Assembly: GCA_002917775.1 (NCBI GenBank)
Contig: KZ627158.1
Location: 530,578 to 594,577 of the forward strand
Length of the DNA: 64,000 nucleotides
DNA from: Glaciozyma antarctica PI12
Lineage: Eukaryota > Basidiomycota > Microbotryomycetes > Kriegeriales > Camptobasidiaceae
Reading direction: 5' to 3'
The position numbers were made by a program, and so were the translations under genes. Below, piece by piece: positions 1-64,000 of the stretch. A model generated the notes under the pieces. It worked only from the letters and a program-made list of their open reading frames with translations. It was not told the origin of the DNA and ran no database searches. Within the stretch, counting starts at the first letter, position 1. Each line of letters starts with the position of its first letter.

Positions 1-2
1 AG

Positions 3-318
3 CTCTCCCAGCTCCAGCGTCTCGCCCTCACTCTCGCGGATAAGGCGAGTCAGATGGCCGATAACTCGGAGAGGTACCTCGATAGCAAGATTAGCAATGG
101 CGAGCAGAGGGCCGATGGAGTGAGGAGCGAAAGGACCGAGAGGGGCGAAGGTGGACGCGAGCGACGAGGTGGAGGACGGGGCCGAGGTGCGTTTTCTTCT
201 TTTTCTTTCGGCTTCGTTGAGTGGGCGCTGATGGGTTTCTGTTGATGTAGGAGCACCGAGGGGAGGACGCGGGTCGAGGCAGTTCCAGGCGACCCTGGGG
301 CGGACAGTTCAGGCGTAG
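3..318 (+). CDS. NIP1: eIF3 subunit c, C-terminal end (5' partial)
   Basis: The gene enters from the left edge in frame at base 3, so only its last two exons are visible. The intron is 187-250 (gtgcgt...gtag) and the stop is at 316-318. The visible protein begins LSQLQRLALTLADKASQMAD, followed by NSERYLDSKI. This lines up with the C-terminus of human eIF3c, where a QNLALQLAEK...VENNERVFDHK helix precedes a Gly/Arg/Tyr-rich tail. Here the tail is an Arg/Gly-rich (RGG-like) stretch of about 40 residues. eIF3c is a core subunit of the initiation factor that binds the 40S ribosome and eIF1/eIF5. The identity is inferred from this short stretch; the PCI domain lies outside the window. Confidence 0.7.
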
Positions 319-533
319 ACGTGTTTGATACCGCAGGCTGTAAATCCAATTTCCTGAAATAGCGAAGCTTGTTCAGAGAGGAGCGGGAGTGTTGTGCGAG
401 TCTTGGTGCGAGGGGATGAGGACGCGGCGAGGGACTTGGCGAGGTTGCTCTTAAGCTTCTTCCCCTTCCTCTCCTGCACCCACCCAGCTACGTGACACAG
501 CTTCACAAGGAGCTCGTTACGCTCTCAAACGGC
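319..533. other. short spacer between eIF3c and START gene
   Basis: No coding signal is obvious. A pyrimidine tract ending in cccacccag just before 490 could be the 3' end of an intron, so the START gene may have an upstream exon here. No convincing donor or ATG was found to confirm it. Confidence 0.3.
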
Positions 534-2746
534 ATGACGAGCCTTCTCGCAGGAGGATCAGCTCGTAGCAGCCCTCCTCCACTCGCCGACGACCTCCCCT
601 CTCCCCCCGTCTCACAAGCTCCCTCCGAGCTCCCCTCCTTCTCCTCTCCCTGCGACGCCCCTTCCAACCCTCCACCATGCTCTGCCTTCATCCCTACTCC
701 CCACCGGCACTCGCGCCACGCCCAACACGCTCTCCGAACGCTCGCGACTCTCGCGGAGCAAGCGACCTCCCCTCCCCCCGGCTCAAGCGGCACCCACGGT
801 ATCACTCACAACCTTGAATCTCACGGCTGGCTCTTCCATGGCGTGACGTCGGGCGTACGAATCTTTTCGATGGAGGACGAGGAGATGGAGGGGAGCGTGG
901 ATCGCGCCGAGACGACGGGGGGGACGGAGATGAAGATGAGAGTTGGGCAGGGGATTAGGGAGAGTGAATCGTTGCCTTGGTTTAGGGGGGAGGGGTGGGT
1001 GGATGGAGCGTGGAGGGTTGAGGATGTCGCGGCGACGGTGCGGAGCCAGGGAGCTCGAGCGATTTGTGAGTCTTCGCCGAAGTGTGGGGAGTGGGGGAGG
1101 GAACGCTCAAGTGGATGCTGGTGTAGGGGATAGTCGGTTCGATGCGCTGCAGTCGTATGTGGTCGCGGCACTCTCGGAGACGGACTTGCTGTCGCACCTT
1201 CACATCAAGGGATCCTTTCCAGTCGGTGATCGCGACGCGAGTGTCCTGTCCACCTTTGCGTGCGACGCTAGCAAGCGCCTGGCGTACGTCGCGACGGTCA
1301 GCGTCGATGATCCACTCATTCCGGTGAGCAGTCTCGCTCGCGAACTCAGGACGCTACTACCCTGACCGCGCCCTCGCTCACAGAAAACCGGCACGCGGAC
1401 GACAGTGCATCTCAACGGAGTCGTATTGCGCCCCTTACCTCGGTCACCTCACTTCGAGCCCCCTCCTCCCGTCGAAGAACCCGCGATCGAACACCCAGTC
1501 CGACCCTCTCACCGGCGAACAAAGTCGAGCATCTCCCTCGTCCATGGGAACCCGGCTCCAGTACCATCCCCACCTCCCGTCCCACCCCTCCCCGCAATCA
1601 TATCTCGCGGATCATCGATCCATTCCGCCATTCCCGCCATTCCCAGCATCAGCGGCTACGCGCGTCGCGCTCGTGAAGCTCGCGCCCTGGCATATGGCGC
1701 ACCTCCCGCATCGACACCCTCTACTCTCCCCTCCCTCGATTCCCTCCCACTCTACACCCTCAACTCGCACGACCCTTCTGCTTCGACGTCGAACGGCGCC
1801 GAACCTCCCTCGCAACAACCTGGCATGCACGTTTCCTTGATCGTGCGAGCTTCTCCCGGCGGGAATCTACCGCAAACTTATGTGTGAGTCGACCTGCCTC
1901 CGTTTCTTGCGACGAAAGCTAACGCCACCGACAGCAACGCCCTCTCCCTCTCGATACCTCTCAACATCTTCAGCCTCAATCGCTACCTCGCCTCGCACGG
2001 TTTCGCGCCCTACCTCGTCCGCACGCGCCTCAAGAACGGCCTCGACATCCTCGAAGAGTCTTTTGACGCCAGCGCGGCGCTCTACCGCGTCGTCTTTCGC
2101 GTGAGCAAATCGGAAGGCGAGACGCGAATTCGCATCCACGGTTCGACGTTCGCGCGAGGGATGTTCGACGTCGAGGTCCTTCAGGGGGAAAGATTGGCGT
2201 CTGGAGTACGACGTCGAGCCAGAGAACCTTCCGCAAGTCGTTCGAGACGAAGGATCTGCGGGCGGCAACGACGCCTTTGCAGAGCAAGTCCGCCGACGAA
2301 CCTCGCTCTCAATCATCTCACCCACCATCTCCCCCGTCGAAACCAACACGTTCGATTTCTCTTCTCCCGCCACTCTGCCTTCCCAATCCTCTCCCCAGTC
2401 ACCCCCGACGCTCGACCCCGCAACTCTGCCCGGCCCCCTCGGCGGCTGCACCCTCATCTTCCCCAACCACGCCAACCTCGGCCCTCCCGTCACCGCTACC
2501 ATCAAAAAATCGACGGATCGCCTTCGTCCCCCTATAGATCGCATGCGGTGCATGAGTCACGCGCTGGGCGAAGCGTCAAGGGTCGCTTTCGAGGGCAAGC
2601 AGAGCGAGACGGTCGAGGAGCTCATCGACGCTTCGTTTGGCGAGGGGCAGGCGGAGGCGGGGTTGGAGGGTGCGAAGGAGGTGCTGCGAGCGATGAGGAG
2701 GGCGAAGTTGGAGGAGCGTGGAGCGACGGGCGGGAGTAGGGCTTGA
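534..2746 (+). CDS. START-domain lipid-binding protein
   Basis: Exons are about 534-1065, 1127-1323, 1384-1883 and 1935-2746; the introns have gtgagt/gtgagc donors. After a Ser/Pro-rich N-terminus the protein shows a START-type pattern. It reads SHGWLFHGVTSGVRIFS, then RGEGWVDG, then WDSRFDALQ across the first intron, HIKGSFPVGDRD, and a VDDPLIP strand. This is the layout of START lipid-transfer domains (WD.RF, KG.FPV..RD). A long Ser/Pro-rich linker and a second conserved part (SLNRYLASHGFAPYLVR...RIHGSTFARG) follow. The start is uncertain: ATG 534 is the first in-frame ATG, but open frame continues upstream. The frame changes by one base at the ggggg run 2184-2188 while the protein clearly continues (VEVLQG then KDWRLEYDVEP), which suggests one extra G in the assembly. 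The ligand is unknown. Confidence 0.7.
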
Positions 2747-3098
2747 GAAGGGGAGGGTGCGGCCGGGCCGTGCGAAGCTGGGATTCGACGCTGGTTCACG
2801 TTCAACAAGCTGCTCCCCTCCTGCTTCCCCTTCTGCGTCCTCCTCCGTTCTTCTTTACGACTGCTCTCTTCTCGCTTTCGAACCATCCTCAACAACCGGT
2901 CCCTCGTACCTGGCCGAACCGAGGATTTCGGGTCATGCGGGTCCAAGTTCGACCTTCTCGCGCGGCGGGACAAAGGAGGGTGGGGGAGGGCACAAGAACT
3001 CCGATTCCCCTCGACCAGGGTTGGTTCCGCAATGGACTGCCGTACACTTCCCCCAGGGCAAACTGCCCCCGAACCAGAGCCTCCACCTCGTCAACGCC

Positions 3099-4056
3099 AT
3101 GATCAACCTCCCCTCGCTCCGCTCCATCGAAGGCGTCGGCTGCTGGCTCCCTCCGCGGCCCTCCTCCGTCCCAGGTATGCTTCCCCAACGGATTCGAGTT
3201 GTCTTTTTGCTGACTCGAGACTCCAGCAGTCGTCACAGGAAGTACGTGCAATTTATGGGGTTGCGCGGGGGGGGGCGATAGCTGACCTTCTCGTTGAGTA
3301 GGGACCGAGCCCGTCTTTGTGGTTCCGACGCCCCAAACGCCACCGACGACTGCTTCTCCGCCTTCTTCCCCGGAATCGATGGAGACGAAGGTGGTGAAGA
3401 AGCAGTCAGTTCGTGCGTGCCTCCCTTGCAAGGTGAGTCTCTGATCCTCACTAGGCTACCGACCTTCTCGCCGCCCCACCTACGAAACGGACCGTTCTAA
3501 CCCGTGTGCGCAGCTTTCTCACACGTCGTGCGATACTGGACGTCCTTGCCAGCGATGTATCACCAAGGGGAGAGAGCACAACTGCATCGACGTCGTGCGT
3601 TATTTTCTCTCCGGTGTGAAGTGCGAGCGGTTTTTCTGAGTCTCACTTCCGTCTTTCCAGCCCTCTCGCCGCGGACTCAAGCAGCGCCAACGCCACCTCG
3701 AATCTCAACGCCACCATCCGTACCATCAAGCCGAGCGCCACGCCTATCAGCCTCGCAAGAGTTCCCTCCACCTTCGTGAGGCAGCATACCCTTCTCCTTC
3801 CCACCAAGGACATTCGACGCCCTCGACTGGGGCCTCCTATCCCTCTCCCAGTCCCCCTGCCCCCTCCCCTTCGCCACCTTTTCTCCACGTCCGTTCCTAC
3901 CTCCACACCCCGGTCTCGTCGACCACACCGACCTCCCCAGCTCCGATGGACGCCTATCGATTCGGCCACTACATCGCCGACGACCTGAGCTTTGAGACCT
4001 GGGAGCGATCTCGCAGGGAGCAGGTCGTTCGTCGGGAGCGGCTCGTCAGGTGCTGA
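3099..4056 (+). CDS. small Zn(II)2Cys6 transcription factor
   Basis: Introns at 3175-3226, 3242-3301, 3433-3513 and 3595-3660 join into one frame ending at TGA 4054-4056. The spliced product contains RACLPCKLSHTSCDTGRPCQ followed by RCITKGREHNC. This is a fungal binuclear zinc cluster with spacing C-x2-C-x6-C-x5-C-x2-C-x8-C, most like the Ert1/AcuK/Rds2 type (DGRPCQRC). A basic region (SRRGLKQRQRH) follows, then a Ser/Pro/Tyr-rich tail ending in a charged WERSRREQVVRRERLVR segment. No fungal-specific middle-homology domain is visible, so it is far shorter than usual family members. ATG 3099 is the first in-frame ATG; open frame continues upstream, so a 5' exon could be missing. Targets are unknown. 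Confidence 0.7.
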
Positions 4057-4530
4057 GACCTTCTCCTTCCCCGTTTCGTTCAAGGCCCTCTCGCCTCGGA
4101 CGACGCTCCATGTATACCCTCCAGCCCTCCTGTGTTCTCGCTATCTGTACTAATACGTCTCCACTCTATCTGCCTATCCTAACCCCACATGATCTCCCCT
4201 CCACACCCTCGCAAGCCTCGCAGCCTTCGCAACCTCCTCGCTCTCCCCCTTCGTATAGTTATCCATTGAGCCTCGTCCTCCCCCTTTCTTTAGACGACGT
4301 TATGAATCTAAATTGGTATTGAACGTAACGTTCCTCGAGAGAAGCGAGGAAAGAAAGAAGAACGAAGGGAACTTCGGAAGGTTTCAAAGCTCGCTCGCCG
4401 AGCGTCCTTCGAGCGGTCGCGAACTCTCTCTCCCTCAGGGGCTCAACGGTACCCACCAATCGTCCTGATTCTCTCTCGGGAACACGTTGGATCGGCTCTG
4501 GGGAACCGAACGACTTGAAATTCCCCTCGA
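4057..4530. other. convergent intergenic region
   Basis: This lies between the 3' ends of the Zn2Cys6 gene (plus) and the monooxygenase gene (minus). It has less coding bias than its neighbours, with T-rich tracts. I see no gene; it probably holds both 3' UTRs and termination signals. Confidence 0.5.
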
Positions 4531-6173
4531 CTACTGAACCAGCAGCGCCAGCGCCTCCTCGACCGCCGGCTCTGCCCTCCATTTCCAAATATGATCGTAC
4601 CTCACCATGAGGTTTGGAACAAGCTTCTCCTTCGAATCTCCAAACTCATCCGTCGCGAATTCCATGATCCTGCCCAACTCGCAGCTCGTGTTTTTGACCC
4701 TCGTCGCTCGCTCGACGCGGATCTTGTTGTACGTCGCCAGCGCGTGAGGGACGGTCGAGGCGGTCGTGGAGATGTGTCCGAGGAGGGAGGCGAGGATGAT
4801 GCCGTCCTCGAGCGCCTGACTCGCTCCTGCGCCCTGATGAGGGAGCATGGCGTGTGCCTGCGAAAGAATTTAGCGACGAGCACGAGAGGAATGCGCGAGT
4901 GAAAACGTACGGCGTCGCCGAGGAGTACGACGCTCCCCTTGGAGTAGATGGGGAGGTCCCGAAGCTCGTTCAGTGCCCACTGACTCGGCTTTTCAATGGC
5001 CTGCAAAGCCTATCAGCAGAATTCCAGAAATACGGGAATAGGAAGACGACGTACCTTCAAGACGTTCTGGCATTTGTCGCTCCATTCGCTCCACCCTCCT
5101 AGGAGCGCCTCGCTCGTGATCGGCTGCACGCGATCTCCTCCTGCCCAAGTGGGGTTGGGCGTAGACCGGTCGCTCTTGAACGCCACGACATTGACCGTCT
5201 TTCCTTGTTGAATAGGGAAGAGAAGGAGGTGCTGTAGATAAAGTAGGATGAGCGAGGAGGGAGCGGGAGAAGGAGAACGAGCGCACCTGGTTAAGGCCGA
5301 GGTACATTTGTGGTCGCGTCGCTTCCTCTTCCCCGACGATAGATTTGACAAGATCCATATTGAGAAGACCTCGTGCAGCTGTCGTTCCAGAGTAGACTTT
5401 GCAGCCATTCGAAATCAGCGAAGTTGCGAAGCCGAACTCGAAAAAGAACGCACCAGGGGTTGCGTCGATGCTGTCGTCGCCTGCGAAGAGCAAGTCCCGC
5501 ACGACGGATTTGACTCCATCACCTCCGATGAGAACGTCGCAAGTCTCTGCCGTCCCATCGGCGAAGGAGATGGTGATGGCGGAGGACGACTTGTTCTCGT
5601 CGACGGTGGACGAGACGAGTCGCTTTCCGAAACGCGCGACGGAAGTCGGGAGCTTCTTCACCATGATATTGAGTAGTTCCGCTCTTCAATCCTTGTCAGC
5701 TACGCCCACGATCTAGCGAGACGAACGCACCGATGGACGGTCGAATGAAGCAACAACGTCTCCCCAAGCTTCCCCTCATCTCCCGTCGGGCGGTCCTTCT
5801 CCCCATACCTCCACTGGCAATTGGCACACGGATCCGCAATCTCCTGGTACTCCTTCTCCAGTCCCAAGTACCTACAAACCGCCGGGTCAGCAGGCGTCTC
5901 GCGAGGGTTTCCCCGCTTCGGCTCACACCATCGCCGAGAACGCGTTGTCGCCCATGCCGATGCCTGGGGAGCGTTCATGCGTTAGCCAGCAAGGTGTAGG
6001 AAAGAACAGGGGGACGTACCAGCGCCAATCTCTGAGAACAGACGCGCTCCCTCGTACACAACGAGCTCAACCGCCGCCCCCGCGTCGATCTGCGCCTGGA
6101 GCGCAATAGCGAGACCGAGTCCACCGATTCCACCTCCAATAAGAGCGACGCGAAGAGGTTGAGGTTCGGACAT
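4531..6173 (-). CDS. FAD-dependent monooxygenase, salicylate hydroxylase-like
   Basis: The gene reads from ATG 6173 to TAG 4531-4533 in about seven exons; introns include 5964-6019, 5232-5286, 5001-5054 and 4858-4910. The N-terminus MSEPQPLRVALIGGGIGGLG is a GxGxxG dinucleotide-binding fold for FAD. A middle DVLIGGDGVKSVVR motif matches the DG motif of class A flavoprotein hydroxylases. VVLLGDAAHAMLPHQGAGAS is the GD motif that contacts the FAD ribityl chain. HRAELLNIMVKKLP is also typical of NahG-like enzymes. Such enzymes hydroxylate small aromatics (salicylate, 3- or 6-hydroxybenzoates) using NAD(P)H and O2; the exact substrate cannot be told. There is no signal peptide, so it is probably cytosolic. 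The introns around the GD motif splice cleanly. Confidence 0.85.
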
Positions 6174-6433
6174 TGTTGCGAGAGAAAGAGCAGTTCTCCT
6201 GCGGAAACGAAGGGGCCGACGTGCCCCACCTCACCTTCCCCTCCTTCCTCTCGTCCGCCGCCTCCGGTCTCGAATATAGCCTAGCCCGTTCTCACTTCTT
6301 CCATGTCGCTGATCACTAAGCGCGCGCGGCTTGCGTGCACGCCTCTCGCTCTGGGAAAGCGGCTCTCCAGTCCGCGGACCTTGGTACCACAAAAAAATGT
6401 CCATTCGTTTCAGGTACAGGTAAAACACACGAT

Positions 6434-7478
6434 TCAAGCCTTGACAGCCGCAACGATGGCCTCGCCAGTCGCCGTAGCACTCGCGGGGTTACCACCAGTG
6501 ATGAGGGTACCGCTGCTCGTGTCAACAACGACCTCGACTCCCCAAGGCTGACGCTCCTGGACGAAAGTTCCTCCGTTGGCCTTGATGTCGCTCTCGACCA
6601 GGAAAGGAATCGCCTAGGAGGTGGAGAGATTAGTGGGGAAGGGAGGGAAGAGCGGGGGGGGAACGGACCTTGGTGAGCCCGACTTGCTCCTCCTCGATGT
6701 TCGAGAAGCACGTAGACTTGCGGCCGCTGAAGACGGACTTGCCCGAGGGGTCCTTGACGAGGTGGAAAGCGGCGGGTCCTGCAAATAGCTCGAACTCAGC
6801 GCCAGCGAGGAGAGAAGGGGGAGACGAAGCTAACCGTGGCAGACTGCGGCGAGGGGACGTCCGCTGGCGAAGAACTGGAGAGCAGCAGTTCGTTAGTGAA
6901 GGCTCAGGTGGAACGGAAGAACAGGGAGTAACGCACCTTCTCGGCGAGCGCAATGCTGACGGGGTCAACAGCGAGGTCCTGCACATCGAACGCTGTCAGC
7001 TCCAGCTCCTCCCCTTCCTCCATACCGCACTCACGAAGCAAGGCCCGTGTCCTCCAACGTAGAAGATCGCAGCGTAATCGGCGTCGTTGATCTCGGAAAG
7101 CACGAGCGTCTGCTCAACCGCCTTCTTGGTGACCTCGTCGCTCAAGAACTTCTTAACCTCCTCGTCGTCCTTGAACGCCTCGACCGAGCTAGGATCCAGA
7201 GGCGCCTTGCCTCCCTTGGGAGAAGCCCAGTCGACCGTGTAGCCGGCCTTGGTGACGGCGTAGCTGGGTGCGCTCACGTCAGCTCGTGATTGAGAGACGG
7301 CGCGGTCATGAGGCTTACTAGGGGTGAGCTGCCTCGGGGGCGTACCACCCAGTGGGGTGCTTGCCGTCGAGGAAGGTTCCGTGAGAGGTGAGGACGAAGA
7401 GGATCTGGGGATCGAGTGGGTTAGCAGCGCGCGATGACCGCACTGCTCGAGCAGAGGACGCACCTTTCCGAGGGACAT
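6434..7478 (-). CDS. DJ-1/PfpI family protein, Hsp31-like
   Basis: It starts with a short first exon (MSLGK, ATG at 7478) and ends at TGA 6434-6436 after several introns. The spliced product contains TSHGTFLDGKHPTGWYAPEA, where YAPE carries the expected active-site glutamate. VGGHGPCFD-type and AVCHGPAAF motifs follow, the latter with the nucleophilic Cys and adjacent His. A SGRKSTCFSNIEEEQVGL segment and a C-terminal GGNPASAT...AIVAAVKA complete the fold. This is the layout of fungal Hsp31-type DJ-1 proteins, which act as glutathione-independent methylglyoxalases or chaperones in oxidative and stationary-phase stress. Length (about 230-240 residues) fits the family. Exact activity is inferred. 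Confidence 0.85.
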
Positions 7479-7867
7479 GGTTGAGTTGAGCTGAGGGGGA
7501 GGTGGTTGTGGAGGTTGTTGAAAGGTGCTTAGTAGAGTCGGCGAGTGTTTGGTTCAAGTACAAGCAGCTGAGGTCGAAATCTCGAAGACGATGACCCACT
7601 CCTCGGACACAAGGACTGCCCGAACCGTCTCTGCGCCGGATAGAGGCGAGGAACCCTCTTGTTCTTCTTCGTTCCATCCCAGTATGGACTCTGTAAGCTC
7701 CCCCTCCGCCTCCACTCTTTCCGAGCAACGCCATCGCAGAGAGCTGCCACGCGGTCAGTTCGGAGGCCGGCGACGCCACGTTCCGTCCTCTCGATGCTCC
7801 TCCTGCTCTTAACTGCCGCTCGCCGACATGCACAAAACTTGATTCCAAACAAACGATCACGAAGCGA
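7479..7867. promoter_or_regulatory. upstream region of the DJ-1-like gene
   Basis: This spacer lies between the DJ-1-like start (7478) and the stop of the Bli-3-like gene (7868). Overlapping frames are open on both strands, but none has family resemblance or splice structure. It most likely holds the DJ-1-like promoter and the neighbour's 3' UTR. No specific site is recognised. Confidence 0.4.
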
Positions 7868-8910
7868 CTACGCCTTCTCCTCAGCCATCTTCCTCGCCAA
7901 TTCGAGCTGCGAAAAATCGAGCATCAGTCCCTCGTCTCGCTGCCGTCAAAGCACGCGAGAGGGCTCACCTCGGACGCGTTGATGACACGGAGAGCTCCAG
8001 GGGCAGCCTATATGAAAGTCAGCAGTGGAGCGAGGGATAAGAAGGAGAGCGAGCGCACGACCTCGCCGGTGATAGCGCCCTTCGCAACCTCGTAGGCCTG
8101 TCCGAGCGCAGTCGTCGTCCTAATCCACTGCGTCGAAACGTACATTAGCCATGGATGGGAAAGTGGAACGGTATCTGGGAAGCACGCACGTAGCGAATCT
8201 GCGAACGAAATCAGCCTTCTCGTCCAGATATTCAACCGAGACGTGAACGCACCTCCGATGGAACGACCTGAATCACAGCAACGCGAGGATCATTGGGGGT
8301 TCCGTCGTGAACGCCATCACCGAGGTCGCCAACCCACTGCACAACTTCGCATTAGCTCTCGCTCCGAGGATCAACGAGGACCGCACGCACGGCCTTAATC
8401 GCAGGATTCCAGCAGTCCTTGACCCTGCTCGAAGCCGAATCAGCTCTATATCTCTCTGAAGACGCACGGAACTCACGTCTCGAGATCTGTGACAACCTGA
8501 GCGCTTCCAGCGACCGAGATCCAGTCGGTGGTGCTCTCGTCGCTGAACGCGAGGTTGACGTGAGGGTCCTTGGCGAGCGAGTCGAACTTTCCGGAATCCT
8601 TGTTGGCAATAAAGTTGAAGACGAGGGCCTTTTCGCACGCCTGAAAGCAAACGTCAGGATCCTCGATGAATCGAGCGAGTGCGAAGGACTAACAGGACTC
8701 ATGGCGCGAGAGTGGAGCTGTCCCGAGGCGTCGCGCGTCGTGAGCATGGCGACTGGGTGGAAGGGGGTTAGCTAGCGAGGCTGGGAAGCAGCTCGGAGAC
8801 TCACACTTCGACGCCGACATGATCTTGCGAACCTCCGCAAGCTTCTGGTCCGGAGAGGCGTCGCTGGACGCCTTGGCCGTGTAGGGATCTTTGGCGTGGG
8901 CGGTTGACAT
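7868..8910 (-). CDS. Bli-3-like pyridoxamine-oxidase-fold protein
   Basis: The gene runs from ATG 8910 to TAG 7868-7870 and is cut by many small introns. Joined exons read MSTAHAKDPYTAKASSDASP at the start. Then come AMLTTRDASGQLHSRAM, FNFIANKDSGKFDSLAKDP, VNLAFSDESTTDWISVAGSA, and a late WVGDLGDGVHDGTPNDPRV block. This order is that of the general-stress/Bli-3 branch of the FMN-binding split-barrel family (Neurospora blue-light-induced gene 3, bacterial GS26). The LTT.D..G.LHSRAM strand lines the flavin pocket in relatives. The substrate is unknown; a light or stress link is by analogy only. The C-terminus is short and charged (LELARKMAEEKA). Confidence 0.8.
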
Positions 8911-9030
8911 TGTAGATTCGAAAGAGCTGTGGTAGGAGAACAAGAAGTGAACCTGCCGACAGCGAGAGTGACGAGCCCGCCGTGCGATCGACGTTCGAAC
9001 TACCTCCACGGCTTGTCCTCCTGCGCTCAA

Positions 9031-10618
9031 ATGGCCTCCAAACTTCGCTTCAAGCCCAAGTCCAAGGCAGGCAAAAGCAAAGCACCTCCCATCGACTTCA
9101 GCTCTCTCCAGTCCGCTCTCGCCTCAGCTCCTTCCGATTTCTCCTGGCTCGAAGGTACGCGCTCTCCCTTCCTCTCTCAATCGCGCTGGCTAAGCCCCCA
9201 CCACAGAGGGAGTGCGACAAGACGAGCAAGGCGAGCGATACCAATTCGGACCGAAAGCCGCCACGCACTTCCACAACGCCCGGACAGCGTACCAAGCGGC
9301 GTCCTCTCTCGACCCCACCTCGTTTGATGCTGTGTTCAACGCCGCGCGCGTCGAGGCGCACCTCGCTACGGATCACCTAACAGCTCCGGCGTGTTGTGCG
9401 ATGATGGAGAGTGCGATAGCGGGGTACCGGAGGGCGTTGGCGATGAGGGAGGGAGAGGGAGGGGAGAGGATTGATGCGGCGTTTAACACGGCACAAGGGC
9501 TGGTGGCGATGGGGGAGATGCTGGAGGAGGGAGCGGTGTGGGTGGAGGATAGGGTGAAGGAGGCGCTGGGGTGGGAGGCGCAGAGCTTGTTTGAGGAGGT
9601 CGAGGGGGTGCAGAGGAGGGAGATGGAGAGGGTGGGGTTGGGGACGCTGGGAGGGGCGGGGGACGACGAGGGGGTGGACGGGGAAGATGGAGGAGCTTCG
9701 GACGCAGGAGCTACGGCTGGACCAGCGACCGAGGGGAGCATCGTTACCCCCTCGCTCATCCTCGACACTCTCCTCGAATCCATCACCAACGACCTCGCTC
9801 TCTACACCCACTTCTCCTCCTCCGATCCTTCCTCTTCATTCCTAACTACTCTCGCCTCACACGCCACCTCCTCTCTCGAACGCGCTCAAGCTCTCGTCCC
9901 CCTCATCCCGAATTTCGCCCCTCTAGACCTCTCCCTCGCCACCCTCTCCCTCTCCTCAACCCTCTCCCTCCCAACCCCCAGTCCCCTTTCCACCTCCTAC
10001 CTAACACTCCTCTCCACCTACCCCTCCGACCTCTCCCTCCTCTCCACCACCGCCGACCACCTCCTCGAAACCGCCCTTCCCTCCCCCTCCTCCCTCCCGA
10101 CCCTCTCCCAGGCTCTATCTCTCTATACCACTGCCCACGCCCTCCTTTCCGACCGCCTTAGACCTCCACGCCATGTACCGACTCATACGATCCTCTCACT
10201 CCTTTCGGCGAATTTCGTCGCGAGGGCTCAAGCGCTTCTCATCGCGCATCATCTCGGGGAACCGACGCTTTCAGAGGCGGAATCTTTAGCTCTTCGCGCT
10301 ATAGAAGTCTGCGAAGCGGGGATCAAGATGTCTGTCTCCGCGAGCGGAGAACTAAAAGCTGTGCGAAGCGCCTCGGGGAGAAACGAGTGGCGTTCGGTGA
10401 GAGCGTTGAGAGAGGGGTTGATGATGTTATTAAGGGTTAGGATGAGGAAAGGGGTTGTGGAGAGTAGGGGAGGATTGGTGGGGAGGGTGTGGGAGATGAC
10501 GGGGAGGGGATGGGGGAAGGAAGTGGATTGGTGGGTGGGAGAGATTGGGGGGGATGCGGCTTGGGAACTTTCAAAGGGGGAGGAGGAGCAGGGGTGGAGA
10601 GTGGTTAGAGGAGCTTAG
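9031..10618 (+). CDS. TPR-like helical repeat protein
   Basis: Two exons (9031-9154 and 9207-10618; intron gtacgc...ccacag with a ggctaag branch) give a 511-residue protein. After a basic start (MASKLRFKPKSKAGKSKAPP) come amphipathic helix pairs. One is HFHNARTAYQAASSLDPTSFDAVFNAARVEAH, written here in two parts: HFHNARTAYQAASSLD and PTSFDAVFNAARVEAH. Another is SAIAGYRRALAMREG. These look like tetratricopeptide repeats. An acidic, low-complexity insert (GGAGDDEGVDGEDGG) separates them from a Leu/Ser-rich second helical region. A conserved fungal family seems likely but I do not recognise it. Its 3' end lies 83 bases from the convergent carrier gene. Confidence 0.7.
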
Positions 10619-10701
10619 AGCTGGGTGAGGAGAGGGTAACGCTGTTGCATAAAAGCGATACGGCTCCTCGTCTATCTCTATGGCTGTCGGCGCGCTTTCG
10701 C

Positions 10702-11991
10702 TCAACCGAAGTAGCTCTCCAGTCTGCTGTATCTGCGATCGCGAGCCGGCGTCAGCACGTTCGCAGGCCAGGAGAACGAAGAGTTCACATGTAAAAAAAT
10801 CAACGCCGAGCTCGGCGCCGCCCTCAACGCCGTCAACCCGCATCCCGAGTACAGTCCCCTCACTCCCCTCGCACGATAAATGTCCTTCCCAACCTGCACA
10901 AAGTCTCGTCCCCCGTCCCCCCTCCCCCTTCCCTCCCTTCCCCAATCCTCGCAGCTCGTCCTCCGTCTGAATCGTGCTCTTGATGCAGTCGGCGGGAAAC
11001 AAAAGGCAGTTGTAGATGACTCCCGCCGCCGCGCCCGAGCTCATCAACTCCACCGCGCTCAAATCCCCCTTCGTCGGTCGTACCCCGTTCGCTCCTTTCT
11101 CCCCCGCCATCGCGCGCCGGTGCACAAAGTACGCGCTCAGGACTTCGAACGTCGTGAACCATGCTGCCGACCCTCCCGTCTCGCGAATAATCGTCCCCGT
11201 TTGCCCGAGCCAGAGTCCCTTGAACCCATCCTTTGCCAAAATCCCTCGCGTGATCCCCAGCGGACCAGGAGCCGGGACGACCTTCGCGTTCGGAGAAGTG
11301 GCAGCTGCGTCTGCAGCGGTGATAGCTTGGACTTGCATCTTGCACTTGACGAGTTCGACGGGGGTGAGGACGAAGGAGGCGCAGGCGCCTGCGGCTGCTG
11401 CGGCGATTGCGGTTTGAGAGATGAGGAGGGGTGCGGCGTCGGTTGCGAGAGTGGGGGGAGGGGGGTAGAGGTGGCGGAGGAAGGCTTGGGTTTGGTTGTA
11501 GACGACAAAGAGGGTCGCGTTCTCAGCCATGGCGCCACCGATAGGCATGGAGACGCCCTGTGAGTGAGGGTAGGTGAGCGGGAAGCCGGGGGGAGGGGAG
11601 GAGGAGGACGTACCCGCCAGAGACCCTTGACGCCCTCGCCCTTGAACGTCTGGATCATGCAATCCAAGGGACCATTGAATCGCATCGGCTGGTCCAGAGG
11701 CTGACTCTGTAGGCGAACCTCTGTCGAAGGAGAGCGCGGTTAGCTTGCGTACCCACTCGCAGCAAGAGGGAGATGGACTTGCTGACGAGGTCGGCGGGGT
11801 GTTCCACGAGCTTGGAGGCGATTCCTGCGATCTATGAGTGGATCAGTCAGCTGCTCAAAGGCTTCAGAGGGAAAGGGACGAACAGAGCCGTACGCAACGT
11901 CCTTGAAGGCGCTCTTGAGCGTGGCGACGGGGGCTTGGTGCAGGGCGGCGCCTGCACCCTCCCGCTCCAAGATAGTTAGCTCGGCGTCCAT
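10702..11991 (-). CDS. ORT1: mitochondrial carrier, ornithine/basic amino acid type
   Basis: Exons run from ATG 11991. Introns are at 11832-11883, 11721-11782 (GC-AG), 11558-11613 and 10733-10788; TGA is 10702-10704. All three carrier repeats are present: AYGSIAGIASKLVEHPADLV..KVRLQSQP (PxD..K motif), VLTPVELVKCKMQVQ, and LLFPADCIKSTIQTEDEL, with WRG/GLWLG and GLYSGCG segments after them. PVELVKCKMQ and PADCIKS resemble the ornithine carriers (yeast Ort1/Arg11, human ORC). They exchange ornithine across the inner membrane for arginine synthesis. Two one-base frame discrepancies (C/G-run near 10910-10926 and a seven-base A run at 10793-10799) interrupt an otherwise perfect family C-terminus, probably sequence errors. 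Substrate is inferred. Confidence 0.85.
11721..11782 (-). other. probable GC-AG intron in the carrier gene
   Basis: On the minus strand the exon ends GTC A and the intron begins gcaagt, the classic GC donor. It has a gctaac branch and ends cgacag. Splicing here restores DLVKVRLQSQ, the invariant carrier motif. The nearby gt donors do not give this reading. Confidence 0.75.
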
Positions 11992-12149
11992 TCAAGGTCC
12001 CATTCAGAGTAGGGCGAGTTGACTTGGCGTTGGAAGAGAGCAAACCCCACCGCCAGCGTCTTTTCGTGAGCGCGCGACCTCCGCCGACGACGACTCCTCT
12101 TGTTCTCCTCCCAACACACCGCTCCCAGAGCAGCAACTCATCCCTCAGC

Positions 12150-13090
12150 ATGTCCCTCTTCTCCCCCCGCTCCCTCCTATCCTCCTTCTCCCGCCTCTCC
12201 CTTTCCTCCGCCCGCCCTCAGGCAACCACCTCTTCCCTCCTCTTCCAACCCTCCTCCCTCCTTCAAGTCCGCCACAAGTCCCTCGTCCCCCGCCGCACCA
12301 AGTACCGGAAGGCACACAAGGGCCGTATCCCGATCGCGGTCGGTGGATCGACCAAGGGGACGACGCTCGAGTGGGGAGATTACGGGTTGAGGGTCAACGA
12401 GCCGTGCAGGCTGAGCGCGAAGCATTTGGAGACGGCCGAGGCGGCGCTCAAGAGGGGTTTGAAGCCTGTGCGAGGAAGCAAGGTGTGAGTGGGGTCCCTG
12501 TCGTTTGGCTAGGAGGCAGGAGCCTTGCAGGGTGGACGGCTGGAGCTGATGCTGAGTGCCTTGCAGGTACCTCCGAATCTTCCCCGATATCCCTGTGTGC
12601 ATCAAGGTGCGCCAGCCGTTCTTCCTACAGCCCTTCCGTACTGATAGTATTGCGATCGCAGGGTAACGAGACGCGAATGGGCAAGGGAAAGGGAACGTTC
12701 GAGTTCTGGGCATGTCGGTGCGTTCCTTCTCCTTGTCGCTCTGTTCCCCAGCTGATCAAAGGACTACAGCGCACGAGTGGGCCGAGTTATCTTCGAGATT
12801 GGTGGTCCCAACATCCGCCCCGAGATCGCTCACGCCGGTTCGTCCCCTCCTCCCGCACTCACCTGTCCTTGCTGACCCCTCGTCTCCCGCCAGTCATGCG
12901 GTTAGCAGCAGCCAAGCTCCCCGTCACTACCGAAATCATCGACCGAACGTCTCAGCCTCGTGTTGGATTCAGTGCGGTCGCGCCAGTGGACTTGGGACCG
13001 AGGATCATCACGGCGGGAGAGCATGCGGCGGCGCTCAAGGCGGCGGCTGCGTTGGCAGAAGGGACGCAGGGGGAGGTGGTCAACGCGTGA
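12150..13090 (+). CDS. MRPL16: mitochondrial ribosomal protein uL16m
   Basis: Five exons (12150-12484, 12567-12606, 12662-12717, 12770-12837, 12894-13090) give 231 residues. The first 35 or so residues (MSLFSPRSLLSSFSRLSLSS...) are Ser/Arg-rich without acids, a mitochondrial presequence. The mature part begins LVPRRTKYRKAHKGRIP, as in bacterial L16 (PKRTKYRK..KGR). [20 protein letters not shown], then GTFEFWACRARVGRVIFEI, match the L16 core near the peptidyl-transferase centre. It is a structural component of the mitochondrial large subunit. All intron phases agree, so the model is secure. Its start lies about 160 bases from the divergent carrier gene, so the two probably share a promoter. 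Confidence 0.93.
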
Positions 13091-13214
13091 AGAGGATGGA
13101 ACGATCATATCACTGTCGGTGGGAGGGTCTCGCTGCGCACTGCTTCTTGATGTTGCTCTCGCTGCTCTCTCATGCTCTTCTCGCCTACGGCATTTCAGGC
13201 TCGTTCACCGCACT

Positions 13215-14329
13215 TTAAACCTCCCGCTCCATCGCCTCCCTTTCTGCTCTGCACCTCTCACCAAACTCCTCCGAAATTAACGTCTCCTCCTTGGCGACAA
13301 CCTCGCCTCCATCAAACACGATCTCAACCCCTCTCCTCCCCGCCGCACTCCTCAGCACCTCCAATTGCCTCACAAACCTCCCTTCCCACCCCCTCGGCAC
13401 CCAAATACTCTTGATCTCATCGAGGGCCGCGATCCCCCCCTCGAGCCCAATGCAGCTCGCGATCGCCTCGAGGCATTCCTCCTCCTTGTGGCCTTTCTTG
13501 ATCTGCGATATCGTGAGTCGGAGATGGTGAATCGGCCCCTGTACGCGTCTGAAGACAGCGCGGATATCCTCGTTCGTCGCGAGGGAGGTGTAGAGGTCGA
13601 TAAGCGTTTTGTGCGGAGCGGTGAAGAGGGGGATCTCGTTGGGCTTGAGACAGAGGGTGTGGAGTTGGGGGAGGAAGAGGGAGAGGTCGGAGAGGAGGGA
13701 GCGCGGGCCGGAGAGGTCGACATTGCGGAGAGCGAGGTGGTGGAGGGAGGGAAGGGAGATGGGGGAGAGGAGGGGAGGGCCGGATTCGAGGAGGTCGATG
13801 ATGTGGAGGGAGAGGTGCGTGAGGGAGGGCAGGAGAGCTCGGGGAGGGAGGGAGGATGAGGACGGGCGCGAGGAGATGGAGACGCGGTGGAGGACGATGG
13901 TGCGGAGGACTGGAGACGTCGGGTGAGTGGCGTTCTCGCGCGATGGAGAGGGGACTCACTTGAGTGACGGAGGTGCTCGCAGAATACCGAGGCGTGCTCC
14001 AGCCTCAGCTCCACTAGCTCCTCGCAAGCTTCCAGGAGCGCCTTGAGCCTGCCCGTCCGATCGAAGCAGCCATCGACCCCCGCGAGCTTCAGGCGACGCA
14101 CAAGCCGGCCCAGCTCTGGTTCCTTCGTCACCACCTCAACGAACGCATCGGTAGCGATCGAAGAGCTCAAGGAAGGAGCTTCGAAAAGCTCTCCTTGGGC
14201 TATTGACCTCCAGAGAGCGTTGACGAGGGAGTAGGAGCAGACGAGCGAGGAGCGAGTTGACGGAGGTTCGGTCTCGGAGAGGGAATGGAGGATAATCTGG
14301 CGAATGAGCTCGGAGGGCAGCGACTCCAT
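13215..14329 (-). CDS. F-box-like protein
   Basis: Two exons (14329-13960 and 13909-13215; intron gtgagt...ctccag) give 354 residues. The N-terminus MESLPSELIRQIILHSLSET is an F-box-like helix (LP.EL...I). SLVCSYSLVNALWRSIAQGE follows, the second F-box helix with its Trp. The rest is irregular leucine-rich sequence (LKLAGVDGCFDR, LVELRLEHASVF, LTHLSLHIIDLLESG, LHHLALRNVDLSG), resembling degenerate LRRs. F-box proteins bring substrates to SCF ubiquitin ligases by binding Skp1. The substrate is unknown. Start at 14329 was chosen because it is the only ATG placing the F-box at the N-terminus. Open frame runs further upstream without another ATG. Confidence 0.7.
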
Positions 14330-14593
14330 CTCGAGGGTCGTCGAAGGGAAACCCAGGAACAGCGCCGATCGCAAGGTGTTCTCCTCCTCGGATTGCGGGG
14401 TGTGGGGAAGCTCTTTTTCCTCCTTCTCCTTCGTTTAGCCCTGAAGCTTGAAGAACGTACATTTAGGCTTCGCAAGTGTATCCCATAGCAGAGCGAGGAC
14501 TGGAGAGGAGAAGTTGGTCGGAGCCTCGGAGTAACGACTCGCTCGTTCTCCCCCTTCCTCTTCCCTCCTCTCTCAACAGAGGCGGAGCCTGAG

Positions 14594-15405
14594 ATGGGTT
14601 CAGGGTTCTCAGGACTCAACGTACTCGCACCCTCTCAAAGCGAGCCCTTCAGCCCTTCGATCGACGACGCCAGCCGCGCTCTCCATCTCCTCTCGACGCA
14701 GTTCCCTCCCGAACTAGCCTTGCTAGTGCTCGACTACGCGCAAGTCCAGCTGCTCTCACCGCTCAATCTCTCAGAGCTAACTTTCTTCCGACGCCTGCAG
14801 AGAGTATTGGCCTGAGGAAGTCACTACGTCAGCTCGTCACGTCGTCGTGAGCGCCGGCACCAGGGGGGAGCTACAGAGCGCGCAGGTACGCTTCCAGCAA
14901 CGCCAAGAAGGCTCCTCGGAACGTAGCTGAGCGGGTGTTGCAGGTGCTCGTCTCCAACACTATCGCAGGAGGGGAGGTAGAGCGCTGCGTGCGTCGGGTC
15001 ACTATCACGACCGACTCTCGGGACCAAGGTCCGTCCAGCACGCAAGAATGAGAGCCTAGCTGACGTGGCCGACGCACAGGATTCAGCTCCTTCCCCCAGC
15101 ATCAAGGAACGCGGGAAGCCTCGAGCTCCTGGTTCGAAGCCGCCCTGATCCGCCGCTCGCTCCCTCCTCCCGATTCCCCTCCCCTCACGCCGCCCGTATG
15201 GAAGACGATCGTCCGCACCGAGGTGCATAGGAATATACATGCTTCGCTAACGTTTGCGGTGGAGACGAGGGTGTTTGAGCGCGGGGATAGGATCGTGGAT
15301 GAGGCGGTCAAGGGGGATAGGATCGTCGTGTTTGCGCTGGCGCAATATCCGTTGTGGGTTAATGACGTGAAGGAGGTTGGAGTGTCGGTGGAGGTGATGG
15401 TATAG
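14594..15405 (+). CDS. conserved fungal protein of unknown function
   Basis: Exons start at ATG 14594. Introns lie at about 14743-14804, gtacgc...gttgcag near 14886-14943, and gtccgt...cgcacag near 15028-15079. The last exon ends at TAG 15403-15405. The protein has a helical start (ALHLLSTQFPPELALLVLDY then AQYWPEEV). A beta-rich part follows (RHVVVSAGTRGELQSAQVLV). Then comes SRDQGFSSFPQHQGTREASS with a SWFEAALIR segment, and finally VWKTIVRTEVHRNIHASLTF. A (S/T).DQG(F/W)...SWFE core is, to my memory, shared by unnamed fungal proteins, but I know no function. The acceptor of the first intron (gcagagag before TATTGG) is unusual and should be treated as approximate. Confidence 0.6.
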
Positions 15406-15807
15406 AGTGGAAGGTGAGCCGTTTCGCTGGCTTGGGAGAGGGAAGCGCAGGAAGCTGATGAGAGGTGTTCGCTGATGCAGGTTGCGAGGAGTTGGAAACG
15501 ATACATTGGGCCTTTTTGTACAAGTACGACAATAGCAGTGCAGTCTTTGCGGAACTGGTTGGCGCGACGCCAATCTGCTGGTGTTCGTGTCGAGCGGACC
15601 TCCGGGGTCGACGTCTTCAGAGCTTCAACGCGCCTGGCGTCAAACGCTTCGGACGGCTTTTACTCTCACTGCTCTCGTTCTGCTGTGTCATTCCTATCGA
15701 CCCGCGCGTCGAGCGCTCAAATTCCAGCCAGCGGAGGACGATGATAGGGGGAGGTGCGAAGAAGAAAAAGCTCGCTTCTCAGCCCTGCTGAGCCCGCTGC
15801 AATTCGC
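15406..15807. other. convergent intergenic region
   Basis: This lies between the unknown protein's stop and the GH128 gene's stop. A gtgagc...gctgatgcag stretch near 15414-15480 looks like an intron. It could sit in the 3' UTR of the upstream gene. No protein of known type is encoded. Confidence 0.4.
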
Positions 15808-16799
15808 TCACAGAGTTGTGGCGTACGTCCTCCCGAGGGGCGTAAGGGAACCATCGGAGTTGACGAACGCTCCCGCAAAGGCGCCTGCGAAGGAGGGTCA
15901 GCACGATTCCGAGCGCGCGAGGGAGGGGTCGCACCGAACGCAGCGTAGCGGGAGATGAAGGACTGCTTCTCCATCCAGGGAACGACGGTGTTGAGGAAGG
16001 TCTGTTGCTGCGATACGCTGCCGGCTCCGGCGAACTGCGCGTGCGAAGGTGGTCAGTGGGCGTGGGGCCGCGGTGAACGAGGAGAGCTCACCTCGGTCAG
16101 CCAGATGGGCTTTCCAAACGTCTTGGAGGCTTCGTTAAAATAGTTCTTGAAGTAGGCGATGTTCTGTCGTCGTCGTCAGCAAAACCTCCCCCTCGCAGCG
16201 CGATTGCAGAACTCACCGTTGCCGAATCGTACCAATGCATCGCAATACCATCAATATGGCACCCACTGCAAGCCTCGAGGAACTGCTTCATCCAAGCGAC
16301 GCCCATCGGCGCTCCTCCGTTGGTGATGGCAGGAGAAATCAGCTTCGCCTTTCCTGCGAAGGGCTCCATGTGGAGCTTCCAGAGGCGAGCGGCTTCGGCG
16401 GGAGAGATATTGGCTTGAGAATAAAGGTCGGGCTCGTTGAATCTGCGCGGAAGAGTTAGCGGGGAAGGAGGGGAGAAGGGAGGAACGGACCCGAGAAGGT
16501 GAGTCGCTCCGGCGTTGATGGCTTTCTGAGCGGCGGAAGCCCAGTTCGAGGTGCTCGTTCCCCAATGCGGAGGGTCCGCTAGGAGCGAACAAAGGGGCCC
16601 GCCTTGGGTGATGCTGTTCGCCGCTGAGCGAGGCCTTCGAGCAGTTCCAGTTCCGTAGCAGGGCCGATAGAGTCGAAGGAGAGCTGCAAAAATCTCTGCG
16701 AGCTGGGCTGCAAGAAGATCCGAAAACAAACAACTTCGCGCGTCGCCTCGATCCTCCGAGGACGACCCACACCCTCTCACTCAACGCCTCCATCGCCAT
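15808..16799 (-). CDS. GH128 (Asl1-like) glycoside hydrolase, N-terminus unclear
   Basis: The C-terminal three quarters is clear. It contains TSNWASAAQKAINAGATHLL, then GFNEPDL across intron 16443-16490, IDGIAMHWYDSAT, NIAYFKNYFNEASKTFGKPI, WLTEF, and FISRYAAFGAFAGAFVNSDG, ending at TGA 15808-15810. Glu in FNEPD and Glu in WLTEF are the expected acid/base and nucleophile of GH128 endo-beta-1,3-glucanases. The expected front part (KRG..YN, the first barrel strands) and a signal peptide are not visible in one frame between 16600 and 16860. A one-base frame disagreement is possible before LADPPHWGT. Either the 5' exons are mis-sequenced or the gene has lost its start. The next gene begins at 16865 on the other strand, leaving no room for a long upstream exon. 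Confidence 0.7.
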
Positions 16800-16864
16800 C
16801 GATTCGGAGATCGCCTACGTCAATCAGCTCCCTCCACCGCCCACAAGACTACTCTCGCGCCTGA

Positions 16865-18273
16865 ATGCGAGTAAACCACCTCCTGCGCCAGCCCGTGCGC
16901 ATCCCTCAGCTCTCAGGAACGCCCCATCCGCCTGCGCCGTTCCTATCTCTCGACGCCTCGATCGAGAACCTCGTCAGGTTCCTGCGGCGAGGGAAGACGG
17001 TGGTACTTACGGGAGCTGGAGTGAGCGTGGATTCTGGTATCAGGGTGAGTCTTTGCCCAAGGCAGCTGCTGGTGAGAACGGGTGGGAGCTCGAGGGGGAG
17101 CTGATCGCGCGTCCATCGCAGGCGTATCGAGGGAAGCACGGCTCGTACACTACCAACAAGAAGCACCGACCGATCTTCTATGGAGAGTTTGTCGCGTCGG
17201 AGCCTCATCGGAGAAGATGTACGTCGCGTCCTCTCTCTTGAGCAGCTTCGAGCTGATGCTTCGGGCGACAGACTGGGCACGATCGTACTTGGGCTACCCT
17301 CCAGTTCGACAAGCGGAACCGAATCCTACACATTACGCCATCGCAGCTCTTCAGAAAATGGGCCTCGTCAACAACCTCATCACTCAGGTGAGTTCCCCTC
17401 CTCGCCAGGCCAGGATCTCGTTAACCCAGGAACTGCAGAATGTCGATGGATTGCACCACAAGGCCTGGGACCACAGCCTCGCCGCCTACCTCTCTCCCGC
17501 ACCACTCTCGCCCGACTCTCCTGCCGTTCCTGCCCCCTCGACTCTCCCTCCAATCCTCGAGCTTCACGGCACTCTCCAGCACGCGCACTGCCTCTCTTGC
17601 GGGACTCCAGTCGGTCGAGATGCATTCCAGGACAAGCTGAGGTATGTTGAGATATAGAGGGAGCTGGAGAAAGTTCGCTGATGCGCGCTCGCAGTGCGAT
17701 GAATCCCGATTGGCACAAGTACACGTTGGAAGTCAATGACGGTCGGGAGGAGCGTTTAAATCCCGATGGAGACGTCGAGCTGGGACCTGGAGTCAAGTAC
17801 GAGGAGTTCAACGTGCCGGCGTGCGACAGCTGCGGCGGAGCCATGAAGCCTGTGCGACAACCTCCACCGCTCTAGGAATCGACTGACGCCTTTGGTGCGC
17901 GTGCAGAAGGTCACATTTTTCGGTGAGAGCCTCGAACCGCACGTGCGTGAGCAGAGTACGGACTGGATCAGCGATGCGGATCAGCTTCTCGTCGTCGGTT
18001 CCTCGCTCGCCACTTTCTCCGCGTTCCGTCTTGTGCGACAAAAGAAGGACGAGGGCGGTATCGTCGGGTGCGTCCCTTTGAACCTCCTGCGTTGTTTGAG
18101 AAAGCTAACGACTACATCGCAGGCTGCTGAACGTCGGTGAATCACGAGGAGACCCATTGGTCGACTGGAGGATCGGATGGGAGGGAGGAGCAGGCGAGAT
18201 CTTGCCGAAGGCGGCCAAGATGTTGTGGGAGGAGATGGGAACTGCGAAGAGGGAAGTGCAAAGAGCGAGGTGA
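16865..18273 (+). CDS. SIRT4-like class II sirtuin
   Basis: It starts at ATG 16865 and is cut by at least six introns; TGA is 18271-18273. Motifs in order: TVVLTGAGVSVDSGI for NAD binding, AYRGKHGSY, RRPIFYGEFVASE-like HRPIFYGEFVASE, RYWARSYLGYPPV, and LITQNVDGLHHKA. ILELHGTLQHAHCLSC follows, with the catalytic His and the first two zinc cysteines. CDSCGG supplies the second zinc pair, then VTFFGESL and LLVVGSSL. Order and spacing match SIRT4-type sirtuins, which are mitochondrial NAD-dependent deacylases, lipoamidases or ADP-ribosyltransferases. The usual GIPDYRG reads GIRAYRG here across a splice junction. The N-terminus is rich in Arg and lacks acids early on, consistent with mitochondrial import, but this is inference. 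Confidence 0.88.
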
Positions 18274-18801
18274 AGGTGAATGAAGAGGATGCTCGGGAAG
18301 GTGAAGGCGGTCAGTGGAGGGCACGCAGCGAGTTAGAGCAACGTGATAGACCTTTCCTGCGCACTGAATGGAACTAGCTGCTGCCCATCCTTCCCCGTAA
18401 AAGAGGTTGATCTTGCGCAGGCGCAGTCGACACTCGCCGCTTGATAGCCTGCGAATCCATCCCACCACCTCGGCCGCTCCTTTGTCGGAATCCTTCCACA
18501 CAAAGCTGAGCCTTGGGAGCGGAACTTTTTGGTGGATTTCTAGACAGTACCAGTCAATTCACGGCGTGGTCAGAAGAGACAAAAGTCAACGCAAGTAGAG
18601 GGGGCCAGGCGAGACTGCGCAGCAAGTTCAGCTCTCGAGGTGTGAGCTGCGGCCCTTGGCAGCTTTCATCTTCTCCTCCTCTTCCCACCACACACCACAC
18701 AGCGCATCCATCGTCCGCGCTGGCGACTAGAATGCCACCACCGCCTCCCGCCTCCCGCCCCTCTCCGTAGCAGAAGACGGGGAGGCTTTGGCTCTGGCGG
18801 A
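18274..18801 (+). promoter_or_regulatory. spacer upstream of the SMG6-like gene
   Basis: No gene is seen between the sirtuin stop and the SMG6-like gene. The region presumably carries the sirtuin 3' end and the next promoter and leader. A CACACCACACA repeat near 18690 is the only simple motif I noticed. The missing first coding exon of the SMG6-like gene could also be here. Confidence 0.35.
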
Positions 18802-21800
18802 ATGGCGGAGCTGCCGTGGTTGAGGAAGCAGACCAAGGACGCTGCAGCAGGACTCAACCAGAGGACAGCAAGAGGACGACCACCCAGCTCAGCCACCTCG
18901 CAACGCCCGCTCTCGTCTTCTCCGTTCGCTCGACAAGCTCGACAACAACCAACCTCCTTCCCCAACTACGACTGCAGGTCCCTCCTACTCGGCCTCCTCC
19001 CCTACCGTGCCCCAGTTCCGACATTCAGCAGCTCCAGCACCTTCCCAGAACCACCACTCCCACTCCCAGCAGTACCCGCCCCGCTCCCACGCCTCTCTCC
19101 CAGTCATTCCTTCTTCCTCCTCCCACACCTCCCACCAGCAACAAAGCCGCCATACGAACCAGCAGGAGCGCATCTACAGCGAACCGCGCTACGACGCCGA
19201 GTTCGATCGCGGCAACGGCTCGTCGTCGCGCGCTGGACCGTCGGGCACCCAACCAGGCGGCAGCACCGGCGCGCGTGGGCTCTTCAACCCTGATTCCGCC
19301 AACGCTTCGGCTGCGGACGCTCGGAGGAGGGAGGATGGGAGTTTGAGACGACCGAGGAGCAAGCGGGAACCAGTCGCGGCGGACGACTTGGGATGGACGA
19401 AGAGGGGGAAGGACAGCAAGGACTCTCTCGAGTCGGAGGATTCGGGCCGACCGGGGTCGCGTAGCTCAAAGGAGGGCAGGCACCGCCGTAGGAGGGAGGG
19501 AGAGAGTGGTAGGCGGCGTGAGGAGGGCGAGGCGGCGGGAGGGTCGAACCCGCAGCTCGTGGGAGGGAGTGGCGCAGCAACCGCTAGTTCGCGGCAGCTC
19601 TTCGATCCGAGGAGGGACGACCCCGTCAAGTTTGCGCAGAGCGGGGGACCTTCGAGGAAGGGCGCCGTAGCGAGCGACGCGAGGAGCTTCACCGGATCTT
19701 TCCTCTCGCTCGCGTCCGTGTCCGACGCTCCGGGCGGGCAGGCCGAGTCGACTCAAGGTGCTGGATCGGGGAGGAGGGAGGGAGAGTCCAACTCTTTCAT
19801 TGCGCAGCTCAAACGGGCGTACAAGGACATTACCGACCTCGAGACGAAGCTCCATGACGAGCACCGCGCGGCGTTGGCGGCGGCGGCGAGGGAGGAGGAA
19901 GCGGGTCCTGGCGTGCGGATACAGGGAGGAGGGAAGAAGTACGATGATGATTACTGGGTTAAGCTCGCGACGGGTCACAAGCAGTGAGTCGGTCGTTGCG
20001 TTCTCGAGGGAGGGGGAGCTGATGTCCGACCTCCGCAGGCTCGCCGACGCGCACTACTCGTTCCTCCAGATGGCCCTCGACCCTCGGCAACCCGCCTCTC
20101 TCCACTCTCTTCCTCAGAAGTACAACATCCCCAATCGACTCTGGCAGACCGGCTTTCACCAACTCCTCGAACGCATGCGACACGCCGTCTCGACCTCCCC
20201 TCCCCCTTCTTCGACCACCTCCGATTCCTCCTCCACCAACGTCCTCGAGCACCTCATCGAGTTCATCCAGTACGCCTACGGCCACTACTCGCAGCTCTTC
20301 GAGGACCCCTCCATCGCCGTCTTTCGCTCCTCGTGGATCGAATCCCTCGGCGACCTCGCGCGGTACCGCATGGCCGTCGCCGGTCTTGCCTCGCGCGTCT
20401 CAGCAGCTCAGGCTCCCTCGAACGGGCGGCAAACGAGCGGGCGCGATTCGTTCATCGACGAGCCCGTTCAGCGCGAGCAGCGACCGATCGACGCCGCGAG
20501 TATTGGCGACGCCGCGTTGGGAGATTGGGAGGTCGAGGAGCAGGAGTCGTGGAGGATTATGGCGAGGGATTGGTACGGGCAGGGAGTGGCGGAGACGCCG
20601 GGGACGGGAAGGCTTCAGCATCATCTCGCGCTGCTTAGCAAGGGCGACGAGCTGAGAGGACTCTACCACTACTCCAAGAGGTGCGTTCTTGCTGGCTGTG
20701 AAGAGCTTCGTAGTAGATACTGACTCGTTTTCTAACACCAGTCTGTGCGCCGCCCATCCGTACGTCAGCGCGCGCGAGTCGATCCTCCCCCTCTTCGAAG
20801 ACGAGCTTCAAGCTCGCCGCACCCAACCCGACGTCACCAAAGCCGAGCTCTTCGTCCACCTCCACGGCATGCTCTTCACCAAGATCTCGCTCGACGACTT
20901 TGAGGAGTGCCTCGAACGGTTCCTCGAACGCCTGACGGAGGAGGCGTGCCTCATCGATCGCGCCGGGGACGACTGGTCCTCGCTGGGCTCTGGCTCCGCT
21001 GCTCCGTTCGGCGACGCCGAGTGGTTCATGATTGGCGTCATCAACATCGCCGCGCTCCTGCAGTACGGAGCCGAGGACGGGATCCTCAAGAAGAACACGT
21101 CGAAGGAGGCCGCTGCACCGCCCTCGAAGCCCGCTTCGTCGATGGCCACGCCGAAGCCGAGGACGCCGCAAGCTATCATGCTCAACCCGTCGTCGCTCAA
21201 GCGGTCGGAGAGCGCCAACGACGAGGACGATGCCGGGAGCCCTGCCGGAGACCAGCCTTCCAGCCCTCGCCTCGGCGCGAACCAGGACGTCGTCAAGCAG
21301 CTTCAGCAGTCGACCGACGAGGACCCGCTCGTCTTCCGCCTCGCACAGCGACTCACCTTCAGCATCCTCGACATCATGCTCCAACACCCCTACCGCATCG
21401 TCGGGGACTCGAAAGTCGTCAACCCCTACATCGTCACGATCCTCACCTTCGTCTCCCACCTCTCTCAACACGCCCCCGCCCTCCGCCACCTCGAACGAGC
21501 GATCCCCTGGGACCGCCTCACTGCCTTCTTCAACACGATCCCCTCCTCGATCGACGTCCGCATGGACGTTCCGACCAAGCTCTCCGGACCTCCTCTCCCC
21601 GAGGACTGGTGCATGCGAGGAATGGACTGGACAGGTCGTCACCTCTTTGGCCGCGGGTACTGGCGTCCCAAGATGAGTTCGGCGACGTCGAAGCGCGACG
21701 AGATGCCTTCGATGGGGCCTCCGCCGACGGGAGGAAGCTCGTTCGAGTCGGAGATGGACGCGCTCCGATTCGACCTCGAGACGCTCGACGACTTGGACGA

Positions 21801-22914
21801 AGGTGAAGCGAGCGCTCAGCTTGTGGGAGGTCGGTGGCGACGAGTCGCGACGAGTGCGGCGTGGTTGGCGAAGAACGTTCCTGGCCTCGACTTTGATGCG
21901 AGCGCGACGAAATTCGTCGTCCTTGGGAGCTTGGACACGAAGCTGCGGAGGTGGAAGAAGGAGGAGGAGGAAGCGGTCGAGGCGGAGAGGACGTCGAGGT
22001 TGTCCGTATGGTCGGGTGGAGATGACGAGGTTGAGATTGATGGGGAGGACGAGTCGGAGGAGGAGGACGACGACGAGGACCCCGGCGATTCTTCCGAGCT
22101 GCGAGAGCTCAAGGTGCGTGTTTCCCTTTCTCTCGCTCGTGGCTGGTGCTGATGATCCGATCTTAGGCTCGTCGCCGTCAGCTCAAGGCCGTCATCAAGC
22201 AAGCTCGCCAGGCGACTCGCGGACCTCTGGAATCGACTCGAAACGGTTCGGCGCCGAGACGCAAGGTCAAGCTCAGCCGCACGACGATCAAGTTCTTCGC
22301 TGGCTTCACCGTCCTCGTCTTCGACACCAACGTCCTTCTCGCTTCGATGAAGCTCTTCCGCGGTTTGCTCGAGAGCGAGACTTGGACCATCGTCGTCCCT
22401 CTGGCTGGCGAGTCGCCCCCTCCGTAACTTGCTGTTCAGCGAGCTGATTCGCTCTTTCGCAGTCATCACCGAGCTGGACGGTCTCAAGAAGAACGCCGCC
22501 TCGCTCGGGGCCGCAGCAAGCGAAGCTATCGCCTACCTCGAGGCCGCCGTCCGTACCTACCCTCGCCATCTCAAGATCCAGACGAGTCGAGGCAACTACC
22601 TCAAGGACCTCGCCATTCGAAGCGAGAACATCGATTTCGCCGGCAACGGAGGAGACTTTGACGCCGTCGTTGGCTTCTCGCACGACTTTGCGCGGAGCAT
22701 GGACGACGTGATCCTACGCGCCGTCGCCTGGCAGAAGGACCACTTCACGAGTCGCCTCGCCATCGTCAATCCTCACGCGGATTGGCGACTCGTCCCCGTC
22801 GACGCAGCGCACGTCGTTCTCGTCACGGGCGACCGCAACCTCCGACTCAAGGCACGGGCGCGAGGACTCGATGCGGCGACGTCGTTGAACCTCGAGGCGA
22901 AGGAGAACGGCTAG
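18802..22914 (+). CDS. SMG6/EST1A-like nonsense-mediated decay endonuclease
   Basis: This is the longest plus-strand gene. Introns include 19984-20038, one near 20681-20741, one near 22114-22166, and a GC-AG intron 22408-22462; stop TAG is at 22912-22914. An RS/RGE-rich disordered N-terminus is followed by an Est1/14-3-3-like helical region (LADAHYSFLQMALDPRQPAS; NIPNRLWQTGFHQLLERMR; YHYSKSLCAAHPYVSARES). A long acidic linker leads to a C-terminal PIN domain: FTVLVFDTNVLL, PLAVITELDGL, LVTGDRNLRLKARARGL. The acidic residues in FDTN, ELDG and TGDRN are those of an active PIN nuclease, as in SMG6, which cuts NMD targets near the stop codon; SMG5 lacks some of them. The start is unresolved. ATG 18802 is in another frame from the coding stretch beginning near 18824, so a 5' exon or an indel is missing. 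Confidence 0.85.
22408..22462 (+). other. probable GC-AG intron in the SMG6-like gene
   Basis: The exon ends CTG GCT G and the intron begins gcgagt and ends tttcgcag. Joining gives PLAVITELDGL, the second PIN motif. The only nearby gt donor (gtaact at 22424) would break the frame. Confidence 0.7.
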
Positions 22915-23413
22915 AGGGAGGATCGACACCCCCAGTCAACCCACCTCGCACCCACCCCCAGCAAACCCCTTCCTGCCGCACCTCATTCAATCGGGCATCC
23001 CCATCCTTTTCCCTTCCGGCCGAGCTCTTAGGAGCTTGTTTCTTTCCTCGTCGTCGTCGACGTCGGAAATCGCTGCGAAGAGGGTGTCTCCAGATTGGAT
23101 GTCGCTGTACCCTTTGTTCCCTTAGCCCATGCCCTCACTTTTAGGAGTGCAATACTCGCAGTTTACAGACTCAGGAGATTGTTACGTGAGCGTCCCAGCA
23201 AGGAGCACTAGTGAGCACTCGCACTGCACTCGCCTCGAGGAGAAGGCGGTTCGCGCTCCTCGCGCCGCTTTCCCTCTCCCCCTCACTCGTCAGGTTGCTA
23301 CGCTTTCAGTGACACCCAAAGTACACCCGTAGCTACTCTCCAGTTCCGCCAGCCAGCGAGGCTAGGTCCTCTCTCCCTCGCTTCCTCTCGACGTCGAGGC
23401 GCGCTCCACCAGC
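22915..23413 (+). promoter_or_regulatory. spacer upstream of SGF29
   Basis: No gene is seen. It has T- and C-rich tracts typical of leaders and 3' UTRs in this genome, and it separates two genes of the same strand. No recognised operator or RNA structure. Confidence 0.4.
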
Positions 23414-24842
23414 ATGTCGAACCGCAAAGGACGGCCCTCCCTCGAGCCAATGCAAGGTACGTCCAGCTCTAGCGCTTCACAGGAGCAATCGGACTGACAC
23501 CCTCGCGTTCCTAGATCAGAACCAGCTCACCAACCTTCTGCGCACTCGCCTCGGCGAGTATGCTCAATACACTGGCACGATCAACAGCACGCTCAAGGAC
23601 GTCCACCAGCTCCACACTGAGCTTGATTCGGAAATGAAGCCCATCACGTTGGTCAAGGGAAGGCTGGACCGGGCGTACGACCTGCTGGGAGAGCAGGCGA
23701 CGGAGGAGGTCAAGTGCGTCTTGGGCGTTCGAGCTGCAGAGCGAGGAGGGCGCTGACTGAACGACCCTTGCTAGCCGGATTGACCAGGCTCTCGAGGCGC
23801 TGGACCAGCTCATGGCGTTGCAAGGAGCTCCTCTGGTACCCATCGCGGCGGCGCCGACACCTCCGAGTGAGCAAGGACTCTGCCTCCCCTTCTCCCCCCC
23901 TTGCTGATGCAGGCCGTACAGCTGGAAACAAGCGTGGACCCTACAAGAAGAAGAACAAGATCGAAGCCCCCTCAGCTGCGCCATCTCCTCTCGCGTCCGC
24001 CGCACCTTCTCCCGTCCCCTATCCCTCCTCCGCCGCCCATTCTCCCGCAACTGGAACTATCCCCCTTCCGCGCCAAGGGAGCTCAAAGCCGCAGTACCCT
24101 CCAGGATACTCCTCCCAGCCTTCCCCGGGGGGTTCAGCAGCCAGCTCCGTCGCAGGCGGACCAGCCGCGCGCAAGGTCACGACGAAGAGTCGGAAGGACG
24201 CTCTCATTGGGCAACTGCCTCTCCAGCCTGAGCGGCAGGTGGCATTCCGACTCCCCGTCAAGGGAGGAACGGCGGAGATCGCGGAATCGCGGAATGGATT
24301 CTGGCGAAGATCAAGACGTGTATCGGAGGCGACAAGAATCGGTGAGCCTACATCTTCTGCGGTGCTTACGAGCTGGGGCTGACGGTCTTGGTGTAGATAC
24401 GCCGTCGAAGATGTTGACTACGACGCAGCGAATCCGACCCCGGAGGAAGGGTACGCTCTGGCGCCGCTGCTTTTTGATTCTCGCTGACCTTTCCGCCCTC
24501 GCAGAAAGTACAACACCACCCTCAAGTCCATCATTCCGCTGCCAGACCCTCGGAATCGAGAAGGCACCTACCCCGACCGCGACTACCCTCCGCGAACGCA
24601 TGTCATGGCGCTCTACCCCGACACGACATCGTTTTACCGCGCCATCGTTGTCTCTGGACCCGTCACGCTTGAGAAGGGCAAGGTGAGTCCATTCCTTAAG
24701 CTCGCCTTCCTTCTCAGGGCCAGTACTGACGCTCTTCGCCATTTCGAAGAAGAAGGAGACGACGCTGTACAACTTGATGTTCGAAGACGACGACGAGAAG
24801 ATTCGGCCAATACCCGTCGAGCTGGTCGTGGAGATTCCTTGA
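23414..24842 (+). CDS. SGF29: SAGA-associated factor 29
   Basis: It starts at ATG 23414 (MSNRKGRPSLEPMQ) and ends at TGA 24840-24842, with introns after most short exons. The N-terminal third is a coiled-coil-like region (TGTINSTLKDVHQLHTELDS; RIDQALEALDQLMALQ). A basic AT-hook-like NKRGPYKKKNK and a Ser/Pro linker follow. Then comes a tandem Tudor (SGF29) domain: RQVAFRLPVKG, EWILAKIKTC, YAVEDVDYDA, KYNTTLKSIIPLPDP, THVMALYPDTTSFYRAIVV, and YNLMFEDDDE. This order is diagnostic of Sgf29, the SAGA HAT-module subunit that reads H3K4me2/3; YPDTTSFY belongs to the reader pocket. Between GGTAEIAE and EWILAKI the frame is off by one base at 24277-24297, inside a short direct repeat (atcgcgga), probably a sequence error. 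Confidence 0.88.
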
Positions 24843-25107
24843 ACACCTTGTTGTAATGCTCGCCTGTTTGCCGTGGACCGCTTGCTGTTGGCACTCTGCT
24901 CCCTTTCCCTCTCCTGCGCTCGATCATCCCGTCCGAACTGGAACTGCTTGACTTCCACCAAGGCCCTCTCTCTCTCAACCTTTGCTGTCAGTGAGCGAGC
25001 ACGTTCATCAGCAGCACGAATGGAGCGAGTGAAGCGAAGGCGGTCTCGAATCCCCGCGTAGATTACAGTTTTGACAGCTTCGTAAACTCCACCGACGAGC
25101 TCCATAG

Positions 25108-28088
25108 CTACGTCTGCTTCTCCGAAATCGTCCCCATCACAGCTACCTCGTTCGCACGCTCTCGTCCCCTGGTTCCAAGCGACGTCGCAAGCGAGTGCGT
25201 CTCGGCGGTCTCATAGTGAGAAGCCGTCCCTTCGGCCTTCTTGTCGTCGTCGTAGCCTAGAACTGCCTTCTCGGCGTCGGAGCGTTCAACCATACCGAAG
25301 AGGTTATCCATAGCTTCGCTGAAGGAAGGAGGAAGGAGTCAGCTCGTCGAGAGAGGACGAGTTAGTAAGGAGCGACGCACAGAGGTAGCCCTTTCGTCTC
25401 CGCTGCTCAGGAACCGTCAGCATGGCGTCTGGGGAGCGAAAGTGAAAGGATCGCTTACGAATGCAAAAGTAGACGAACACGGTGCTCGATGAGAAGATGG
25501 AGCCGAAGACTGGGGGTAGGAAGTTGGTAAGCTGCGTGCGGAATGCAGAAAGGCTCGAGGTGGCTCGTACTGAAGTACGTCTTGGGCCCGATGTTGGTAA
25601 GCGCAACTGGCATGATTCGCACAACCGCAAAGGTGCAAGTCCACTGCCACATCTGCAGAAACGAACGTCAAAAGATCACGCAAGTTGGAGGAGAGCACCA
25701 CACTCACGAGGCAGAAAGTCATCGAGAGCGTCTTGAACCGCATCGTGAAGATCTCAGAGATCAACGTGAGAGGAACCGAGTTGTAACCAAAGCAGTAGAT
25801 CGCGGCGTAGAGAAAGATTGCTGGAGAAACCATCAGCGAGGTCGCGACGATGATGCCTTTTCGCTCGCTGCTCACCAGCGATAGCTGTGCAAGGGAGACA
25901 ATTCAAGTTAGCGACTGTCACAAATGAAAGGAGAAAGCAAGGCTTACCAAAGTAGTCGCCGACAGTACGCTCTCCTGCTGAGCCGTCGCGAGGGCCGACC
26001 TGCGAGTCAAAGTTTGGTCGGAGCTTGATCCTGAGAGCCGTGCTGTTGAAGAACTAACGCCGAGTAGGTACCCACCAAGGAAGAATAAGCACAAAGAGCC
26101 GACGATGCTGCCGAACCTGCAGAGGAAGGAACGTCAGTCAATCATGGTTGGGTTGGTCGGCTTGCTCACATCAGAGGCCGGCGACGCCCAACGCGGTCGA
26201 CGACGAAGAAGCTGAAGATACAAGTGCAGACTACCTTTACCGTGCCGTAGATGCTGCGGTCGTTGTTAGACATGAAACTGAGAAAAAGCGAGGGTAGCGA
26301 ACCCGGTTGCGAAGCTGCGAGGAATGTCAGCAAGGGCGCAAAAGGAGGGGAGGGGTACACACAGAGAGTTTTGAGTGCCACGAAAGCCGAGCTGCTCGAA
26401 GATCCTCGGACTGAAGTAATTGTCCGCCTGTACGCCGCTGAACGTTTTGAAGAAGAGCAGGCCGAGTCCGAGGACGAGGCGGTAGCGGTGTCCTTTGCTC
26501 TGGAACAGCTGCTTTACCAGCTGAATAGGCTTGTCATTACCGCGAATGAGGTTCTCAGCCTCAACCTGAGCACGAGTTTGGGCGAGTTCCCACTGGAGGT
26601 ACGGATGATCGCGAGGGAGCTTGCGGATACGGGAGAGGATCGCCTCGGCTTCCTCGAAACGCTGCGACAAAAACACCCGTCAGTCTTTTCTGCGAAGGAG
26701 TGGTAAGCAAAATCTTACGCCTTGGAACATACGGAATCGAGGAGTCTCTGAAGGAGCGATGCTCAGTCGATCAGCGCTGGCATTGGGGAGGAATGTGAGA
26801 CGTACCAGGAATGAAGAACATGGCGAGTGCGAGGATGGCGGCGGGACAAAGTTGGATCAGAACTGGAAGCTGCCATTGGAATTTTGAGGGAGCCATGCTG
26901 ACGAAAGGATGTCAGCGAAGGACGGGAGGAGGGAGCGAGTGCGAAAAACGCACTTTTTCTGCAGGCCGCTGGGGACGAGTGAAGTCAGAACGCAGTCCTC
27001 GAGTAAAGATGCCGACGCACTAGTTGATCCAGAAGCCGCAGAGCGTTCCCACTTGAATGCCGACGTCGTACTGCGCGAGAGGTCAGTCCGGAGAGAGGGT
27101 TGAATGGTCAGAAATGCACCATGCCGACTGCGAATCGTTAGCAGCGCTTCGTGTGAACTAAACGAACAGAGCTTACTGAGAAGTCCTCGAATGCTGGGGG
27201 GCGCAAACTCAGAGAGGTACACCGGAATGACGAGCGATGAGATGCCTGTGAAGGCGAGTCAGAGCGGTGTGAAACCAGGCGAAGAGAAAGGCTAACCGAT
27301 GGCGAAACCTCCCATGAACCTTCCACCCATCATAATCCCTACGTTCCCGTCGGAGAAAGCCTGGGGAGAATTAGTTACAGGTAGCGAGGAGAGGCGAAAA
27401 GCGCGAACGCACCTGCACAAAGGCGCTTGCGATGAAGATGATGTTTGACAGCACGATGAACCACTTGCGACCGAGAGTCTGCGTGATAGGAAGTTGGAGC
27501 GCAGCGCCCTGGGATCTGCATGAGCGAACGAACCTCGAGCAGGTAGACTAGGGCTCACGAAGAAGCTGCCACCTTGGAAGAGGGAGACGAGGTTCGCGCT
27601 GATGTTGTCGCGTTCGGGCTTCGTCTTGCCATTAGGTCCGATTCCAAACGCGTCCATGAACGCAGGAAGCGCGATGGTACCACCTGCAGAAACCAAACGC
27701 AGAATAAGTGCGAGCGTTCAATTCAGAGAGAAGGCGGCTTGCCAAAGAAGCCCGTGTCGTAGCTAAGAATACACCGTCAGCACCGTACCACGAGAGACTG
27801 ATGCATGCTCACCCGTACGCGACAGCCCCCATGCAGATACCTGAAAGGATCGAGCTCGTCAGGTCTTGACCGTACGGTAACGCTGTGATCCCACTCACTG
27901 ACTGCGATGAAGTAGACCAAGCAGTTGTTGACATGGATAGGCTCATCAGGAGCGTTGATCTCGGCCACCGTACGAGCATGCGAGCCGGAGACGGCGGACT
28001 TGAGGGTAAAGGTCCTCTTTGAAACGCGGGGAGGCTCGGCGAACGAGATGTCGCTCGAGTTGTACTTGTGAAGTGAATCGGACGCCAT
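25108..28088 (-). CDS. MFS sugar/quinate-type transporter
   Basis: It runs from ATG 28088 (MASDSLHKYNSS) to TAG 25108-25110, broken by more than a dozen introns. Recognised sugar-porter motifs include GGRFMGGFAIG, PVYLSEFAPPSIRG, PETPRF, VDRVGRRRP and a C-terminal PETKGLPLEAMD reached by splicing. The conserved loop-7 region reads QADNYFSPRIFEQLGF then RGTQNSLFATGIYGTVK, closer to quinate/inositol-type transporters than to glucose-only carriers. Twelve membrane segments are expected at the plasma membrane, with an acidic, Ser/Thr-rich cytosolic tail (about 70 residues) that could be a target for turnover. The substrate is not resolved. It is divergent from EXO70 across about 900 bases. Confidence 0.88.
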
Positions 28089-28985
28089 CACAGAGAAAGC
28101 AGAGCGATGAGATGCGGGAGAAGAGAGATTTGGCAAGCGGGGAGCGAGGGCTTTTGTTGGAAGCTCGCCCCGAGCTAGGAGGGGCCCCATTCGGCCCTCG
28201 GGAGGACAGATAGGTGGCTAATCTGGTGAGGTCCTTGGCGGACACATGTGCCGCTCGTGCTGCTGCGAAAGGCCTCCCCCTCAGCAAGCACTGGAGTTGA
28301 GCCGAGCAAGGCCTTTCTGGCGCCGCTGAGATGGGTGGGCCAGTAACGTGAAAACCCACCCTTTCAGCAAGCTCGTACCCCGAGCAAACGCCCTGAACCG
28401 CCCCGACGAGATCCATCCCGTCTACGAATCGATCCCAGTCGTACTGAGAACGGCGCTAGCCCCCACGCCCGTTCGGAACTGGTCAGAAGCAGCGACAGTG
28501 TCGGCCCTCGTGATCCTCGAGCTCTGTATAGCTCTGTACTCTGTACAGCGCAGCCCACGTCCTCGGGCCGGCTGCCGTTGTATCGGCACGACGGGGTGGG
28601 CTGGAGGCGACGGCGGCGTGAGCGAAAGCGGTTCGCGCGGGGGCAGTGGACTTTGAGCAAGCGCCTGCAGGTAGGCCTGAAGCAGAGGAAGTCTCCGAAA
28701 CTCTTTCAGCAGCTTGTGGTCACCAGAGAGAGCAGAGGTCGACGAGGGGAGGAGGACAAGCTCGAACTAGCTCGAGGCGCTGGAGGTTGTTGCTCTCCTC
28801 CCGCACACCTCTTCCCGCCGCAACCAACCCCCCGGGGAAACCAACAGATCAGCTTCTACCAGTCTCGCGCCAACAGGAGCAGTCCTCAGCCCACGAAACC
28901 AGGCACTTGCCGCCGACTCCCGCGAACGCAGCTCCCAAAGCTCCCTGCTCCCCTCGCTTGACGACGCGCTCGCCTCTCCCGCACC
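28089..28985. promoter_or_regulatory. bidirectional promoter region, transporter/EXO70
   Basis: The longest divergent spacer in the window. Imperfect repeats of gctctgta occur near 28523-28550, and a ggggcccc block lies near 28181. Several short frames are open but none is spliced or conserved. It should drive both the transporter (minus) and EXO70 (plus); no specific factor site is assigned. Confidence 0.45.
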
Positions 28986-31554
28986 ATGGCTTTGGAGCAG
29001 GTAGGCTCAATATTGCTGAAGCCCTGCTCTTTGCTGACCTCGCCGCATTCACAGTCGTCGGCGGACCTCACCCTGCTCAACCAGTCCCTCCAGAAGGCGC
29101 GACGCAACACGGACCAGATGACGACCAACCTCTCCGACTTTGACGACAGGCTAGCTCGTCTCGAGAAGTCCTTAGTCCCGATTCACAAGCAGACGGGACG
29201 CCTCACTCGGATCTCGAAGAGTGCGTGAGGGGAGCCGTGGTGTTGAGGCGCGACCGGCAGCTAACTTGCAGCTTCCCGCCAGACCTCGAGGCTACGCTAC
29301 GCTCTATCGATGGCCTGCTAGGGCATCATGACCTGGTGGATCGCGAGTCTCCCTTGATTTCAAAAGGGTGCGTCTCACGGCGGCGCTGAGGCGCGGAAGC
29401 TGGACGTGATAGCTGACCTCCTCGGTGTGCTTGCTCAGGCCGGATCCTGACGATCTGAAGCCGTACTTGGCTGCGATGGATCGCCTGGTCTCGGCGTCAG
29501 AGGCTCTGCGGAAGACGGACGCCAAAGGCCAGGCTAAGACCCTCGCACAGATGGTGGGTTTTGCGTTTCGAGGGAGCGACAGGCGAGCTGACTGGTGGGG
29601 TTGACGCAGACCAACTTGCTGCAAGTAGGCGCGACGCAGTTGGTTCAAGTCTTTGCGCGATGGACACGGGACACAAGTCCGACGGTCGACGCCGGAGCGC
29701 TCTTCGACCAAGGTACGTCTTTCTCGTACCTCTCAACCCAGTCGTGCACAACGCCGACAGCGAATACATCTCACACACCCGCGCTATTCCTCACTCACTT
29801 GTCGTACCTCGACAGGCAAACCATTCCCTCCCCTCTCCCTTTTCTTTCTCGAGCACGCCGTTCCCCTCATCGCCTACCTCCGCGCACTGCCCGACATTGG
29901 CCCGAGCGTCTCGAAGGAACTTGAGCTCGCCTACGCTGATGTACGAGCGGTATACATGGAGGAGAGCCTCAAGAACTGCGCAAAGGACGTTCTCATCGAT
30001 GCAGTGCCGGCAATGGCGGGGTCTTCGAAGCGACGGGGCCTTGGGCGATTGCTGGATGTCATCTTTGCTTTAGCAAAGGTGCGGGAGAGAAAGAACGCAC
30101 CTCACGTCTCTCGGCTGATCAATTCACGCTTTCACAGTCCGAAACCGGCCTCCTCGACACTGTCATCTTCCTTCCTGCGACGCGGAAGAGCATCTACTCC
30201 GCTATCCTTCCTCCATCCCTCAGCGTCCTCACAGGAACCGGCCAGAAGCTTCACACGCTGGTCAAGAACTCGCTCTCTTCGCTCGTTCTCGTCGCCTTCG
30301 CGTCCTTTCCCGAGCTTCAGGAACGCGCGCCAGAGTTTGAGGAGTGGGTGAGGAGCAAGGCGAGTAGAAAGGAGAACGAGCTGGGAGAGCTGGTGCACGC
30401 GTTCCGTGGGACCTGCTTATCGAGCTTGCCGGGCTTTTTGGACGAGGTCAAGGTGCGATCTCTTCGATCATCGTTCATACGCTCAGTGCTGATTGATATT
30501 TCTCTCGCAGGTCTGGGGCAACGGTGCGCCAACCTCAGCCGAGTCTGCTGCCGTCGGAGTGAGCTCGACGACTTCAAACGTGCGTCTTTCTCCCTACCGC
30601 ACGCTCCGTGGGAATTACTGACGCTTCCCTACCTAGGTCGTTGCCTTCATGAGGCAGCTCTGCGACAACCAGTCGACCGTCGAATCGTTCCTCGCCATTC
30701 TCGGGCCCGGCAACTGGGGAGGCCCTTCCAAAGTCGCTCCGCCCAGTCAAAATGGCGAGGACTCGACTCTCATCACTCGCTATCTCAGTGCGTCTCGTTC
30801 CCCTCCGTATCTCATATCCTCGGCTGACTCGAATTGTTCTCAAGACGACGTCCTCACCACTCTCCTCACCGCTCTCGACAGCCGCTCCCGCTCCCTCCGT
30901 TCCAAGCCCGGGGTCTCTGCCATCTTCCTCCTCAACAACATCTCTTTCGTCCGACGCGAAGTCCTCTCGTCTCAAATCGGCGACCTCCTCGGCGAAGCGT
31001 CAGAAGACAGCCTCAACAAGCGAATGCGGTCGGCCAAGGCTAGCTACCTCGACATCTGGAGTCCGTTAATTTCGGCGCTGTTGGATGCTGGACTCGATCA
31101 GAGCGGAGCTGCGAATGCGATCAAGGCGGGGCTGGGAGCGGTCAAGGGGAGTGGAGGAGGGGAGAAGAGGGAGACGAAGGAGTGAGTTTCGCTATGGCTC
31201 TCGGCTCCCTCCCACGCGAGCTGATGAGCGATGCTTTGCAGTCGGTTCGTGCGGTTCCACGACGCGTTCGAGGAGGTTGAGACGCTGCACCAGGCGTTCA
31301 AGCTGGACGAAGGGGAAGTGGAACTGAGGGAGCGGCTGAAGGGGGAGACGCTGCGGATGGTCGTTCCGACCTACACCAAGTTCCTAGCGAAGCACCAGGC
31401 GGGTGACTTCTCCAAAAGTAGGCTCTCTCTCTCTCTCTCTCTCCGCCATGGAGTTCGCACTAAACTGACTTCGTCCGCCGCAGATGCGTCAAGATTTCTT
31501 AAATTGGATGGCGACGAGCTAACACTTCGCATGTCGGCCCTGTTTGATCCTTGA
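28986..31554 (+). CDS. EXO70: exocyst subunit Exo70
   Basis: It begins with a very short exon (MALEQ, ATG 28986) and has many introns; TGA is 31552-31554. The N-terminal coiled coil reads LNQSLQKARRNTDQM, NLSDFDDRLARLEKSLVPIH and TGRLTRISK, as in Exo70 from yeast to human. The C-terminal rods are clear: FVRFHDAFEEVETLHQAFKL, TYTKFLAKH and the end ASRFLKLDGDELTLRMSALF, matching the family C-terminus that contains the PI(4,5)P2-binding surface. Exo70 tethers secretory vesicles at sites of growth, with Rho GTPases. A (CT)n tract in the last intron is noted separately. Confidence 0.92.
31423..31442 (+). repeat. (CT)n microsatellite in the last EXO70 intron
   Basis: About ten CT units lie just after the splice donor and before a ctgact branch-like sequence. 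It may serve as the polypyrimidine tract of that intron and may vary in length between strains. Confidence 0.8.
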
Positions 31555-31689
31555 TACCCCCCATTCGATATACAATATACAGCATGCACTCAAGTGTCTA
31601 AGAGAGACCGAACGAGCCCACTGTTGCCGGTCAAAGACGAAATCATCGCGAGGCTCTTCTTCGTCTTCCTGTCCTCATCCTCGCACAAG

Positions 31690-33454
31690 ATGAGCTCCCC
31701 TGCAGCGCGTGCGCGGTCAAACTCGCTCCAGGAGGGCCTCGAGCACGTCCCCAACCAGCTCCACGCCGTCAGCCAACCCTCACCTCCCTCCAAGCCGGCC
31801 ACCAGCAAAGGCGTCCCTCTCATCCCCGTCGCCTCGTTCGTCAACGACATCAAGTCGTTCAGATGGATGACCAACCCCGAGTCCTCAGCCAAGATCATCG
31901 TCGCCATCCTGGCCCTCTGGGGCACCCTCGAGCTCCTCCCGACCGCGTCCAAGAACCCGCTCACGCCTCTCCTCCTCATCTCCCATCCCCTTCCTCTCCT
32001 CCCAACGGACGACTCTACGCGCTATGAAAAGGGACTACGAAAATTTTGCTTTCCTCGGGTTCTACATCATCGTCTTCTCGTTCATCCGCCAGGCCGTCAC
32101 GGAGTACTTGATCAGGCCTTTTGCGCGTTGGGCAGGGCTCAAGACGGACGCGAAGCAGACGAGGTTCATGGAGCAGGCGTACGCGATTATTTACAACGTT
32201 ATCTCGGGAGGACTGGGCTTGGTGCGTTGCTGTCCGGGGAGCGACGGGTCGTAGGAGGGAGCTGATCTTGCGCGCGTTCGTCCAGTGGGTCATGTGGAAT
32301 GGGGATTCGTGGTGGTACCAGACGAAGCACTACTGGGTGGACTTCCCCAATCACTGGTACGCCAGTTTACGCTTCCCCAAGGAGGCGCAGCTGACGCCAG
32401 AACCTTTCGCAGGAGGATGTCGGCTCCCCTCAAGTATCAAGTACCTACTACAGGTGCGCTCGGAGGGTGAGCTGTCGCCGTTTTTAGTCACTAATCTACC
32501 CCACAGTGCGCATATTGGCTTCAGCAAATGATTGTGCTCTCGCTTCGGTGAGTTAGGCGCGAGGATCCACCTTTTTTGCGTCCTTGACCGCTTGAACACG
32601 CAACTGCAGATTGGAGAAGCCTCGAAGCGATTACTACCAGCTCATCATCCACCACGTTGTTACTATCTGGCTCATCGGATGGTCATGTGCGTAATCCTTC
32701 CCTGCGAAGGTCGCGAGGAATGCGAGTCGGTGCTAATCTCGCTCGTCGCAGACACCATCAACCTCACCCAGATTGGTGTGGCCGTGTACGTCTCCATGGA
32801 CATTCCTGAGATCTTCCTTGCCGTGCGTTTTTTGTCAGCGTTGCGCGAAGGGAAGCTGATCAAGCTCGTTTCGTCTCGCAGTCGAGCAAGTGCCTCAACT
32901 ACCTCGGTTTCCAGCATTGCTCCGAAGTCAGCTTCGTAGCTCTCCTCGCCGTATGGACGTGCGTGCTTCTTGCACACACTTCTCAACGATACCTAACTCG
33001 GGCATCACCTCCCACAGATACATGCGCCAGTGCGCCTCGCAGCTGCCTAAGAGCGATCCTAGCTAACCTCCTTCCCAGTTATCTCAACTGCCAGATCCTC
33101 TGGTCCGTCTGGAACGAATTCGAGTTGATCCCGGTCTGGAACCGCACTTGGCAAGCATCGGTAGAGCACCCGCATGCCTGGTGGCTGTGGCGTGGCCTCG
33201 AGACGGGGCGCGTGCCAGCCTGGCTCCAGTACACCCTTCGCACTCTCTCGCTCAAGCGTCCTCGCTCATCCCTTTTCTCACACAGATACCAAATCTTTGC
33301 ACCAATCTTCCTCCTCCAGTGCGTCAACGGCTTCTGGTCGTACCTCCTTTGGAGGATCTTATGGCGCCTGGTCGTTGGCGTCAAGATCGCCGACATTCGG
33401 GAGGAGGGGGAGACTGACGACGAGGAAGTGGAGGAGACGAAGAAGGACAAGTAG
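31690..33454 (+). CDS. LAG1: ceramide synthase, TLC-domain (Lag1/Lac1)
   Basis: It starts at ATG 31690 and ends at TAG 33452-33454, with several introns. A disordered N-terminus is followed by membrane segments and the TLC domain: NPLTPLLLISHPLPLLP, FYIIVFSFIRQAVTEYLIRP, and DYYQLIIHHVVTIWLIGWS, with the paired His of the Lag1 motif. Then TINLTQIGVAVYVSMDIPEI and KCLNYL complete it. The acidic C-terminus (VEETKKDK) is as in fungal Lag1. It acylates sphingoid bases with acyl-CoA in the ER. At 32038-32047 (cgaaaatttt) the frame changes by one base. Dropping one base gives RYEKGLRNFAFLGFY, the family sequence, so an extra base in the assembly is likely. Confidence 0.9.
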
Positions 33455-33502
33455 ACGAGGGGAGCCAGGAGGAAAAAGAAGCGCTGGGCTCAATTCCAAT
33501 CA

Positions 33503-35653
33503 CTATGGCTTTGTGCGCCTTCGGTCGATATCTGCGAGGTGCGAAGCGAAGACTTCGTAGTCTGCCCGACGTTTTCGGAGGAGCTCCTCGCCTCCTGCGA
33601 CAGCTGTTCGCGCCTTGTACAGCGACCGATCTACCACGCGTTGCGCCGCAGCCTGGCGTATTCGAGTCAGCGCCACTATCAGCGAGGGCGGAACAAGAAA
33701 GAACGCACCCCCAGATCATCCTCCAGTCCTCCCGTGACGCGCTTCTCGATGTCGACGAGGAACTTCTTCTGCGCTTTACCCCACTTGCGCTGGAGGATCC
33801 ACGCCGCCAGCACCGACCCAAACAGTCCCACTCCCGCACTCGTCGCCACCTCGAGTAACTCCATCACGTCCGCCGCCACCGCTGCGCCGAGCGATCCGCT
33901 CGTCAAGAACGCCGCTGAGACGACAGCTTTCTGCGCGCGCAATTGGAGAACCTCGGCGGGTCCGCCTGGCGCGGTGATCTGGTGCCGGCGGTGGGAGATG
34001 GGGGCGGAGAGGTCGGTCGAGGAGATCTTGGCGGATTCGAGGGCTGCTTGATCGATGCGGTTGAAGAGGAGAGGGGAGTGGAGGGAGGAGAGAGGGGGGG
34101 AGAGGGAGGAGAAGGAGGGGGAGGAGAGGAGGAAGTCGGTCCGGGTTGACAGGCGAGAAGCGAGGCCGATCAGCCGGCCTGTGTCGAAGATGAGCTTCGA
34201 AGAGAAGGGTCGGAGGTAGTTGTCGACCGTGTGCGCCACGTCGCTCGTGATGTCGTCGACGCGCAAGGGGAGCTTCCACCACGCCAGCCGACCTGCGAAC
34301 AGCTCCACCAGCTCCTCCTTCGACTCCTTCAACTCCGCCGCGGGCACCTTCAGGGAGCCTCCGACGACGCCGATGTCGGCGAGGAACTTCTTCTCCGCCT
34401 CCTTCGCGACGAACGCCAGTGCCGCGATGTCGGACGCAGCTTGTTGAAGCGCGTCGTCAATTTTGGCAGCTTCGAAAGCGGCGGCGCTGATGGCGCGGTC
34501 GAGGAGGAAGGACGCCGTTTGTAGTTGGAGCGCGGAGGGTACGTTGGATTCGAGGGAGGGGCTGCGGAGGGAGGCGACGGTGTTGGCGAGGAGGGATTTA
34601 AGCTCGGGAACGCCAGACTGGACGTAGTTGGTCTGAAACTTGTCAAAGTCGGGAGGAAGGGAGGGATCGTCGGGAGAGAGGGCGGACAGGGCGTCCATGG
34701 CTTGCGTAGTCGAGACGGCGAAGATGACGGGCTGGCCTTCGACGGCGCGGATCGCTTCGACTTGAAGCTCGAGACTGCGCGCGGCAGCAGCGCGCGAGCC
34801 TTCCGTGTTGACGACGAGGATGAAGTTGGGCTTGCCGCTGAGTTCAAGGAAGAGGGAGTGGACGTTGGCGCGAGAGAGGGCGCTTTGCTCGGAGACGAGG
34901 AGGACGAGGGTGTCGGAGGTGTAGAGGGCGTCGAGAGAGGATTGGAGAGGAGAGACGTCTGGAAGAGAGAAAGTCAGCGGGGATAAATGGTACGAGGCAC
35001 TACGTACCTCCATGAACGATCTCGATGATGTCCGCCTTGTTCTCCAACAGCCAGGGCGAAGGGATGTTGACTTCGTGCGGAGACAGGCGAGCTTTCTCGG
35101 CGTAGCTGCAACACAACAAGTCAGCACTCCACTTCCGGCTTCAACACAGATCTCTTGCCAGCTCACGTCAATGCATTAGCTTCGTGCGGTTCTCCCAGTC
35201 GCCTCGACGCGAGAACCAAACTGACGTCGCCGTCGCTCGCCAGAGGGTCGTCGAATGCTGCTGTCACGAGCGCCGAAGCTCCACTCTCCTTGTCTCCCAC
35301 CACTGCAGAAGCAATACATTAGCTCTCCTGTCCTCGCAAGCTCCCATCTAGCGCGCGCACCTGCTATCCGAGCTCTCCGTTCCCGCTGCAAGTCGGCCAC
35401 CGCCTTGTCCAACCGCGACGACCACGTCGTCTCCTGCAGCAGAGGATATCTCGCAAGCAGCTCCTTTACCTCCCCCAACAGTCCTGCTGTCGGCCCAGGA
35501 GCTTGGTGGGCTGGTGAAGCTGATGCAGGCGAAGCTGTTGTCGAAGCCGGGCGTGCTCGGAGAGGTTGGCGGAGGAGGGAGGGAGACGCGCAGCCTGGAA
35601 CGAACGCAGAGAAGGCACGGCCTTGCTGCTCCCGATGGCTGTAGTCGGACCAT
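33503..35653 (-). CDS. Mmc1-like mitochondrial protein with dynamin-like fold (tentative)
   Basis: The stop TAG is 33503-33505. The last intron (gtgcgttc...tacgccag) joins GLEDDLG to AAAQRVVDRSLYKARTAVAG. The protein has a divergent nucleotide-switch-like N-terminal half: GDKESGASALVTAAFDDPLA, DTLVLLVSEQSALSR, KPNFILVVNTEG, GQPVIFAVSTTQAMDALSAL. A long helical middle follows. Two hydrophobic stretches (AAFLTSGSLGAAVAADVMEL; GVGLFGSVLAAWILQRKWG) precede a basic coiled tail. VVNTEG resembles the NTEG/NKxD step of GTPases. I recall fungal Mmc1 proteins having this dynamin-like layout and a mitochondrial location. The N-terminus is not settled: ATG 35653 is one candidate, but the frame reaching LLGEVKELLARYPLLQ opens differently. 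Confidence 0.5.
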
Positions 35654-35758
35654 CTGCGGGTTGGAGTCGCGAGAGCTGTTGGTTCGAGGTCAAGAGACGC
35701 GAACGCTCTGGTGCTTCCTTTGCTTCCTCCCTATTCCCTCCCAACTCGACTAACTCAG

Positions 35759-38623
35759 ATGGAAGAACTCGCTGCATTCTTCCGCGCTTGCGGAATCAGC
35801 GCAACCAAGTCCCTTGAAGCAGCAAAGGGCAAGTCGTCCGCCGCCGCACACGCCTTCCTCTCCGCCAACGAGGTCGACAAGAAGGCTCTCAGCGACAAGC
35901 AGGGCCCTTTTGCTTTCACCATCGCCATAGCCAAGGATCTAGGCGAGGCGGAGAAGAAGTATGCACTGGACGCGGTGGTGGATGGCCGGCTGAAGGCGAC
36001 GGACCAGGTTGCAGGTGAGTCAGGGCGTTGGTGGCGAGAGGGCCCAGAGAGCTGATATGCCTGGTCCGACAGCTGCTTTGAAGTACCTAGCAGCTCACCC
36101 ACTTCCTGTCAACCCCGAAGCGTTCAATCGTGCCTGCGGAGTCGGTGAGGAGCCAGATCTGCTCGTGCTCTCTTCTCGCGTTTGCTGATAGCTCTCGCAG
36201 GCTTCTCCGCCACCTCTGAGGAGGTTACCGCAAGCGTCCGAGCCTACGTACTCGCGAACAAGGATGAGCTCGCCAAGACCTCGTGGAAGGGAGCCAGCAA
36301 GGCATTCGCGCAGATGAGGACGACGGACGAGTTGCGGTGGGCGAATGCGGTGGAGTGCAAGGCGGCGATGGACGCGACGTACCTCGAGGTCTTTGGTCCC
36401 AAGGAAGTGGCGGTCAAGGCGGTTAAGGTGAGCAGAATCGTTGACGCCTTGGACGAAGCGAGCTGATGAGCTGGTGCGTGCAGGAGGCGAAGTCTGCGAA
36501 GGCTCACACTGCTTCGACCTCTGCTGCTGTCGCTCCCGATGCCCCCGACGAGCTCTTCAAGACCGGATGGCTCTCAAGGCTTCACAAGCCGGGAGAGAAC
36601 CCGCAGCCGATTCGTGCGCGAATGGAGGAGCATCTCAAGGTGACGGGCGGCAAGGTGTTCACTCGATTCCCTCCGGAGCCCAACGGATTCCTCCATGTGC
36701 GTCCCACCTCTCCAAAAGTAGTTTCGTCAGCAGCTGACTTCGACCCCGTCAGATCGGCCATTCGAAAGCCATCGCCGTCAACTTCGGCTACGCCAAGTAT
36801 CATCGAGGCCACTGCTACCTTCGCTTCGACGACACGAACCCCGAGGCCGAGGAGCAGATCTACTTCGACAAGATTCTCGAGGCCGTCCGTTGGCTCGGCT
36901 TTGAGCCGTACAAGATCACCTACTCGAGCGACAACTTCCAGAAGCTCTTCGACCTCGCCGTCGACCTCATCAAGCGCGGGCTGGCCTACACTTCGAACGA
37001 CACGGGTTCGTAGCTTTCGCTTTCGCGACTAGCAATGGGCTAACAACTTCACTGCAGCCGCCGAGATCCACGCCCAGCGAGGCGGGAAGGAGCATGGTCC
37101 TCGTACGGAATCGAAGGACCGCGCGAAGCCGATTGAGCAGTCGCTGAAGGAGTTCGAGGACATGCGCACGGGCAAGTACGAGCCTGGGGAGATGACTCTT
37201 CGGATGAAGCAGGATATGACCGACCACAACCCCGTCATGTGGGACATTATCGCCTACCGCGTCCTCAAGAAGCCTCATCACCGAACCGGCACCGACTGGT
37301 GCATCTACCCCACCTACGATTTCACTCACTGCTTGTGCGATTCTTTCGAGAACATCTCGTGCGTGCCGTTCCTCTCCTCAGGGTGTAGAGCGCGAAATCT
37401 GACTTCCGCTCGTTCGGCAGGCACTCGCTCTGCACGACTGAGTTCATCGGCGCGCGAACGCTCGAAACGAGTGGCTTTGCGACGCGCTCGAGGTCTACCG
37501 GCCGCAGCAGTCCGAGTTTGGCAGGCTCAGCCTGGAGGGAACGGTCACTTCGAAGCGGAAGCTGCTGAAGCTGGTGACTGGGGGCTACGTTTCGGGCTGG
37601 GACGATCCTCGGTAAGCAGCCGCTCTTCCTCCTCTCACGAGTAGTTCTAACCGATTCTTTGCTCGCAGACTCTACACGCTCGTCGCTCTCAAGCGTCGCG
37701 GCGTTCCTCCCGGCGCCATCACCTCGTTCGTCTCCCACCTCGGTGTCTCGACCGCCCCCGGCCTTGTCGAACTCGCCCGCTTCGAGCAAGAAGTCCGCCA
37801 GTACCTCGAGACGACAACTCCCCGCCTTATGATGGTCCTCCACCCCGTTCGCGTCACGATCGAGAACCTCCCCTCCGACTTCCTCCTCTCCATCGAGAAG
37901 CCCGTCCACCCCAAGAACCCCGCGATGGGCACCAACGTCATCCCCTTCACCTCGACCGTCTACATCGACGCCGCCGACTTCCGCACCACCCACTCGAACG
38001 ACTTCTTCCGCCTCTCCCCCGGCGCGAGCGTCGGCCTCCTCAACGTCCCCAATCCCATCACCTACGTCTCGCACGAGGAGAACGCCGCGGGAGAAGTTAC
38101 GTCGATCGTCTGCCGTTACGAGGACGGCGAGACGATGCCCAAGCCCAAGGCGTGGATCCAGTGGATCGCCGAGCACGCCCCGTCCAAGAGTCCCGTTCGA
38201 GTCGAGGAGACGCGCATCTTCAAGCGCCTCTTCAAGTCGGACAACCCCGCTGCACTCGGCGACGCCTACCTCGACGATATCGATCCCGACAGCCTGACGA
38301 AGGTCTCGGGCGCGATGCTCGAGACGGGCATTTGGTCCGTCATCGAGACGTCGCTCGCGGCGGCCAAGGCGACGGTCGAGCAGCGGAAGAAGGAGGCGCT
38401 CGAGACTGGAGTCGAGGCGCCGCCGTCGGTCGATGGACTCGAGACGATTCGCTTCCAGGGCCTTCGCGTCGCGTACTTCGCGTTCGACCTGGATTCGAAG
38501 CTGGTCTCGCTCGACGAGGGACGCAGGGCGGGCGAGGGAGGACAGGATCGGCTGGTGCTCAACCTCGTTGCGCCGCTGAAGCAGGATACGTCGAAGAAGG
38601 CGGTGGAGGCGAAGAAGGCTTAG
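35759..38623 (+). CDS. GLN4: cytosolic glutaminyl-tRNA synthetase
   Basis: It starts at ATG 35759 ([20 protein letters not shown]) and ends at TAG 38621-38623. The N-terminal part is the eukaryotic GlnRS_N helical domain. The catalytic core begins [20 protein letters not shown], with the HIGH motif formed across an intron. [35 protein letters not shown] and [11 protein letters not shown] (the KMSKS equivalent) follow. The anticodon-binding beta-barrels make up the last third ([11 protein letters not shown]...[11 protein letters not shown]-type). It charges tRNA-Gln in the cytosol. Near 37448-37458 the frame is off by one base between EFIGAR and [15 protein letters not shown], most simply one missing base in a gcgcgc run. 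The start is about 100 bases from the divergent Mmc1-like gene. Confidence 0.93.
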
Positions 38624-38716
38624 ATGTGGAACTGAAACGAATCTTGCACCCAAGCCATCCGAGCCTATAGCTCCTCCTTAAAACAACAAAACCCCTTCTT
38701 CCCTAAACTGCTCCGC

Positions 38717-41700
38717 CTAGCGCTCCATCTGCTGATCGATCCGATTTGTATCCGTGAACGCAAGCCGCTGGAGTACGACGGACTCGAAGACAGCCTCGAC
38801 GGAGTAAATCTTGACGCGCGTTTTGGCGGCGAGCTGCTCCCATTCCTTGCGATCTTCGGGGCACGAGACGACGAAGGCCTTGTCGCTCCTGGCGATGTGG
38901 TCGTGCACGCTGGAAAGCTTGACCGTCGAGACCTTGACGCGAAAGAGGTCAGCGAACGAGCAAGCGACGAAAGGGGCTTGACGTACAATGCCGCCCCCGC
39001 ACTGGACGACGCGCAGGCAGGTCCCGGGATCAGGCTTGAGGCCTTTCGTGAGGTAGATCGTGTAGCCTTCGAAGAGCTTTCTCTGCCGGGCGCGTTCGAC
39101 GATGTTGACGAGCGTGTCGCCGAGCGCCTTCTCCTTCTCGACATCGCGAATGAGGTGCTTCTCCTCGTCTATACAGAAGTGGCAGTCAGCCTTGCTCGTT
39201 CACACTCCGAGGGAAAGACGCACCGACGAGCTGCTTGGTCTTCACGCACGCCTTGACCCAGCTCTCGCCCACGATCTTGGGAGCGAATGCGAGACCTGCA
39301 AACCCACTCGTCAGCCCGAGGAACATGCGAGAGAAGTACGAAGGCAGACATACACGAGAGGAACTTCTCCGTGCGGAGAATCTTGGGAACGACGAGATGA
39401 GTCGCTTCGCTCACTTTGTCGGTCCACTTGCATCCGAGCTTGGCGAGATCCTGTGCGAATGCAGCGTAATCAGCGACTAGTTCAGAGGATTTAAAGGCGG
39501 AGCGAACCTTGAACATCGGAGTGTTCTTGTCGTGGCCGAAACCAGTCGACATGATGCGAGGAGGCTTCTCGGCGACGCCTTCGACGCGGCTCTTCCTAAA
39601 ACGAACGCAGTGGATCAGTAACCTCGTCGTCGACCTCTCCAGCGAGAGCGAACGCACTTGGGATTAGGCGGGTTGTCGAAACTCGAAACAACACCATCCT
39701 GCGTATCGCCCGGCGCCGACCTCCCCGCAACCGTCTTCTTCGCCACCGCCTTCGTCCTTCCCTTCCGCACCGGAAACGCAGGCTCCTCCTCCCCGTCCTC
39801 CTCTTCCTCCTCCTCTTCCTCCTCCTCCCCCGGCCTCATCTGCGACGACCCCCTCTTCCTCTTCTTCGCCGAACTCTGCTCGAGCGCAAACAAGTTCGCA
39901 TCCGCCATATTCTTATGCAACGCCGCCGTCGCATTCGACGCCGCCGCTCGCGGTGCGCGTCGCGGAAGGATATTGTCGGGATCGACGTCGCGGGCTCGAG
40001 AAGCCGAGGAAGGAGGTTCGGGCTTGCGCGAGGAGGCGGGGCGGGCAGAGGAAGGGAGGGGAGGCTTGTGCGAGGACGAGGGGCCGGCGGAGGCTTCGTA
40101 GCGGCGGGGAGGAGTGGGGTGGGGTTTGGCGGGAGTGGCGAGATGGTTCGAGGGAGAGGAGGGGCCGGCGACGGGGAGGATCTCGATGTCGTCGTCGTCG
40201 TTGTCGTCTTCGTCCATTGCTAGAACCGGAGCCTTCGGCTTCGCAGCTTTGTCGACCGACTTGCCCTTGCCCTTGAACTCCTTGACGATGACCGACGCTT
40301 CGCTGCTATCGTCGTCCTTCTCCTCCAGCTCAGGCTTGACCTCGTCGACCTCCATCTCCTTCCCCTTGCCCTTCAGCGCCGTCGCCTCGTCCTCACCCGC
40401 CTCCTCTCCCCCTTCCTCCTCGTCCTCGTCCTCCTCCTCATCCATCGGTTCCCCTCCCCTCCTCGCTCCTCCGTCACGCTCCCTCTCGCTTTCCTCGCTC
40501 CCCTCCTCCACCGCCTCCACCTCCTCCACCCTCTCCGGCATCGGTTCCAGCGCCTGAGCCATCGCCTTCCTCGCCGCCTCCGAACTCGCCCATTTCGTGA
40601 TCGCCTCACGCGGGAACGGCGACGTCCCGAGAAGGGGCGAATAGTTCGTCTTGGCGGAGACGTTGGAGGAGTATCGAGGTGAGAGCATCGGGTCGACGAA
40701 AGCCCATGAGAGGATGCAGGCTTCGAGCCAGAGGTGCGTCACGCAGGGGATGTTCCATGATTTCGATTGCCGAGCTTTGGCGCCGTAGTCGCTGAGCAAG
40801 ATCCAAGAGGGTTAGCGATGTCGACGAGGGAAGAGGGGAGAACGTACGAAGCGGAGACGACGTAGGAGGTGTTCTTGGTCATAGAGCCGTCGAACTTGCT
40901 GCCGCACGTCTCAATGAGCGTCCGAACGTAGTCGCGAGTGAGGCCGGCGTAGTTGGAGATAGTCATGAGACAGTTCTCGAATCCTGGGATCGGCCCGACA
41001 GGGAGAGGGTAATGGAGGATGTGGTCGAGGGGAGAGTCGAGCTTGGACGAAGCGAAGACGTGGAACATCCAAGCGAGGTTGCCAATCATCTTCTCCGCTT
41101 CGTATGCCTACATTCCGCACCATCGTCAGTCCCACCCAACGAAGAAGAAAGCGAGCGACTCACCGTCCAGAACTCCCATCCCTCCCTCGCTCTTGTGACG
41201 ACCGTATCAGCCTCCTTGAGCGCCTTCTCAGCCCTCCTCCTCCTCTCCCACTGATCCCCCTCCAACTTCTGCATCACCTCCGCCCCATCGACTCCCCAAC
41301 TCCAACACGTCCCTCCAGCCTCCTGCACTCGCTCCTTCAAACTCTTCTCCAGATTCGGCCTCAGACCCAGGTCGCTCGCGAGGTACACCTTCCGACCTTT
41401 AAAGATCGGCTGATCCGCTTTCGCAAGCGGTACCTCCTGCGGCCACCCCTTCTTCGCACCCTGCGGCATCGAGCTCGAATGCGTCCCGACCGATTCAGCC
41501 GCGAATAATCCCGATCCAATGCCCGCGCCTCGGAGGTCCTGAACGACGTTCTCGCGCTCGCACTGGACGACGGCGGTGCGTTGGTACGTGTCGAGCGAGG
41601 TGCGGAGGGGTTGAAAGAGGAGGGTGTAGGTCATCGTGCGGGGTTTGGGGAGGCGACCGTTAGGATTGAGCTTGTACCATTCGCTGAGGCGCTCTTCGAA

Positions 41701-42752
41701 GGATTTCGAGGAGCCTGTGTTGGCCATTAGGTCGAGGAGGACGGGGTTGGGGAAGGAGTAGATATCGGTGCCGACGAGCTGGCCGAGGCGGAGGCATTCT
41801 TCGAACCTGGTTGTGCAATATTAGCGAGGATGCTTCGCAGAGGGAGAGCGGGATGCACCAGTGCGGAAGGACGATAGTCATGCCTAGGTCAGGGCCGTAC
41901 TTGAGTGCGGCGTCGTACTTTTTCTGAACGCAAGCAGGTCAGTGTTTTACGTCGCAGCTGTTCATTCGTAGGGATGACCTACGCCATGCTCGGCGACCAC
42001 GAACAGGTGGGTGACCTCGCGCGTGAGCTCCCTGCGGAATGCGCCTCCAAGGCTCGTCACGCCCGCCTGAATCGCCGTCGTGTCGAGGTTGGGAAGCTGG
42101 AGCAGCTCAGTCAGTTCTCATTCTACTTTCCAAGCGTTGGCGTAGCTTACCTCGGACACGCAGAAGACAAAGCCCGAGAAGTAGAGCGACTTGTCGGGCG
42201 AGTGGAAGCGAGTCCTGTAGCGGAGTCAGCTCCAGCTCTTCCAGCCACTGCGACACGACTCACGGCTCCAGCTTCTGTAGATCCGCCGACCTCGTAACCC
42301 ACGTCGGCTTGATACGGGCCCCATCAGCTCCCTCTCAAGGCGCGCGCACGGGACCACCACTCACCGAAACGATCTTGACCCTGTCCGAGTCGTCGCTAAC
42401 CGCCGTGGGCTCAGGCTGGATAATAAGGCGTTCAGGGAAGTCGAACGTGTCCGTGATAAAGTGGGTGAGGTCCTTCTCGTCGAACCGACGGCGTGGCGAA
42501 CTCGAGAGGGGAGGGACCTTGCAAGGGGCGCCGCCGTGAGAGACGATGTACGAGCGTAGCTGCGGTCGTTGATAGGTTAGACCGTGGTAAGGAGGAGTAG
42601 GCACGGCACTGGCGCACCTTGTCCCTGATCTTTGGCGCGATGGTATCGTGGATGAAGAAGCGAACGCCGGCGAAGAGCTTTGGGTCGTCCTGGATTCCTC
42701 CCTTTTGTGAGCGAGCCCTGGGAGACTTGGCGCCAACTTCGGAGAGGACCAT
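38717..42752 (-). CDS. multi-BRCT genome-stability protein, Rtt107/Brc1-like
   Basis: It runs from ATG 42752 (MVLSEVGAKSPRARSQKGGI) to TAG 38717-38719 through many introns. Repeated BRCT units can be read: LFAGVRFFIHDTI...LRSYIVSHGGAPC; SLYFSGFVFCVSE...LGGAFRRELTREVTHLFV; FKGRKVYLASDLG; and FENCLMTISNYAGLTRDYVR then SKFDGSMTKNTSYVVS. A very acidic linker with long Glu runs follows, then C-terminal BRCTs (LGCKWTDKVSEATHLVV; VVPKILRTEKFLS). Arrangement of N-terminal BRCTs, a disordered middle and a C-terminal BRCT pair is that of Rtt107/Brc1/PTIP, which bind gamma-H2A and organise repair of stalled forks. The final pair would be the phosphopeptide reader. The family subtype is inferred from layout. 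Confidence 0.8.
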
Positions 42753-43239
42753 TCTGAGTGAGTTGAGCGTGCCAGGTGGGTTGAGAGGGGAGAAGCCAGC
42801 CCAGTCACGCTCGCGACTTGGGGCGCAGGCAAGGAAATGAATTGTTTTTCGTCGCGTCGAGTCGGATTTGACTCGTCGTTTCTTCTCCTTTTCGATGCTT
42901 CCAGAGCTTAAATCGTCGTGTGTTGATCCATTAAGACTAGCACGAACAACTCTGGAGACTCAGGCTAAGGCGTAGCGCGCCAAGTTCGACCCAAACCTGG
43001 AGGTAGGCTTAGCTTACGTCCAGTGAAGAATTAAATCATGGGAATAATCGCGTTCCTCCTTCTCCCTCGCCGTCGCTCTTCAACTCGAACAGTCGACCGC
43101 TCGAGAACAACTCGCCGTAAGGCTCCCTTACAGCTACAAGGACAGGCTCAAAGTCACGCTTACCGCGACTTCAGCAAACGCCCACTCTCTTCTCTCCTTT
43201 TTGATCAACAAACCAACATCCAACTCGTTCTTCTCCCCG
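42753..43239. promoter_or_regulatory. bidirectional promoter region, RTT107-like/NDC80
   Basis: About 490 bases separate two start codons facing apart. The part near 42890-43030 is richer in A/T than the rest of the window. No defined site is assigned. Both genes act in the chromosome cycle, so co-expression is plausible but unproven. Confidence 0.45.
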
Positions 43240-45690
43240 ATGGACCCCTCCCGCCGACGCACTCTCGCCTCCTCGAGCATCTCCCAAATCCCCACCTCCG
43301 TCTCCCGCCCAACCGCTGCCTCTCGTCAGTCGCTCGCCCCAACTTCGTCAACCAACAACCGCCAATCGCTCGCTCCTGCCCGCTCCCTCGGGGCTTCGCG
43401 CCAGTCCCTCGCCCCCACTGGATCGCAGGAGCTAGCTGGGAGTCAAGGGAGTCAGCTCTTCTCCCAGGGACATGGAGGACCTGTGAGGGAGGCACCCATG
43501 ACGGGAGGAAGGAACAACATGTACAGCAGCATGGGTTCAGCGAGCGTAGGGCGGTCAGGAGTTTTGAAGAGCTCTCATGTGGATGCTCCTTATGCACCTC
43601 CAAGGTGCGTTTGTGCTTTCCCCGCTCCGTTCCCCAGCTAACGCGTCTCTGCCGGGCAGTGAACGACGCACCTCGCACTATCGCCGCTCAACAACAACAG
43701 GAGGAGGAACGACTCCCATCTCTGCCCTCCAGCCCCACACCCTCCAACGACCACGCGCCGACCCTCGGGAATCCCGCCCTATCGAGAACCGTCGCCGGTA
43801 CGCCGCCGACATCGTCGCCTTCCTCACCTCCCACCGCTACAACGGACCCGCCGACACCAAGATCCTTATGACTCCCACCGGCGCTCAGTTCCAGACGATC
43901 TTCAAGTTCCTTATCGGCAACGTTGATCCCAACTACGAGTTCCGGGGGAAGAAGTTCGAGGACGAGGTCGGACCGGCGCTCAAGATGGCTCAGTACCCCT
44001 TCGCCGATAGCATCACCAAGAGCCATCTGCAGGCCGTCGGGAGTCAGCAGAGCTGGCCCAACATGCTGGCAATGCTTCATTGGCTTGTCGTCATGGTCGA
44101 GGTGCGTTCACGCGCTCACTTCGTTCCGGACCGAGGACGAGAAGCTGACCTCTTTTCCCGCACGCAGAACCGCGAAGAGGCGTTCCACAACTGCCAAGAG
44201 CTCCACATTCCCGCGCCCATGGACGAGGAATCTCCGCATGCGGACGTCATGTCGCATGCCTGGCTCGATTTCGTCGGCGAGTGCTACCCCAAGTTCCTCG
44301 CGGCGGACGACTTTGACGCCAACGCGACGCCTGAGATGGAGTTATTTTACCAGCGAGTTGGTGCGCGCGTTTGGGCTTAAGGCTGGTTGCGCACTTTGCT
44401 GACGCCTTTCGTGCGCAGATGGACCACGTCGGGATCTGAGGCGACGCGTCGAGGACTTGGAGCTGGAACGCGAGGCGCTCGAGAAGGAATGGGCCGAGCT
44501 ACAAGCTACTCCTGTGCGTTGTCCTCGTGCGTTGTTCGCGGAGTAGTACTGACCCGCTACTGTCACAGGATCCCCTCATCCAACTGCAAGACAAGTTGCA
44601 GCGCCTCGAGCGCGACAAGGTCAAGTTCCAAGCGTACCTCAAGACCCTCAGCGACCAAATCGCCACTCGCAAGTCGTCCATCCTCAAAGTCCTCGCCGAC
44701 AAGGAGCTCGCTCGTTCGTCTCGCCCCTCCCCTCTCTCCCAACCCAATTGACCCCTCTCCTCAGTCAAGGAAGGCCAAGCCGGTCTCCTAGAGCTCCACG
44801 ACACGACTCGCCTCGTCAAAGCTCAAGGCCTCACGCCCATCGAGATCCAACACATGACCTCGGAGCGAACCTCCCTCAACGCCTCCGTCTCAGCCGCCAT
44901 CAACAAGCAGCGCACTCTCCTCGAAAAGACCTTCTCCCTCGAGATCGACCTCCAGAAGCGTATCGCTCGCGCCCAGGGTCTCACGGCGGTCTACGATGCG
45001 AAAGGCCAGCAACTCGGGATCCTCCCTCAGCCGCCCGAGGGGTACGAGCACGTTAATTTCGTGCAGGAGGTACAGGGGGCGGCGGAGAACCCGGTGCCGG
45101 ATTGTACGACGCTTGTCAAGCCCGCGTTGGTCGAGTTGAGGGCTAAGGCCAAGGCGGAGTGTGGGAGGACGAATGGGGAGGATATCGTGCTCGAGGAGAA
45201 GATTACGAGGGCGAACGAGGCGATTTCGGAACTGAGGGAGTCGTACGAGATTGATGCGGCCGAGTTGGAGATGGTTGAGAGTGAGAATAGGGATCTCAAG
45301 GAGGTGAATTTTGTTTCTTCTTCTGCGCGGCATGCGAAGGCTGATGCGTTTATGCGTGCAGGCTGCCAATGCCGAGTTCGCAATCGTCAACACCGAGCTC
45401 GACCGTCTTCAGAACCAGGTCAACCACCTCAGCTCAACGATGGGTCAATCCCTCGCCGCCGCCGAATGGCGCTACGACCAACGTATCCTCGAGTCCGTCC
45501 CTCCCTCCTCTCCTCCCTTCTTTGCTCATCCCACCGCAGACGTACGAATGTGTTTGACGAGACGAACGAGATCCGAAAGGCGAATCGCGAGGCGCTCGAA
45601 CTGGCGTTGGATGAGATCATCACGTATCGAGGGCATGTCATGTCGCAGGTCGATGTTTTGCTCGCTCTGGCCGATGGGGATGAGGAGTAG
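43240..45690 (+). CDS. NDC80: kinetochore protein Ndc80
   Basis: It starts at ATG 43240 and ends at TAG 45688-45690. The N-terminal tail is Ser/Arg-rich with RRRTLASSSISQIP and repeated RQSLAP units, Aurora-B-type phosphorylation candidates. The calponin-homology domain follows (AADIVAFLTSHRYNGPADTK; PTGAQFQTIFKFLIGNVDPN; FRGKKFEDEVGPALKMAQYPF; SWPNMLAMLHWLV). Long coiled coils follow (DLRRRVEDLELEREALEKEW; LIQLQDKLQRLERDKVKF), and the C-terminus VFDETNEIRKANREALELAL ends near the tetramer junction. This is the microtubule-binding subunit of the Ndc80 complex. A donor gtccgt at the second-last intron is needed to keep the frame (ILERTNVFDE). All exon phases agree. Confidence 0.93.
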
Positions 45691-46427
45691 GGGAGGCACG
45701 ACTTGAGTGTACTTATTACCTGTCAACATTAGTTATTCGGTGGGAGTTGCGGTGGTGCGAGCGAGAGTGCTTCGCAGGCACCAGAAGAGCGGGTGCTTTG
45801 GGGTGATCTCGCTCGTGGGGTCGAGTTAGGGTACTCGCCCAGCCGCTGGCGGGGGTGAATCTCCGTCGCAGCTCGCCGCTGCAGTCTCACCCCGAGCGCG
45901 CAGAGAGAACAACGAAGCTCGCAGCAAGAGTGCGAGAAGATGCGCTCAACTCGACTCGCTCGACGTGAGGCCTGCGAGGCGTGTTGGATGGCTTGAACGC
46001 TGGCAGATTCGAGCAAAGATGTTGAACAAGGAACCACTCGGCATTTTTGTGGAGCGGAAGACCAGCTTGCAGGCAGCGAGATGGTTGCGAAGGCTCGGCA
46101 GCGAGGTAGCGAGATTTTTCGAACGACCTCAGACAGAGGCGGAGACGTGTCGTTCCTCTGAGAGGACAAAGATAGCGGGTTTACAAAGGGACTCGAAGCA
46201 CGAGCAGGTAGCGAGAATCGGTAACGGTTGAAGGAGGGAGGGAAGAGCGCGATAGGCGCGGAACGCCTGCTTGCGCCGAAACGCAGAGCACGAGATGCTT
46301 GCCCGTGCTCAGGTATGATAGTAATCCTAGAATCCAAGCACGAGAACAGAAAGTGTCGACGCAGCTCGGAAAGAGGACGGGCAGATGATTTCAGGCAACT
46401 TGGGGTATTATTCTAGCTACGACCGCT
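45691..46427. other. convergent intergenic region
   Basis: It lies between NDC80 and the secreted-protein gene, tail to tail. A 200-codon minus frame covers much of it but begins with a non-ATG codon and looks like nothing known. No RNA gene seen. Probably 3' UTRs plus spacer. Confidence 0.4.
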
Positions 46428-47421
46428 TTAGAGCTTGAGGGGGAGGCCGTCGAGGGGAAGGCCGTTGAGGGGAAGGCTGTTAAGGGGAAGGCCGTTGAGT
46501 AGGCCAGCGCTGCAAAAGAACGAACGTTTCAGCGAACAGCGACGCGAGGGCACGAGGAGGAAACGCACGGGAGGGGGACGCTGGAGAGGAGGCTGCCGAC
46601 GAGGGACTCGACGACACCGACGATGGAGGCGAGGAGGGTGGTCAAAGATCCGACGAGGCTGTCGATGGGGAGACCGAGCTCGGGGAGGGCGGAGCCAGTG
46701 GAGGTGACTGCGACGAAACTCGAGGTTAGCTCGACGAACGCGGAATGTGATACAGACGACGCACGGCCGGAGGTGAGGCCCTTGAGCTGAGACTTGAGCT
46801 GACTTGCGATTTCGGTGATGTCGCCCTGAGAGAAGGAAGACGTCAGCTGGGAATGGGTCGAGACGCGGGCGACGATGCTTACAGCCTTGACGGGGAGACC
46901 GGAAGTGGGGAGAGTGTCGAGGAGGTTGAGCTCGTTGAGGAGTCCGGCGAGCAAGTGCTGGATTCCGTTGGCCTGGCTGGTGACGCTGGCGACGGCGGCA
47001 GTGGGGTCGGTGCTGGACTCTGTTCGAAGAGCAATCAGCGAGCGCCCCCGAGACCGAAAGAGAAAGCCGACGTACTGAAGCCAGCGAGAGTGGACTCGAG
47101 CTGGGTGACCAATCCCGAGTTCTGGTCGATGATGTCGATGAGAGGCTCGAGGATGGAGTCGAGGGTGAGGACGAGGCCCTCAAGGAGCTGCTCGACGGGG
47201 GTGAGGAGGCCAGCGGCGGGAGTGCCAGCGGTGGCGCCAGAAACGGTGTCGAGGGGGCCGGAGAGGAGTCCGTCAAGGAGTCCAGGGGCAGGAGAGGGCG
47301 AGGCGAAGGCAGGAGTGAAGGCAGCTGCGAAGCGAAATCGTCAGGCGCACGTTCGAGGTGAAAGTGCTTGCGACATACCTGCGGCACCGAGAACGAGGCT
47401 GATGATGGAGGAGGAACGCAT
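46428..47421 (-). CDS. secreted leucine-rich protein with NGLPL repeats, unknown function
   Basis: It starts at ATG 47421 and ends at TAA 46428-46430, with introns giving about 235 residues. MRSSSIISLVLGAAAFTPAF is a signal peptide with a likely cut after AFAS. The mature chain contains no Cys, is rich in Leu, Gly, Ser and Pro, and has amphipathic helices (LLTPVEQLLEGLVLTLDSIL; IASQLKSQLKGL; SLVGSLTTLLASIVGVVESL). The last exon is almost pure repeat: AGLLN, GLPLN, SLPLN, GLPLD, GLPLK, each 15 bases long. I do not recognise the family. Hydrophobic surface-binding or cell-wall-associated proteins (HsbA-like) are possible, but the match is weak. All introns have good donors. It sits alone between longer spacers. 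Confidence 0.65.
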
Positions 47422-48589
47422 GCTGAAGGATAAAGGAAGGACTGGAAAGGGATGGAGTGGTTAACGAGAGTGAGTGGTATGAGGAAGAGAGGGAACGAAG
47501 AGAATCACACCTTCTTATACCGAAGGTCTCGCAGCTGAAGACCCCTGGTGATGCCTTGGTTAACTGTAAGAACGTGCTAGCGAAGGATAGCGCGAAGCGT
47601 TGTTCCAAGAACGGGGAAGACGCGGTGCGCGTAAGCTCGCAACATCCGGAAAAAAAACGCACTTGTCGTCGTCCAAGCAACTTGAAGCAAGGAATGCGTC
47701 TACGGAGAGTTCAGGTGTCTGTTGAGACTGTCAGCAGGACGTGCAGGAGGCTCAACCAGACGCGACTGGACGCAACGCCTACCCGGAGGTGGCTCGAAAA
47801 GCCCTCGCGTGCGGGAGGACGTTGAAACTAGGTAAGGGGGGGGGGGGGGGGAGGCAGCGTTGCAGCCAACGCAGCGCACAGGCTTCATTAAAGACGATCG
47901 AAGATCTGCAAGCGCTGGTAATGAAGTGTCCTGGGCTACTGCCGAACACTGACTAGCGGAGGATGGTTAGCGCAAGTGCTCCCCAGCGAACCTTCGACGG
48001 GGAGGTGACGACGCCTTGCGGGGACTTGGAGAAGGAGAGAGCAGACAGGGGGAACGTGTTGGGAGGAGGGAGTGGCTTTGGACGAGCAGGGGAACGCTGG
48101 CGGAGCGTGTTGTTGACCGTCAAGAGCAGCAAGGGGAGCACGAGAAAAGCCTGAACTGTCCCGACGCAGTCCCTCCCACCGCTCCTGCGCCTCTGCCCTC
48201 CTGGGACGACTTGCGCAGTTGCTGTGGTTGCTGAAGCAGAGCAAAGGAGAGCCTCCGACGAACGGAGGAAGAAGCAGGAGGAAGGAAAGCAAACCGTCGT
48301 CGACACACAGACCCAGTCGGACCCCGGCGTTTCTCTCCCATTCCTCTCCGGTCGCTTTCTACGTCCCCGGCGTCTACCATGCTCGAAGAACACCGTACCA
48401 GTCTCCAGAAAGAAAGCTAGCAGATTACGAGGGTGCAAGTAAGGGTATGAGGGAGGCCGAGGAGTCCGGCAAGGGGGAATCTACAAGATGCGAAAGAGGA
48501 AGCTGCGCCGACGAATCCAGTCCATCGCGAACAGCTCAAGGTAACGAAGGCAACGATATCAGGCAAGGTAGCTCTGCAGAATCAGCTCG
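47422..48589. promoter_or_regulatory. long spacer upstream of the secreted-protein gene
   Basis: About 1.2 kb between RAX2 and the secreted-protein gene. It includes a 16-base G tract at 47836-47851. Several small frames on both strands are open without splice sites or family resemblance. It should contain the secreted gene's promoter; a long promoter fits a regulated gene, but this is inference. Confidence 0.4.
47836..47851 (+). repeat. 16-base G homopolymer
   Basis: Sixteen consecutive G follow ggtaa. It is the longest single-base run in the window. Length may be inaccurate in the assembly. Confidence 0.85.
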
Positions 48590-51500
48590 TCAGTTGAGTC
48601 CGGCATCGTGAGGAAGAGCGAGACGAACGGCGGGAATGAGACCCCGAACTCCTTTGTTATTTGAGACGAGCCACCTGTGAGAGAGAGATCAGCACGGGAA
48701 CGACTCTGTAGGACGTGGTTGCGAACCAGTTGGCATCGTTCGACTGCAGCAGAAAGCCCAGTCAGCAACGCGTCGTCGAGCAGAGAAAGAACCAAGTCCT
48801 CACCTCGAGAATAGTGAGGTCCTCGCCCGCAGAAACTGAAAGCTCCGCATCCTGCTCAGCGGTGAAGCTGTAGCGCACGCGAGCCGCCGAATCCTCGTCG
48901 TAGTGATGCTCGTCGTAGCTGAGCCCACCGTCGAACGACAACGGTCCTGCGACCGAGTCGTGCTCGGTAGGTTCGCGCCCGCCCTTGGCGCCCTTCTCGC
49001 TCTTGCCGTCAAGGAGTACCGCCTGTGGAGATCGCGGCCGTCAGAAAGCTTCGAAAAAATGAGGCGAGGAGGGCTTACGGTGGCTGCGCCAACAGTCGCG
49101 AGGAGCGAAGTCGGACGGTGCTGAGCGTGCAGGCTGTCGGTATCGTCGCGAGGTTGAACGGGGTACGCCGGCTCGTCGTGGCGACGGGAGAGGGCGATGA
49201 GGAGGCCGATGATGACGAGGAGGAAGACGAGGCCGAGGGCGATGGCGATGGAGATGAGGATGACGATGCCGACAGAGAGGTAATCTGCGAAGGAAAGTTC
49301 AGCTCCCGCTCGACCCAGACTTGAGTAAAAAACGGCGTACCTTTCGAGAGACTAAAGTTGGTGATGGAGTAGAAGAGCTGCGAGATGACTCCAGCGCTTC
49401 CCGTCGCCGTCGACGAAACGAGGTAAGGGTACCAATTCTCGCCATCGAAGAGGGCGCTCGAAACGCTGGTCGAGTTGATCGTCAAATCGCCCGAGACGAG
49501 CAACATGCGGTTCTTCTCGATCAGCGCATCGGTGCGATGGTTCGTCGAAAGCGGGACGAAGACGAGCTGCTGGACGCCAGAGCCCGACGCGAGGACTCCA
49601 TCGTTGACGTCCGCCCAAGTCGTGCCGTTCCAGAAGAGGAGGTACGGGACGTCCGTGGTCGAGGCTCCTGCGAGCCAGATCTTCGATTCGTCGTTGCTGT
49701 CGGTCGAGAGAGCGGTCGCTGGGCCGGGGACGTCGGTGGGGCTTCCGAGACTCGCCCAGGTCTGGTTCTTGAAGTTCCACTGCGCGACGTACGACGTCTC
49801 GCCGGCGAGAGTGAAGGCTCCAGCTGCGACGAGGTGCTCAGACTTGGACTGCGCCGAATCAGCAAACTGCCGCACAAAAGAAGGGAGAAGAACGCACCCC
49901 GGCAAAATCAACAGCGCCAACGACTCCTTGAAGTCCACCGCCGAAAGACGACCACTGGCGCGTAGTCGTGTCCCAAGCGCAAATGCTCTGGCAAGTGAGA
50001 GATCCAGCCGCGCCGAACGAGCCGGCGACGATGATCGTGCTATCGAAGCCAGGACGCTGGCGAATGATGTTGACCGTAGCGTTCGCTCCCGTATAGCCTG
50101 CGGAAGCGACTTAGCTCTCCACTTCGTTTTCGAGAATCTCGCGCGAACTCACCCTGAAGCGCAGGACTCGAGTCATTCACCGCCAGCTTGGAGAGATCGT
50201 ACGTCGAAAGTCCATGGCGTCCCGCAGCGGTCGAAAAGTTGCCTCCGATCCAAAGCGTATCCTTGAAGACAGCGAGCACCGAGACCGCTCCCGCAATGAC
50301 CGTTCCAGGGAGCGCCTCGAGTGTCCTTGCCTCCTGGTCGTATAGGCCGACATTGGCGATTCCGCCCGAGGTGACGAACCTGCCGCCGACGACCATGAGC
50401 GTGTCGGAGCCGTTCTTCCAAAAGGCGCCAGCGAGGACTTGGGCGGTCGAATCTGAGGGAAGGGCGGAGGGGAGGGTCGCGTTCATCATCGAGGGAGCGC
50501 GCGGCTCGAGCGTCGAGCGAGCGCTGAGCATCCCCAGGACGTCCTTGACCATCGAGCGAGCTGCCATGCGCCTCGACCTGGAGGGAGTGGTGATGTTGGC
50601 GGCGGGGGACGAAGGGGAGGAGGATAGGGCGGATTCAAGTTGGTAGCCGAGGGAGGTAAGCTTAGGCGAGCGATCGTTGTTGGTCGAGAGGAGCGCTCCG
50701 CCAGGCGCAACGAAGCTCATCGCCGTGAGGATGTTGCCGGCAAAGTAGGTCGTCCCAGTCCTGTTCGAGGAGGAAGTCGCTCCGCCGAACGCAGTAAGGT
50801 TCCCGACGACGAGTCCCGCTTCGGTGCTGTTCCAGTCCTTCGTCGCAGGGTTGAAGATGGCGAGTCCAGCGCCCGCAGCGACGACCGAGACGTCCGTGCC
50901 CGTGTTGGCGACTCCGAGCGCGGTGATCGATCCTCCAACCTTGGGGACCGTTCCGAGCGACTGCCAGACGCTTCCTGCCGTCTCGTACACCCACATCGCC
51001 GCTCCGTCGAGATCCCTGACGCTGCCGTCCGAGGTCGCGACGAACGCTCCTGCTGCGTAGAGGACTCCGTCGAGCTCGACGAGGGAGGTGACGGGTCCGG
51101 CGAGTCCTCCGTTGGGAGCGAGAACGGTGGCGTTGTCCGAGTAGGCGACGACGTTGGTCGAGGTAGAGGTCTCGCGAGTGTAGACGAAGTTGCCGCCGAG
51201 GAAGACCCTGGTCGCCGTTCCCTCTCCGACTGAGACGATGGCGTTGACGAGAGCTCCCGCTGCGAGCCCGAACGAGAGCTGGTTGATGGCGGTCGCGTTT
51301 GTGAGGGTCGAAGAGGCAGCGTTGAGGTTCGAAGCGGCTGCGACCGCGTCTCCGAACGTCCCGGCTCCATCGACGGGGTACTCGAAGAGGCCGTAGCCAC
51401 GATCGATTTGAGCGACGGAGCTGCCGTTCGTGCTCGCCGCGACGAGGGAGACGATGTTGGCGACCATGCCGTACGTGACGCTCGTCAAGGCGGGTCCTCC

Positions 51501-53197
51501 CTCCGCCAAACCGACCGAGACCTCAAGTCCTCCGTTCGGCGAATCGGAAGCGACGAGGGGTCCGGTGTAGATGAGCGTCGACTTGTCGAGGAGGTTGGTC
51601 TGGTCGATGATGGTCGTCGTGGGAGCGGCTCCGTTGGGCGAGACTACGACGCTGACGCTCGTCCGCTTTCCGCACGTGTTGGCAGGCTGGCAGCCGGGGG
51701 TGTCGTAGTAGATCGAGTACTGGCCATCCGAGACGACGTAAGGCGTCCAAGTCAACGTCGGCGCGTCCGCAACGGCGGTTCCTCCCGGTACCTGTCCAGT
51801 GAGGACGGCCTGAACGGTTCCCGGGATTGACGAGACGGCGTTGTTCTGCGTCCATTCTCCCGTCGTCGTGACTCCCGACTGCTTCGTCGCTCCGAGTCCC
51901 GCAAGGCAGGGCGAGTAGTTGTACGAGTCGACGGCGTAGGCGTACGAGCCTTCGGATTGATGGAGTTGAAGGAGGTGGAGACCGGCACTCGCGCCGTAAA
52001 AGCCTAAGATGGTGAGCTCGAAGCCCGTCATCGTGTGGTTGTCGGGGAAGAGAAAGTCTTGGTAGGGGACGTCGGGGTCGTGAGCGAGAGGGCAGTTCGC
52101 TTGGCAGGTGGTGGTAGGGGAGCTCGCGTCGGTGGGGTCGGAGGCGTAGGTGAGGGTGAGGACGGTGTTGTCGGGAATGGAGGTGAGGCTGTAGTTTTGC
52201 AAGAGTTAGAAAGGAAAAAGGTACGCTGGTAGGCGGAAACGAACCTAAAGTTGGAGGTTCCTCGACCCTCGTAGAAAGTGTTGCCGAGTCGAATGCCGCG
52301 AACCTGGAGAGGTCGGTACAGGCGAGCGATAAAGCTTCCGATCGTTCCGTCGACGAGAAGCCAGCTTGCGCCGATCCCGTCCCCTCGCCTAGGGCAGAAG
52401 ACGTACTGTGGGTTGCCAAACCCCGAGGTGTAGGTGGTCGGGCTGGCGACGTAGTCGGATCCGTTGAGAGAGATGGGGACGAGGGAGGAGCCGAGGGACT
52501 TGAAGGTATCGTCGTCTGGCGGGGAGGAGGAGGAAGTGGAGGTGCTGGACGTGTTGGAGAAGGCGGTCGAGAACGATCCTCCGAAGAAGAGGGACTTGCC
52601 GTCCTCGGAGGGCGCGATGCTCCCCACGGGCCCGTTAAGTCCCGCAAAGACGGGAGGCGACCAGCTGCTGCTAACGGACGACCACTGGGCAACGTGCCCA
52701 GCGTACGCGCCTGCTGCAGCACCGACGGGCGCCGCAAACTCCCCTCCTGCGTAGACCGTCGTTCCGTTGCAGGCCATCGCGAGGACCTCTCCATCAAGCC
52801 CCGCTCCCAGCGCTGTGAACGCTTTTGTCGTAGGGTCGTACTGGGCGATGTTGGCTGCTGGAGCGCCGCCGAGAGAGGTGAAGAGGCCGCCAACGAAGAC
52901 GGCGCCGGAGGAGGCCTGGCACAGAGCCGAGATCCTCCCTCCCGGGTTCGTCGCTCCTGCGCTGTTGAATTCCCCGTTGGCGGATCGGGATACGAGGCTC
53001 GAGGCGGTGGAGGAGTAGACGGTGGGAGGGGAGGCTGGGTCGTAAAGTTGCAAGCCTGCGAAGGCTCCGACCACGCCGACTGTCCCGAGCGCGTTGTAGT
53101 CGATCTTGGGGAGGCTGGACGTCGCGGCGAGAGCTGATAAGGGGGACAGGGAGAGTAGGAGGGCGAAGGGGAGGAGGGGAAGGGTGCCGTACGCCAT
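48590..53197 (-). CDS. RAX2: Rax2-like cortical polarity marker with C-terminal SH3 domain
   Basis: It starts at ATG 53197 with signal peptide MAYGTLPLLPFALLLSLSPL. The long extracellular part holds repeated kelch-like units (SGAVFVGGLFTSLGGAPAAN; TTVYAGGEFAA; RVFLGGNFVY; DTLWIGGNFSTAAG; TLMVVGGRFVTSGGIANVGL) and many N-x-S/T sites, as in Rax2. A single membrane helix follows (SVGIVILISIAIALGLVFLL). The cytoplasmic tail ends in an SH3-like domain: RVRYSFTAEQDAELSVSAGE, DLTILE, then NWW by splicing, LVSNNKGVRGLIPAVRL, with TGA at 48590-48592. ALYDY-like start, acidic ExGD loop, WW and G-IP motifs all fit SH3. Rax2 marks old division sites for bud-site choice and polarity. The start was chosen at the signal peptide although the frame is open further upstream. 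Confidence 0.88.
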
Positions 53198-53814
53198 CCT
53201 GCGCGTGCTCTGCGAGGATCCAAGCGGTGGGTCAGCTATCGTCCTCTCCTTCGCGCTTCGGAGGCTGAGAGTGTCGAGCCAGTACGCCAAACACCTCCCG
53301 CTACTCTCCGCTACTCTGCACTCCTCTGATCTCCCTAGAAACACGCTCATCCAACCCCAGCACTAGCTCCTGTCTCGAGCCTCCTCCCTCACAGTCCGCG
53401 CCCGGTCTCCTCCTCGTGCAAAAGGCGATGCCTACCTGTTGGTGAATGGTGTGCTTCCACGGCGAGTGCTCCTGCGGTTGTTGAAAGGGCGGGGGAAGGG
53501 GGGAAAGACCAGTCGCGCCGAAACCTTGAGGGAGGTGTTTGTTTTCGAGGAGAGTCTGTCGAGAGGAAGAGGTATCGGAGGGCTGAACGAGTGACTGGAT
53601 CTGTTTAAGGGTTGGGCTGAGTTGGCGCCTGTTGACTGTCTGGCTGGCTGCAGCGAGCGCGACTGGGGGACAAGGGCAGAGAGAGAGATGGCAAAACTCC
53701 CCTGTGGACGGAGGGTCCAAACGGCCTCGAGTTTGTGCCCGCCCAAGCCACGGCGGAATAGCTTGATCTCCTTCTCTTCGCCCACCCTACTGCTCCTTTC
53801 TCCGACCAGAGATC
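53198..53814. promoter_or_regulatory. bidirectional promoter region, RAX2/SAC3-like
   Basis: About 600 bases between diverging starts. Frames here are open on both strands but lack ATG-led, spliced continuity. The in-frame upstream extension of RAX2 was judged non-coding because it would bury the signal peptide. Confidence 0.45.
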
Positions 53815-54975
53815 ATGTCTGATTCCATCTGGCGACGCGGTGGCAGCGGCCCCCTAGGAGAACGAGCCGCTACACGAGGACGAGGCACTCGCGATGCGCC
53901 CATCCAACCTGGTGGCTTCAGGCGAGCTATCGGCGAAGTAGGAAGGAAGCCCAACGAGATGGAGATGCTCCAGTCGCCGAGTCGAGGGATAGACGACGAA
54001 GAATTCAGGTGCGCCCCCTCTTTCTCCCCTCCGCACTGCTTTCGCGTTCGCTGAAGCGGATCTCGTTCCCAGCTTACGGAATCCAGAGGTACAAGTCAAG
54101 TTTCGTGCACATATCGCTTCCAAGCTGGTCAAATTCCACTCGACGTACCCCGATTCGACCCCGGACGGCCTGCGAATCCATTGCTCGGCGAAGCGACAAG
54201 AGGAGCTCTCCATCATCCTCCTCGACTTCCGTACGTCTACTTCCCTAATCGTGCGAAGTTCACCCTCACTTCGTCCCCACAGGCAAGCTTCGTGAAGGCC
54301 TAACCTCCAGCCACCGCATCGACACTTTCGCAGCCGAAGGTCAGTCCTTTCGCACCCCTCCAATCCCTCGCTCATCTCGCCCTCTCCACAGTCTACGAAT
54401 CCTCAGTCCGGTACTCCATCCACGCCGAGAACTGGGCCCAACTCGGCGCCTGTCTCTCGACCCTCGTCTTCTCCCTCCACCCCTCCCTCTCCCCTCCCAC
54501 CCTCTCCACCGCCCTCTCCTCCCTCTCCCTCTCCACCCCATCCTCTCCCACCTTGCACCAAACTCATCTTGCCTTATATCAATCCCTCCACCTCCTCCAC
54601 CTCCTCCTCCACCATTCCTCCCTCCCCTCTTTTCACTCCACCCTCACTTCCTTCTCCCCTCCCACCCCTCTCCCTCCACCCCTCGTCCTCGCCACACGCG
54701 TCTACACCGCCCTCGTTCAGAACGACTACGTCGACCTCTCCCGGATCCTCTCCTCCCCTTCGCCCTCCCCTTCAAGCGACATGGAATTGCAGCTCGCGAT
54801 ATTGCGAGGTGCGGTCCCGCGCTTAAGGGAACTGGCATGGGAGCCTCTCGCGAGGAGCTACAAGGATTTCCGCGATATATCCTGGCTTGGACGACTCCTC
54901 CTCTTTGAACCAGAGGACGAAGCGGGGGTGGAAGCGTTCTTGCGCTCGAAGGGGATCGTCGTTGGTAAAAGCTAG
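53815..54975 (+). CDS. SAC3/GANP-family (PCI-type) protein
   Basis: It starts at ATG 53815 and ends at TAG 54973-54975 with three introns. After an Arg/Gly-rich start comes KLREGLTSSHRIDTFAAEVY, then ESSVRYSIHAENWAQLG, and the helical part ALVQNDYVDLSRIL. The end reads ISWLGRLLLFEPEDEAGVEA then FLRSKGIVV. This order resembles the SAC3/GANP domain (VYE.HAR.AL..GD..E; later FLAELLGF.SEEEA..FL...G). Short members (SAC3D1/SHD1, Thp3-like) act in mRNA export, splicing-linked transcription or centrosome biology. A Pro/Ser/Leu-rich low-complexity stretch (about 54470-54720) expands the middle. The subgroup and partners are unknown. Confidence 0.6.
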
Positions 54976-55031
54976 AAAATGCAGTGATGAACAAGGACGC
55001 GTACAACGATATGCAGAGAGAGCGCGCGCGT

Positions 55032-57756
55032 CTATAATCTTCGTTCCTCCTCTCCCATCGTCGGTCTCCGTTCCTCCTCCTCCCCAACTTTCCCTCTCCG
55101 CTCCGTATCCTCATACCGATTCCCCGCAACCACCGTACTCTCCTCCGACTCCCTCTGCGCCATCTCCTCCTTCCTCCCGTCCCCGCGCTTCCTAATCGCT
55201 CGCACGAGGATCGCAACTGCGTCTATGACGACGAGGATGAAGAAGCCCACTACGACGAGGGATTCCAAGACGATCAAAACGATGCCTATCGCCACTCTGT
55301 GCGGGTCGTCAGCTTGGATTAGGCGAGGGAGGAGGGGGAGACGAACCGAATGATCTTGTTGAGCTCTAGGCTGGCGTTGAAGACGATCAAAGCTCCGGAG
55401 ATGACGATGCGAAAGATTTGGATGGTGATGTTGGTGCCGTTGCTCGACTTGTCGCTGAAGGGTGTGAAGATGCACATGGCGAGGAAGACGAGCAACTCAA
55501 TGACGAGCAATCCAATCGTCTGCACCCACCCATTTCCCTGTCCTCGCCGTCAGTCCCGCTTCGACGAGAGAGGAACGTCGCGACGTACCTTTGCGAACGC
55601 GATGAACAATGCCCGAACGAACGTCGCGCTGAGAGTGATGAGGAAGAACCACCACCGACTCGACTTGTAGGCATTCCAGAGCGGGGCGGTAGGGCCTGCG
55701 CCGGAGGCGAGGAGGGAGTTGCGGTCGCCTCGACGGACGCGGAGAATGGTGAAAACGGAGAGGAAGATGAGGGCGGAGGTGGTGGTGAGGATCGTGAAGA
55801 CGGAGAGGACGGTGGGAGCCCAGGACTGCGGATGGGGTTAGATATATCGAGGCGGGGGGAGGAGGGAGAGACGCACGTCGGTCCGGCCGAGCGTCCATTG
55901 GAAAAAGGTGAATATGAGGAGAGGGAACCACGCGACGAGAAGCTGCGTCGAACGAATCGTCAACGCGTGTCCCTTCGCAAGCTCCTCGCGCGAACGGCTC
56001 ACCAATCTAAGGGCGTTCGCTCGCACGAGGCTATAAAAGTACCCCTGTCGCAGCGACACGTTCTCCCTCCCATTCCTCTTCGCCGCCCTCCTCGCGACGA
56101 TGACGAACGGGATCGAAAGGATGAGAACGACGGCGAGGAAGAAGCACAGGAGGAGGAGGAAGGCGACGAAGACGGTCATGTAGGCATCGAAGGGACTGAT
56201 GCTGACGTTGACGGCGTAGCGAGGGATTCCGCTACCCACTTGGTCGAGGCTCGTCGTCTGCACTGCCGGGATGTCGATAGCTCGCTTCGTGAGGCGCGAG
56301 GCGGACGAGGTGATCTGAGTGGCGAGGTGCTGGACGAGGCTCGTTGAGAAGTCGGGAGTGGAGATGGAGGAAGGAGAGGAGGGGAGTTGAACGAGGTTGG
56401 ATTGAAGCCTCGACGTCGACGAAACGGCCCTCGTGCCACCGACGATGGCCCCCGCGATTTGAGTGAGGTTCCCTCCCGTCCTCTCGCGTAGGTTGTCGAT
56501 CCCGACTTGAACGGGGCGAATGTAGATGAGGCCAATGCACCAGGCAAAGTTGGCGGTAAAGGCGGTAAAGACGAGAGGGTAATCGAGGGAGAGTAGTCCG
56601 GTCGTCGCAACGAACTGAAAGAATGCCAGCATTCCGACGAATCGCTCCTTGCTCCTCCCCTTCTCCACCTCTCCTCGTTTCGCAAGCACGACGATCCCAC
56701 CGAGGGCTCCTACGAGGAGCGAACCGATCGCAAGGCCGCCCAGCGCCCAGGAGACGCCCCTGTGGCGTGTGCTGAGGCCGTTGCTGAGGTCGACCTTGAG
56801 GCAAGCCGCTTCGGTTCTGTCTGACACCTTGATAAGGCGTACGAACGCTGTCGCCTCGAGGTCGGGGATAACGAATCCAATAGCGGGGATTTCGATGTCG
56901 TCTGTCACGCCCGCTGGGAGAGGAATCGCTGCGAAGAGGGATCAAGATCAAGTCAGCGACCAGCTCGCTTCGCTGCTGCTTTCCCATCGTCTCTCTCCTC
57001 CTCCAAAGGCTCTCCCGCCAAACCCTCATACGCCTACTGCCGCCCTCCCACTCCCGTCCCTCCAAACCGCCCCAACTCATGACGAAAAGACGCACTAGCT
57101 GATCCCACAAAATCATACTGCGGTCTGCGCATGTCACCCAACCCAAAATCATCAGCGTTCATCCCCAGCAATGGCAGGCCGAAGCTCTACTCACAGCGGA
57201 CACAAGACGCCTCCAAGCAATCCACAAAGGTCGATCGTGACGCTGCACCGCACCGCATCAGGTCCCTCAATCCCTCAATCCCCCCTCGCATGACTCACTT
57301 GACAGCATTGATATCGTACGCCGATAACTGGAACGCGAGACTCGCATCGAGGTTAGGCTCGACGGACGCAGCGCTGATATCGAAGCTGATGGAGTTGGCG
57401 TCGACATCGAAGGAGAGGAGGAAGCGCGATATTTCTATCGCGCGTGCGTCGGAGCAATAGGATACGGCTGAAGCGACTGCATGTCGAGAAGAGAGAGAGA
57501 GAGTGCGTCGTTAGCTTTCTGCGTCTTTGCTGGCAAGGAGCGTGCGTCGTAGCTCCCCTCCCTCCTCTCCTCTGCGCGCCCGCTTCCCTCCCAAGGCTCT
57601 CCCGCACCCAACACCTCTCCCCTCCTGCGCGCACTGCAGCCCCCCTACGAAATTGAGCGAAAACCAGAGTTCGGCCTCACAGAAGACTCTGCTCGCGAGC
57701 GCTTGAGGAACGAGAGTTGCGACCGCGAAGAGGGAGGGGAGGCGGTCGAGTCGCAT
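55032..57756 (-). CDS. TRP-like ion channel (ML-domain, Flc/Pkd2 family)
   Basis: It starts at ATG 57756 with signal peptide MRLDRLPSLFAVATLVPQAL and ends at TAG 55032-55034. Long first introns are followed by an ML-like lumenal domain: YCSDARAIEISRFLLSFD, SISFDISAASVEPN, then NVTIDLCGLLGGVLCPLPQY and IPAIGFVIPDLEATAFVRL. Many membrane segments follow (WALGGLAIGSLLVGALGGIV; MTVFVAFLLLLCFFLAVVLI; SWAPTVLSVFTILTTTSALI; TIGLLVIELLVFLAMCIFTP), then a charged C-terminal tail (RRGKVGEEEERRPTMGEEER). This is the architecture of fungal TRP-like/flavin-carrier (Flc) and Pkd2 proteins. They act in calcium homeostasis and cell-wall integrity in ER, vacuole or plasma membrane. Which subfamily is not resolved. 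Confidence 0.85.
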
Positions 57757-58152
57757 CTAGTGGGGTTGGCGTGGACCGCTCGAAGACGCGGATGGACGGA
57801 TTGGAGGAGGGAGAGCTGCTTGGTGAGGCGAGTTGGGACTTCGCAGTGGGTTTGTCGATCGATGACGAGGATTTGTGGGCCTGGAGAGTCGTTGACTGGA
57901 GGGAGGGTTGGCGGAGCAGCCTGAAGGTGGGACACTATGTAGGTGAAGGGGAGACAGAAGACTTTGACGCGGACGGGCGCAACACGTCGAGGGCCGTAAG
58001 CGAACTCCTGTCGTCGTCGAAGCGCCCTCTCTCTTCCTTCGCACTTCTCTCTCTCGCTCAAACGACAACGACGAAACGAAAGGGAGGCCATTTCAGTTTC
58101 CGCAGGCCACCTCAGCTTCCGCCCGCACGCTCCCTCCCCCTCGCTCGCTCAA
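57757..58152. promoter_or_regulatory. spacer between TRP-like channel and BZW/5MP gene
   Basis: It probably holds the TRP-like promoter and the BZW/5MP 3' UTR. Open frames continue on the plus strand but look like shadows of the nearby coding bias. No gene seen. Confidence 0.4.
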
Positions 58153-60233
58153 TCACTCTTGCTCCTTCAAAAAGTTGACGAGCGGTTCCGTCACGGTCAA
58201 GAAGTGCGCCTTTCCCTGAGGTTTCGCGCCCTTGGCGGCCCAGTAGATGATCGATTGGTCCGAGAGGACGTCGGCGCCGTAGAGGACCTGCGAGCGGAGC
58301 GTTAGTGCGTGTCTTCGGGCAAAGCGTGTTTTGAGGCGAAGGAAACGAACCTTGAGGATCTTGGGGAAGGTGGCCATGACCTTGGTGTTCTCGTACGCCC
58401 AGATTTGGATCGTGTTACTGTCGTTCCCAACCGCCATCAGCACACGCCGTTGACAACATTGAGAAACGAAAACTTACATCAACGCGACCTCGGTCGCAGG
58501 CTTCTGGCAGAACACCTCCAAGATGGGAGCGATACCCTACGCACATCACGCACTATCAGCGCACCGTAGCGAGAGAGAAGGAGGAGGGACGCACGGCAAT
58601 CTCCTTGACGATGAGGTCAACGACCTGCTCGGGCTTCTGTCCCATATCAAAGCTCGAGAGGAGTCCTTTCCACACGAGCGCGATGAAATCGGGCTCAGGG
58701 ATCGCAGCCGACTTGTGCTGCTGCTCCAAAAAGCCGAGGATCTGCGCATCGTTCATCAGCTCCGCCCTCGCTCTCACGAAAGAAGGAACACACATCATCC
58801 TCATCCGCCTCCTCCGCCACCAACTCCCTAAGCCTCGCGAACGTGACCTCCTTCGCTTGTCCGCTCTTCTGCTTCGTGTAAAAGTCTACGACGCCCGCGA
58901 GTCCAGCGGACTTGAAGTACGCCGCGAGTTCGGTGGGAGAAGCCTTGGAAGGGGGGAAGAAGGCCTCGAGGTTCGTGAGAGCTCCCTTGCGGAGGGAAGA
59001 GGAGAGGTGATCGAGAGATTCGGTGAGGAGGTAGGACTTGAGGAAGGTCGTTAGGAACGTGAGGGAGGTGCCTGAGGGGGTCGGAATGAGAGGTTAGCGG
59101 GTGGCGAGGAGGAGGAAGAGAAGTCTGAACGTACTGTCCTTGACGAGGTGGTCCTTGATCAGAGCGGTGAGAACGTTGGCGGAGGCGAGGCCGCCAGCGA
59201 CGAAGAGGGCGGACGAGACGGCAAGCTTCTCCTGGTCAACAGGGGAGAACTTGTTGGCGTGCTGAAGGACACCCCTGAGAGCAGTCTCCTCGAACGGCTT
59301 CTGGAGGTATTTGTACCTGCGCACACCGAACCCTGATCAGCTGCCTGGCCTCATTCCTCCCCCCCTCAAGCCGCATCGTCCTCCTTCCAGTGCGCCACCG
59401 AGGACTCACCGACGCATAAGCTTGTTGAAGACGTCGACAATCTTCTTGACGTCCGCGACCTCGACGGGCTCCTTGGCGGATCCAACGACTGAGAAGGTCG
59501 ACTTGGGAGTGCCATCCTCGAGGAAGCCTCCACCCGGCGCGAGGAGTCCACCGACGAGAAGGATCTCAAAGAGCTCCTGCTCGTACTTGCGGTAATCGAG
59601 CTGCAACCAGATCACATCGCATCAGCTCTCCGCCACCGTATTCGAAGTCGAGAGAACGCACCTGGTTGCCTAGCGCATCGAGCTTGCTGGCGACGGCATC
59701 GAAATCTCCCGGCGGGACCGACTCGAGGTGCTTGACGAGCTGATCCCGGAACGCCTGCGGCTCGTGCTTGGCGTTGGCCTTCTGGACTCCCTTCCTGCGA
59801 GAGAGAGAGACGAAGCAAGATCAGAGCTCGTTCAAGTCGGTTCCTCTCACTCGTCCCGAGCGCGATAGGGACGAACCTCTGCTTGTTTCCTGCGAGAAGT
59901 ACAGTACGTTAGCTGGATTCGTGCAGTAGGGTAGAGAACAGCGACTCACGAACGCCTTGGAGGATAGGTTTGACTTCTTTCTGTCCTGTGAGAGAGGGTC
60001 ATGGAAGGTCAGTCCGTGTCGAACGCGATCCCGTGCAACCTCTGCCACTCGTAGTAGAGCTCCAGCGTTACCGTACGGCGTTGCCACCTCGTATCGAGTG
60101 GCACACGACTGGGGAGATGAGATGGGAAAAGGACTTACCAGGAAGGGGGGGCGCCGGTGGGGTTGGGTCTGCAGGTAGCAGAGCGTGAGTGAGTTCACTG
60201 GTAGGATGAGCTCGTAGTGATTAACTTACACAT
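58153..60233 (-). CDS. eIF5-mimic protein (BZW/5MP), W2-domain protein
   Basis: The stop TGA is 58153-58155. Joined exons give KPILQGVRNKQRKGVQKANA, FRDQLVKHLESVPPGDFDAV, LDYRKYEQELFEILLVGGLL, APGG, MRRYKYLQKPFEETALRGVL, and a C-terminal W2 domain (IQIWAYENTKVMATFPKILK; VLYGADVLSDQSIIYWAAKG; FLKEQE). Human BZW1/2 show the same series (KPTLSG.R.KTRKR; LDYRRYAETLFDILVAGG; LSEE.ILKWY). 5MPs compete with eIF5 for eIF2 and eIF3, raise start-codon stringency and can affect Gcn4/ATF4-type control. The proposed first exon is only four bases (ATGT at 60233-60230), followed by a gtaagt intron 60169-60229. It is divergent from CPA1. Confidence 0.85.
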
Positions 60234-60712
60234 GCGCTGACTCTGATTCTTCTTGCTGTTGGAACTGTGGGCGGAGGAGGAGGGGAGCCTGGCTCAGTAC
60301 TAAGGACTTATCCAGATCGCTAAGTAAAAATTAAATGCATTTCGATTTATTTCTTTGACTCAACGGCTTGCGAGCCCTTCTTCCTTTGCTCCCCTCAACT
60401 CGAAAGACTTTGATTCGCGCAAGCTCACTTCGCTCAGCGTAGTGTCAACCCCTTCTTCACCCCATCTTCACCACCAAACAGTTGATGTACGTCCTTATCT
60501 CGCCCAATCCCATTCGAGTCAACGCGGAGGGAAGAGGAACCGAGTACAGAGCGGGGGACACAGCTGACACGCCCTGCCTTGGACACAGGAGATATCTACA
60601 CTCGGGCTCTCAAACTAGACAAGACTACCTTGACTACGCCATCACCAAACTCCTTTCCAAGGCTTAAAAGACCTCTTCCTCCCTACTCAACCGCCTAAAT
60701 CACCCGCACACG
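60234..60712. promoter_or_regulatory. divergent BZW/5MP-CPA1 promoter and CPA1 leader
   Basis: This carries an A/T-rich stretch near 60318-60356 followed by the CPA1 leader. Within the leader lies the attenuator uORF and an intron 60487-60588 (gtacgt donor, agctgacac branch, ggacacag acceptor). Confidence 0.6.
60485..60667 (+). CDS. arginine attenuator peptide uORF of CPA1
   Basis: A uORF ends 45 bases before the CPA1 ATG. Spliced out of 60487-60588, the bases AT (60485-60486) join G (60589) to make ATG. The product is 26 residues, starting MRYLHSGSQ and containing TRQDYLDY at residues 10-17; TAA is 60665-60667. Known attenuators (Neurospora arg-2, yeast CPA1) are 24-25 residues with a T-x-Q-D-Y-(L/I) core and stall ribosomes at their stop codon when arginine is high. 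The core, size and position all agree. The Trp present later in known peptides is absent here. If unspliced, an ATG exists at the same place and reads in frame into the same peptide tail, giving about 61 residues. The start has T at -3 (weak). Confidence 0.8.
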   Translation: MYVLISPNPIRVNAEGRGTEYRAGDTADTPCLGHRRYLHSGSQTRQDYLDYAITKLLSKA

Positions 60713-62247
60713 ATGCTCTCCCTATCCCGCACTCGCCTTGGTGCCTTCGCCCGCCCCGCCACGCGCACCTTCGCCACCATCGCCAACACTATCCCCTCGC
60801 CCAACCACGTCCCCACCGCGCAGGACCCCAACCGCCCAGCAACTCTTCACCTCAAGACCGGACAGTCCTTCACCGGCAAGGCGTTCGGTAGCCCCAACTC
60901 TCGCTTCGGCGAGAGCGTCTTCAGCACCTCGATCACTTCGTACACGGAGTCGATGACCGACCCCTCGTACCGCTCTCAAATCCTCGTCTTCACCACTCCC
61001 CTTATCGGCAACTATGGCGTCCCCGACAACAGCGCCGTCACCGAGCCCAACGGCCCTCCCGTCCTCCTCGAATCGAACGGCATCCAGTGCGCCGGAGTCG
61101 TCGTCGGTGATCTCGCCGAAAAGTACTCGCACTACCTCGCCGTCGAGTCCCTCCACGAATGGTGCGATCGCCACGGCGTCCCTGGAATCACCGGAGTCGA
61201 TACCCGCGCGATCACGACCCTCCTCCGCAACAACGGATCGACCCTCTCCAAGCTCGCCAGCGGAGACGGACACGAGGTCGTCCCGCTCGATAGTGAGTAC
61301 TGGGATCCCGCCAAGGAGAACCTCGTCGCGCAAGTCTCGACGCAGGAGGTCTACACGCTCAACCCCGATGGAGACGTCAAGATTGCCGTCCTCGATTTCG
61401 GCGCCAAGGCCAACATCCTTCGTTCGCTCGTCCGCCGGGGCGCGTCCGTCACCGTCTTCCCCTGGAACTTCGACTTCAACACCGTTCGGGACCAGTTCGA
61501 CGGCCTCTTCCTCACCAACGGCCCGGGCGACCCCAAGCACTGCATGGAGGCGGCGGTTCACCTTCGCAAGACGATGGACGAGTGGGAGAAGCCCATTTTC
61601 GGCATTTGCATGGGTCACCAAGTTATCGGCCTCGCGGCAGGACTCGACGCGTACCGGATGCGTTTCGGAAACCGTGGTCACAACCAGCCCGTTTTGGCGC
61701 TCGCGAGCTCGGGGAGCATCAAAGCTGGTCGCGTTTACGTGACATCTCAGAACCGTACGTTCTTTCCTCACTCTTTTCTCTGTGAGCTTGAGCTGACGCC
61801 TTTCTTCGCTCGCAGATCAGTACGCTCTTGAGCTCGTCGACCCCTTCCCCAAGGGCTGGGAGCCATTCTTCCTCAACGCCAAGTTCGTCCCCTCCTTTTT
61901 CGCCTCGTCGAACACGACTAACCTCCTTCCTCACAGCGACGCTTCCGTCGAAGGCATCAAGAGTACCGACGCCAGCGGCAAGCGCGTCTGGGGAGTCCAG
62001 GTACGTTCTCTCGTCCTCGTCGCCATCGCTCCTACTCACTCTTCTCGCACAGTTCCACCCCGAGAGCGCCGGAGGACCTCTCGACACGATCGGCATGTTT
62101 ACCTCGTTTGTCGACGAGTGCCGCTTCCTCAGCAAGGGTGCGTTATCCTCTCTCTTTCCCTGAGCGTCCTTGCTGACTTTCGTGCCGTTCGCAGCTGGTG
62201 GAGCTCCTGCGATTCTGTCGTCCAAGCACCCCGAGGCTCACCTTTGA
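60713..62247 (+). CDS. CPA1: carbamoyl-phosphate synthase, arginine-specific small subunit
   Basis: It starts at ATG 60713 (A at -3) and ends at TGA 62245-62247, with four introns in the last third. The first 25 or so residues (MLSLSRTRLGAFARPATRTF) form a mitochondrial presequence. The CPSase small-chain domain follows (LHLKTGQSFTGKAFG; VFSTSITSYTESMTDPSY; GITGVDTRAITTLLR). The class I glutamine amidotransferase then shows GLFLTNGPGDP, FGICMGHQVIGLA with the nucleophilic Cys, and FHPES with the catalytic His. It releases ammonia from glutamine for carbamoyl phosphate in arginine synthesis, working with the large subunit. Translation is likely set by the upstream attenuator uORF. In this window the ornithine carrier gene serves the same pathway, 49 kb away. 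Confidence 0.95.
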
Positions 62248-62544
62248 GTCGACGGTTCTTTTCTGCTGGGTTTATAGGGGTTTAAGGGGGAGTAGAGGAA
62301 AGTTTGCAAACGTCGTTTCCGAAGAGCTTTTGCGTGCGATGTGCGGGAGAGCTGGCCATTCGACGTCTTCTGATTCGAAGGCGATGCACGTGCTCCTCGT
62401 TGAGCTTGCTCTCTCCCAGCTGCCAGTCGGTGAACATAGATATGTCGCTGCAGTCTTCCCCAACGACGCCTCCGCGAAGAGCCACACGAAAATCAACAAC
62501 CTCGAAAGAAAAGTCGAACGTTGCCCCCCGCCCCCCCCTCGTGC

Positions 62545-64000
62545 ATGCTCTCGCGCTTCGTTCGCACCCTCCGCCCACCCCGCCACATCACCATGTCCAC
62601 CGCACCTCCCAAACGCTCCCACTCCGCCTCCCCGCCTCCCCTCGCCGTTCCCAGCGCCACCTCCCCTTCCCTCGCCGCCAAACGCGTCAAGCTCGATATC
62701 GACCCTCTCCCCCTAGCTCCTGCTGATGTGGTTCCGGCAGCGGTGGTAGCTCCAGCAGCGGTGGTCGTACCGGAAGCGGTGGCAGTTCCAGCAGCGGTAG
62801 TTCCAGGGAAGCAGAAGCAGAAGCAGGAGAAGCAGCGAAAGGGCCGCAAGGGGAAGGGGAAACCTCCTAAGCCTGGAGGAGCGGAGGAGACAGGTTACTT
62901 CGATACGGTTGAACTACTGGGATTGGATAGGGTGGAGGAGATGCTGGCGGAGGAGGGGAGGGAGTGGAGGAAGGAGGCGGAGATGGAATGGGGGATTGGA
63001 GGAGAGGGGAGGGATGTTGAGGTTAGGGTCGTCGGGATGAGTGCTCATGGTGCGTTCGTTTCTGTCTCTCGAGAGAGGGGGAGGAGCTGATGGGTGTACA
63101 GGCGACGGACTGGCGATCCTCACGCCCGAGGGAGCAGATGCTCCTACGCGCCTCCTCACTATCCCATTCACGCTGCCGAACGAGCTCGTAGCGGTGCACG
63201 TTCATCGCCATGAGCCCGACTACTTCATGTCGCACGGAGACCTGTTGCGAATTATCGAGATGAGTCCGCAGAGGAAATTGGCGGAGGGAGAGGTCGTGCA
63301 GGATGTTGCGGTAGTGAGCGACGAGCTCAAGGCGACGAGGGAGAAGTTCGGAGACCGTGTGCAGTGCAAGTACTTTGGGTACGTCGCTCGTTCTCTCCTG
63401 CCGAAGCGGAAGCTGACTTCGCTCGTCCACAGCGTCTGCTCCGGCTGCCAGGTCCGCTCTCTCGCACCGCTTCGTTCTCACTCCTCCTAACCCCCCTCCA
63501 CTTGCAGTACCAACCCATCTCCTACGACGACCAACTCACTCTCAAACAATCCGTCGTCCGCAAAGCTTTTGCCAACTTCTCGACTCTCGACCCGTCCCTC
63601 ATTCCCGCCATCGGCCCAACTCTCCCCTCCCCACTCCAGTACGCGTACCGCACGAAGCTCACGCCGCATTTCCAGGCGCCTCCTGCGAGTGGGAAGAGTG
63701 GAGGACGGAAGGGGCAGTGGAAGGGGAAAGGGAAGGCCAAGGTCCAGGTGGATGAGGGGGAGGAGAAGGAGTGGGAGATCACGATTGGTTTCGAGCAGAA
63801 AGGACGAAAGAGGATCATCGATATTGAGGAGTGTGTGATCGCTACCAAGGTGAGCTCTCTCTCTTGGCTTCTGTGCGTTGGTGCGCGAACTGAACGGTCT
63901 TCTCCAGGTCATCAACGACGCCATGACTCCCGAGCGCGAGAAGATCAAGGCGTGCGCTTCCTTCCTCCTTGCCTGCAGTCCTCCACCTCGGCTAACGCCT
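62545..64000 (+). CDS. TRM2: tRNA (uracil-54-C5)-methyltransferase Trm2, 5' part
   Basis: The gene runs off the right edge. From ATG 62545 the first residues MLSRFVRTLRPPRHIT are basic and acid-free, like a mitochondrial presequence. A second in-frame ATG at 62593 (MSTAPPKRSHSASPPPLAVP) would give a nuclear/cytosolic form. An Ala/Val/Pro repeat and a Lys-rich stretch (KQKQKQEKQRKGRKGKGKPP) follow. Then come DGLAILTPEG, RLLTIPFTLPNELV and VCSGCQYQPISYDDQLTLKQ. The Cys pattern and (Y/F)..QL..K... feature are those of Trm2/TrmA/RumA (TRAM-like part and Fe-S-type cysteines), before ITIGFEQKGRKRIIDIEEC. The SAM-binding domain lies beyond the window. It makes m5U54 in the tRNA T-loop. Intron acceptors near 63100, 63432 and 63507 look sound. 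Confidence 0.8.

What the first reader, a model, noticed from the sequence alone, without database searches (positions are those of the whole stretch)
60485..60667. Arginine attenuator uORF whose start codon is built by splicing
The CPA1 leader contains a short frame ending in TRQDYLDY...TAA, matching the core of fungal arginine attenuator peptides. An intron with consensus sites (gtacgt, gctgac branch, acag) starts right after AT and its removal makes AT|G, giving a 26-residue peptide, close to the 24-25 of known examples. Unspliced RNA would start at the same ATG but add about 35 residues. Splicing could thus decide whether a standard attenuator is made. Known: arg-2/CPA1 attenuators stall ribosomes when arginine is high. 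Inference: intron-gated attenuation.
Basis: partly seen in the sequence, partly recalled or inferred. Interest (0 to 1): 0.8.

Follow-up and report, generated by a model that had tools for sequence, protein, structure and literature searches.

The report
Arginine-sensing leader peptide, split start codon
In front of a basidiomycete yeast's arginine-synthesis gene CPA1 lies a tiny reading frame that looks like the known fungal arginine-sensing leader peptide; a normal-looking intron cuts through its start codon, but nothing yet shows that splicing is used as a switch.

Summary
The CPA1 leader has one upstream ATG (60485). An intron with this genome's usual signals (60487-60588, 102 nt) starts after AT; its removal restores AT|G and gives a 26-residue peptide, MRYLHSGSQTRQDYLDYAITKLLSKA. 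Unspliced RNA uses the same ATG and adds 34 residues ahead of the same last 25. The core T-x-Q-D-Y-L occurs once in six frames of the window and is expected about 5e-5 to 3e-4 times in such a leader. One Agaricus bisporus CPA1 model carries TRDDYLD ahead of its usual start. The uORF ATG has a weak context (T at -3), CPA1's has A at -3. This is very probably a basidiomycete arginine attenuator uORF. Likeness to ascomycete attenuators beyond the core is poor: Pfam PF08252 does not match and the Trp seven residues after the Asp is missing. 'Intron-gated attenuation' is not supported: both RNAs end in the same attenuator, attenuators can also act inside a coding sequence, and about 12.5% of candidate introns here are readable anyway. 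Constitutive splicing is likeliest. No RNA data and no relatives' DNA could be reached.

The parts
60356..60362 (.). TGACTCA, possible GCN4/CPC1-type site between the divergent promoters
   Evidence: 4 TGASTCA in the window against 9.38 expected, so not significant by itself
60485..60487 (+). uORF start codon in unspliced RNA (T at -3); after splicing it is AT (60485-60486) + G (60589)
   Evidence: only ATG between 60380 and 60712
60487..60588 (+). predicted intron, 102 nt, GTACGT...ACAG, no in-frame stop, multiple of 3
60564..60568 (+). CTGAC branch-site motif, 22 nt from A to the AG end
60589..60667 (+). second uORF exon with stop TAA 60665-60667; with AT it encodes the 26-residue peptide
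60614..60637 (+). attenuator core TRQDYLDY
   Evidence: QDYLDY-coding DNA is unique in the genome
60713..62247 (+). CPA1 main ORF, 436 aa, five exons (introns 61755-61815, 61883-61936, 62001-62052, 62138-62194); A at -3

Best explanation
The leader encodes a diverged basidiomycete arginine attenuator peptide. An ordinary leader intron cuts its start codon between T and G and is most likely removed constitutively. Scanning ribosomes meet the weak-context uORF ATG; some pass it and start at CPA1's better-context ATG, others translate the 26-residue peptide. When arginine is high the nascent peptide holds the ribosome at the uORF stop, 45 nt before the CPA1 ATG, blocks followers and may expose the mRNA to nonsense-mediated decay. 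Shown here: reading frames, AT|G junction, splice signals, core motif, ATG contexts, CPA1 identity. Inferred from other fungi: translation, arginine-dependent stalling, decay. Inferred without direct data: near-complete splicing and no gating role of the intron.
For: CPA1 identity. Core motif once in the window, 5e-5 to 3.4e-4 expected in the leader. TRxDYLD in 1 of 120 listed CPA1 homologues, P0073 of Agaricus bisporus, ahead of the usual Met. Weak uORF and better main ATG context, single uATG. Splice signals like CPA1's coding introns: GTACGT in 2 of 4, CTGAC in 2 of 4, ACAG in 2 of 4; strict triple 4 in the window against 0 in 20 Markov sequences. Cryptococcus CPA1 homologue: ribosome-occupied uORF, repressed main ORF, 5-fold up without UPF1 (PMC7049704, passage).
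Against: PF08252 does not match the peptide. A profile of the Neurospora and yeast peptides gives it 6.7 bits, reached by 102 of 20,000 shuffles; an unrelated small ORF of the window scores 7.6. Trp at +7 from the Asp is Thr. 119 of the 120 listed CPA1 homologues show no such motif in their first 130 residues, as expected if uORFs are normally not annotated, but no independent uORF was seen in another Microbotryomycete. No RNA evidence; start of transcription unknown.
Confidence: 0.72

Rival explanations
1. Intron-gated attenuation: splicing of the leader intron is regulated, perhaps with arginine, so that 26-aa and 60-aa forms are made in varying ratio and attenuate differently.
For: The intron is a multiple of 3 and free of stops in the uORF frame, so both forms can be translated. 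In Cryptococcus UTR introns are more often retained than coding ones, with 7% to 51% regulated by retention depending on threshold (PMC5006051, passage).
Against: Same start, last 25 residues and stop in both forms. Attenuators also act inside coding sequence (PMC3368165, passage). 13.0 of 104 candidate introns are readable in a given frame. Standard splice signals.
Confidence: 0.08
2. The intron is not used or hardly used; the working uORF is the 60-residue frame with the attenuator core near its C-terminus.
For: The frame is open throughout. About one in five loosely defined candidate introns in the window is chance (105 donors against 22.7 expected).
Against: The strict signal triple is not seen in 20 Markov sequences; spliced length 26 fits the 24 and 25 of the Neurospora and yeast peptides.
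Confidence: 0.08
3. The uORF is a decayed or repurposed attenuator that no longer responds to arginine, or is left out by a downstream transcription start.
For: Poor match outside the core: no PF08252 match, 6.7 bits, no Trp at +7. Transcription start unknown.
Against: The core with its Asp is intact, and TRxDYLD recurs ahead of an Agaricomycete CPA1; weak-context single uATG is kept.
Confidence: 0.12

Closest known systems
Fungal arginine attenuator peptide (AAP; arg-2/CPA1 leader peptide, Pfam PF08252, Neurospora peptide in PDB 2XL1)
   Same: uORF of the arginine-specific carbamoyl-phosphate synthase small-subunit gene; 24-26 residues; T-x-Q-D-Y-L/I core at the same distance from Met; single uATG with weak context.
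   Different: D follows L directly (DYLD) where ascomycetes have S-D; Trp at +7 absent; PF08252 does not match; start codon cut by a predicted intron.
Cryptococcus CPA1 attenuator uORF (CND01050 and its C. neoformans homologue; PMC7049704, passage; Hood et al. 2007 cited there, not held)
   Same: Basidiomycete CPA1 uORF; there with high ribosome occupancy and repressed main ORF.
   Different: Its peptide sequence and any intron in its uORF could not be seen here.
Toxoplasma ApiAT1 uORF (PMC8370653, passages)
   Same: Arginine-responsive uORF whose 33-aa peptide resembles AAP and needs a conserved Asp.
   Different: Other gene and lineage; that paper speaks of possible convergence.
Agaricus bisporus CPA1 gene model P0073
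   Same: TRDDYLD ahead of the usual CPA1 Met, against TRQDYLD here.
   Different: Annotated as part of the protein; its DNA was not seen, so uORF and introns there are inferred.

Membership tests
Fungal arginine attenuator peptide | uORF in the leader of arginine-specific CPSase small subunit (CPA1/arg-2) | tested here: met
Fungal arginine attenuator peptide | T-x-Q-D-Y-L/I core including the Asp | tested here: met
Fungal arginine attenuator peptide | match to Pfam PF08252 | tested here: not met
   0 families at E <= 10 for the 26-aa and 60-aa forms, while the Neurospora and yeast peptides score 56 and 58.8 bits
Fungal arginine attenuator peptide | Trp seven residues after the Asp (importance for stalling recalled, paper not held) | tested here: not met
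   Thr20 in the alignment
Fungal arginine attenuator peptide | about 24-25 residues | tested here: met
   26 if spliced, 60 if not
Fungal arginine attenuator peptide | arginine-dependent ribosome stalling at the uORF stop | not testable with these tools
   needs toeprinting or ribosome profiling
Fungal arginine attenuator peptide | peptide conserved in close relatives | tested here: inconclusive
Spliceosomal intron of this genome | donor, branch site and acceptor like those of proven coding introns | tested here: met
Spliceosomal intron of this genome | removed in mRNA | not testable with these tools
   no RNA reads on hand

The most novel reading that the evidence does not exclude
A two-input attenuator: retention of a readable intron in the start codon makes a 60-residue, N-extended attenuator instead of the 26-residue one, and the ratio, set by arginine or growth state, tunes how strongly CPA1 is attenuated or its mRNA decayed.
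Probability: 0.07. Interest if true: 0.75.

Novelty: new variant of a known kind. Interest (0 to 1): 0.38.

Why it matters
It would extend the arginine attenuator, a well studied regulatory peptide, to a lineage of basidiomycete yeasts with a clearly altered C-terminal half; if it works, it shows which residues of the ascomycete peptide are dispensable. The split start codon also offers a natural test of whether an added N-terminal stretch changes stalling. Whether introns in basidiomycete attenuator uORFs are already described could not be checked, because the main paper on their evolution is not held.

Tried and rejected
Pfam and PDB sequence searches with the peptide gave nothing. The protein database was searched three times: CPA1 (7,323 hits, best 120 listed), the 60-aa unspliced ORF (no candidate sharing three words) and residues 1-40 of P0073 (three Agaricus bisporus CPA1 proteins, only P0073 itself with the fused peptide). 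Scans of viral and prokaryote contigs with CPA1 gave no fungal locus (none; four bacterial or archaeal relatives, not used). Rfam found nothing in 60000-61000. The leader RNA 60440-60712 is not unusually structured (z -0.19). Other YAG ends in the intron, 60549 and 60563, are not followed by G and so would not restore the ATG; the non-YAG ends 60529 and 60536 would, but have no branch motif at a normal distance. TGACTCA fits the gene but is not significant alone.

Literature: Hood et al. 2007 (Fungal Genet Biol), the paper most likely to tell about introns in basidiomycete attenuator uORFs, is not held (one search tried a wrong DOI), nor is Spevak et al. 2010. Paper searches listed no title or abstract start about an intron in an attenuator uORF or a uORF start codon cut by an intron. 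Several lists were capped (e.g. 15 of 6,282, 15 of 487, 25 of 172), and the library holds open-licence papers only, so this is not proof of absence. Of papers I saw passages only: PMC7049704, PMC2075485, PMC8370653, PMC5006051, PMC9604717, PMC5487733, PMC3368165.

Full report
What is there. The window lies in a 20.0 Mb genome of 18 contigs. The gene at 60713-62247 (+) encodes the small subunit of carbamoyl-phosphate synthase (first exon: PF00988 at 7.4e-42, PF00117 at 3.1e-26). Named homologues near the top of the list are from Phenoliferia psychrophenolica, Microbotryum saponariae, Microbotryomycetes sp. JL221, Rhodotorula paludigena, Meredithblackwellia eburnea and Rhodotorula toruloides, 79-83% identical, so the organism is probably a Microbotryomycetes-like basidiomycete (inferred). 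A five-exon model gives 436 residues, chosen as the best-scoring of the tried splice combinations against P0014. PF00988 has one other locus in the genome, on contig C16.

The uORF. Between 60380 and 60712 there is one ATG, at 60485. Read through, it gives 60 residues to TAA 60665-60667. Without 60487-60588 it gives 26 residues, MRYLHSGSQTRQDYLDYAITKLLSKA. The uORF stop lies 45 nt before the CPA1 ATG. The uORF ATG has T at -3, the CPA1 ATG has A at -3.

Is the intron real? Its donor GTACGT is enriched in the window (40 against 11.0 expected, both strands), as is GTGCGT (69 against 27.1); GTAAGT is not (4 against 8.1). Of the four CPA1 coding introns two have GTACGT, two have CTGAC with 19-20 nt to the AG end, and two have ACAG. 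The leader intron has all three, with 22 nt. The strict triple occurs at 4 donors in the window on both strands and at none in 20 Markov sequences of window length. A looser motif occurs at 105 donors against 22.7 expected, so about one in five loose candidates is chance. At 102 nt it is longer than most candidates (median 59, 90th percentile 122.8, n = 104); leader and 3'UTR introns of Cryptococcus average 118.3 nt (PMC7049704, passage). Of three YAG ends in the intron (60549, 60563, 60588) only the last is followed by G and restores ATG. Of 8 candidate introns in the window with AT before the donor, 2 restore ATG on removal, this one and one at 8143 on the minus strand. All this is sequence evidence; no RNA evidence was available.

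Is it an attenuator? For: gene, place, length, core. T.QDY[LI] occurs once in six frames of 64 kb. DNA fitting CARGAYTAYYTNGAYTA occurs once in the genome, here. DNA fitting T.[QE]DYL (the pattern lets in DYF) occurs 9 times, both strands, with 6 for the reversed control: genome-wide the motif is at background, but in this 228-nt leader about 5e-5 would be expected; a Markov model fitted to the leader gives 3.4e-4. Of the 120 CPA1 homologues listed, one, P0073 of Agaricus bisporus, has MLFSKNTRDDYLDI before the usual methionine. This looks like a gene model that fused the uORF to the main ORF; the other A. bisporus entries start at the usual Met. My first pattern missed it; I saw it by eye and confirmed it. 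Against: PF08252 does not match, although it matches the Neurospora and yeast peptides at 56 and 58.8 bits. A profile of those two scores the window peptide at 6.7 bits, and 102 of 20,000 shuffles of it do as well or better, the best at 13.6. Among 471 small ATG-started ORFs of the window the unspliced form (4.7 bits) ranks third, after two nested minus-strand frames at 7.6 and 6.1. The Agaricus piece scores 3.1. The residue at +7 from the Asp is Thr, not Trp. So it probably works like an attenuator and is probably a diverged member, but it fails two sequence criteria drawn from the ascomycete family.

How it most likely works. In Cryptococcus the CPA1 homologue has an occupied attenuator uORF, low translation of the main ORF, and RNA that rises 5-fold without UPF1; that paper cites Hood et al. 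2007 for tests of the conserved uORFs in a Neurospora extract (PMC7049704, passage). The simplest reading here is the same chain: weak uORF start, partial leaky scanning, arginine-dependent arrest at the uORF stop, repression of CPA1. TGACTCA at 60356-60362 could add transcriptional control by a GCN4-type factor; this is inference.

Does splicing gate it? Start codon, last 25 residues and stop are the same in both RNAs. PMC3368165 (passage, citing Fang et al. 2004) states that the attenuator also slows elongation when inserted in a coding sequence, so a 34-residue N-terminal extension need not switch it off. Readability of the intron is not remarkable: 28 of 104 candidates are multiples of 3, and on average 13.0 of 104 are stop-free in a given frame. 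In Cryptococcus 31.8% of coding introns are in frame and 80.1% of those hold a stop (PMC5006051, passage). The same passage says UTR introns are retained more often, so gating is not excluded; I give it 0.07 to 0.08.

What could not be done. The key paper is not held. Of the nine genome sites, five were inspected for their open frame, the CPA1 one included; the other four inspected lie in longer frames or in frames without a Met; four were not inspected.

Noticed in passing
58156-59621, minus strand: The divergent neighbour is an eIF5-mimic (5MP/BZW-like) gene: 5MP1/2 HEAT domain in three of five segments and a W2 domain in a fourth. It is a translation factor relative sharing the intergenic region with a uORF-controlled gene; probably coincidence.
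   Followed up: partly
whole window: Introns here prefer GTGCGT and GTACGT donors and not GTAAGT.
   Followed up: partly
8143, minus strand: Another candidate intron (136 nt, GTACGT donor) that follows AT and whose removal gives ATG at the junction; an ATG lies just upstream, so it may be inside a coding frame.
   Followed up: no
60356-60362: TGACTCA between the divergent genes, a possible GCN4/CPC1-type site.
   Followed up: partly
P0073 (Agaricus bisporus, protein residues 1-14): A CPA1 gene model that seems to have swallowed its attenuator uORF as an N-terminal extension.
   Followed up: partly
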